A stretch of 37,517 bases of DNA from Bacteroidota bacterium. GTDB taxonomy: Bacteria > Bacteroidota > Bacteroidia > Bacteroidales > VadinHA17. Made by a program: the position numbers and the translations under genes. The notes below the pieces were generated by a model that saw nothing but the letters and a program-made list of their open reading frames with translations, was not told the origin of the DNA and did no database searches. The stretch spans positions 1 to 37,517 of the forward strand of contig JAUVKW010000008.1 in the NCBI GenBank assembly GCA_030596025.1, read 5' to 3'. This document shows, in pieces, positions 1-37,517 of the stretch (the stretch's first letter is position 1; each line of letters opens with the position of its first letter).

Positions 1-1458
1 TCTCGCCTCTTCGTATTGTTTAAGATCATTCATCATAACATCAAATATCATTTCAGCTACTTTGTTTGCTCCGGCATAAGTAAAATGGATATAGTCTTTC
101 TTTCCAAGGGAAGGGATAGTATCAACCCATTTTTGCATAGAATTCTCTCCCCCCATTGCTTCAAACAAATCATAAAAAATACAATTTGTAAGAACTGCTG
201 CATTCTTTTGAGCATCTCTTATTGCTTCAATGTTAGGATAAGTAACAAAGCCTTCAGGAGTTTTTTTATTCATATCTGATATTCCAATTACCATAATCGG
301 CGTATTATTTGTGATCCTTTTCAGTAAAGCTAGTTCCCTGGCCAGGGCATTTTGGTAATACTTGTATGAATTCACAATATTAGGAGCAACATTTACTCCA
401 AAGTGCAGAATAATAAGTCCGGGATTCAATTCGTCATACATTCTGGCCAATAAAACGGTATCGGTAGCTGAGAAATCCGTACCTCTGCTTCCCCTCATCG
501 GGATATTATCCACAAGTATTCCGTCCTTCCCTTCCAGTGAAATTCCAAGGATATCAGGGCTCAGTCTACTTGTAAACCTCAGATCTACAGAAGTATGAGG
601 TTGATTGTACTCAAATGTAGAGACCCGGAAGTCATTTCCAGAGGGAATAGTATCAAACCGGAGAGGCTCACCTTCGGCAAGACACTCAATAAAACAGGTA
701 TCGGAAACATTTTTAATGAAAATTCTACATACTTCGAATTTCTCAGCATTGGGGAATCCCATATTTGAAGCATTTACCTTTGCCCATCCCAGTTCATATT
801 GCCTTTGCCCGGGCATATATTTTGCCGGGAGACTATATCTGCACAGATTCATCATTGCACCAAATTGCTTATGATCTAAAAGGGCATCCCTGTAATCTCT
901 GATGCCATAGCGTCTCCAATTAGATGACGACTTAACCTGTACTGATTGAGTGTAGGAAACTACCATCTTTGGTGAGATAAGTCCCGTCCCCATTCCACCA
1001 AATTCAGCTTGAAGCTCCTTCCTCAACTGAGCAGTAATCCTGTCCCCCTCAATTTGGGAATCCCCATAATACAGTACCCTAATAGTTTTGTGAACAGAAT
1101 CTATTGCTTGTATTTTCTCAAAAAATGAAAACAAGAGTGTAGTATCTCCTTCAGGGTATTCAAGCTCAAGTCCGGGTTTGGGCTTCCTGATAAAAGTAAT
1201 TGAATCCACGCCTGATAGTTTATTGCCAATACTATCTGCTAAACCATAGATTGAATCAGGTTTTAAAGTATCGGTATTTCCTTCTGATGCGATTATGAGA
1301 TTATCCAGGTTGACAAAATCTTCATAAAATTGAACTTCGGGAATTTTCAGCTCCACTTTTCCTGCAAGGGTCCACGTCCTTCCTGACAACAGAATGGATA
1401 AAACAAGCATGATAAGCCATATAGAAAGAAAAAAAAGGAAAGTCCTGAATGGCTTCAT
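1..1458 (-). CDS. SGNH/GDSL-family hydrolase, exported or membrane-anchored, C-terminus cut by window edge
   Basis: An open frame of 486 codons runs from an ATG at 1458 to the window edge without a stop, so the end of the protein lies outside. Residues 5-25 form one hydrophobic segment (signal anchor or signal peptide). The SGNH blocks are visible: YYGDSQ near residues 130-135 (nucleophile Ser134), HFGVN near 352-356 (block III Gly-x-Asn) and DYIHF near 455-459 (Asp455/His458 pair). Known members of this family are esterases or O-acetyl/acyl hydrolases acting on polysaccharide or peptidoglycan at the cell surface, and in Bacteroidota similar proteins are often encoded beside an MBOAT O-acyltransferase. 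No such partner is visible here; it could lie beyond the left edge. Substrate unknown. The fold assignment is secure; the exact role is not. Confidence 0.8.
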   Translation of the reverse strand, partial: MKPFRTFLFFLSIWLIMLVLSILLSGRTWTLAGKVELKIPEVQFYEDFVNLDNLIIASEGNTDTLKPDSIYGLADSIGNKLSGVDSITFIRKPKPGLELEYPEGDTTLLFSFFEKIQAIDSVHKTIRVLYYGDSQIEGDRITAQLRKELQAEFGGMGTGLISPKMVVSYTQSVQVKSSSNWRRYGIRDYRDALLDHKQFGAMMNLCRYSLPAKYMPGQRQYELGWAKVNASNMGFPNAEKFEVCRIFIKNVSDTCFIECLAEGEPLRFDTIPSGNDFRVSTFEYNQPHTSVDLRFTSRLSPDILGISLEGKDGILVDNIPMRGSRGTDFSATDTVLLARMYDELNPGLIILHFGVNVAPNIVNSYKYYQNALARELALLKRITNNTPIMVIGISDMNKKTPEGFVTYPNIEAIRDAQKNAAVLTNCIFYDLFEAMGGENSMQKWVDTIPSLGKKDYIHFTYAGANKVAEMIFDVMMNDLKQYEEAR

Positions 1459-1518
1459 ACTCAATTATGATTTAACTAAATATCAAAAAGAAAGTAATTT
1501 ACAAAATCTGATTGAAAA

Positions 1519-1558
1519 GTTGAAAGGTTGAATAGTTGAATAGTTGAATAGTTGAAAA
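1519..1558. repeat. 8-bp tandem repeat, unit GTTGAATA
   Basis: Three perfect copies of GTTGAATA occupy 1527-1550. They are preceded by one degenerate unit (GTTGAAAG, 1519-1526) and followed by a partial one starting at 1551. The tract lies 60-100 bp upstream of the SGNH hydrolase start, where slippage could alter promoter geometry, but that is only a possibility. Confidence 0.8.
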
Positions 1559-1861
1559 AAGATATACAATAAACCACTAAATAAATGCAAAGAGCCGTAA
1601 AGAAAGAGAAAGTACAAAATCAAAATACTGAAGTTGTGGCGCAAGAGACCAGCATTGAGGTGTCTCAAGGGCTTATTGCTTTAATAATTAATCCTAATAC
1701 AATAAAAAGGAATGCTTTTAAAATTTTTGCTATTCTTTTCATGAAGTATTGTGTTTTGTAAGTTATCACCAACTTGTTAATATAGAAATAATTGTCCATA
1801 AACTTTTCCCGAGTTCATCAAAGGATACAGCATTTTATTCAATTGAAAATCGGTTTTATTA

Positions 1862-1937
1862 GTCCCATAGGGACTTGATATTTATAGAAAATTAATTAAA
1901 ATAGAATATAAGTCCCGTTAGGGACGATATATTATTG
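1862..1937 (+). repeat. REP-like palindrome doublet, first copy
   Basis: Two short palindromes, GTCCCATAGGGAC at 1862-1874 and GTCCCGTTAGGGAC at 1912-1925, start exactly 50 bp apart. Between them lies TTTATAGAAAAT, and the second is followed by an ATATATTAT-rich tail. The same layout recurs in reverse at 2040-2118. Palindromes of this kind resemble REP-type dispersed elements, which are mobilised by RAYT (TnpA-REP) proteins in other bacteria; no such protein is in the window. Confidence 0.7.
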
Positions 1938-1972
1938 AATGTCCTTTAAAAAACACCTCTCATCATAATCAA

Positions 1973-1990
1973 TGTTAAACCTGTTTAACA
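1973..1990. repeat. Central palindrome between the mirrored doublets
   Basis: TGTTAAAC (1973-1980) and GTTTAACA (1983-1990) form a perfect 8-bp inverted repeat with a 2-base centre. A second nested pair, CATCATAA (1961-1968) and TTATGATG (2023-2030), is also perfect. Both sit close to the middle of the 1862-2118 mirrored structure. Confidence 0.65.
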
Positions 1991-2039
1991 ATTCAAGATA
2001 TTCCTCCCTGAATGTTTTCTTTTTATGATGTTGTTCCTT

Positions 2040-2118
2040 ATATATAATATATTGCGTCCCTACGGGACTTTGTTATGAGGGTGTTTCATTTTCTATAAAC
2101 ATAAGGTCCCTACGGGAC
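2040..2118 (-). repeat. REP-like palindrome doublet, inverted copy
   Basis: Two identical palindromes, GTCCCTACGGGAC at 2056-2068 and 2106-2118, again start 50 bp apart. Read on the minus strand this block shares the TTTATAGAAAAT spacer motif and the AT-rich tail of the doublet at 1862-1937, so it is the same element in opposite orientation. Confidence 0.7.
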
Positions 2119-2157
2119 CATATTGAGGTCTACTAACTTAGATACCCCTGGTTTGCA

Positions 2158-3138
2158 TTATTTATCCGTATGGCTACGAATCATATTTACCATTTGCACC
2201 CTGTTTTTTACTCCCAGTTTTTTATAAATATTATGTGAATGGTCCTTCACTGTCTGTAAGGAAATAAACAAAGCCTCACTAATTTGCTGATTGGTAAAAC
2301 CTTCACAGATTTTTTCAATAATTTCTTTTTCTCTCCTGGAAATTTCATGCCTGAAAAGCAAATCAGAGGATTCAAGTTGGTCTTCCTCCTGGCCGGATCT
2401 AATGTTAAAGTCTTTCTTAAGACGATTTCCCAGGAATAGTAAGGGCAATAAGCCTCCTCCAAAAAAGATAATCAGATAGACCAAAGAAACTGAAACATAC
2501 CGGTCGGTAAAATAAAAAAGAATAATTCCTGAAACCTGAACAAGCAAATTGATATGGCCAAAATACAACACCATCCCTTTGTGCACTTTGTCTTTCAGCC
2601 CAGCTCCCCTGAAATATAAATAATAGTAGGAAATTAGAATTGTAATTGCATGCATGGCAATCATAGTTAATTTGATAACGCTTGTAGCATTTTCAACACT
2701 TTCATTCTTCAAGTCAGCAAATCTAAGAATGGCAAAACCATAGCTAATAAAAAAGAGAGATTGAAACAGGAAGTAGCTTATAGTAAATGTTTTTGACAAA
2801 GTTTTATTTACCATCTCAGCACTGAGTCTGATAAACATATACCAGGCCGCTACAAGGAATGGAACACTAAGAAAAGGAAGTAATTGAACGATTGTCTCCA
2901 CCAGGGTTAGTTCAATTGTAAAATCTTTCAAGACCTGCCTGACAATCATTGTCCCCAACAAACCAAACACCCCAAAAATCACCGTAAGTATTTGAAAATA
3001 TTCATAGCTGGCCAGATAATCAAACTTATACTTATCATTCAGATTGTATGCTAACAGAATGGATGCTGCACCGGCTCCAAGCGAGACAACAACCACTGCT
3101 GCCAGAAAGATATCTTGTAAAAATACGTTTGAAAACAT
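2158..3138 (-). CDS. Membrane-anchored LuxR-type transcriptional regulator
   Basis: A 326-residue protein in two parts. Residues about 8-240 hold roughly seven hydrophobic segments, so the N-terminus is a polytopic membrane domain. Residues about 267-326 are a LuxR/GerE helix-turn-helix: SRREKEIIEKICEGF leads in, the recognition helix is around SLQTVKDHSHNIYKKL, and GVKNR follows. Proteins of this build are common in Bacteroidota; the ligand or signal of the membrane part is not known. There is no receiver domain, so it is not a classical response regulator. It is divergent from the membrane gene at 3327, and the interval holds three copies of a TACTAAAGTA site, one only 2 bp from its own ATG, which suggests autoregulation and control of the neighbour. 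The regulator class is certain, the target is inference. Confidence 0.85.
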   Translation of the reverse strand: MFSNVFLQDIFLAAVVVVSLGAGAASILLAYNLNDKYKFDYLASYEYFQILTVIFGVFGLLGTMIVRQVLKDFTIELTLVETIVQLLPFLSVPFLVAAWYMFIRLSAEMVNKTLSKTFTISYFLFQSLFFISYGFAILRFADLKNESVENATSVIKLTMIAMHAITILISYYYLYFRGAGLKDKVHKGMVLYFGHINLLVQVSGIILFYFTDRYVSVSLVYLIIFFGGGLLPLLFLGNRLKKDFNIRSGQEEDQLESSDLLFRHEISRREKEIIEKICEGFTNQQISEALFISLQTVKDHSHNIYKKLGVKNRVQMVNMIRSHTDK

Positions 3139-3140
3139 CC

Positions 3141-3240
3141 TACTAAAGTATTGTTTTGACTATTCAGGTATAAATATAAATCAATACAAAGACATAAAAC
3201 ATCATACTAAAGTAGTGTTTTTTATAAATCCTACTTTAGT
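3141..3240. promoter_or_regulatory. Three TACTAAAGTA sites between divergent genes (candidate operators)
   Basis: Copy 1 (3141-3157, TACTAAAGTATTGTTTT) and copy 2 (3205-3221, TACTAAAGTAGTGTTTT) match at 16 of 17 positions as direct repeats. A third copy is inverted at 3231-3240, so ACTAAAGTAG (3206-3215) and CTACTTTAGT (3231-3240) form a perfect 10-bp inverted repeat with centres 25 bp apart. This is a plausible binding site for the adjacent dimeric LuxR-type protein. Caution: on the minus strand TACTTTAG also matches 7 of 8 positions of the Bacteroidota -7 box TAnnTTTG. Confidence 0.55.
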
Positions 3241-3266
3241 GAAGGGACGTTTCTATTGACCTGCCG

Positions 3267-3274
3267 TATATTTG
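3267..3274 (+). promoter_or_regulatory. -7 box TATATTTG for the membrane gene
   Basis: A perfect match to the Bacteroidota -7 consensus TAnnTTTG lies 52 bp upstream of the ATG at 3327. No TTTG is present at the expected -33 position. The inverted TACTTTAG-type site at 3231-3240 would be centred near -42 from the implied start, a position typical of an activator that replaces a missing -33 element. Confidence 0.5.
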
Positions 3275-3326
3275 TTTAGAGAATCAAGCATATGCAATTA
3301 TTTTTTCACAATTAAAATTTATAAAA

Positions 3327-4013
3327 ATGGAAAATCAAGAAGTACAAACACAGACTATTCAAGTGAAACCCGATTTTGGATCAGCATTTGGTCATGGCTG
3401 GAGAATGATGATGAAATATTTCCTTGAACTCTTATTAGTCTCATTGGTTGTTATTGCCGCCCAGATTCCTATGGGGATAATGCAAGTTGGTCAGGGCGCA
3501 GAATTCGCCCCTGCCATGGCACTTCTTCAGGTATTTGGGATTGGCTATGCATTATTTGTTTTGGCACCCATTGATTTTGGTTCCAAATTCGTGTTTCTTA
3601 AGGGAATGAAGGATCAAAAATTTGAAATCAAAGAGATCTTTTCTGGCTTTAAGGACAATTATTTAAACATCATTCTTGCCAATCTTTTAACTGTGGCAAT
3701 AGTGGTGGCAGGGATCTTTATGTTGATCATTCCCGGAATTATTTTTGCGTGTAAACTGGCATTTGTTCCCTATCTGGTTATGGACAAGAATCTTGATCCG
3801 GTTGAGGCTGTAAAGGAAAGCTGGAGAATGACCAAAGGTTATGGCTGGACTATTTTTGGAATGGGATTTGTTTCCATTTTTATATTTTTGGGAGGTTTAC
3901 TGCTTCTCATTCTTGGAGTAATTCCTGCAGCCATGTGGATTAGTAGTGCTTTTGCTTCGCTTTATCATGCAGTAGATTTGGAAAAGAATAAGCCTGCAGT
4001 TGTCCAGGTGTAG
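3327..4013 (+). CDS. Polytopic membrane protein, DUF975/YciC-like
   Basis: A 228-residue protein with about five or six hydrophobic segments, starting near residues 30-50, 70-90, 115-145 and 170-205. The stretch IPGIIF...FVPYLVMDKNLDPVEAVKESWRMTKGY is the kind of conserved loop found in the DUF975/YciC/GPDPase-membrane-domain superfamily of bacterial membrane proteins. No catalytic motif is visible and no biochemical function can be assigned. It is transcribed alone: divergent from the LuxR-type regulator and closed by its own hairpin terminator at 4066-4094. The upstream operator-like repeats suggest it is the main target of that regulator. Family assignment is moderate; function is unknown. 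Confidence 0.65.
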   Translation: MENQEVQTQTIQVKPDFGSAFGHGWRMMMKYFLELLLVSLVVIAAQIPMGIMQVGQGAEFAPAMALLQVFGIGYALFVLAPIDFGSKFVFLKGMKDQKFEIKEIFSGFKDNYLNIILANLLTVAIVVAGIFMLIIPGIIFACKLAFVPYLVMDKNLDPVEAVKESWRMTKGYGWTIFGMGFVSIFIFLGGLLLLILGVIPAAMWISSAFASLYHAVDLEKNKPAVVQV

Positions 4014-4065
4014 TATTAAAATTAAAGTGCTGAATTTGTAATAAAACTCCAGAACCTAATAAAGG

Positions 4066-4094
4066 AAAGGTCCCATGACATATGGGGCCTTTTT
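4066..4094 (+). terminator. Rho-independent terminator after the membrane gene
   Basis: AAAGGTCCCAT (4066-4076) pairs with ATGGGGCCTTT (4082-4092) through one G-T wobble, with a 5-base loop, and runs into TTTTT. It lies 53 bp after the stop codon at 4013. Confidence 0.8.
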
Positions 4095-4136
4095 ATTTAT
4101 ACTAAAGTGAGTTTTTGTTTATTTCTTCCGTCTACC

Positions 4137-4277
4137 CTTCGACAAGCTCAGGGTGACTACCTGATATTAACAAGTTAAGGAGTTCATTGTGATTGCAAAT
4201 TTCACTTTCATAGTTTTCACTATCTTCACTTTGTATTACTATGTACATCGGCAGACAGTCAGGCTGAGCCTGTCGAA
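4137..4277. repeat. Inverted pair of the CTTCGACAnGCTCAG dispersed repeat
   Basis: CTTCGACAAGCTCAGGGTGA begins at 4139, and a variant reading CTTCGACAGGCTCAGCCTGA on the minus strand ends at 4277. The two agree at about 17 of 20 positions and face each other across about 100 bp of AT-rich sequence. This motif is a widespread intergenic repeat in many bacterial genomes (general knowledge). Copy number in this genome cannot be judged from the window. Confidence 0.65.
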
Positions 4278-4303
4278 GCCTTGACTAAACTATGACCCAA
4301 TCA

Positions 4304-4337
4304 CTGTCAGGATATTGCTGCGCAATGACGCTGACAG
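4304..4337. repeat. Compound hairpin downstream of the transglycosylase gene
   Basis: CTGTCAG (4304-4310) pairs with CTGACAG (4331-4337), and inside it ATTGC (4314-4318) pairs with GCAAT (4322-4326) around a TGC loop. It lies 12 bp past the stop codon at 4349. There is no T-run after it on the minus strand, so it may be an mRNA-stabilising structure or a repeat rather than a classical terminator. Confidence 0.5.
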
Positions 4338-4348
4338 GATTTATCCAA

Positions 4349-5935
4349 CTAACTTTTGGGTTTAATTTTGATTTGCTGTCCGGGGTGGATTCTATCTCCA
4401 CTCGATAAATTATTCAAGCGAAGTATATCCTGGTCTGATACACCCGGGAATTTTCTTGCAATTTCCCACACAGAATCTCCATACTTCACCTTATAGTAAA
4501 CATAATCACCATTATCAGGAGTATTTGATTTAGGCTGTATACTTGCCTGAGTAGAGGCCGAAACTGTCTTGCCTATACTTCTTTGCTTTTCTGCAAAACT
4601 CATTGTATTTATTTCTTTGTACTGCCTGGCTTTTGATGGTGTTACGTATATAGCAAGTTTCTGTCCTACACGAATAGTATTTCCCCTTATCCCATTCCAA
4701 TACCTTACACTCGACAATCCAACATGATACCACTCGGCAATATAACCTAGATTGTCACCAGACTTAACGGTATATATCAATTTTGTTTTCCCGCTTGGAG
4801 CTTGTGGAGTATATCTTGACCGGGTGGGATTTACAACCATATTAGCAGGATTAAGGTAAATGGAATCCTTATAAGCAAAAATTGAGTCCTGATAATCGAT
4901 AAACTCTGTTGATTGGGATAAAGGTACCCGAACAGCATAGGCTTTACTTTTTCCAGGGACGATATCTTTTCTGTATTGGGGATTTAAGTCTCGTAATTCC
5001 TGAATCGGCAATTGAAGTACCTCTGAAACCTGCATTAAGTGAAGATCGCGGTGTACAATAATAGTATCTGTTGATAAGGGAATATCTATTGGTCTTGGTT
5101 TTAGATTATACAGATGATAGTAATTCATAGCGTAAGCGGCAGCAATAAAGGCCGGGACATATCCCCTGGTCTCACGTGGCAGGTAATAATAAATCTCCCA
5201 GTAATCGGTCTTGCCCCCGGTCCTACGAATAGCCTTATTAACATTTCCGGGACCACAATTATAGGCTGCTATCGCTAAAATCCAATCATCATATATATTA
5301 TATAAATCGCCTAAATAGCTAACAGCAGCTTTCGTTGATGCCAGTGGATCCCGGCGTTCATCAACCAGTGAGTTGATTGTCAAACCATACGCCCTGCCGG
5401 TTCTATACATAAACTGCCACATCCCGGTTGCTCCAACCCGTGAAACTGCCCTCGGGTTAAGTGCTGACTCAATAACAGCCATGTATTTCAATTCGTAAGG
5501 AAGGTCTTGGTAATCAAGAGCTTCCTCAATCATTGGGAAGTAATAATCAGCCAGTCCCAGCATCACTTCAAGCTGATCCTTCTTCTTGTCGGTATAAACT
5601 GAAATATAATTCCTTACGAATCGGTTATAAGGCAGGGGAATTATTGTTGGGATTCGACTCAATCGGTCTATATAAATAGAATCAGGCTCTTTTAGCGGAA
5701 GGGTATCTTTATCATAATTATCAATTGCCCTGAGCGTATCTCTGAGCAATGAATTCTGAACATACCACATATTCATCAAACTATCGAGGTTATCAGAGAA
5801 ACTAGAAAAATTTATTGCTTCTGTAACTTGTACTGAGTCCCTATCATCAAGGCTATTTGCATTTCCCTCAGGCAATACAGCCAGAGAAAACATGATAATA
5901 AGAAAAATAAAATATCGAATTTTCATAAAAAACAT
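4349..5935 (-). CDS. mltD: Membrane-bound lytic murein transglycosylase D-like protein with two LysM domains
   Basis: A 528-residue exported protein. Residues 4-26 form a signal peptide. A transglycosylase (SLT) domain covers about 120-285: AVIESALNPRAVS carries the catalytic Glu156, followed by GATGMWQFM and the AAYNCGPGNV motif near 222-232. Two LysM repeats follow, at about 387-430 and 481-526, which bind glycan strands. It should cleave peptidoglycan to 1,6-anhydro-muropeptides in the periplasm. It is the last gene of the parA-parB-DUF5683 cluster, 7 bp after DUF5683, an arrangement typical of Bacteroidota. A second ATG three codons downstream (5926) is an equally plausible start. Confident on family; substrate detail is from family knowledge. 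Confidence 0.92.
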   Translation of the reverse strand: MFFMKIRYFIFLIIMFSLAVLPEGNANSLDDRDSVQVTEAINFSSFSDNLDSLMNMWYVQNSLLRDTLRAIDNYDKDTLPLKEPDSIYIDRLSRIPTIIPLPYNRFVRNYISVYTDKKKDQLEVMLGLADYYFPMIEEALDYQDLPYELKYMAVIESALNPRAVSRVGATGMWQFMYRTGRAYGLTINSLVDERRDPLASTKAAVSYLGDLYNIYDDWILAIAAYNCGPGNVNKAIRRTGGKTDYWEIYYYLPRETRGYVPAFIAAAYAMNYYHLYNLKPRPIDIPLSTDTIIVHRDLHLMQVSEVLQLPIQELRDLNPQYRKDIVPGKSKAYAVRVPLSQSTEFIDYQDSIFAYKDSIYLNPANMVVNPTRSRYTPQAPSGKTKLIYTVKSGDNLGYIAEWYHVGLSSVRYWNGIRGNTIRVGQKLAIYVTPSKARQYKEINTMSFAEKQRSIGKTVSASTQASIQPKSNTPDNGDYVYYKVKYGDSVWEIARKFPGVSDQDILRLNNLSSGDRIHPGQQIKIKPKS

Positions 5936-5942
5936 TTATCTA

Positions 5943-6578
5943 TTAAAAACTAAATTTAAACTTCAAACCAAGGGCATTCATATGTTCTGACAAATAAAAA
6001 AGCTGTGGGTCAAGCTGCAGACTCAAATCTTCGTTCATATCATAAGAAAAAAGGTATCCATCTACTGTTGCATCAATAATATTCAGAGCATACCATGCAA
6101 AAGTAAGAATAACCGACAAATCACGATACCTTCGGTAATAATTCATATTATTTTCCAGCTGTTCTTTGAACCATTCTTCATCAGAGGGATTATAATCAGG
6201 TGATCCCAGGCTGGGATCAAATCTTCCAGGATCAACATTAGGACCAATGAAATTAAGATAGCTAGTCGTATTATTATCTCCATCTGTAAAGTCAATAAGC
6301 CCCTGTTTGTACTCGTTGTAATTTGTAGCGTTGAAATGAATAAAATAACCCATTACTCCAAAGCCTGTATAAATAATGGGAATCTTCCAATATTTTTTAT
6401 TATAAGCCTGGCCCAGGCCAGGAATCACTGCAGAATACATTGAAGCCCTTCTTGGGGAATGCAGCACCACCAGGGATTCTGGTTTTCTCTCCCCATCATA
6501 TACAGTTTGAGCTGATAATAACACAGGACTTAATACCATGCTCAGGACTAGTAATATGATTGATGAATGCTTCGCCAT
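5943..6578 (-). CDS. DUF5683 domain protein, exported
   Basis: A 211-residue protein when started at the ATG at 6578; the frame extends upstream only to a TTG at 6611 that gives an unlikely leader. Residues 1-24 look like a signal peptide ending in LSAQ. The core SAVIPGLGQAYNKKYWKIPIIYTGFG is the hallmark of DUF5683, a Bacteroidota envelope family that lies between parB and a LysM transglycosylase. Later segments (NYNEYK, NYYRRYRDLS, NIIDATVDGYLF) fit the same family. A TATATTTG box at 6609-6616 on the minus strand may provide an internal promoter. Function is unknown; linkage to cell-wall remodelling is inferred from its neighbours only. Confidence 0.85.
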   Translation of the reverse strand: MAKHSSIILLVLSMVLSPVLLSAQTVYDGERKPESLVVLHSPRRASMYSAVIPGLGQAYNKKYWKIPIIYTGFGVMGYFIHFNATNYNEYKQGLIDFTDGDNNTTSYLNFIGPNVDPGRFDPSLGSPDYNPSDEEWFKEQLENNMNYYRRYRDLSVILTFAWYALNIIDATVDGYLFSYDMNEDLSLQLDPQLFYLSEHMNALGLKFKFSF

Positions 6579-6608
6579 TAAGGGTGGTTCAAGAAATTCT
6601 ATGCACTG

Positions 6609-6616
6609 CAAATATA
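6609..6616 (-). promoter_or_regulatory. -7 box TATATTTG, possible internal promoter for DUF5683-mltD
   Basis: On the minus strand this is a perfect TAnnTTTG match, 30 bp before the ATG at 6578 and inside the 114-bp gap after parB. No clear -33 TTTG is found at the standard spacing, so support is moderate. Confidence 0.4.
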
Positions 6617-6692
6617 CACCAAACGAAAGAAAGGTGGAATTTCTTGTTCTAAAGTATGCCTGTTTTTTTGAGGGACCAGATCAGGGTAACTA

Positions 6693-7571
6693 TCAATCCT
6701 TAAATTTATCAAGAATACTCATTATTCTTTCCAGGTCTTCACCCGACTCAAAAGGTATTACAATTTTACCCTTTCCCTGCTCGTTTACCCTGAATTGAAC
6801 CTTTGAGGCAAAAAATCCAGACAATTGTTCCTGGAGGTCCTGATAATCCTCTATCAGTTTTTCCTTAATTTCTTTATTAATGGTTCCTTTCAGCTGTCCT
6901 TTGTTGATCTTTCTTACAATATCTTCTGCCTTCCGAACAGAAAGCTCTTCTTCCATAATCTTGTAATAGGCATCAATCTGGACTTTGGGATTTTCAATAT
7001 TTACAAGAGTTCTGGCATGCCCCATGGCAATCTTTTTTTCACGGATTCCCAATTGAATCTCTGCCGGTAATTTTAAAAGTCTCAGATAATTGGATATAGT
7101 AGACCGTTTTTTTCCAACTCTTTCACTCATTCCTTCCTGGGTAAGCTGACACTCTTCGATAAGCCTTCGGTATGAAATGGCAATTTCAATTGCATCGAGA
7201 TCTTCTCTCTGAATATTTTCAACAAGGGCCAACTCCAGCATGGCCTGATCATCAGCAGTACGAATATAGGCAGGAATTCTTTTCAGGCCGGCTATTTTGG
7301 AGGCTCTTAATCGTCTTTCACCTGTGATAAGCTGGTAGAAACCCACCTTAAGGAGTCTTACGGTAATAGGCTGAATAATTCCAAGTTCTTTTATCGAAGA
7401 TGCCAGTTCCAGCAGGCCTTCCTCATTAAAGTTTGACCTGGGCTGAAATGGGTTTGTTTCAATTCTCTCAATCTGAATTTCATTGACTGTATCAATCTGT
7501 TGAAATTTCTCCCTGTCAGCACCTTCTATTAATGCTCCAAGTCCTCTGCCTAATGCGTTTTTGCGAGCCAT
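6693..7571 (-). CDS. parB: Chromosome-partitioning protein ParB
   Basis: A 292-residue ParB/Spo0J protein. The start MARKNALGRGLGALI is the usual ParA-interaction leader. NPFQPR (about residues 40-46) opens the N-terminal nucleotide-binding domain, which carries the CTP-binding motif GERRLRAS near residues 104-111 and the ENIQREDL box. A helix-turn-helix around LTQEGMSERVGKKRSTISNYLRL binds parS. A C-terminal dimerisation segment ends the protein. In known systems ParB loads on parS as a CTP-dependent clamp and works with ParA to segregate the chromosome origin. It lies 70 bp after parA. No parS-like palindrome was found within the window. Confidence 0.96.
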   Translation of the reverse strand: MARKNALGRGLGALIEGADREKFQQIDTVNEIQIERIETNPFQPRSNFNEEGLLELASSIKELGIIQPITVRLLKVGFYQLITGERRLRASKIAGLKRIPAYIRTADDQAMLELALVENIQREDLDAIEIAISYRRLIEECQLTQEGMSERVGKKRSTISNYLRLLKLPAEIQLGIREKKIAMGHARTLVNIENPKVQIDAYYKIMEEELSVRKAEDIVRKINKGQLKGTINKEIKEKLIEDYQDLQEQLSGFFASKVQFRVNEQGKGKIVIPFESGEDLERIMSILDKFKD

Positions 7572-7641
7572 AAGTCTATTCTATAAATGCTATTGAAATC
7601 CCCCGGCTGAACTTATCAATCAAAACTAATTAGTTCAATTT

Positions 7642-8442
7642 CTATTCTACAATCTTTTGAGAATTCGGGATTTTTGTTTTTTCATTTTTCTGCAAAAGTT
7701 CTCTGCCAAGATTTAAATAATTTACCGAACCTTTTGAGTTTGCATCATATAACAAGGCAGGTTTCCCAAAACTCGGAGCTTCACTCAATTTGACATTTCG
7801 TTGAATTATAGTATCAAAAACCATTCCCTGAAAATGTTTTCTAACCTCTTCAACAACCTGGTTTGAAAGCCTAAGCCTTGAATCATACATAGTCAGTAAA
7901 AACCCTTCGATCTCAAGATCCGGATTCAGTCTGCTTTGTATTATCTTCACAGTATTCAATAATTTCCCTAAACCCTCCAGGGCAAAATATTCACATTGAA
8001 CAGGAATAATTACTGAATCAGCAGCAGAAAGAGAATTTACGGTAAGTAATCCGAGGGATGGGGAACAGTCGATCAAGACAAAATCATAATTCTCCTTAAC
8101 TCCTTCCAGCACCTGTTTTAATTTTTTTTCACGATTTGGCAGATTAAGCATTTCAATCTCTGCCCCCACGAGATCAATATTGGATGGCAAAATATCCAGG
8201 CCCTCAATTTCAGTGGTAAGAGTTATGTCGCTGGCAACCACATCATCCACCAGGCATTCGTAAACACCGGTTTTAATATTCCTGACATCAAAACCAAACC
8301 CGGAGGTTGAATTGGCTTGCGGGTCGGCATCCACGATTAGAATTTTATACTCCAGGGCTGCCAGACTGGCTGCCAGATTTATCGCAGTAGTTGTTTTACC
8401 AACGCCTCCCTTTTGATTTGCAATTGCAATGATTTTCCCCAT
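7642..8442 (-). CDS. parA: Chromosome-partitioning ATPase ParA (Soj)
   Basis: A 266-residue P-loop ATPase of the ParA/MinD type. The deviant Walker A motif KGGVGKTTTAINLAASLA sits at residues 11-28, the switch I region DADPQANSTSGFG at about 39-51, and Walker B FVLIDCSPSLGLLT near 121-134. It is the first gene of the parA-parB-DUF5683-mltD series on the minus strand. The family binds DNA non-specifically in its ATP form and is released by ParB, moving origin regions. Length and motifs are normal. A TAAATTTG box 60-67 bp upstream may be its promoter. Confidence 0.96.
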   Translation of the reverse strand: MGKIIAIANQKGGVGKTTTAINLAASLAALEYKILIVDADPQANSTSGFGFDVRNIKTGVYECLVDDVVASDITLTTEIEGLDILPSNIDLVGAEIEMLNLPNREKKLKQVLEGVKENYDFVLIDCSPSLGLLTVNSLSAADSVIIPVQCEYFALEGLGKLLNTVKIIQSRLNPDLEIEGFLLTMYDSRLRLSNQVVEEVRKHFQGMVFDTIIQRNVKLSEAPSFGKPALLYDANSKGSVNYLNLGRELLQKNEKTKIPNSQKIVE

Positions 8443-8501
8443 TCAATAATAAAATTAAATAATCGATAACAGGATATCTCCAATGTTCTTTTTCAGAGCC
8501 T

Positions 8502-8509
8502 CAAATTTA
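8502..8509 (-). promoter_or_regulatory. -7 box TAAATTTG upstream of parA
   Basis: A minus-strand TAnnTTTG match 60 bp before the parA ATG. The corresponding -33 element is not clear, so this is tentative. Confidence 0.35.
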
Positions 8510-8646
8510 GTATAATATGCTTTGAGAAAAATTATTGTCAAAACAGAATTACAAACATTTATTTCAGTTTTATAAACATATTATTAACATCGCAGGCCCC
8601 GGTAAAAAGTGATAATGAAGCTAAGCTTATATGTATTAAGATGTAA

Positions 8647-8661
8647 GCCGAGTCCTTCGGC
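8647..8661. repeat. Small hairpin GCCGA-GTCCT-TCGGC
   Basis: A 5-bp GC-rich stem in an otherwise AT-rich spacer between the end of the glutamine cyclotransferase gene (8699) and the parA start. No T-run follows on the minus strand. It may be part of a dispersed repeat or an mRNA 3' structure. Confidence 0.35.
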
Positions 8662-8698
8662 AAGTTAAAGATGAGACCACATTTTATGAAATGATTGA

Positions 8699-9823
8699 TC
8701 AGTTCAGGAATATTTTAATTTCAAATAGCTTTGGCCAGTTCTTGCCGGTCACAAAAAGCCTTTCTCCCTCAGCATCCCAGGCAATTCCATTTAATACATC
8801 AAGCCCGGGGTGACGATCTTCCTCCTTTAAAAGTCCATCCAGATGAATATAAGAAAGTACTTTCCCACTGTTCGGATCTATCATTGCAATTTTATCGGTG
8901 GTATATATATTAGCATATACAATCTCATTAATAAATTCAAGTTCATTCAGGTTATGAACTGCACCCTTGTCATCAAACACCTCAAGTCGGCTCTTTTCGG
9001 TATATGAATTCGGATCCAGAAAGATTAAAGAATTACTGCCATCACTCATAATCAGGCTTTTACTATCAGTTGTGATCCCCCACCCTTGTGTGGCATAATT
9101 TATCTTATTCAAAAATTTAAATGAGTTTTTGTCATAAACAAATCCTACTCCTGAAGTCCATGTAAGTTGAATTATTTTATCTCCATAAATGCATATACCT
9201 TCTCCGAAAATATCCGGGGGAAGGTTTAAGCTGGCCTGCAATTCTCCAGATTCAGCTTGTATCTTACGAAGTGAAGAGCTTCCTCTCTGACCTGTTCCTT
9301 CGTAAATAAATCCCTTTTCATAAACCAATCCCTGGGTGTAAGCATTTTGGTCATGCGGATAAACATGTACTACCTTATAAGAATAATTTTGCGGAACAAT
9401 ATCAGACCCAATGATGATATTTCTTGAAATCCTGCTTGTGCGTTTTCCTTCTGAATAGGTTTCTATCACAAGTCTCTTTGTTCCAGTAGTATGATTACGA
9501 CTTTCAAGCAAAATTTCATAATCTTTAAAGTCAATATATGTTTTTGATTGTCCTTCAAAAGTAAGTTTTACAGAGTCAATCTTTAAAGAACTTTCTTTTT
9601 CTTCTAATAAAACATGAATCTGATCGCCAGACTTAATAATCTGATTTGGTTCAGGAGTAATTATTTCAAGGACCTGGCTACTTTTTTTGGTACTATTGGC
9701 CGGTTTTGTATCTTCCCGGCTTTTTCCTTGCTTATGATTCAGGCTTTGATTATTGCAAGATATCTGGAACAGCATAGTATATACCCCAAAGGCAATAAAA
9801 AGCAGGGTTTTATTTAAGACCAT
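8699..9823 (-). CDS. Glutaminyl-peptide cyclotransferase (glutamine cyclotransferase family), likely lipoprotein
   Basis: A 374-residue exported protein. The N-terminal hydrophobic stretch ends at ISC (Cys23), a candidate lipidation site, although the residues before it are not a textbook lipobox. Residues about 40-140 form a linker or small beta domain. From about residue 145 the sequence is the five-bladed propeller glutamine cyclotransferase domain: YPHDQNAYTQGLVYEKGFIYEGTG, then LTWTSGVGFVYD, YATQGWGITTD, LNELEFINEIVYANIYTTDKIAMID and LNGIAWD. The enzyme converts N-terminal glutamine of peptides to pyroglutamate in the envelope. Its start overlaps the stop of the upstream HAD gene by one base (TAATG), so the two are translationally coupled. 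Confidence 0.88.
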   Translation of the reverse strand: MVLNKTLLFIAFGVYTMLFQISCNNQSLNHKQGKSREDTKPANSTKKSSQVLEIITPEPNQIIKSGDQIHVLLEEKESSLKIDSVKLTFEGQSKTYIDFKDYEILLESRNHTTGTKRLVIETYSEGKRTSRISRNIIIGSDIVPQNYSYKVVHVYPHDQNAYTQGLVYEKGFIYEGTGQRGSSSLRKIQAESGELQASLNLPPDIFGEGICIYGDKIIQLTWTSGVGFVYDKNSFKFLNKINYATQGWGITTDSKSLIMSDGSNSLIFLDPNSYTEKSRLEVFDDKGAVHNLNELEFINEIVYANIYTTDKIAMIDPNSGKVLSYIHLDGLLKEEDRHPGLDVLNGIAWDAEGERLFVTGKNWPKLFEIKIFLN

Positions 9824-10284
9824 TATCTGTTTTTCTTAAAAATATTTAAAACCTTACTCAGACCTGAGCTTTGAAAATAATGATCTGCCCTTTCCTGTTT
9901 TTGTAAAGATCCGTCAGGATCAAGCATTTGCCAGATCAATCCCCAATCAGGAATTCCCCCTAAATTTTTATCATCAATAAAAACATCAGCATTAATCTTC
10001 CTGCTAATTGTTTCATCAAAAACCTCTTCCGGGTAGTTCTTGTTTACAGCATAAAACTCCAGGCCTTTGGTTCTACAGAATTCAACAGCCTCTTCCAATT
10101 CATTACCGGAGCGATAAGTCCAAAGTATGATCTGGCAGCCTAGTTCTTGTAGTTTCCTGAGTGTTTCTATGGAGAATATGATCTCCTTACCAATTTCAGG
10201 GTATTTATGTTCCACTATTGTACCGTCAAAATCGACAGCAATTTTCAGATTCAGGAATTCTTGTTTCATTTTAATATTATTCAT
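9823..10284 (-). CDS. HAD-superfamily hydrolase, BT0820-like
   Basis: A 153-residue protein. Motif I is VDFDGTIV at about residues 17-24 (nucleophile Asp, general acid Asp two residues later). ILWTYRSG near 55-62 supplies motif II, NADVFIDDKNLG near 98-109 the acidic motif IV. There is no large cap domain. It resembles the small BT0820-type HAD proteins of Bacteroidota, whose physiological substrate is unknown. Being joined by a 1-base overlap to glutamine cyclotransferase suggests co-expression, not shared chemistry. The ATG at 10284 is only 2 bp from a TACTTTTG box, so the transcript may be nearly leaderless; a second ATG lies five codons inside. Confidence 0.8.
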   Translation of the reverse strand: MNNIKMKQEFLNLKIAVDFDGTIVEHKYPEIGKEIIFSIETLRKLQELGCQIILWTYRSGNELEEAVEFCRTKGLEFYAVNKNYPEEVFDETISRKINADVFIDDKNLGGIPDWGLIWQMLDPDGSLQKQERADHYFQSSGLSKVLNIFKKNR

Positions 10285-10330
10285 CCCAAAAGTACTGAAG
10301 TATGAGCAGTAATAAAACTTTCATTGTAAA

Positions 10331-10365
10331 TACTCACCGGGTAACTGGGAGTCACCCGGTGAGTA
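10331..10365. repeat. Long hairpin in the divergent HAD/pssA spacer
   Basis: TACTCACCGGGT (10331-10342) and ACCCGGTGAGTA (10354-10365) are a perfect 12-bp inverted repeat. The inner bases continue pairing after one A-C mismatch down to a GGG loop, giving a 16-bp stem. It is GC-rich in an AT-rich spacer and lies upstream of both flanking genes, so it is not a terminator for either. Confidence 0.75.
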
Positions 10366-10389
10366 TGCCCTTAAGCAATACGATAATTC

Positions 10390-10406
10390 GTAGTTATTGT
10401 AACTAC
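10390..10406. promoter_or_regulatory. Perfect 7-bp inverted repeat upstream of pssA
   Basis: GTAGTTA (10390-10396) and TAACTAC (10400-10406) flank a TTG centre, 42 bp before the pssA start. The size and position fit an operator for a dimeric regulator, but no regulator is known for it. Confidence 0.4.
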
Positions 10407-10447
10407 ATTTATTTAATAAATTCTGTTAATTTTATGATTTAATAACT

Positions 10448-11194
10448 ATGAGCAAGCATATTCCTAATACAATTACAGCATTGAACCTTATTTGTGGGGT
10501 TTTATCCATTTTGTTCATCATCAGAGGTGAAGTTATATGGGCTTCATACATGATTTTTCTGGCTGCGACTTTAGATTTTCTTGATGGTTTTGCCGCCAGG
10601 CTTTTGAATGCCTACTCCGACCTAGGAAAAGAGTTGGATTCCCTCGCCGATCTTATAAGTTTTGGCCTTGCCCCCTCATTTATAGCAATGTATGAAATTG
10701 CTGAAACAATGGGATTAAAAATGCAATTCTCATTGCAGGGGATTAGTCCTTTTCATCTTGTTCTTCTTTTCTTGCCAATTCTTCTTGTTGTAGCTACCGC
10801 CTTCAGATTGGCCAGGTTCAATAATGATCCTTCTCAGGAAGAAACTTTTTTAGGTTTACCTTCCCCTGCTTCGGGCTTATTTTTTGCGTCTATTCCACTG
10901 GCAAGGAACTACCTGGAAGAATTTTCCTCAACTAACTTCCTCAATAACCCGGCTTTTATTGCAGCCCTGGCCTTAGTATTTTCATACCTTTTGATCTCAA
11001 ATGTTCCTATGTTCTCTTTGAAAATCAAAAACATAAGGGATAAAAAGAACATCCCTTCATATATCCTTGGCATTATTTCACTTGTATTATTGCTCCTATT
11101 TTCACTAAAAGCTGTTTTTGCTATTGTTATTTTATATATTTTTATGTCATTGATCTTAGTTTTGATTCCACAAAATACCGAAAAGGAAAAATAA
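10448..11194 (+). CDS. pssA: CDP-diacylglycerol--serine O-phosphatidyltransferase
   Basis: A 248-residue integral membrane enzyme. The CDP-alcohol phosphotransferase signature D-G-x2-A-R-x8-G-x3-D-x3-D is complete at about residues 46-68 (DFLDGFAARLL...GKELDSLAD). The start SKHIPNTITALNLICGVLSI and about seven hydrophobic segments fit a type II PssA. It joins serine to CDP-diacylglycerol to give phosphatidylserine, the substrate of the Psd encoded at 22173, while CdsA at 22856 makes its CDP-diacylglycerol. It is followed after 11 bp by purS, with which it appears to share a transcript ending at 11524-11555. Confidence 0.93.
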   Translation: MSKHIPNTITALNLICGVLSILFIIRGEVIWASYMIFLAATLDFLDGFAARLLNAYSDLGKELDSLADLISFGLAPSFIAMYEIAETMGLKMQFSLQGISPFHLVLLFLPILLVVATAFRLARFNNDPSQEETFLGLPSPASGLFFASIPLARNYLEEFSSTNFLNNPAFIAALALVFSYLLISNVPMFSLKIKNIRDKKNIPSYILGIISLVLLLLFSLKAVFAIVILYIFMSLILVLIPQNTEKEK

Positions 11195-11205
11195 ATTATT
11201 AGCAG

Positions 11206-11457
11206 ATGAACTTCATTGCCGAAATAAATGTAATGCCTTTAAAAGCACTTCTTGATCCGCAGGGGAAAGCTGTCTCTAACAGCATGAAGAATATAGGATT
11301 TCAGGAAATAGAAAATGTGCGGATTGGTAAGCACATAACTTTAGAAATTGAATCAGATTCGAAGGAAAAAGCTATGGAGAAAGTAAATGAAGCCTGCAAT
11401 AAGATATTGGCAAATCCTATCATGGAAGGATACGAATACACTATAAAAGAAGTATAA
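11206..11457 (+). CDS. purS: Phosphoribosylformylglycinamidine synthase subunit PurS
   Basis: An 83-residue protein with the PurS pattern: a beta strand AEINVMPLKALLDPQGKAV, then GF..IENVRIGKHITLEIES and a C-terminal helix and strand ending YEYTIKEV. PurS is the small subunit that, with PurQ and a small-form PurL, converts FGAR to FGAM in purine synthesis. Its presence implies the three-subunit form of the enzyme in this organism, not the long fused PurL. PurQ and PurL are not in the window. It lies 11 bp after pssA; the pairing has no obvious metabolic logic. Confidence 0.9.
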   Translation: MNFIAEINVMPLKALLDPQGKAVSNSMKNIGFQEIENVRIGKHITLEIESDSKEKAMEKVNEACNKILANPIMEGYEYTIKEV

Positions 11458-11523
11458 TATTTAAGACTTTCGGGCTTTTACCTACCCGGTAATGCGCCCG
11501 GGAAACCCAAGATTGCCTAACTA

Positions 11524-11555
11524 AAGAGGCCGGCTACCCGCCGGCCTCTTATTTT
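11524..11555. terminator. Strong hairpin terminator between convergent genes
   Basis: AAGAGGCCGGC (11524-11534) pairs perfectly with GCCGGCCTCTT (11540-11550) around TACCC, and ATTTT follows on the plus strand. It ends pssA-purS and, with A-residues on the left (CTAAAG), could also help to end the M14 peptidase transcript. Confidence 0.85.
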
Positions 11556-11584
11556 CAGGACTTTATTTACAGAACTCAATTTTG

Positions 11585-13339
11585 TTAGAGTTCAATAGTT
11601 TTATTTAGTTTTCCGGCTTTTCGTGATTCGTAAGAAATATTAAGCTCCCCTTTCCCCGAAACCAGGAATTGATATTCCACCTTTCCGAATCCCGGAACCT
11701 GGCAAAACTGTACTTCAGGTTTGTGTTTCTTATAGCTTACTTTGTCAAAATACAGGTCGGTAATCTTCCCTCCTGAAACTACATTTACTCCCTTTCCGCT
11801 AAGTTTTATTATATCCATAGGATACACCTTGTCCTTCACTGTATGATAGGTTATAGATGGTATGGCCTTATTATTGGTCAATCTAACTCTTATTCGGTAC
11901 AAATCTTTGGCAATTTTTGTCTTCTCAAAAACTTCCATTTTCACTTCAGGTGTTTGTTCAGCAGCAAAGATTACTGCTGCTGCATTTCTGTGCACCAGAT
12001 CCTGTAGCATAAAAGGGTGTGACAACCGGGAACTCATTTTCAACCAACCACCAATCTCAATATCACCATACAAAGGATGCTTATATGATTTCCATGGTGT
12101 GAACAACTCACCCATTGCCACATGATCATTATACTTAAGTTTTTCTCTTGCTCTTTCCTTATTTGGCCCTGAAAAAAAGCTTTCCTCATCAACTTTCTTC
12201 CCTTTTTCAGGCTTACTATAGGTTTCAGTAGCAGACACAAAAAGTTCTCCTATAAAAGTATATGCACCTACAATGTGGTCCATAAAATCACCAAAATCGC
12301 CATAAGTAGAATACAGGTCTTTCCAGCTGATTAAGTAGCGGTAACCAGGAACTATTTTTTCAGCATTTTCTCCCAGGTAATCATAGACCCTGATATCTCC
12401 CGGGTCGAATTCACCCTGTGCTTTAGTGCTTGGCCCCCTTAAAAACATTCCCCCATTATTATGAAAAGCAAATACCATAATGATATTTGGCCTTTTCAGG
12501 ATATAATCTTTTATTGCACTCAATCCAACTCCTGAAAAAGGATAATAACCTGAACCATTTTGCACATACGGAGGGGCCCAGTTATACCCCCAGTTTCGGT
12601 TTGGATCTACATAACCTTCTGAATCTTCATTCACTCTGCCATCTCCGTCGTTATCAATACCTTCATAACCCAGTCTTGTCCATTCCCCTTTTTCACCCGG
12701 TTTTACCCTGATCATGAGACGTGAATCTTCCGGGTCAGTCTTATAATCACCAAAAGGATCTTTTATCCTCATCTGGGTAATGCTTCCATCCCCATCAAGA
12801 TCGTCAGGAAAATCCTCATCAAAAAGTCCGTCCCTGTCATCATCTTTAGGTCTTCTCAGACCACGATTCGTGCTAGGGGTGTTTGCGTCATTGAAAAAAT
12901 GATACCTGCCGTCAACATTTACGCTTGGAATAAGATAAAATGCATTTTTGTCAACCAGCTTTGTTATCTTTTCATTCTTACCATACTTGGTTAGCAATTC
13001 ATTTGCCAGATAGAGACCAACCTCAGCTGCCTGTAGCTCGTTACCGTGAATATTTCCATCCACATAAACACCTGGCTTGGCAAGAGCCTTGCCGGTCTTA
13101 GGGTTATTGATTGTAAGTGCATAGATCTCTCTATTTTCCTCACTTTTCCCAACCATTTCAAGCTCAGTTAAACCTGGAAATGCACTATTAAGAGCCTTCA
13201 ATGCCTCTACTACCTGTTCATAACTGTAATAATAGTCAAACCTAAGAGGAATTGTAATCTTTGCTTGCTGTGCAAAAAGAGGAAAAAGGGAAATGATTCC
13301 CAAAAGAATAAAAGTGGTAACTAGATTTAATTTTTTCAT
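11585..13339 (-). CDS. M14-family zinc carboxypeptidase, exported
   Basis: A 584-residue protein with a signal peptide (residues 1-24). The M14 active site is complete: GNIHGNE gives zinc ligands His98 and Glu101, DPNRN gives Asn247/Arg248 for the substrate carboxylate, FAFHNNGG gives the third zinc ligand His293, and TFIGELF gives catalytic Glu365. Two acidic Ca-binding-like loops (DDDRDGLFDEDFPDDLDGDG at 166-185 and DNDGDGRVNED at 229-239) are inserted between the first and third ligand, a feature of this Bacteroidota subgroup. About residues 440-584 form a C-terminal beta domain. It should trim peptides in the periplasm or outside. It overlaps the preceding paralogue by ATGA. Confidence 0.92.
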   Translation of the reverse strand: MKKLNLVTTFILLGIISLFPLFAQQAKITIPLRFDYYYSYEQVVEALKALNSAFPGLTELEMVGKSEENREIYALTINNPKTGKALAKPGVYVDGNIHGNELQAAEVGLYLANELLTKYGKNEKITKLVDKNAFYLIPSVNVDGRYHFFNDANTPSTNRGLRRPKDDDRDGLFDEDFPDDLDGDGSITQMRIKDPFGDYKTDPEDSRLMIRVKPGEKGEWTRLGYEGIDNDGDGRVNEDSEGYVDPNRNWGYNWAPPYVQNGSGYYPFSGVGLSAIKDYILKRPNIIMVFAFHNNGGMFLRGPSTKAQGEFDPGDIRVYDYLGENAEKIVPGYRYLISWKDLYSTYGDFGDFMDHIVGAYTFIGELFVSATETYSKPEKGKKVDEESFFSGPNKERAREKLKYNDHVAMGELFTPWKSYKHPLYGDIEIGGWLKMSSRLSHPFMLQDLVHRNAAAVIFAAEQTPEVKMEVFEKTKIAKDLYRIRVRLTNNKAIPSITYHTVKDKVYPMDIIKLSGKGVNVVSGGKITDLYFDKVSYKKHKPEVQFCQVPGFGKVEYQFLVSGKGELNISYESRKAGKLNKTIEL

Positions 13340-15384
13340 TTTACACCTCCAATCTTTATTTGTTTCTCATCGCCCCAGGCGAAAACAGAACTTAGTTTAA
13401 CATTTAAATTCACTCCTTTTTCAGTTTCGATCAGCCAGCTAAGTTTCTTGACTTTCAAGCCAGCAATACTATTTATTGGCGTTCTTTTTTTACCAGAAAG
13501 TAAACTTATATCTTTTCCATCAAGTTCAATAACTGCCGGAGCAGGCTGTTCATTTCTCTCTCCCATAGCTGTTGGAAATGGCAAATAAGATCCATTCTCA
13601 ACCCAGATGATTAGCTCATACACACCTGCACCCTGATGCTTTACTTCTGATTGCAAAATACTCAGCCTGGGTAGTTTTTTACATAATTCCAGAACCCATG
13701 GAACCTGTAATGCAAAAAGCGAATCCATAATTTCTTTCGGGGGCGTATTATTGACAAATGGAACAGTCCCACCTATTTCAACATCTCCCAGACCAGGATG
13801 CTTAAACGGGGTCCAGTCCAAAAAACCTTTTCCTCCCAATTGATCATCACTATACGCGAGAAGAGCTTTAGTTTTTGGATCTCCTTCTTTTTCATCCTTG
13901 GGTTTAGGCATATCTTTCATCATACCGGCCATTTGTTTTGGAGATACCTGTCCGCTTTCTACCATTTTTATTACACTCTCGGCCTTAAAATGGTCAGGAG
14001 CACCTGATTCTTTAAGGAAAATGGTAATTTTTTCTTCTCCAAGGGCAATGAAATCTTCAGAAGACATTTTTTCCAGCTTTTCAATGGTAATACCACTATC
14101 CTCCTTTTTTTCTTCTTTAACTTTAGGAAGTGTCCAGAAATCCATTGTAAAACTGGGAATACCCAGGTGATAATACGACCATAATTCAAATGACCCGTCT
14201 TTGGCACTTTGAGGATCCAAACGTTCTGCCTCCAGGCCTTTATCTTTTAAATACTCTTTATACTGATCAGATAGTTCTTTATAGAATTTAAGATCTTTCT
14301 CCAGGGGATTAACAACTGCTCCAAGTCCCAGGAAACTTGCTACCATACTTTCAGTAACAGTCATTCCGGCAGGAACCATAGGTTGCACCAGTTCAATAAT
14401 TTCACTTATGGAATATGTACGGTTTGGATCAGCTCCGAACATTTCTGCCATGCTTTCAGGAATTTTTATCTTATCCATATCCACTCCTGCTTTTCTTCCT
14501 CCTTTTGGAGGTTGCAAACAAAAATTAGTAGCACCAAAATTCATGGTCATTGCAATCTCGGGGTGTTCAAATACAAATTTTATTAACTGAAATGATTCAT
14601 CAGTACAACCGGGCCAAAGACCACTGGTTTTTGTAAATGGCTCAAAAAGGTGAGGGAAATTAATTCCAACATTTACCCCGCCGGCTCCATCCTCGTTATA
14701 CTTACCATCTCCATCATTATCAAGGCCTTCTGAATAAAGTTTATAAATACCTTTTTCTCCTTTGTTTGCATCAGCCTTCCTGAGCATTCTTGGATCTTCA
14801 CTCACAGGTATCCATATGCCTTCCGGGTCTTTAACTCTCATTTGTGTGATGACTCCATTACCATCCAGGTCATTAAAACCATCCTCGTCTGTAAGATCAT
14901 CCATGTCATCATTATGAGCCTTCTTGTTCCTGGGATCAATCCTCAGCGGAGTTTCAAAATAATGAGTGTAAGCATCAGGATTACCACATGGAAGCACATA
15001 CCATGTAAGGTCTTTGGGACCCTGACCGGAGTTTAGGATATAGTCTGCGAGGTAAATGGCAGCCATACTTGAAACTGGTACGGTTCCTTCCATATTTGCA
15101 ACTACTAAAATTGCAGGCAGGGATTTCTTTTCCAGTCCGGCTTCCGGGCCAATTTCCGGCATTTGCAAACTACTATTTCCGGCACTACTAGCCAGTTTTA
15201 TCAACTTTGTTTGCTTTGGGAATTTCTTGTGCAGATCATTCAGAGCATTATTCAAGTCTCCAGGATTAAGATAATCCTGGTAGCTTCCGGATAGTTGCTG
15301 GGCCAGTGTTTTTTCCTGGCTGACGCTCCAGAATACTCCAAATACAAGCGAAAAGAGCATTAACTTTAGAAAATAAAATCTCAT
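13336..15384 (-). CDS. M14-like protein lacking the catalytic residues (pseudo-carboxypeptidase)
   Basis: A 682-residue exported paralogue of the next gene; residues 8-29 form the signal peptide. Alignment by eye is continuous, including the paired acidic loops (DDLTDEDGFNDLDGNG and DNDGDGKYNEDG) and the shared KHPGLGDVEIGG motif before the C-terminal domain. However, the zinc site reads ANMEGTV in place of NIHGNE (Glu99 for His, Val102 for Glu), the PNRN arginine is replaced (GGVNVG), FAFHNN is replaced by MNFGAT, and the GEL glutamate by a MDF stretch. An extra 100-odd residues near 400-510 are Lys/Glu/Met-rich. It is unlikely to hydrolyse peptides; binding, scaffolding or regulation of the active partner is an inference. 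Its stop overlaps the partner start (13336-13339). Confidence 0.85.
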   Translation of the reverse strand: MRFYFLKLMLFSLVFGVFWSVSQEKTLAQQLSGSYQDYLNPGDLNNALNDLHKKFPKQTKLIKLASSAGNSSLQMPEIGPEAGLEKKSLPAILVVANMEGTVPVSSMAAIYLADYILNSGQGPKDLTWYVLPCGNPDAYTHYFETPLRIDPRNKKAHNDDMDDLTDEDGFNDLDGNGVITQMRVKDPEGIWIPVSEDPRMLRKADANKGEKGIYKLYSEGLDNDGDGKYNEDGAGGVNVGINFPHLFEPFTKTSGLWPGCTDESFQLIKFVFEHPEIAMTMNFGATNFCLQPPKGGRKAGVDMDKIKIPESMAEMFGADPNRTYSISEIIELVQPMVPAGMTVTESMVASFLGLGAVVNPLEKDLKFYKELSDQYKEYLKDKGLEAERLDPQSAKDGSFELWSYYHLGIPSFTMDFWTLPKVKEEKKEDSGITIEKLEKMSSEDFIALGEEKITIFLKESGAPDHFKAESVIKMVESGQVSPKQMAGMMKDMPKPKDEKEGDPKTKALLAYSDDQLGGKGFLDWTPFKHPGLGDVEIGGTVPFVNNTPPKEIMDSLFALQVPWVLELCKKLPRLSILQSEVKHQGAGVYELIIWVENGSYLPFPTAMGERNEQPAPAVIELDGKDISLLSGKKRTPINSIAGLKVKKLSWLIETEKGVNLNVKLSSVFAWGDEKQIKIGGVK

Positions 15385-15530
15385 AATTTAAAATTTTAAA
15401 GAATTAATAATAGTACAAAGGGGGTTATACTATCCGTAAGTTGAGTAAAAGTAGTAATTCTACTTAAAAATGATCTCTATATGAAAAACTAATTCAGGAT
15501 TTAGGAGTAAATCATGAACCATTTATAAGC

Positions 15531-15650
15531 TTATTCCTCATCAGCTTTCACATTTGATTCAAACTTATGCAAAGCCCAATTTGAAATAACATATCCGGCA
15601 AAAACAACCAATGGCCATACTAAATATAGAAAAAGAGAGCTTAATAACAT
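15531..15650 (-). CDS. CydX-like small subunit of cytochrome bd oxidase (39 residues)
   Basis: An ATG at 15650 opens a 39-codon frame ending in TAA at 15531. It begins MLLSSLFLYLVWPLVVFAGY and ends HKFESNVKADEE. It has one hydrophobic segment at about residues 4-26 and a charged, acidic tail, the layout of CydX/CydH-type small subunits that stabilise the haem sites of the bd oxidase. It starts 18 bp after the cydB stop on the same strand, which is where cydX usually lies. Sequence similarity to known CydX is only general (Trp in the membrane segment, acidic tail), so the call rests mostly on size, topology and position. Confidence 0.6.
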   Translation of the reverse strand: MLLSSLFLYLVWPLVVFAGYVISNWALHKFESNVKADEE

Positions 15651-15668
15651 GATTTATATTTTTTATTT

Positions 15669-16799
15669 TTAATACACATGAGATTCTGAATTTATTTCCT
15701 CTTCAGTGATTTTTTTATTGCTAATTAATTTCCACGTATACCAGATATAAGCAATTACAAATGGTATCATTAATGAAACCACAGCCATCACTTTCAGTGT
15801 ATAATAACTGGATGATGAATTCTCAATAGTAAGTGAACTCTGCAAATCAAATGACGAGGGATAAAAGGCTGTTTGATTCAAACCTGCAATAATAAATAAA
15901 GAAAATACCGTAAGGAATGTTCCAGTGCCTGCAAACCAGATACCCTTAGTTGAGTTCTTAAAAAGGCTTATAAAAAGGCCCCGGAGTACTAGAACTAAGC
16001 CTATAAGAAGAATGGATGTGTTTAATGGCATTTGTAAAACATTATTTAGGTATTTATTTGCCTCCATGAAGATGAGCCCGGTTTCAGGTTCATAAGCAAA
16101 TCCCTCAATAAATAAAAGACGAATTAGGAAAAACAAAAAGAAAACAAGAAACAGGCCTGCCTCATACCACAGCCTCTTTCTCGCTCTTTTTATCAGATCA
16201 TTTCCTTCCAGACTGTTGATCAGAAAAAGAATCCCCAGGGTCCTGGACAAAAATAATATTGCAAAACCGAGGGCAAGATTCTGAATATTCAGTAAGGCTT
16301 CCAGGCCGTAATAGGGAGTTTCCCACTGGGAAAGGTTCATGACATTTACCGAAAATTGTGATCCCGTAAATAAAGTAGCTACAACAACTCCCAGAAGAAA
16401 CGGCCCAAGAGCACCATTGAAAAACAAGAATGCATCATATGTTTTTTTACCAAAAAAATTATTTGGTTTTGACCTGAATTCATAGGACACTGCCTGCACA
16501 ATAAAGCAGAATAAAATAGCCATCCAAACCCAATATGCCCCTCCAAAACTAGTAGCATAAAACAAGGGAAAAGAAGCAAAGAAAGCTCCCCCGAAAGTAA
16601 CGAGAGTTGAAAAAGTAAATTCCCATTTCCTTCCAAGAGCATTAACAATCATGGTTTGTTCTATTTCAGACTTTCCCAAAGAATAAATCAGGGTTTGTCC
16701 CCCTTGTACAAACAACAGGAACACGAGTGCACCCGCCAGTACAGAAATAATTATCCACCAGTATTGTTGTAAAAATAAGTAAGATATATCCAGTAACAT
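15669..16799 (-). CDS. cydB: Cytochrome bd ubiquinol oxidase subunit II
   Basis: A 376-residue membrane protein with about eight or nine hydrophobic segments. The opening (LQQYWWIIISVLAGALVFLLFVQGGQTL) and the stretch near residues 60-115 (FGGAFFASFPLFYATSFGGAYWVWM, then SYEFRSK) are CydB features. CydB pairs with CydA to form the quinol-oxidising, O2-reducing terminal oxidase in the cytoplasmic membrane. The gene follows cydA with a single base between them, so translation is coupled, and is followed by the CydX-like ORF. Confidence 0.93.
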   Translation of the reverse strand: MLLDISYLFLQQYWWIIISVLAGALVFLLFVQGGQTLIYSLGKSEIEQTMIVNALGRKWEFTFSTLVTFGGAFFASFPLFYATSFGGAYWVWMAILFCFIVQAVSYEFRSKPNNFFGKKTYDAFLFFNGALGPFLLGVVVATLFTGSQFSVNVMNLSQWETPYYGLEALLNIQNLALGFAILFLSRTLGILFLINSLEGNDLIKRARKRLWYEAGLFLVFFLFFLIRLLFIEGFAYEPETGLIFMEANKYLNNVLQMPLNTSILLIGLVLVLRGLFISLFKNSTKGIWFAGTGTFLTVFSLFIIAGLNQTAFYPSSFDLQSSLTIENSSSSYYTLKVMAVVSLMIPFVIAYIWYTWKLISNKKITEEEINSESHVY

Positions 16800-16800
16800 T

Positions 16801-18363
16801 TTATTTCCCTCCGTCTTTAGGTCCTAATTTAATTTGCTTAAACATAATCTTCAATTCGGCTATGAGAAGTGCCGTGAAGAGTAGTGCAAAAAGCCAGAAT
16901 GTAATTTGCACTGAACTAACATTAATTTGGGATACTGCAGCCACAGTAGGTAACATATCCTGTATAACCCAGGGTTGCCTTCCAACTTCAGCAACAATCC
17001 AACCTGCTTCAGTAGCTACATAGGCCAGAGGCACCATGATGATTCCGAGCTTCAACAACCATTTCTTATCCTGCAATTTGTTATCTACACTAAAAAACAG
17101 AATCACTGCAAGGAAAATTATAAACATAAAGCCCAGACCCACCATCAGGTGAAAAGAATAGAAAGTCAATGAAACGCTTGGAATAATTGATATTGGGTTC
17201 ATTCCCTTATAGTAACCATAACCGAAATATTGAAAATAGTTTTCCTCCCAATCAGGATCATCAAATTTTTGTTTGAGTTCAATATATCTCTGTTCATCTT
17301 TCCCTTTTGCTTCTTTCAACTCCCTTAAAGTTTCAATTGCAACTGCACCCCGGTTGGCTTTCTCACTGAAAGAAAGAATTCCTCTTTTTTCATTCCCATC
17401 GATGAGGTCCATGATTCCAGGTATAAATCCATCGGGAGAAAGGTGCACCATATAAGATAAAGCACTGGGAATTTCAATTTTGAAGATAAAATCTTTCTTC
17501 CTGTATTCTGCTTGTTCTTTGCCAGAAAGAACTCCTGCGGCAACCAGGGGGGCATTTTCCCGTCCCTCGTAAAGTGCTTCCATAGCTGCAAATTTCATGG
17601 GCTGTGTTCTGGCTACATCGCGGGCTGAATTATCACCCGAGCCAATCATATTTACCGAGGCAACCAATCCGAATGCAGCTGCCACAATGATGCTTTTTTT
17701 AGCAAACATCACATTCCTGTTTTTGATTAAGTACCAGGAACTAATTCCAATCACAACCAAGGCGGCAAGCACATAGCCCTGGGAAACAGTGTGCAGAAAT
17801 TTATTTACTGCAGTTGGTGAAAGCAATACTTCCCAAAAATTCACCATCTCATTGCGGGCAGTATCCGGGTTAAACTTCATTCCTACTGGGTTTTGCATCC
17901 ATGCATTCGCAACAAGGATCCATATTGCGGACAAATTAGAACCGACTGCAACAAGCCATGTAGAGAGAAGATGGAATTTTTTACTTACCTTATTCCATCC
18001 GAAAAACATAACTGCTATAAAGGTGGACTCCAGAAAAAAGGCCATGATTCCTTCTATAGCAAGGGGAGCGCCAAAGATATCCCCAACAAACCAGGAATAA
18101 TTTGACCAGTTAGTTCCAAACTCAAACTCGAGGATAATTCCAGTAGCCACCCCAATAGCAAAGTTAATCCCGAAGATGTTCATCCAGAATTTAGTGGTCT
18201 TTTTCCAGAATTCATCCCCTGTTCTAACATAAATTGACTCCATTATCGCAATGATAAATGAAAGCCCCAGGGTAAGAGGTACAAATAACCAGTGGTAAAG
18301 AGCTGTAAGGGCAAATTGTGCCCTTGACCAATCCACCAGGGACATGTCCAGGTTTTCAATCAT
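16801..18363 (-). CDS. cydA: Cytochrome bd ubiquinol oxidase subunit I
   Basis: A 520-residue membrane protein with the CydA landmarks: ALYHWLFVPLTLGL with haem-ligand His24, the KFLHTVSQGYVL segment with the second His ligand, SFHLMVGLG with the Met ligand of haem b558, and GWIVAEVGRQPW close to the haem b595 site. A hydrophilic Q-loop with AMEALYEGRENAPL lies between, extended at about residues 260-370. It oxidises quinol and reduces O2 to water at high affinity without pumping protons. The start lies 8 bp inside the DUF4492 gene, and cydB follows after 1 bp. Confidence 0.96.
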   Translation of the reverse strand: MIENLDMSLVDWSRAQFALTALYHWLFVPLTLGLSFIIAIMESIYVRTGDEFWKKTTKFWMNIFGINFAIGVATGIILEFEFGTNWSNYSWFVGDIFGAPLAIEGIMAFFLESTFIAVMFFGWNKVSKKFHLLSTWLVAVGSNLSAIWILVANAWMQNPVGMKFNPDTARNEMVNFWEVLLSPTAVNKFLHTVSQGYVLAALVVIGISSWYLIKNRNVMFAKKSIIVAAAFGLVASVNMIGSGDNSARDVARTQPMKFAAMEALYEGRENAPLVAAGVLSGKEQAEYRKKDFIFKIEIPSALSYMVHLSPDGFIPGIMDLIDGNEKRGILSFSEKANRGAVAIETLRELKEAKGKDEQRYIELKQKFDDPDWEENYFQYFGYGYYKGMNPISIIPSVSLTFYSFHLMVGLGFMFIIFLAVILFFSVDNKLQDKKWLLKLGIIMVPLAYVATEAGWIVAEVGRQPWVIQDMLPTVAAVSQINVSSVQITFWLFALLFTALLIAELKIMFKQIKLGPKDGGK

Positions 18364-18586
18364 TATTATTTATTTTGGGTTTAGTTAGTTGCTCTATTAC
18401 ATAATTTCCCCTTTCCTCATCGCTGGCAAATTTTGATTTTAAAACATCAGGGAAAAAGAATAGCTTTAAAATAGCGAACATTATAAATAGTTTTACAAGA
18501 ATAATTATCCATAGAGTTCTGCCAAATGTCATATTCCTAAAACCATCGTAATATAAGTAGAAGACTTTCTTAAATACTTTTCTCAT
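18356..18586 (-). CDS. DUF4492 small membrane protein of the cyd operon
   Basis: A 76-residue protein with one membrane segment at about residues 24-44 (LWIIILVKLFIMFAILKLFFFP) between charged ends. FYLYYDGFRNMTFGRTLW is the signature of DUF4492, a family found in front of cydA in Bacteroidota and relatives. It overlaps the cydA start by 8 bp, so expression is tightly coupled. A role in assembly or stability of the bd oxidase is inferred from this constant linkage; no biochemical function is established. Confidence 0.85.
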   Translation of the reverse strand: MRKVFKKVFYLYYDGFRNMTFGRTLWIIILVKLFIMFAILKLFFFPDVLKSKFASDEERGNYVIEQLTKPKINNND

Positions 18587-18613
18587 TGCTAAAAAATTCT
18601 CCTGGGGTTAAGG

Positions 18614-18621
18614 CAAAAATA
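18614..18621 (-). promoter_or_regulatory. -7 box TATTTTTG upstream of the cyd operon
   Basis: A minus-strand TAnnTTTG match 27 bp before the DUF4492 ATG. The -33 element is not evident at the standard distance, so an activator may be needed or the site may be fortuitous. Confidence 0.35.
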
Positions 18622-18666
18622 CCTATTAGATAATAATGATAAAGAACCTTGCAAAGTAAAAGACAC

Positions 18667-19236
18667 TTATCTGATCAGGTGAAAAAAACCAGATTTGACA
18701 AATTTGTCATCAAAGCTAAGAACATAGTAGTAAACTCCGGGAAAGACTTCCGCTCCTGAGGGAGATTTCCCATCCCAGGTAAAAGTATAAGAACTTTTCT
18801 TATAGACCTGAGTGCCTGAAGAATTATAGATGGTAAGTGAATACAAGGTTTGGCCATTGGTCCTAAGTACCAGAAAATCATTTTTGCCATCTCCGTTGGG
18901 AGTGAAAACATTTGGAACCTCCACCTTATTTCGAACATTGATTTTCATTGAGGAGGAGGCTGTTGATCCGGCATCAGAAACCATAAAGGAAACCAGATAG
19001 CTCCCTGGATTTTGATAGGAGTGACTGACAACAGGAAGGTGAGAAGTTTGTCCATCGCCAAAATTCCAGGCAAAGGTAAAGGCAGAGGTATCTGAGAGCG
19101 GGTAGTTACTGCTAAGATGAATAGTATAAGAATGAATATCATTGGTATCTACCTGAAAGCTTGCATCCAATTGACCTGAAACAGACAAACTGCCTGAAAG
19201 GATCAATAAGAATAGAAGGGATTGTAATTTGTTCAT
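18667..19236 (-). CDS. Short PKD-domain protein with type IX secretion C-terminal domain
   Basis: Starting at the ATG at 19236 (an upstream TTG at 19251 is unlikely) the protein has 189 residues. Residues 1-21 are a signal peptide (LLFLLILSGSLSVSGQ). A PKD-like domain follows (FAWNFGDGQTS...SHSYQNPGSYLVSFMVSD). The last 85 or so residues are the gliding-motility/type B T9SS C-terminal domain: VPNVFTPNGDGKNDFLVL, then SLTIYNSSGTQVYKK, WDGKSPSGAEVFPGVYYYVL. This marks export across the outer membrane by the type IX system. Such sorting domains usually end proteins of several hundred to thousands of residues, so this carrier is unusually small. It starts 7 bp after the AI-2E family gene. Confidence 0.88.
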   Translation of the reverse strand: MNKLQSLLFLLILSGSLSVSGQLDASFQVDTNDIHSYTIHLSSNYPLSDTSAFTFAWNFGDGQTSHLPVVSHSYQNPGSYLVSFMVSDAGSTASSSMKINVRNKVEVPNVFTPNGDGKNDFLVLRTNGQTLYSLTIYNSSGTQVYKKSSYTFTWDGKSPSGAEVFPGVYYYVLSFDDKFVKSGFFHLIR

Positions 19237-19243
19237 AAACAAT

Positions 19244-20350
19244 TCAATCAATTTTTTCAGTTATTTTTTTCACAAGTTTAAAGCGATCCAAAAATTCACG
19301 GGCAAAAACCCGGATTACTGTATACCCCGGAATCGCGAGAATCATTCCAGGAATCCCTGCAAAACTACCTGCAATTATGATCACAAGAAAAATCTCAAGT
19401 GGATGTGCTTTTACTGATGTTCCATAAATAAAAGGTTGAAAAACAACATTATCAATTACCTGGACTGCAGCAAACACAATAGCCATAAAAGCCAATAAAG
19501 GTAATAATTCCGAATAAAACTCTAAATGCAGATGATTGGCAATGCCAAGAATCATTCCAATTGAAGCCCCTATCAATGGTCCGATGTAAGGAATTACATT
19601 AAATACACCGGCGGTAAGACCAATAACAGCTGCTAATTGAAACTTGAGACCTACGATTATCATACCCAGGGTAACCAGAATTGTTATCGAAGATACCTGC
19701 AAAAGGATCCCGATAAAATACCTGGTTAGAAGTTCTTTTGTTGAATGAAGGAAACTTTCAAATTTTTCTTCGTATTGAGTGGGGACAAAAAGTAAGATCC
19801 CCTCCGCAAATAATTGTTTATCCTTTAAAAAGAAAAAAGTGATAAAGCTAACTGCAAAAAAGGCGAAAAAAATCTGTCCCATCACTCCAACAGTTCCGCC
19901 AATTGCACTTGAAATGGCTGAAACATTGAGGAAAGAAAGTAGTTTTCTCTCAAGCATTTGTTCCAAAGAAATATCTTCTTTACCGTTTAGTTCAAACCTG
20001 TTCATCAAAGATGTGAGCTTACCTAAAGGTTCCGAAAGGCTGTCTTGAATTGCCTGTAAGTTAATTTTTGAAAGTTCCTGGATCTGATTTCCCAGTAATG
20101 GGATAAAGATTAAGAAAAAAGATACTATAATTGCCCAGAGAGTAAGCAAGGTAATAAATGCACTCAGGGCATTTGGCATGTGAAAACTTTTGTATTTAAA
20201 TTTATTAAGAAGGGAAACAACAGGTCTTCCAATAAAGGAGAACACCACGGCAAGAAGAATATACGCTACAATATTCTTAAAATACCACAGGATCAATGCA
20301 GTTGCTACTACTGAAAGTGCAAGAACAATATATTTAAGATTACCCTTCAT
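19244..20350 (-). CDS. AI-2E family (PerM-like) membrane transporter
   Basis: A 368-residue membrane protein when started at the ATG at 20350; the longer frame to 20377 needs a TTG. It has about eight hydrophobic segments: a pair at the start, a long hydrophilic stretch near residues 85-140, then a C-terminal membrane block. FNVIPYIGPLIGASIGMILG and the later QVIDNVVFQPFIYG...HPLEIFLVIIIAGSFAGIPGMILAIP are the conserved core of the AI-2E/UPF0118 family. Members have been implicated in export of varied small molecules or in Na+/H+ exchange; the substrate here cannot be predicted. It is followed by the small T9SS-sorted protein. Confidence 0.88.
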   Translation of the reverse strand: MKGNLKYIVLALSVVATALILWYFKNIVAYILLAVVFSFIGRPVVSLLNKFKYKSFHMPNALSAFITLLTLWAIIVSFFLIFIPLLGNQIQELSKINLQAIQDSLSEPLGKLTSLMNRFELNGKEDISLEQMLERKLLSFLNVSAISSAIGGTVGVMGQIFFAFFAVSFITFFFLKDKQLFAEGILLFVPTQYEEKFESFLHSTKELLTRYFIGILLQVSSITILVTLGMIIVGLKFQLAAVIGLTAGVFNVIPYIGPLIGASIGMILGIANHLHLEFYSELLPLLAFMAIVFAAVQVIDNVVFQPFIYGTSVKAHPLEIFLVIIIAGSFAGIPGMILAIPGYTVIRVFAREFLDRFKLVKKITEKID

Positions 20351-20407
20351 GAATATCTTTGACCTACTAAAATACAAATTTCAAGCTGCAAATTAAATTT
20401 TTTTCAG

Positions 20408-21628
20408 CTATTCTGTCATGGATTCAAGAACAAACTGCCCAAAAGATTCTCCAAATTTTTTCAGTTCATTGGATTTTGCCTTATTTGGACAAAACTTATA
20501 AAGAGCATGCGAATCAAAAAGTTTAAGCTTCAGTGCCTTCAGGTTTGCTTCAATAATCTCAACAGCTTCCCCGCTCCATCCATATGAACCAAAGGTGGCA
20601 GCAGTCTTACCTTTATCGCGAATGGGATTGATGGCTGAGAACAACCTGTAAACCGGGAGAAGTGTATTTTGATTAATTGTTGGCGAACCCACAAGAAGAG
20701 ATGAGCTTCGAATTAGTTGTTCTTCCAGTTCACCAAGAGAAGCTGTTTCAAGATCAATCATCTCAGTTTTAATCTTACCGGCTGATTTCAGTCCCTCTTC
20801 AACATTAAGAGCCATTTCACGGGTATAACCATAGGCAGAGACATAAGCAATTAATACCCGCGGATCTTCTTGATCTACCACAGCCAGGTATTGTTTGGCT
20901 TTTGCTTCAGATATATCCACATATTTTTGCCAGTTTGATCTGAGGATTGGGCCATGACCAGGACAAACAATATCGATTTCAAGAGGCCTGATTTTTTCTA
21001 TGGCCTTCAGCATAAATTTACTATAAGGCCTCAAAATCACATCAAAATAATAATTAAAGGCTTCATCAAAAGGACCAACAAGATCATCAAACATCTTCTC
21101 ATTACAGTAATGACTCCCAAAAGAATCACAGCTAAACAAGATTTTTTCCTCAAGCAGGTAGGTGTACATAGTGTCAGGCCAGTGAAGATTTGGTGCACCA
21201 ATGAATTTCAGGGTTATGTTTCCCAAATCCAGTTCATCCCCGTTTTTCACCTGCCTGAATTTGAATTCCGCTCCAATCATATCCTGAAGATACCGAATAG
21301 CAGATCCGCTTCCAACTACAGTGGCCTTAGGTGCCAATTTAAGAAGATGCTTTAAATTACCTGAGTGATCGGGTTCTGTATGATTCAAAACAATATACTC
21401 TATATCAGCAGGATCTGTCAGGGATTTTATCTTTCCCAGGTATTGTTCTTTAAATTTTTCTTTGGTGGTTTCTATAATTGTCTTCTTTTGGGCATCTATG
21501 AAAAATGAATTATAGGTAGTGCCGTAGTCTGTAGACATAACAACATCAAAACTTACAATATCATAATCAAGTGCACCTATCCATTTAACAGTTTTTGAAA
21601 CATCTAATATCTTATTTATTGACTTCAT
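20408..21628 (-). CDS. fprA: Flavodiiron protein (A-type flavoprotein, O2/NO reductase)
   Basis: A 406-residue soluble protein. The N-terminal metallo-beta-lactamase-like domain has the diiron ligands: HTEPDHSG near residues 82-89, a later His in NLHWPDTMYTYL, Asp in SCDSFGSHY, and His in CPGHGPIL. From about residue 255 comes a flavodoxin domain (VLIAYVSAYGYTREMA, phosphate loop; then SPTINQNTLLPV and FGSYGWSGEA) that binds FMN. There is no rubredoxin extension. Such enzymes reduce O2 to water or NO to N2O to protect anaerobic metabolism. Standing near the cyd operon on the same strand, it suggests an oxygen-stress setting. Confidence 0.94.
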   Translation of the reverse strand: MKSINKILDVSKTVKWIGALDYDIVSFDVVMSTDYGTTYNSFFIDAQKKTIIETTKEKFKEQYLGKIKSLTDPADIEYIVLNHTEPDHSGNLKHLLKLAPKATVVGSGSAIRYLQDMIGAEFKFRQVKNGDELDLGNITLKFIGAPNLHWPDTMYTYLLEEKILFSCDSFGSHYCNEKMFDDLVGPFDEAFNYYFDVILRPYSKFMLKAIEKIRPLEIDIVCPGHGPILRSNWQKYVDISEAKAKQYLAVVDQEDPRVLIAYVSAYGYTREMALNVEEGLKSAGKIKTEMIDLETASLGELEEQLIRSSSLLVGSPTINQNTLLPVYRLFSAINPIRDKGKTAATFGSYGWSGEAVEIIEANLKALKLKLFDSHALYKFCPNKAKSNELKKFGESFGQFVLESMTE

Positions 21629-21661
21629 GGAGATTTGAAATATTCATTAATATACCAGGAG

Positions 21662-21669
21662 CAAATTTA
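21662..21669 (-). promoter_or_regulatory. -7 box TAAATTTG upstream of fprA
   Basis: A perfect minus-strand TAnnTTTG match 33 bp before the fprA ATG, within a 138-bp gap, so fprA probably has its own promoter. No clear -33 element. Confidence 0.4.
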
Positions 21670-21720
21670 AAAAAAATAGCACCTGGTTAATGAATAAAAT
21701 TAAGATTTCTACAAAAAGAA

Positions 21721-21744
21721 AAAGGAGCCGATTTCGACTCCTTT
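21721..21744 (-). terminator. Terminator after the Cys-rich small gene
   Basis: AAAGGAG (21721-21727) pairs with CTCCTTT (21738-21744), with inner CGA/TCG pairing. On the minus strand the hairpin is followed by TTCTTTTTG. It lies 22 bp past the stop at 21767 and separates this gene from fprA. Confidence 0.8.
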
Positions 21745-21766
21745 AAAAACCCCAAACCAAACTACA

Positions 21767-22060
21767 CTACTTAACTTCGGCACCTTTCTTTTCCTTACTC
21801 TTTGTTGTGCAAGTAGTCTTCTCTTTGCTTTCACATGTTGTATCACACTCAGATTTTGCCTTCACTGCTTTCGCCGAAGTTGCTTTTGTTTTAGTTTTAG
21901 CCTCTGCTTCACATGTTCCATCACATTTTTCTTTTCCACACTTAGGGCATTTATCTTCATCCACCACAACAATAGTTGTTTCATTATTGCTGGCTATAAG
22001 AGGTGTAGTATAAGCTCCAATAAAAAGAACTAAACTGAATAATACTAGAAATTTTTTCAT
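21767..22060 (-). CDS. Small exported Cys- and Lys-rich protein, unrecognised
   Basis: A 97-residue protein. Residues 1-23 look like a signal peptide (KKFLVLFSLVLFIGAYTTPLIAS). The mature part begins with a short valine-rich strand and then CPKCGKEKCDGTC, followed by a low-complexity Lys/Thr/Ala region and more cysteines (ECDTTC, TTC), seven in all. The paired CxxC-like spacing suggests metal binding or disulfides. No family was recognised. It is a single-gene unit with its own terminator (21721-21744) and a TATATTTG box at 22093-22100. Real gene very likely; function unknown. Confidence 0.7.
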   Translation of the reverse strand: MKKFLVLFSLVLFIGAYTTPLIASNNETTIVVVDEDKCPKCGKEKCDGTCEAEAKTKTKATSAKAVKAKSECDTTCESKEKTTCTTKSKEKKGAEVK

Positions 22061-22092
22061 AATGATAACTTTTTTAGTTAAAACTTAATGAA

Positions 22093-22100
22093 CAAATATA
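22093..22100 (-). promoter_or_regulatory. -7 box TATATTTG upstream of the Cys-rich gene
   Basis: A minus-strand perfect TAnnTTTG match 32 bp before the ATG at 22060. No -33 TTTG at the usual spacing. Confidence 0.4.
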
Positions 22101-22150
22101 TATAATATTTTCGGACCTTTTTATCTTTTACTAATTTGTAACTAATTTAG

Positions 22151-22174
22151 AATAGTGTTTGTTAAACCACTATT
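22151..22174 (-). terminator. Weak hairpin at the end of the ftsH-cdsA-psd unit
   Basis: AATAGTG (22151-22157) and CACTATT (22168-22174) are a perfect 7-bp inverted repeat overlapping the psd stop codon (22173-22175). It lacks a strong T-run on the minus strand, so termination here is uncertain. Confidence 0.35.
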
Positions 22175-22823
22175 AAAGCTTAGCCAGAACGGTAGCTTTA
22201 CCTTTTACTTGTTGATGAAGTTCAACCAGGATTTCAGCCTTAAGGGGAAGAAAGATATCCACACGAGATCCAAATTTAATAAAGCCTAACTCCTCTCCCT
22301 GAATGCATGTGTCATTTAGGTTTGGATAGGTAACAATTCTTCTTGCAACTGCACCGGCTATTTGACGTACCATAATCTCTATGCCGGATTGATTTTCTAT
22401 GACTATGGAGGTTCTTTCATTCTCACTGGAAGATTTCGGATGCCATGCAACCCAATATTTTCCCGGGTCATGCTGTTTATAAACAATTTTTCCAGAAACC
22501 GGGAAATGATTTACATGTATGTCCATGGGTGACATGAAGACAGAAATCTGATGCATTTTACATTTAAAATAGGTATTTTCTTCTAGCTCTTCAATTGCCA
22601 CTATAGTTCCATCTGCAGAAGAAAAAATATGTTTCTCATTGTTAACAATAGATCGGGAGGGTAATCTAAAAAAGTACAATATAGAAAGCAGGATGAGTAA
22701 ACTACCAGAAAGGATACAATAAGATATGCAAAGATTAAAGAAAAACCACACCAGGAGGTTTATCACCAGCAAGCCAAGTAATACATTCCTTATTATTTTA
22801 AAACCTTCTTTATGAATTTTCAT
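22173..22823 (-). CDS. psd: Phosphatidylserine decarboxylase (short, archaeal-like type)
   Basis: A 216-residue protein. Two hydrophobic segments near residues 11-52 anchor it in the membrane. SADGTIVAIEE, FMSPMDIHVNHFPVSG and GAVARRIV are decarboxylase family motifs. FGSRVD (Gly185-Ser186) is the self-cleavage site that creates the pyruvoyl cofactor and splits the protein into alpha and beta chains. It decarboxylates phosphatidylserine to phosphatidylethanolamine. It lies 32 bp after cdsA; its substrate comes from PssA encoded at 10448. Assignment is firm. Confidence 0.93.
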   Translation of the reverse strand: MKIHKEGFKIIRNVLLGLLVINLLVWFFFNLCISYCILSGSLLILLSILYFFRLPSRSIVNNEKHIFSSADGTIVAIEELEENTYFKCKMHQISVFMSPMDIHVNHFPVSGKIVYKQHDPGKYWVAWHPKSSSENERTSIVIENQSGIEIMVRQIAGAVARRIVTYPNLNDTCIQGEELGFIKFGSRVDIFLPLKAEILVELHQQVKGKATVLAKL

Positions 22824-22855
22824 AATTTACAACAAAGAAACAAAAATAGGAGAAA

Positions 22856-23737
22856 CTAGAAAATCATACTAAGATAAGCATATACTATTGGTGCAGAAAA
22901 AATCACTCCATCAAAACGATCCAGTAATCCTCCATGACCCGGGAGTAAACTTCCGGAATCTTTTAATCCAAGATAGCGCTTTAACATCGACTCTACAAGA
23001 TCTCCAAACGTAGCAAATACAACAACAATAAAAGCCATAACCAACCAATTGTACAATTGAAGAACTGGGAAAAAGCGCGCAAGAAGAATGGCTGTAGCAA
23101 CACTAAACAATACTCCTCCAATAAAACCCTCCCATGATTTCTTAGGCGAAATTCTCTTAAACAATTTATGCTTTCCGAAAGGTACTCCTATGAGATAAGC
23201 CCCTGTATCATTCAGCCAATTGAGAAAAAAGAAACCAAGGAGGATTTGATAATAATAATTAACCTTAAATCCGGGTTGGAAAATAAAATTTACGATATCA
23301 GCTTCACCCCCTGATTTTAATATAAGTTCTTCGGATGGATGAAAAACAAAATAATTAAAAAGAGAAAATGGAAGGGCAATATAAAAAAGCCCCAACATGG
23401 TAAAGGCAATATTATGGAAGGGGCGATTCTCACGAAGAAATAGTTCAGCCAGAAAAACCACACTTATCAGTGGAAAGAACAGAAAAATAAATCGAATGGG
23501 GATAAAACCAATAGCATTCAGGAAGGCAAAAATATAGAATATTGAGGCAATTATAAGCCCATAAACTGTTTGAGGATGAATTTTAGCCCTAAGCAAGTTA
23601 TTATAGAATTCGTAAAGGGTTCCCAGCATGATTATAAAAAAGAGAGTGACAAAGCTCAGACTATTCAAGGCTATTGCACCTATTATTACAATTACAATCA
23701 GAAAACCTGTGGCCGTTCTTTTAATCAATGTGCTCAA
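22856..23737 (-). CDS. cdsA: Phosphatidate cytidylyltransferase, TTG start
   Basis: A 293-residue membrane protein with about eight hydrophobic segments. The C-terminal signature is clear: SPKKSWEGFIGG...FGDLVESMLKR.LGLKDSGSLLPGHGGLLDRFD, the CDP-diglyceride synthetase motif. It makes CDP-diacylglycerol from phosphatidate and CTP. The start is a TTG at 23737: the N-terminus xSTLIKRTATG matches the usual CdsA opening, and the first in-frame ATG lies far inside. The TTG overlaps the stop of the DUF2007 gene as TTGA (23734-23737), giving translational coupling. It belongs to rsfS-ftsH-DUF2007-cdsA-psd. Confidence 0.93.
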   Translation of the reverse strand: MSTLIKRTATGFLIVIVIIGAIALNSLSFVTLFFIIMLGTLYEFYNNLLRAKIHPQTVYGLIIASIFYIFAFLNAIGFIPIRFIFLFFPLISVVFLAELFLRENRPFHNIAFTMLGLFYIALPFSLFNYFVFHPSEELILKSGGEADIVNFIFQPGFKVNYYYQILLGFFFLNWLNDTGAYLIGVPFGKHKLFKRISPKKSWEGFIGGVLFSVATAILLARFFPVLQLYNWLVMAFIVVVFATFGDLVESMLKRYLGLKDSGSLLPGHGGLLDRFDGVIFSAPIVYAYLSMIF

Positions 23738-23943
23738 CTTTCTATGCTTTCAATTATTGATTTTGCTTTAATTACAAGGTTTCTGTCGACATAAACCTCC
23801 ACTTCTCCAAACATGGAATAGGATGAATCTATTTTATTAATCACAACAGAAACAATATTATTCTCCTGGAGAACCTGTTTCACAATATCAGCAAGGTAAG
23901 GCTGGTCGGTAGTAAATACTGATACCCAATTGTCTTCCATCAT
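23734..23943 (-). CDS. DUF2007 small protein
   Basis: A 69-residue protein with the DUF2007 layout: WVSVFTTDQPYLADIVKQVLQENNI, a central valine-rich strand with a metal-like IDSSY stretch, and VEVYVDRNLVIKAKSIIES at the end. The family (annotated as putative signal-transducing or GlnB-like fold proteins) has no proven function. It sits 15 bp after ftsH and overlaps the TTG start of cdsA by four bases, so it is part of that operon. Two adjacent ATGs (23943, 23940) are possible starts. Confidence 0.8.
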   Translation of the reverse strand: MMEDNWVSVFTTDQPYLADIVKQVLQENNIVSVVINKIDSSYSMFGEVEVYVDRNLVIKAKSIIESIES

Positions 23944-23958
23944 TCTACATTCACTGTG

Positions 23959-26010
23959 TCAGGTTTTACCTGTTTTATCATCGTCAGACCGGGGCTTACT
24001 TTCTTTCTTCTTTGCAGAAATTTTAGTTCCTGCTTTTTTTCCTGGAGTTATGGTTTTGTCATTCTTTCTCTTCCCAAAAATTCGTTCCAGGTCTTCACTA
24101 AAAATAACTTCTTTTTCAAGAAGAAGATTTGCAAGTTCATCCAATCCCTTCCTGTTATCCCTTAAAACTTTTTTTGCTGTTTCAAAGCTTTTATCAACAA
24201 GCTTCTTAACCTCTTCATCTATCAACTCAGCAGTTTTCTCACTGTAAGGCTTGTGGAAACTATATTCTGACTGGCCAGAAGAATCATAAAAACTAATATT
24301 TCCCAGCTCTGAGCTCATTCCAAAATAAGTAATCATTGCATAAGCTTGCTTGGTCACTTTTTCCAGGTCGTTAAGAGCCCCGGTTGAAATTTTATTAAAA
24401 ACTATTTCTTCTGAGGCTCTACCTCCCAGTGCGGAGCACATTTCATCATATAACTGCTCTGTAGTAGTTATTTGTCTTTCTTCGGGTAGGTACCAGGCTG
24501 CTCCCAGGGATTTCCCCCGGGGAACAATTGTAACCTTAACTAGAGGATTTGCATGTTCAAGCAACCAGCTAACAGTGGCATGCCCGGCTTCATGAAAGGC
24601 AATGGTTTTTTTCTCTTCAGGAGTAATAATTTTATTTTTTCGCTCCAATCCACCAACAATACGATCCACGGCATCCAGAAAATCTTGCTTTTGAACTTTT
24701 TTCTTATTTTTCCGGGCTGCTACCAGGGCTGCTTCATTACAAACATTTGCAATATCAGCACCTGAAAAACCGGGTGTTTGTTTTGAAAGAAATTCAATAT
24801 CCAGACCCTTGTCAGCCTTTATGGGTTTCAGATGAACATTAAAAATCGCTCTTCTCTCATTTAAGTCAGGTAACTCAACATGAATTTGCCGGTCGAAACG
24901 ACCTGCCCTCATCAGTGCTTTATCAAGAACATCTGCCCTATTGGTGGCTGCAAGAATAATTACCCCAACATTGCTGCCAAAACCATCCATTTCTGTAAGA
25001 AGTTGATTCAGGGTATTTTCTCTTTCATCATTAGCTCCGAAATTTGGATTTCTCCCCCTTGCTCTTCCAACAGCATCAATTTCATCAATAAACACAATAC
25101 ATGGTGCTTTCTCTTTGGCCTGTTTAAACAGGTCACGTACCCTTGAGGCTCCAACACCTACAAACATTTCCACAAAATCGGATCCGGAAATACTAAAAAA
25201 CGGCACATTTGCTTCTCCTGCTACAGCCTTTGCCAATAAGGTTTTTCCAGTACCAGGAGGACCAATAAGCAAGGCTCCTTTTGGAATCTTTCCTCCTAAT
25301 TCAGTATACTTCTTAGGATTTTTCAGAAAGTCAACTATCTCCCGAATCTCAACTTTTGCCTCTTCAAGTCCGGCAACACTTTTAAAATCGACCTTTGCAT
25401 TTGTTGAATCCTTGTCAAAAATACGAGCTTTAGACTTTCCTACATTAAAGATATTGCCAGCTCCACCTCCCGCTCCACCGCTCATTCTTCTAAATACAAA
25501 TAACCAAATAACAACTAAAATAATAAGCGGAAGCATCCAGCCTAAAGCATCCCCCAGGAAATCTTTCTTCGTTTCATAAGAAACATTTATTCTTTCATCC
25601 TCATTATAGTTATACTTATCCTGAATCTTTCCCAGCTTATCTTCAAAAGTCTCAAGTGGGCCAATATTAAATATACACTGTGGGCTGGTTTCAGACCAGG
25701 TACTAAGTCCTTTAGGCCGGATATCATCATATTTCTCAAGACCCCAGCTTTCTTTTTTCAAGTAAACATGAGCTATCTCCCTGTTTATTACAATAATCTT
25801 TTCAACCTCATGATCCTTCATCATCTCACGTTCAAACCTCTGCCAATCCACCTTGGCGGTTCCTGATCCGGAATAGATGATATTAATAAAGATAAATACC
25901 ACTGCCAGTATTCCATAAATCCAGTAAATACTAAACTTGGGACCACCTCCATCCTTGTTTGACTTTTTACCAAACAAAGAACTCATATTTTGTTTTTTCT
26001 TGTTCTCCAT
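23959..26010 (-). CDS. ftsH: ATP-dependent zinc metalloprotease FtsH
   Basis: A 683-residue membrane AAA+ protease. Membrane segments lie at about residues 27-47 and 156-173, with the periplasmic FtsH-ext domain between. The AAA domain has Walker A GPPGTGKT (250-257), Walker B IVFIDE (305-310) and the second region of homology with arginine fingers ([21 protein letters not shown], 355-375). The zinc protease motif HEAGH is at 473-477, with a later Asp in [10 protein letters not shown]. The C-terminus is a Lys/Gly-rich tail. It degrades misassembled membrane proteins and short-lived regulators. It lies 19 bp after rsfS; linkage with cdsA and psd is typical of the phylum. Confidence 0.97.
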
Positions 26011-26029
26011 AATTCACTTCATCAAATCA

Positions 26030-26404
26030 CTAATTTACATCTTCAATTTTTTCATTTTTGGCATCTGCCCATAAGTCTTCAAGATTATATAGCCTCCTAA
26101 CAGGCTCTTGAAAAATATGAACTACAACATCACTATAATCAAGCAAGATCCAATTTGCATGGGTCATTCCATCTGTATGGAGGGGTTTTTCCTTTGATCT
26201 TTTTCTAACGACATCTACAACTGATTCTGCAATAGCAGATACCTGAGAATTAGAATCGCCATGAGCAATGACAAACCTACTACATATCGAATTTTCAATC
26301 CCGGAAAGGTCAAGCACAACAACCTCTTTCCCCATTTTCTCAAAAATTCCTTCAATAACAAATTGCACCAACTTATTGGTCTGTGTTTCTTTTTTCCCTT
26401 TCAT
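26030..26404 (-). CDS. rsfS: Ribosome silencing factor RsfS
   Basis: A 124-residue protein of the RsfS/Iojap/DUF143 family. Hallmarks are VLDLSGIENSICSRFVIAHGDSNSQVSAIAESV, then HTDGMTHANWILLDYSDVVVHIFQEPVRRLYNLEDLWADA, which is nearly invariant in the family. RsfS binds ribosomal protein L14 and blocks subunit joining when nutrients are short. It is the first gene of the rsfS-ftsH-DUF2007-cdsA-psd series and divergent from birA. Confidence 0.95.
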   Translation of the reverse strand: MKGKKETQTNKLVQFVIEGIFEKMGKEVVVLDLSGIENSICSRFVIAHGDSNSQVSAIAESVVDVVRKRSKEKPLHTDGMTHANWILLDYSDVVVHIFQEPVRRLYNLEDLWADAKNEKIEDVN

Positions 26405-26418
26405 TCAATTATTTTGCA

Positions 26419-26449
26419 CAAAAATAAGGAATTAAAATGATTAATCAGA
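26419..26449 (-). promoter_or_regulatory. Promoter of the rsfS-ftsH operon
   Basis: On the minus strand TCTG (26449-26446, 3 of 4 match to the -33 TTTG) is followed after 19 bp by TATTTTTG (26426-26419, perfect -7 TAnnTTTG). The -7 box ends 14 bp before the rsfS ATG, implying a very short leader. Confidence 0.5.
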
Positions 26450-26553
26450 ACAACAAAAAATAGTAATTTTACAATAGTGTCAGAACAAAGACAAAAAACC
26501 TTACTTTGCAAGCTTAATTCCTATTGTTTTACCTCCCGTTAAGCAAATAAACC

Positions 26554-27300
26554 ATGAATCATTCAAGAGATGTCCCTGGATTAATAAAGCTTAACAAAAC
26601 TGGCTCTACCAATGATTATGCAATTGAGTTACTCTTGAAAAAAGACGTATTGGATGGTACAATTATTTGGGCTTTAGAACAAACAAAAGGAAAAGGAGAA
26701 GGAGGTAGTAAGTGGGAAAGTGAAGCTGGTTTAAACCTGACATTAACGATAATTTTCCGGCCTTCCTTCCTGCTCCCTCAAAATCAATTCTATTTGCTTC
26801 AAACTGTGGCCCTTGGAGTTTATGATTATATAAAAATATACACCGATGACGTTTTCATCAAATGGCCAAATGATTTGTATATCGGGGGGAATAAGATTGC
26901 CGGCATTCTTATTGAGAATTCTATAATCGGGGAGGAAATTAATTATTCAATTGCAGGTATAGGTATTAATATCAATCAGACAAAATTCTCCTCATCCCTC
27001 GAAAACCCCATATCCCTAAAAATCTCAACCAATAATCATTATGAGCTAGAGGAAAGCCTGGGCCTGCTATATCAACATATTGGAAATAACTACCAATTAC
27101 TAAAAGAAAGAAAATATAAAGAAATCAATAGTAGATACCAATCTGTATTATACAAACTGGAAAAGTTATCTGTTTTTCATTTTCAGGGAAAAATGATCCG
27201 TGGAAAAATCAAAGGTGTTACTGACTCCGGAGAATTATTACTGGAACTGGAATCCGGTGAGAAACAGTCTTTTGGATTTAAGGAACTTATATATAAATAA
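26554..27300 (+). CDS. birA: Biotin--[acetyl-CoA-carboxylase] ligase
   Basis: A 248-residue biotin protein ligase without an N-terminal DNA-binding domain, so enzymatic only. LNKTGSTNDYAIELL opens the catalytic domain; the biotinyl-AMP loop reads TKGKGEGGSKWESEAGLNL in the place of the common GRGRxGR form; VFIKWPNDLYIGGNKIAGILIEN is the conserved KWPND motif with the catalytic lysine. A small C-terminal SH3-like domain follows (about residues 205-248). It attaches biotin to carboxylase carrier proteins through biotinyl-AMP. It is divergent from rsfS (150 bp apart), a common Bacteroidota arrangement. Confidence 0.94.
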   Translation: MNHSRDVPGLIKLNKTGSTNDYAIELLLKKDVLDGTIIWALEQTKGKGEGGSKWESEAGLNLTLTIIFRPSFLLPQNQFYLLQTVALGVYDYIKIYTDDVFIKWPNDLYIGGNKIAGILIENSIIGEEINYSIAGIGININQTKFSSSLENPISLKISTNNHYELEESLGLLYQHIGNNYQLLKERKYKEINSRYQSVLYKLEKLSVFHFQGKMIRGKIKGVTDSGELLLELESGEKQSFGFKELIYK

Positions 27301-27689
27301 GGATAGATTTCCCTTGTTGTTTTTATGTAAAACTGCTTAGCATATACCCCTCAACTTAAGAAGATATTTGTCTGTAGCTGATTCAATTGGTGGCTTTAAT
27401 CTATATGACATATTTATACCTATAATATTTTACACTTGGTGAATCTTTGTGCCTTGGAGCCTTGGCCTGCCCCGTAGGGAAGAATGACCGTACTGGGGTG
27501 GCAAAAAATAATAGACACGAAGACACCAAGAAAACACCAAGAATTTGAATTGCTAATTTAGGATAGTGACACATTTGTATTACAAAAAATAAGAAAGTGT
27601 AAGCTGCTGCTAATTAAAGAAAGAAACAAAATTAGATTGATGGGTATTCGTTTGGTGGTTAAGTTTATTCGGCATATCTCCCTTTCGCA
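27301..27689. other. Gene-free interval between birA and the SRPBCC gene
   Basis: No gene was recognised. The middle holds a dispersed-repeat cassette (27436-27540). The right end has an inverted pair TTATTCG (27665-27671) and CGAATAA (27693-27699) that reaches into the SRPBCC stop codon; without a T-run it is not a convincing terminator. Confidence 0.5.
27436..27540. repeat. Dispersed-repeat cassette with inverted ends
   Basis: The left end reads CTTGGTGAATCTTTGTGCC and the right end GACACGAAGACACCAAG followed by a second CACCAAG, so CTTGGTG/CACCAAG form inverted ends. Between them is a GC-richer core with CCCCGTAGGG and an A-run. Sequences of the form 'cttggtgtctttgtgcc' are frequent short intergenic repeats in Bacteroidota (general knowledge). 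It contains no ORF. Confidence 0.5.
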
Positions 27690-28097
27690 TCACGAATAAG
27701 AGAAATTTTCCATTTTTGTGACAATGATCTCCAGAAAATTCTTTAAGGGATTGGATGCGACCATCTTAATCATGGGATTCAGATCTGCTTTCATAGTCAG
27801 TTTAACCCGGGTATCATTTTCTTCAAGATCTTTTAATTGAATCCACATATAGAATTCTACACTGGCCATTCCACTACCGGTAATCTTAATCAGCTTATCT
27901 GGTTCTCTTTCTATGATCTCTAGTCCCACCTCCCCTATTCCATCTACCTTAAAAGAACATTTGCTTTCATCAGATTTCCAGTCTTTTGCCTTATCCCCGG
28001 GGATAAATTGCTCAAAATTATTAAAATCGGAAAGAAAATTATAAACAGTTTTCTGTGAGGATTGTATTTTCCCGACTCTGCTTTCGAATGTAGTCAT
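27690..28097 (-). CDS. SRPBCC (START/Bet v1-like) family protein
   Basis: A 135-residue soluble protein with the helix-grip pattern: ESRVGKIQSSQKTVYNFLSDFNNFEQFIP at the start, alternating beta strands through the middle (CSFKVDGIGEVGLEIIEREPDKLIKITGSG, FYMWIQLKD, DTRVKLTMKADLNPMI), and a C-terminal long helix. This fold binds hydrophobic ligands; Bacteroidota members of this length have no assigned role. It is a separate unit, 304 bp downstream of pyrE on the same strand. Family fairly sure, ligand unknown. Confidence 0.8.
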   Translation of the reverse strand: MTTFESRVGKIQSSQKTVYNFLSDFNNFEQFIPGDKAKDWKSDESKCSFKVDGIGEVGLEIIEREPDKLIKITGSGMASVEFYMWIQLKDLEENDTRVKLTMKADLNPMIKMVASNPLKNFLEIIVTKMENFSYS

Positions 28098-28401
28098 ATG
28101 GTATTTTTTTTGCTTTCATATTTGTAAATCTCAAACAATAAATAAGTGTATTTAGATTACTGGTATTAGATATTATTTGTTCACTGTTTTACTGCTTAGT
28201 ACTTCCTTCCTACTATAATTTCTTTTCGGGCTACCTCTCTTTGCTGTTTGTCTTGCGGTCCGGGAAGGCATTTGATTTTGATATTGCGTTTCGGTACGGA
28301 CCTCTTTTAGGGAGTCACCTTCAAACACCAGGCTAAAGCCTGGAGCTGCTTTTTTCCCTCACAGATGTCTTATCCTCCAGTGCTCTACGTCGTATAAATC
28401 C
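28098..28401. other. Gene-free interval between pyrE and the SRPBCC gene
   Basis: No gene was recognised. It contains the perfect 7-bp palindrome CCAGGCT-AA-AGCCTGG at 28328-28343, a REP-like unit. The last 100 bp before 28097 should hold the SRPBCC promoter, but no full TTTG-N19-TAnnTTTG match was seen. Confidence 0.5.
28328..28343. repeat. REP-like palindrome CCAGGCTAAAGCCTGG
   Basis: A perfect 7-bp inverted repeat with a 2-base centre, followed on the plus strand by AGCTGCTTTTTT. It may also act as a weak transcription stop on that strand, but no plus-strand gene precedes it. Confidence 0.6.
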
Positions 28402-29034
28402 TCAGGGTGTCCAGTTCCCAGGATCTTTTCTCCATTTTTTCAGTGTTTCTTTTTTTTCAGGTGATATAAAACCAGTTTTTTCAGCCTGCTCAATAAGCAC
28501 AGAATAATTTCCCAGTGTAGTTAGTTCTACTCCTGATTCCTTAAAATTATTCTCAGCTACCTGAAACTGGTAGGAGAAAATAGCCACCATTCCCAGAACT
28601 CTGGTTTTTGCTTCTCTAAGGGCAGCTACTGCATTTAAGCTGCTATTGCCCGTTGAAATAAGATCTTCAATTACCACTACCTTTTGTCCCTCCTGCAGAA
28701 CTCCCTCAATTTGGTTGCCAAGCCCATGGTCTTTGGCTTTGGGTCTGACATAAACAAAAGGTAATCCCAGTTCCTCCGCCACCAGCACTCCGATGGCAAT
28801 TGCTCCTGTTGCAACCCCTGCAATCAACTCAACATCTGGATACTTTTCCCGAATTATACGGGCAAAGTCAGCCTTTAAAAACGTCCTTGCTTCAGGGAAT
28901 GATAAAGTTTTTCTATTGTCACAATAAATTGGGGATTTCCACCCTGATGCCCATGTGAAAGGGTTTGCAGGATCTAATTTTATTGACTTAATTTGCAATA
29001 GAATTTCAGCAACTTTCTTTTCATTTTCTTTCAT
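28402..29034 (-). CDS. pyrE: Orotate phosphoribosyltransferase
   Basis: A 210-residue PRTase. FTWASGWKSPIYCDNRKTLSFPEAR (about residues 22-46) is the conserved N-terminal segment, AGVATGAIAIGVLVAEELGLPFVYVRPKAKDHG carries the flexible-loop lysines, and VVVIEDLISTGNSS (about 118-131) is the PRPP-binding motif. It converts orotate and PRPP to OMP in pyrimidine synthesis. Its ATG is only 7 bp from the ATG of the divergent NUDIX gene, so its promoter must overlap that gene; a TACATTTG box at 29046-29039 would give an almost leaderless mRNA. Confidence 0.95.
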   Translation of the reverse strand: MKENEKKVAEILLQIKSIKLDPANPFTWASGWKSPIYCDNRKTLSFPEARTFLKADFARIIREKYPDVELIAGVATGAIAIGVLVAEELGLPFVYVRPKAKDHGLGNQIEGVLQEGQKVVVIEDLISTGNSSLNAVAALREAKTRVLGMVAIFSYQFQVAENNFKESGVELTTLGNYSVLIEQAEKTGFISPEKKETLKKWRKDPGNWTP

Positions 29035-29041
29035 AGGACAA

Positions 29042-29662
29042 ATGTATAAAGTTTTTTATCAAGACCGTATTATATACCTGACTGAAGATTTCACTTCAAA
29101 CTTTCATAATAATTATGGTTTGTTTTATAAATTTTATAACTCTGATGAATTAAAAGACTTGCTTAAGTTATTTTCTTTTGTCACGAGTATTAAGAAACTA
29201 TATGTTTTTCATAGCAAGCTTGATCAGCTTTTTAAGCAGTTCAGTAGTTGTTTTGTAAATATAACTGCTGCAGGTGGAGTGGTTACCAACCCTGAGGGAA
29301 AGGTTCTGATGATTAAAAGAAGAGGGAAGTGGGACCTTCCAAAAGGAAAAACCGAAGAAGGTGAAAACATTGAACAAACAGCTCTAAGGGAAGTTACTGA
29401 AGAAACCGGAATACAAGGCCTGGAAATTGTTAAACCATTAGTAACTACCTATCATATATACAGTAGTGGGAATGACCAGATGTTAAAGAAAAATGTCTGG
29501 TTTGATATGAGATCCTCCTCCAATGAGGCTCTGGTTCCTCAATCAGAAGAAGAAATTAGTGAAGCCATTTGGTTCAATACGGAAGACCTGTCTTTGATCC
29601 TGGGCAATACCTATTTGTCTATTATTGACATATTAAAAGAAAAGAAATTATTGCCTTTTTAG
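29042..29662 (+). CDS. NUDIX hydrolase with N-terminal extension
   Basis: A 206-residue protein. The start at ATG 29042 is favoured because MYKVFYQDRIIYLTEDF is the typical opening of this Bacteroidota NUDIX group; an upstream extension would run into pyrE. Residues 1-75 form an N-terminal region of unknown role. The NUDIX box GKTEEGENIEQTALREVTEETGI (about residues 102-124) matches G-x5-E-x7-REU-xEE-xGU exactly. Such enzymes hydrolyse nucleoside diphosphates linked to another moiety; the substrate is not predictable. It converges on the propeller-like gene with a 30-bp gap and no visible terminator. Confidence 0.88.
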   Translation: MYKVFYQDRIIYLTEDFTSNFHNNYGLFYKFYNSDELKDLLKLFSFVTSIKKLYVFHSKLDQLFKQFSSCFVNITAAGGVVTNPEGKVLMIKRRGKWDLPKGKTEEGENIEQTALREVTEETGIQGLEIVKPLVTTYHIYSSGNDQMLKKNVWFDMRSSSNEALVPQSEEEISEAIWFNTEDLSLILGNTYLSIIDILKEKKLLPF

Positions 29663-29692
29663 AAGTTTTGCCCATAATGAAAAACAATCATT

Positions 29693-30976
29693 CTAATTCT
29701 CTAATTTAAACCTTACTAACCTCATAGGTACTCCTTCTGCTTCTTTTAGTTCTTGTAAACCATATAAGTAGCCATTAAAAAAAACAAGTTTATCAGGATT
29801 GATAACAAGATTATAATCGTCACAAATAAAAGAACTTTGGCAGACGAATTTCCCTTCTGCATTGTATGTAAACACGTTGAATTTGTTAGCTCCTTCCTCT
29901 TTGGGGTATTCAAAGAAAATAAGATTGCCGTCAGAATCTTTAATAACAGTAGAGAAGTAAGGGATTGGTATCTGTTCTGAAATCTTTGTTAAATCTTCTT
30001 CCATCTTTTTTATAATGACCTTATAGTATTCCAGGTATTCAATAATTCTTTCGGTTTTATCCGTTTGACTTTCCATTGATTTGACCTGTTTTTTATATTT
30101 CTTAATGGTTTTCTCTTGTATTTCAATTTGTTCTGCCGGTGTAATGGATCCGGGTTCCCAATTGACTTTTTTCTTAGTAATATAACTGCCATCCAATTTA
30201 TATTCAAGAATTTCTCCATTGGGCGGAATAGCTATTAACAGCTTATCTTTCAATAATGAAATAATAGGTGCTGGTCTGAAACCTAAATAACCTGTATGAG
30301 GCATGGTTCTAAATCTAATTAGACCTCCATTCTTCAAATTGTAACTATAAACAAACATTTGATCTTTGGAATCATTTTTAGGCCTCTTTGTAAAATGATC
30401 CCAAATAATATTTTCCTCATTGGTTTCATAATCTAATATTGAAACAAAATCTCTGAATCGATCGCTCCAGATTACCCAGCCTACCACTGCAAGTTTTTTA
30501 TTGGGTAAAGGGATAATTTGCTTGGCCATGTAGTTAAGTGTAAGTGTTTTAAGGTAGTTGCCTTCAAGGTCAAAGCAGGTCATTTTGCCCATATTGGTTA
30601 GTCCGGTATAAAATATTTCATTATTAAGAATCCCGGAAATATCAGGAGTTTTCATCTTTTCTCCTTTACTGTTTACAATACTGAACTCTTTTTCAAATTT
30701 CCCATCGGGATTAAACTTTGTGAAAAAATTCCGGTAATAATGATTTACGATAAATGAACCATCATCCAATATTATTAACGATTTTCGTTTTCCAACATGC
30801 TTTTTATGCATGGTATCATTATAAGTTTTAAAAACATTATTCCAATCATTTGTTTTACCAAATTCAGTATCAGGAATTAACTTAACAGGCCCATTTTTAT
30901 ATATATCTAATAATTTCTGCGCATTAATATTGCCAATTAATAAGAAAGCTATTAGCAAATTTGTTATTGTTTTCAT
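29693..30976 (-). CDS. Exported 6-bladed beta-propeller-like protein in an ECF sigma locus
   Basis: From the ATG at 30976 (the frame extends two codons to a TTG) the protein has 427 residues. A signal peptide ends near NINAQK. Repeated strand patterns with Asp-Gly turns (LDDGSFIVNHY, NPDGKFEKEF, LEGNYLKTLTL, KDSDGNLIFFEYP, AEGKFVCQSSF) fit the six-bladed propeller family common in Bacteroidota envelopes. A Lys/Glu-rich segment near residues 270-330 (AEQIEIQEKTIKKYKKQVKS and on) interrupts the propeller and should form a coiled coil. It lies 12 bp after the anti-sigma gene and is probably co-transcribed, so it may be the effector or sensor of the sigma pair. Function unknown; fold call is moderate. 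Confidence 0.6.
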   Translation of the reverse strand: MKTITNLLIAFLLIGNINAQKLLDIYKNGPVKLIPDTEFGKTNDWNNVFKTYNDTMHKKHVGKRKSLIILDDGSFIVNHYYRNFFTKFNPDGKFEKEFSIVNSKGEKMKTPDISGILNNEIFYTGLTNMGKMTCFDLEGNYLKTLTLNYMAKQIIPLPNKKLAVVGWVIWSDRFRDFVSILDYETNEENIIWDHFTKRPKNDSKDQMFVYSYNLKNGGLIRFRTMPHTGYLGFRPAPIISLLKDKLLIAIPPNGEILEYKLDGSYITKKKVNWEPGSITPAEQIEIQEKTIKKYKKQVKSMESQTDKTERIIEYLEYYKVIIKKMEEDLTKISEQIPIPYFSTVIKDSDGNLIFFEYPKEEGANKFNVFTYNAEGKFVCQSSFICDDYNLVINPDKLVFFNGYLYGLQELKEAEGVPMRLVRFKLEN

Positions 30977-30988
30977 GATCAATTGCTT

Positions 30989-31471
30989 TTATAAATTATT
31001 AATGTTATTTTCTATTTGCTTACCGGATTTATCTATAATATATATTGACATGGATTGTTCGTGCAGGGGTTTGTTGGCATCCACTTCGCTGCTCATATCA
31101 AATATTATGTACCTTACATCATCCTGAATATTGGTATTATGTTTTTTGTATATAAATAATGATGAAGCAATTAGAATAGCCGCAGCGGCGGCCCATTTCC
31201 AATAAAACAAACGGTATTTTTTTCTTGCAATTACTGGTGTTTTTTCATGCTTAAATTCAGGGATCTCTATTGATTCTATATTAACTAAAGATATACTTTG
31301 CTTAAAATCGAAAATTAATTTTTTTTGCTCATACAATCTTAGATTACAGTTTTCACATTCTGCAAAATGTTTTTCCATCCCTGCCTTTTCAAATTCATCT
31401 ATCTCATTATCAATATACATTTGAATCATTTCATCAGACATGCATTTGCTATTGTTACCTTTCCATTTCAT
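30989..31471 (-). CDS. Anti-sigma factor with zinc-finger (zf-HC2) domain and one membrane segment
   Basis: A 160-residue protein. Residues 11-50 are a ZAS-type domain with HFAECENC (His35, Cys39, Cys42) after DEMIQMYIDNEID. One membrane helix lies at about residues 91-108 (WKWAAAAAILIASSLFIY), and the C-terminal 50 residues are outside. It should bind and silence the ECF sigma factor encoded directly upstream. The start ATG at 31471 lies inside the end of the sigma gene (17-bp overlap), which favours equal synthesis of both proteins. How it is released (proteolysis or conformational change) is not visible; the downstream propeller protein could contact the outer tail. Confidence 0.82.
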   Translation of the reverse strand: MKWKGNNSKCMSDEMIQMYIDNEIDEFEKAGMEKHFAECENCNLRLYEQKKLIFDFKQSISLVNIESIEIPEFKHEKTPVIARKKYRLFYWKWAAAAAILIASSLFIYKKHNTNIQDDVRYIIFDMSSEVDANKPLHEQSMSIYIIDKSGKQIENNINNL

Positions 31472-31910
31472 GTTTTAATTTTTTTAATGCCCTTGATAGT
31501 GTTTTTCCAATGGATGTAAATTTTATTCCTGTAATTTCAACCATTTCTTTGTATGAAATATCTTCACTATAGAGTGTTAAAAGTACCCTGTCCCGTTTAT
31601 TCATTTTTTTCAGAGCCTCAACTACTTCAATATTTTTTTCGTTATCTACCTCATCGACTGCAGGATTTTCATATTCGTGTTTAGTAATCCTTTTAGTTTT
31701 ATTTAGAAAAGACATACATAAGTTACTTGTTACTTTATACAGCCATGCTTTTGTGTTATATATCTCCCTTTTTAGTTTTAATTGACTATATAAATGCAAA
31801 AATACATCTTGTGTTATGTCAACAGCATTATCATGATTACCCAGGAATTTAAATGCCAAACGATATACTAATTTGTAATAAGTATTGTATATATCTTTAA
31901 AATTGTTCAA
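31455..31910 (-). CDS. ECF-type RNA polymerase sigma factor, apparent TTG start
   Basis: A 151-residue sigma-70 family ECF factor. Region 2 covers about residues 5-65 (YNTYYKLVYRLAFKFLG...DITQDVFLHLY...TKAWLYKVTSNLC). Region 4 covers about 100-148 (MNKRDRVLLTLY, SYKEMVEITGIKFTSIGKTLSRALKKLK). The linker between is short and acidic. The first usable start is a TTG at 31910: an in-frame stop lies 10-12 bp upstream and the first in-frame ATG is beyond residue 60, inside region 2. Such a start would keep expression low. It directs transcription of target genes, probably including its own operon with the anti-sigma and propeller genes. Target promoters cannot be read here. Confidence 0.88.
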   Translation of the reverse strand: MNNFKDIYNTYYKLVYRLAFKFLGNHDNAVDITQDVFLHLYSQLKLKREIYNTKAWLYKVTSNLCMSFLNKTKRITKHEYENPAVDEVDNEKNIEVVEALKKMNKRDRVLLTLYSEDISYKEMVEITGIKFTSIGKTLSRALKKLKHEMER

Positions 31911-32465
31911 TACAAGTATTTATTAATAAGTATAATTTAACCCTTGTTTTGTGACATTTTTGGAAAGATTTTTAGAAAAAATAAATATTTATTGGAAAGG
32001 ATTTATAAACAATGCAATTTTGTTTTGTAAGTTATTCAGGTGCAATGAAATAAATCCTTAGGTATGAAAATATGGTTGAAAATCCTGTTATCTATGCAAT
32101 ATATTACCTCATTAAAGTAATCACAAAAAAATAAAGATTTTATGTCATTTTGAAATGGTATAGAACGAGGCAGCTAAACTAAGTTTACTCACTGCCGGTA
32201 TGCATGGTGATCGTGAGACCGCTTTGTTCAGTTCGTCTCTGAGAGCAAATTTACGAAAAATGTACAACATTTTTCAGATAAATTTTAGAACTCGCAAGAG
32301 CGGGATCAAATGCTTTAGCATTCATGAGCTCTTATTAAAATGGATAATTTTGCACATAAATTGCGTTTTGTGAATGATGACGAAGCGTTTTGCGCTAGAA
32401 GTTGCGATGTGTATCGATAGTGTGTAAGGTATTGTTCAGATAATAGCTGCTCACTTTCCCCGGGA
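31911..32465. other. 555-bp gene-free interval with an orphan promoter-like region
   Basis: No convincing gene. The first 200 bp (upstream of the sigma gene) are very AT-rich. From 32161 to 32460 composition is visibly richer in G+C and the sequence contains a promoter-like site with a palindrome (32246-32278), a GAGAC/GTCTC inverted pair in the adjacent bases, and a 26-codon plus-strand frame at 32340-32420 of unclear status. The block may be the remnant of a lost gene or encode a small RNA. Confidence 0.45.
32246..32278 (-). promoter_or_regulatory. Orphan promoter with embedded 9-bp palindrome
   Basis: On the minus strand TCTG (32278-32275) precedes TAAATTTG (32253-32246) by 21 bp. Between them lies the perfect inverted repeat GAAAAATGT (32255-32263) and ACATTTTTC (32267-32275) with an ACA centre. 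A palindrome between -33 and -7 is a classic repressor-site layout. No gene follows on the minus strand for 330 bp. Confidence 0.4.
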
Positions 32466-33911
32466 TTATTTTAGTTTATCCCTTTTCAGTATTTCCTGAA
32501 AGTAGACTTCAAATCCTGCTAAGGGAGATGGGGCAAAAGAATTAATTATGTTGCCCTTTGGATCTATTAATACATAGCCTGGAAAAACTTTAACATCATA
32601 GTCAATCAGAAGTTTTTCATGTTTTCCGTAAAATAAAAAATGCCATGGATAGTTCTTTGTTTTTAAGCCGGACATCATTCCCTCATAACTATTATCTACT
32701 GAAATGGTGATAACATTTAAATTTTCCTGATATTTATTTTGAAGTTCGCGGAGCATCGGATAATGCCTGAGGCAATTATAACACCCAAAAGAGCTAAAAC
32801 TTAAATACACAAACTTCCCCCTGAAATCCTGCAAACTCAAATCCTTGCCGTTTTGATCCGTAAGTAAGAAATCCGGGGCAGCTCTTCCGGGGTCCAGCCT
32901 GGATACTTTCCATAGAATGTTCCCTGCAATAAACTTATGTTCTGAATACTCAGAATTCATCTCAATGTTTTTGATAAGATTAAGCAGGTAAGATTTGTTA
33001 AAATCAGAATTAAAGTATTCATCATATAAAGCTTTCAAAAGAATGAACTCAAGAAGTCTGTCATCTTGAATTGTAAGCTGCATGGATATAGTTTGTTTTA
33101 ATACTTCGTAGCCTTGCCCCGGGGAATTATTTTCCCTTTCAATATCAAACCTTATTTTATCTCCACCGGGTAACCTCATGGAAGTCTTCAGAAAATTTCT
33201 GAAAACCTGATTAAAATACTCAACATATGCCATATTCTCATACAGAACCTCCTCCCCCTGAAAGCTTGAATATAATTTAATCCTAAGGCCTGTTCCCTGG
33301 TTCAATAACTGCAACACTTTATATTTATATTTTTTATAATCATTAAAATATTTGTCAGTAATACTGATAAAACCCTGATCTGTATTTGAAATAAATTCTT
33401 CAATAGGTTCAATTTCCAATTTGTTATAGAAAGAAACAAGCCTGGATTTTAAGTATGGCTGGTATTTCTGCTCAAAAGATCTAATTAAATAATTAAGCTC
33501 AAGAGAATCAGTATTCAAAATACCAATGTGTATAGACAGGGCTTGAAAAAACGGATTTATAATATCGTTCAGTGTTTTTTCCTGTTTGGGTGGAAGGCTA
33601 AGTTCATATTCCATTCCTGGTTTAGCAAACAAGTATACCTGATATACTCCAAGATTGGCAAAAACCTGCCAGGTCGCATCAGATTCAAATTCAAAGCGGA
33701 AAGCTCCAAATTCATCGATTGGGCACTTACCTATTTCAACTGGAACTTTAGATACAGGATCCGGAAAATGATAGAATGATATTGTATCATTTTGATATGT
33801 GGGAGCATGTCCAAATAAAAAAATCTCTTCAGAAAATACTGGTTTATAGAGAAGTACTATAAGAAAAAAGAACAATAAAGCCTGTCTAGCGGTTTTATTT
33901 AGGTGTTTCAT
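32466..33911 (-). CDS. TlpA-like thiol-disulfide (redoxin) protein with large N-terminal region
   Basis: A 481-residue exported protein; residues 10-28 form a signal peptide. About residues 30-130 are beta-rich, resembling the N-terminal domain found in front of Bacteroidota thioredoxin-like lipoproteins. Residues 130-335 are mostly helical. From about 340 comes a redoxin domain: PDFLLTDQNGKDLSLQDFRGKFVYLSFSSFGCYNC with active-site Cys377 and Cys380, and VFPGYVLIDPKG with the cis-proline. It should act in periplasmic disulfide reduction or exchange. Its start lies 17 bp inside coaD, so the two are co-translated although the functions differ. Confidence 0.85.
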   Translation of the reverse strand: MKHLNKTARQALLFFFLIVLLYKPVFSEEIFLFGHAPTYQNDTISFYHFPDPVSKVPVEIGKCPIDEFGAFRFEFESDATWQVFANLGVYQVYLFAKPGMEYELSLPPKQEKTLNDIINPFFQALSIHIGILNTDSLELNYLIRSFEQKYQPYLKSRLVSFYNKLEIEPIEEFISNTDQGFISITDKYFNDYKKYKYKVLQLLNQGTGLRIKLYSSFQGEEVLYENMAYVEYFNQVFRNFLKTSMRLPGGDKIRFDIERENNSPGQGYEVLKQTISMQLTIQDDRLLEFILLKALYDEYFNSDFNKSYLLNLIKNIEMNSEYSEHKFIAGNILWKVSRLDPGRAAPDFLLTDQNGKDLSLQDFRGKFVYLSFSSFGCYNCLRHYPMLRELQNKYQENLNVITISVDNSYEGMMSGLKTKNYPWHFLFYGKHEKLLIDYDVKVFPGYVLIDPKGNIINSFAPSPLAGFEVYFQEILKRDKLK

Positions 33912-34383
33912 TGATAATTTTTTCTTTCAAGACCTTATTGCCCGGAAGAAATTTACTGGCATTTCCTCCCTGCCTGAGGATATCTCTAACTATGGATGAG
34001 TTGATATGTGTATGCTCCGGACTTGTTAAAAGAAAAACTGATTCAATATCAGATTCCATGGCTTTGTTTACCTGGGCTATTGCTCTTTCATACTCAAAAT
34101 CATATGCAGTCCTGAGGCCCCGTAAAAGGAACCTGGCATTTCTTGATTTGCAGAAATCAACTGTCATCCCTTCATAGCTCATTACCTTCACTCCTTCCTC
34201 ATCATGAAACACCTCTCTGATCCATTCTTCTCTTTTTTCAATCGGATAAAACTCTTTCTTGTTTGTATTCTTACCAATGGCAATGATAATCTCACCAAAC
34301 AATAAAAGTGCCCTACGTACAATAGATTCATGTCCGATTGTAAATGGGTCAAAAGACCCCGGGAAAACTGCTATTCTTTTCAT
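33895..34383 (-). CDS. coaD: Phosphopantetheine adenylyltransferase
   Basis: A 162-residue nucleotidyltransferase. AVFPGSFDPFTIGHESIVRRA gives the TxGH nucleotide-binding motif (residues 16-19), GLRTAYDFEYERAIAQVNK (about 89-107) and the later LTSPEHTHINSSIVRDI (SSxxR motif) are diagnostic. It adenylates 4'-phosphopantetheine to dephospho-CoA, the penultimate step of coenzyme A synthesis. It lies 56 bp after lon, without an obvious promoter of its own, and its last 17 bp overlap the redoxin gene. Confidence 0.96.
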   Translation of the reverse strand: MKRIAVFPGSFDPFTIGHESIVRRALLLFGEIIIAIGKNTNKKEFYPIEKREEWIREVFHDEEGVKVMSYEGMTVDFCKSRNARFLLRGLRTAYDFEYERAIAQVNKAMESDIESVFLLTSPEHTHINSSIVRDILRQGGNASKFLPGNKVLKEKIINETPK

Positions 34384-34439
34384 CTGCTTATAATAAATTT
34401 CTTAATGGTCAGATGCCTCATCTGTTTAAATATAGCCAA

Positions 34440-36929
34440 TTATTCCTTCCCGGCAGCTGAATCAGGAATATTTGCAAAAACATCTTTAGGGTTTTTTACT
34501 TTTTGATTTAGCAAGGCAAGCTGTAACACATCCTGAATTTCCTCCACAAAATGGAATTTCAATCCCTTTAAGTAAATATCTTTGATTTCCCCGATATCCT
34601 TTCTATTTTCTTTAGAAAGAATAATTTCCTTTATATTGGCTCTTTTTGCAGCCAGAATTTTTTCTTTAATTCCTCCCACTGGCAGAACCTTTCCACGAAG
34701 AGTAATCTCACCCGTCATGGCAAGTTGTTTTTTAACTTTTCGTTGCGTAAATGCTGAGGCAATTGAAGTGATCATGGCAATCCCTGCGGAAGGACCATCT
34801 TTAGGAATTGCTCCCTCCGGAATATGTATATGGAAATTCCAATTGTCAAAAACCTCAGCTGGCAAATTTAACAAATCAGAATGTGCTCTTAAATACTCCA
34901 TAGCAATGATAGCTGATTCTTTCATTACTTCTCCCAGGTTTCCTGTAAGAGTCAACTTTCCCTTCCCGGAACTAAGGCTGGATTCAATAAACAATATTTG
35001 TCCTCCTACCGGAGTCCAGGCAAGGCCTGTGGCTACACCTGCAAATTCATTTCCCGAATACACGTCTTTAAGATAATAAGGGGGTCCCATAATCCTGACA
35101 AGGTCTTCCTTAGAAGGTTTTGTCAGAATTTCTTTACCATAAGCCACATCTTTAGCAATGGCTCTGATGATTTTTGCAATGTTTTTATCCAGTTCGCGAA
35201 CTCCTGATTCCCTGGTATAATCCTCAATAATTTGTTCAATAATTTTTTTTGAAAGTACCAGATCTCTTTTCTTCAATCCATGAAGCAAAAGTTGTTTGGG
35301 TATTAAATGCCTTTTGGCAATCTCTATTTTCTCTTCCACCAGATAACCACTAATTTCAATCATTTCCATCCTGTCGCGCAAGGCCGGATTAATACTACTA
35401 AGAGTATTGGCTGTGGCTATAAAAAGCACCTTAGACAAGTCATAATCAATCTCCAGGAAGTTGTCGTGAAAAGCATTATTCTGCTCAGGATCAAGAACCT
35501 CAAGCAAGGCGGAAGATGGATCACCGCGAAAATCATTACCCACCTTATCGATTTCATCCAGAATATATACCGGATTTGAATATTTTGCTTTTTTAATATT
35601 CTGGATTATTCGTCCGGGCATTGCCCCTATATAAGTCTTTCTATGTCCCCTGATCTCTGCTTCATCGTGCATTCCTCCCAGTGACATTCTCACATAGGAT
35701 CTCCCCAGGGCCTTTGCTACAGACTTGCCAAGGGATGTTTTACCAACGCCGGGGGGGCCATATAAACATAAGATTGGAGATTTCATGTCTCCCTTTAGTT
35801 TGAGTACTGCAAGGTGTTCTAAGATCCTTTCCTTTACTTTTTCCAGGCCATAATGATCTTTCTCCAGGGTTTTCTCTGCACGAACCAGGTCAAAGTTATC
35901 CTCAGAATATTCCTCCCAGGGCAGATCAAATAAGACCTGTAAATAATTCATTTGAACTGAGTATTCAGCCACTGCAGGATTCATTCTCTGAAGCTTTTCA
36001 ATTTCCTTGTCAAATATTTTGCTTACCTGTTCATTCCATTTCTTATTAATGGCTCTTTTTTTAAGCTCTTCAACTTCCTGATCCATAGGATTTCCACCAA
36101 GCTCATCCTGGATAGTTTTCATCTGCTGATGCAACATGTACTCACGTTGCTGTCTATTTAATTCATGTTTGACTTTCGACTGGATATCATTTTTCAGCTC
36201 AAGCATTTGAACCTCTTTTGTCAACTGCTCCAATAATTTTGTACTCCTTTGCTTCAGGTCAGATATTTCAAGCAAAGCTTGTTTCTCATTAACCTCTACA
36301 TTAGAATTGGCACAAATAAAATTGATGAGAAACTCAGGACTTTCAATATTTTTCACAGCAAAAGAAGCCTCCTGTGGAATATTCGAAGAAAGTCTGATAA
36401 TCTTCAGGGACATATCCTTTAAAGCCTGAACCAGTGCAATAAACTCTTTATCCCCCTTAATCGCTTTTGTGTCCTCCAGGAGCTTCACTTTTGCACGAAA
36501 GAAAGGTTCTGTTGCTACAATTTTTTCAACTTCAAACCTCCTTTTCCCCTGAATTATAACAGATGTACTTCCATCCGGCATTTCCAGGATCTTAAGAATC
36601 TGAGCTATAGCACCTACTTTTGACAGATCCTCTTTTTTAGGGTCATCAATTTCAGCGTCCTTTTGTGAAAGAGCTCCAAGAAGACGATCCCCCGCATAAC
36701 TTTCTTTTACCAGGGCTAATGACTTATTCCTTCCAACAGTGATAGGAATAACCACCCCGGGAAACAAAACTGTATTTTTTAATGGTAAAATTGGCAGGTC
36801 GTCCGGAACCTCTACGTTTTTTACATCTTCCTCATTTTCATCGGAAATGAGAGGTAGAAAATCACCATCGTCATTAAGCGACTGAGCAACAAACAATTCC
36901 CCGAATATTCTTTTATTTTTTATATCCAT
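34440..36929 (-). CDS. lon: ATP-dependent protease Lon
   Basis: An 829-residue LonA protease. The N-terminal substrate domain (about 45-235, opening [19 protein letters not shown]) and coiled-coil linker (to about 335) precede the AAA+ domain with Walker A GPPGVGKT (391-398) and Walker [11 protein letters not shown] (453-462). The protease domain has the catalytic Ser714 in PKDGPSAG and Lys757 in [10 protein letters not shown], 43 residues apart as in other Lon enzymes. It degrades misfolded and regulatory proteins in the cytosol. Length is normal with a slightly longer acidic N-terminus. It is the first gene of lon-coaD-redoxin. Confidence 0.97.
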
Positions 36930-37028
36930 AAATAATCCCCAAATAATTCAATAAATTAACAGGATAAGGCCAAAGTGTCATATTTCAGGCCTTTTAACTT
37001 CAAGGTTAGTATTTAACAATGAATATGC

Positions 37029-37036
37029 CAAATTTA
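37029..37036 (-). promoter_or_regulatory. -7 box TAAATTTG upstream of lon
   Basis: A perfect minus-strand TAnnTTTG match 100 bp before the lon ATG; the -33 region reads TTCG at the right distance, a partial match. If used, the leader is about 90 nt. Confidence 0.35.
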
Positions 37037-37086
37037 CAATATATGACAAGAATACCCGAATTAAAAAGCCTGTGCCTACATTTTAT

Positions 37087-37112
37087 AAAAAAAACTCCCC
37101 GGAAAAGAGGAG
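37087..37112 (-). terminator. Rho-independent terminator of rpmE2
   Basis: On the minus strand CTCCTC (37112-37107) pairs with GGGGAG (37100-37095) through one wobble around TTTTCC and is followed by eight T. It lies 25 bp after the L31 stop and separates it from lon. Confidence 0.75.
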
Positions 37113-37136
37113 CTTCACAAAGATTCTATATATTTC

Positions 37137-37403
37137 TTATTTCTTATTTTTGTCCATATGTGTCTTATACCGGTTCATGAATTTATCAACCCTTCCTGCA
37201 CTATCTACAAGTTTCATTTTACCTGTATAGAATGGATGTGAAGTGTTTGAAATTTCAAGCTTCACAAGTGGATAATCTTTCCCGTCATCCATTTTTATGG
37301 TTTCTTTAGTAAGTGCTGTTGAGCGAGTCATAAAGGTATGTCCATTTGACATATCCTTGAACACTATCAGGCGAAAGTTTTCCGGATGAATTCCCTTTTT
37401 CAT
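37137..37403 (-). CDS. rpmE2: 50S ribosomal protein L31, type B
   Basis: An 88-residue protein from the ATG at 37403; the frame reaches a TTG at 37430, but [21 protein letters not shown] is the standard opening. [28 protein letters not shown] is the conserved C-terminal half. The zinc-binding CxxC of type A L31 is absent, which makes it the zinc-independent type B form usual in Bacteroidota. It is a single-gene unit with a near-perfect promoter at 37428-37458 and a terminator at 37087-37112. The ribosomal role is certain. Confidence 0.95.
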
Positions 37404-37427
37404 GTCTTTTTTATCAATTAAGGGCTG

Positions 37428-37458
37428 CAAAGATAAATATTGTTGAGAGAATCACAAA
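37428..37458 (-). promoter_or_regulatory. Promoter of rpmE2, full match to the Bacteroidota consensus
   Basis: On the minus strand TTTG (37458-37455) is followed after exactly 19 bp by TATCTTTG (37435-37428). Both match the -33 TTTG and -7 TAnnTTTG consensus. The -7 box ends 24 bp before the L31 ATG, and it lies over the spurious TTG, which also argues for the ATG start. Confidence 0.75.
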
Positions 37459-37517
37459 ATATGAAGGACAATTTTTAAAAGAGTTTTCATTAGTGTCTGG
37501 TTAAAAACTATATGTGG

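Follow-up and report, generated by a model that had tools for sequence, protein, structure and literature searches.

Paired active and inactive peptidases

M14 carboxypeptidases are generally regarded as enzymes that work on their own. Adjoining gene pairs in which one product is a non-catalytic homologue of the other are known from the M16B peptidases, where they are proven heteromers in bacteria: in TTHA1264/TTHA1265 (encoded by neighbouring genes), SPH2681/SPH2682 and Bcn-gP1/Bcn-gP2, a zinc subunit binds its homologous non-catalytic subunit (PMC12731061; PMC8960859). Within M14, pseudopeptidases have been reviewed for vertebrates, Drosophila carboxypeptidase D (CPD) and yeast, and include domain III of CPD (CPD-III), which lies in cis with two active domains (PMC11266112). 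AEBP1/ACLP, CPXM1, CPXM2 and yeast Ecm14 are M14 pseudopeptidases that are exported or extracellular; they are stand-alone proteins that keep H69 and E72 (carboxypeptidase A numbering), and no adjacent active partner is described for them in the two sources consulted (PMC11266112, PMC7706225).

The window analysed here, a stretch of 37,517 nucleotides from a member of the Bacteroidota, contains two tandem M14 genes on the minus strand. The upstream gene (15384-13336) encodes a 682-aa, predicted exported protein that appears to be a catalytically dead pseudo-carboxypeptidase, and the downstream gene (13339-11585) a 584-aa carboxypeptidase with the full catalytic set H98/E101/N247/R248/H293/Y343/E365. 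Both ORFs are intact, and the start and stop codons overlap by four bases, ATGA, at 13336-13339 (minus strand), as an initial sequence-only reading of the locus had described. The same reading had aligned the two proteins along their length, and BLASTP indeed recovers the N-terminal 282 residues (29% identity, E 1e-26) plus the C-terminal 134 residues. Both proteins match Pfam M14 (PF00246), the dead protein at 43.9 bits over residues 45-153 (cut-off 21.6) and the active protein at 129.4 bits, and neither has a Pfam match to the M16 family.

As in the M16B pairs and the alpha and beta subunits of mitochondrial processing peptidase (MPP), one of two homologues carries the zinc motif and the other does not; as in TTHA1264/TTHA1265, the catalytic and non-catalytic homologues are encoded by adjacent genes, here at 130 of 130 testable loci. 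The M14 pair is, however, unrelated in fold and clan to M16B, an HXXEH M16 endopeptidase of clam-shell form, and in contrast to M16B the dead gene comes first in every pair seen. Whereas the M16B complex is proven, for the M14 pair we infer one. Nearer in family is CPD-III of vertebrates and Drosophila, an inactive M14 beside active M14 with nearly all active-site residues changed (PMC11266112), but CPD-III is eukaryotic, lies in cis in one polypeptide, keeps H69 and has A72, D196 and Y270. Unlike AEBP1/ACLP, CPXM1, CPXM2 and Ecm14, the dead protein described here is without any zinc ligand. Active/inactive peptidase pairs are already known as a kind; the M14 version is apparently undescribed, as no account of a bacterial dead/active M14 gene pair was found in the open-access literature. 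The M14 pseudopeptidases in the review (PMC11266112) are eukaryotic, and the pair reported here spans two bacterial phyla.

Active site and fold of the upstream protein

Residue correspondences were read from an alignment of all homologues. In the dead protein all three zinc ligands are replaced, H69 by E99 and E72 by V102 (EGTV, residues 99-102, 15079-15090, at the HxxE motif) and H196 by G284 (14533-14535); the substrate-binding N144/R145 correspond to G240/I241 (14662-14667), and the catalytic E270 to D415 (14140-14142), a conservative change. Expressed from active to dead protein, these are H98>E99, E101>V102, N247>G240, R248>I241, H293>G284 and E365>D415, and the changes in the zinc ligands, substrate arginine and catalytic glutamate on which the sequence-only reading was built are thereby borne out. 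The partner retains the full M14 set of H69, E72, N144, R145, H196, Y248 and E270, with Y343 as the Y248 equivalent. A zinc site rebuilt from ligands elsewhere in the sequence, which had been raised as a possible objection, was not found by sequence alignment in the dead protein or in the window's clade.

Homologues were sought with a dead-protein profile, without linkage as a criterion, in about 930 genomes of Bacteroidota and Aminicenantes (393 from the order, 395 from the phylum and 142 from the class to which a Candidatus Aminicenantes genome belongs), and the single dead sequence served as query against 60 close relatives. A strong match to the profile occurred in 93 of the 142 genomes of the Aminicenantes class; DNA was fetched around matches, in part only for Aminicenantes. 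Loss of all three zinc ligands defined the class of dead homologues (n=135), a count that, like those that follow, refers to sampled genomes, mostly metagenome-assembled, and fetched loci, with relatives mutually non-independent. The third zinc ligand position is G or S in 133 of the 135, the H69 position E or D in 111 and the E270 position D in 74, and the Y248 equivalent is aligned in none. At the E72 position H is found in 48, producing a swapped E-x-x-H in many dead homologues; this replacement of HxxE is frequent outside the window's clade, in L128, L129, L160-L178 and others.

These substitutions could be read as the rebuilt active site of a different enzyme, formed for example by E99 and D415 or by the swapped E-x-x-H of relatives, and the prevalence of acidic residues at H69 and E270 and of H at E72 would agree with this. 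The almost uniform G or S at the third ligand, the EGTV of the window's clade with no swapped H, and the absence of any aligned Y248 argue against it, and such an enzyme is considered very improbable. A residual or altered metal site is possible in the relatives with E-x-x-H, but unlikely in the window's dead protein. The R of N144/R145 is kept in 45 of the 135, several dead clades keeping the pair, and the window's clade has lost both residues. The pattern suggests that catalytic change was stepwise, with zinc ligands lost in every dead clade and further losses in that of the window.

Structure prediction, one of the checks proposed at the outset, gave for the dead protein an M14 alpha/beta fold with a mean pLDDT of 75.2; the active partner's model, with a mean pLDDT of 65.5, was left out of structural analysis. 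The top Foldseek matches of the dead model are carboxypeptidases, with probability 1.00 for the top M14 matches, and VIA comparison with M14 gave Z 23.4 over 257 residues at 3.2 A. In fold (VIA Z about 22-23) and Pfam family (PF00246) the protein resembles the active carboxypeptidases T, A, B, M and N; unlike them, it has its zinc ligands, N144, R145 and E270 replaced, and it adds an acidic-loop segment and two insertions. The two acidic DxDxDG-like loops, at residues 157-185 (14830-14916) and 218-236 (14677-14733), are common to the active protein. The segment between H196 and E270 is enlarged by a net gain of about 59 aa relative to active enzymes (residues 296-395, 14200-14499, with a conserved FLGLGAVVNP), and that after E270 by about 46 aa. 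A Lys/Glu-rich stretch, predicted helical, occupies residues 421-505 (13870-14124), with 34% K+E compared with 17% overall. The single Lys/Glu-rich insert of about 100 residues noted earlier is thus present, but the stretch is about 85 residues long and the net insertions are two.

Linkage, selection and ancestry

A same-strand M14 homologue lies directly downstream in 130 of the 135 dead homologues, and the other five end at contig ends. Among the 130 partners, all 127 full-length proteins have the complete catalytic set and three are cut short. The dead gene is the upstream cistron in every pair seen, and three more loci (L199-L201) have the same order. Spacing between the genes has a median of 2 bp and never exceeds 118 bp (n=130), with fewer than 30 bp, overlaps included, in 121 pairs and the exact four-base overlap in 35; very negative spacings reflect over-extended ORF starts. 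In the reverse direction, a cross-check against the dead-gene list together with five loci fetched for it placed a dead gene directly upstream of 31 of 32 active-partner-clade genes in the 393 same-order genomes. The sole exception is G349, in which the active gene begins at a contig start; elsewhere in that genome a dead gene ends at a contig end.

Neither decayed nor unlinked relatives, which had been anticipated as the evidence most damaging to a maintained pair, were found among these loci. A seemingly decayed dead copy in L046/G005 (a 333-aa ORF) has its N-terminus removed by an assembly gap of Ns, and the apparently unpaired dead genes in L159 and L176 arose from mechanical start choice that over-extended the partner ORF. 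Dead-active gene fusion was also set aside, the long ORFs holding one M14 domain each. In L144 and L185 a tandem of two active M14 genes follows the dead one, all in the same orientation. A conserved third gene was not seen, the best neighbour occurring at no more than 15 of about 109 loci; cydAB and pssA were rejected as conserved partners, their synteny holding within lineages only.

The invariable upstream position of the dead gene, often with coupled translation, invites the view that its product is made first, as it is encoded first, and serves as a dedicated inhibitor, an intramolecular-chaperone-like folding helper or a secretion partner. The extra conserved segments at 296-395 and 421-505 would fit this view. 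However, the protein lacks a small domain of propeptide type and keeps the entire M14 fold under strong constraint, and the inserts vary by clade, with many B-type dead proteins lacking the first and L065 lacking the second. This role seems improbable.

Within the clade, pairwise dN/dS by the Nei-Gojobori method was 0.059-0.101 for the dead gene and 0.044-0.105 for the active partners of the same genomes, several dS values being near saturation. A single stop codon is listed for just a few dead-homologue matches, all from the close-relative search, and is presumed to be an end-of-match stop. With these ratios and no decayed relative among the 135 dead homologues, the suggestion that the dead gene is maintained stands, and a protein whose catalytic residues are gone while its gene is under purifying selection is best regarded as a probable pseudoenzyme. 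Conservation around N144/R145 and around E270 is 0.82 compared with a protein mean of 0.64; selection therefore still acts on the region of the old active site, though no longer for zinc catalysis. This excess, the retention of N144/R145 in several dead clades despite zinc-ligand loss, and a near-invariant F-E-L-W-x-Y-Y-H-L-G motif before the E270 position would be expected of a periplasmic binding protein, in which a re-shaped M14 pocket captures peptide C-termini, either passing them to the active enzyme or competing with it, and no stable complex is formed. N144/R145 are gone from the window's own clade, however, and binding by itself leaves the fixed gene order, the start/stop overlap and the absence of solitary copies unexplained; we regard this role as unlikely.

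Phylogeny, also among the proposed checks, placed the inactive form in one ancient clade. A maximum likelihood tree built from 66 proteins after removal of the catalytic columns groups the dead proteins in one clade (UFBoot/SH-aLRT 100/100) and the active partners in another (100/99); a quick tree of 116 proteins agrees. Each of the five pair types is a single clade both among the dead and among the active proteins, and across 106 pairs the dead and active distances have a correlation of 0.92, where permutation gave at most 0.13. A single loss of catalysis before the five pair types arose is the parsimonious reading of these trees. Bacteroidota and Aminicenantes are intermixed within at least two pair types, and therefore the pair probably moved between phyla as a unit, insofar as trees of unknown root can indicate this. 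The dead site itself is all that would favor a recent inactive duplicate heading for loss; a single ancient clade in two phyla, dN/dS of about 0.1 or below and the lack of any decayed relative leave that explanation with next to no credence.

The window's genome carries, on contig C88 (L008:5688-9697), another M14 tandem whose two members each have the complete catalytic set; this active/active pair is also found in L049, L077, L078, L079, L130 and L135, so tandem M14 pairs go beyond the dead/active kind. The dead clade was considered as a sister of the upstream gene of the C88 pair, but this was unsupported; it branches apart, with the root unknown.

A proposed two-gene carboxypeptidase module

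Loss of the catalytic residues, retention of the fold, sequence constraint, a single dead clade, near-obligate linkage in a fixed order and mirrored trees together establish that the dead and active genes depend on each other in evolution. An N-terminal hydrophobic, signal-peptide-like segment was identified by hydropathy in the window's dead protein (residues 1-29, 15298-15384), in its active partner, and overall in 128 of the 132 dead copies and 120 of the 127 active ones; therefore both proteins are probably exported to the periplasm. The earlier description of the dead protein as exported is upheld as to the segment, with export itself following as a probability.

The explanation that we favor, with somewhat more confidence than doubt, is a two-gene module in which the upstream cistron would provide an exported M14 metallocarboxypeptidase with a non-catalytic homologue as its dedicated partner. 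A single, ancient event would have deprived the upstream M14 copy of its zinc site, and selection would since have preserved that copy alongside its partner while the pair was duplicated and spread between phyla. The dead protein would most likely be a subunit of a heteromeric periplasmic carboxypeptidase, contact between the two proteins being presumed; its role would lie in structure, in substrate binding or in control of access, with zinc and catalysis provided by the downstream subunit. Export, the complex and the dead subunit's contribution are what we infer from the paired genes. Linkage and mirrored trees would also be compatible with two proteins that act in one pathway and make no contact. 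An M14 enzyme as a rule needs no homologous partner for activity, in contrast to the M16 clam-shell, and therefore the M16 analogy does not force a complex.

Chances appear about even that these pairs constitute a bacterial two-subunit metallocarboxypeptidase family, in which one M14 was inactivated before the pair diversified, became an obligate partner and spread with it as a unit across Bacteroidota and Aminicenantes; if so, the family would be an M14 counterpart of the MPP/M16B heterodimers. The near-obligate dead/active linkage lends itself to exploring why an inactive enzyme is retained by selection next to an active one, and where dead genes carry no label but "M14 family zinc peptidase", the annotation may wrongly present them as peptidases.

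The genes surrounding the pair include, at 8699-10284 of the window, directly overlapping genes for a glutamine cyclotransferase-family protein (PF05096) and a BT0820-type HAD phosphatase; in L063 (8333-9916) the HAD part stands at the start of one long ORF, and a fusion is possible. Upstream of the pair, within 15669-21628, lie cydA/cydB, encoding a bd oxidase, with a gene for a flavodiiron-type protein nearby (20408-21628). Several relatives, all of the same family, also have cydAB beside the pair. Together, cydA/cydB and the flavodiiron-type protein make up an oxygen-handling cluster, in what is probably an anaerobe.
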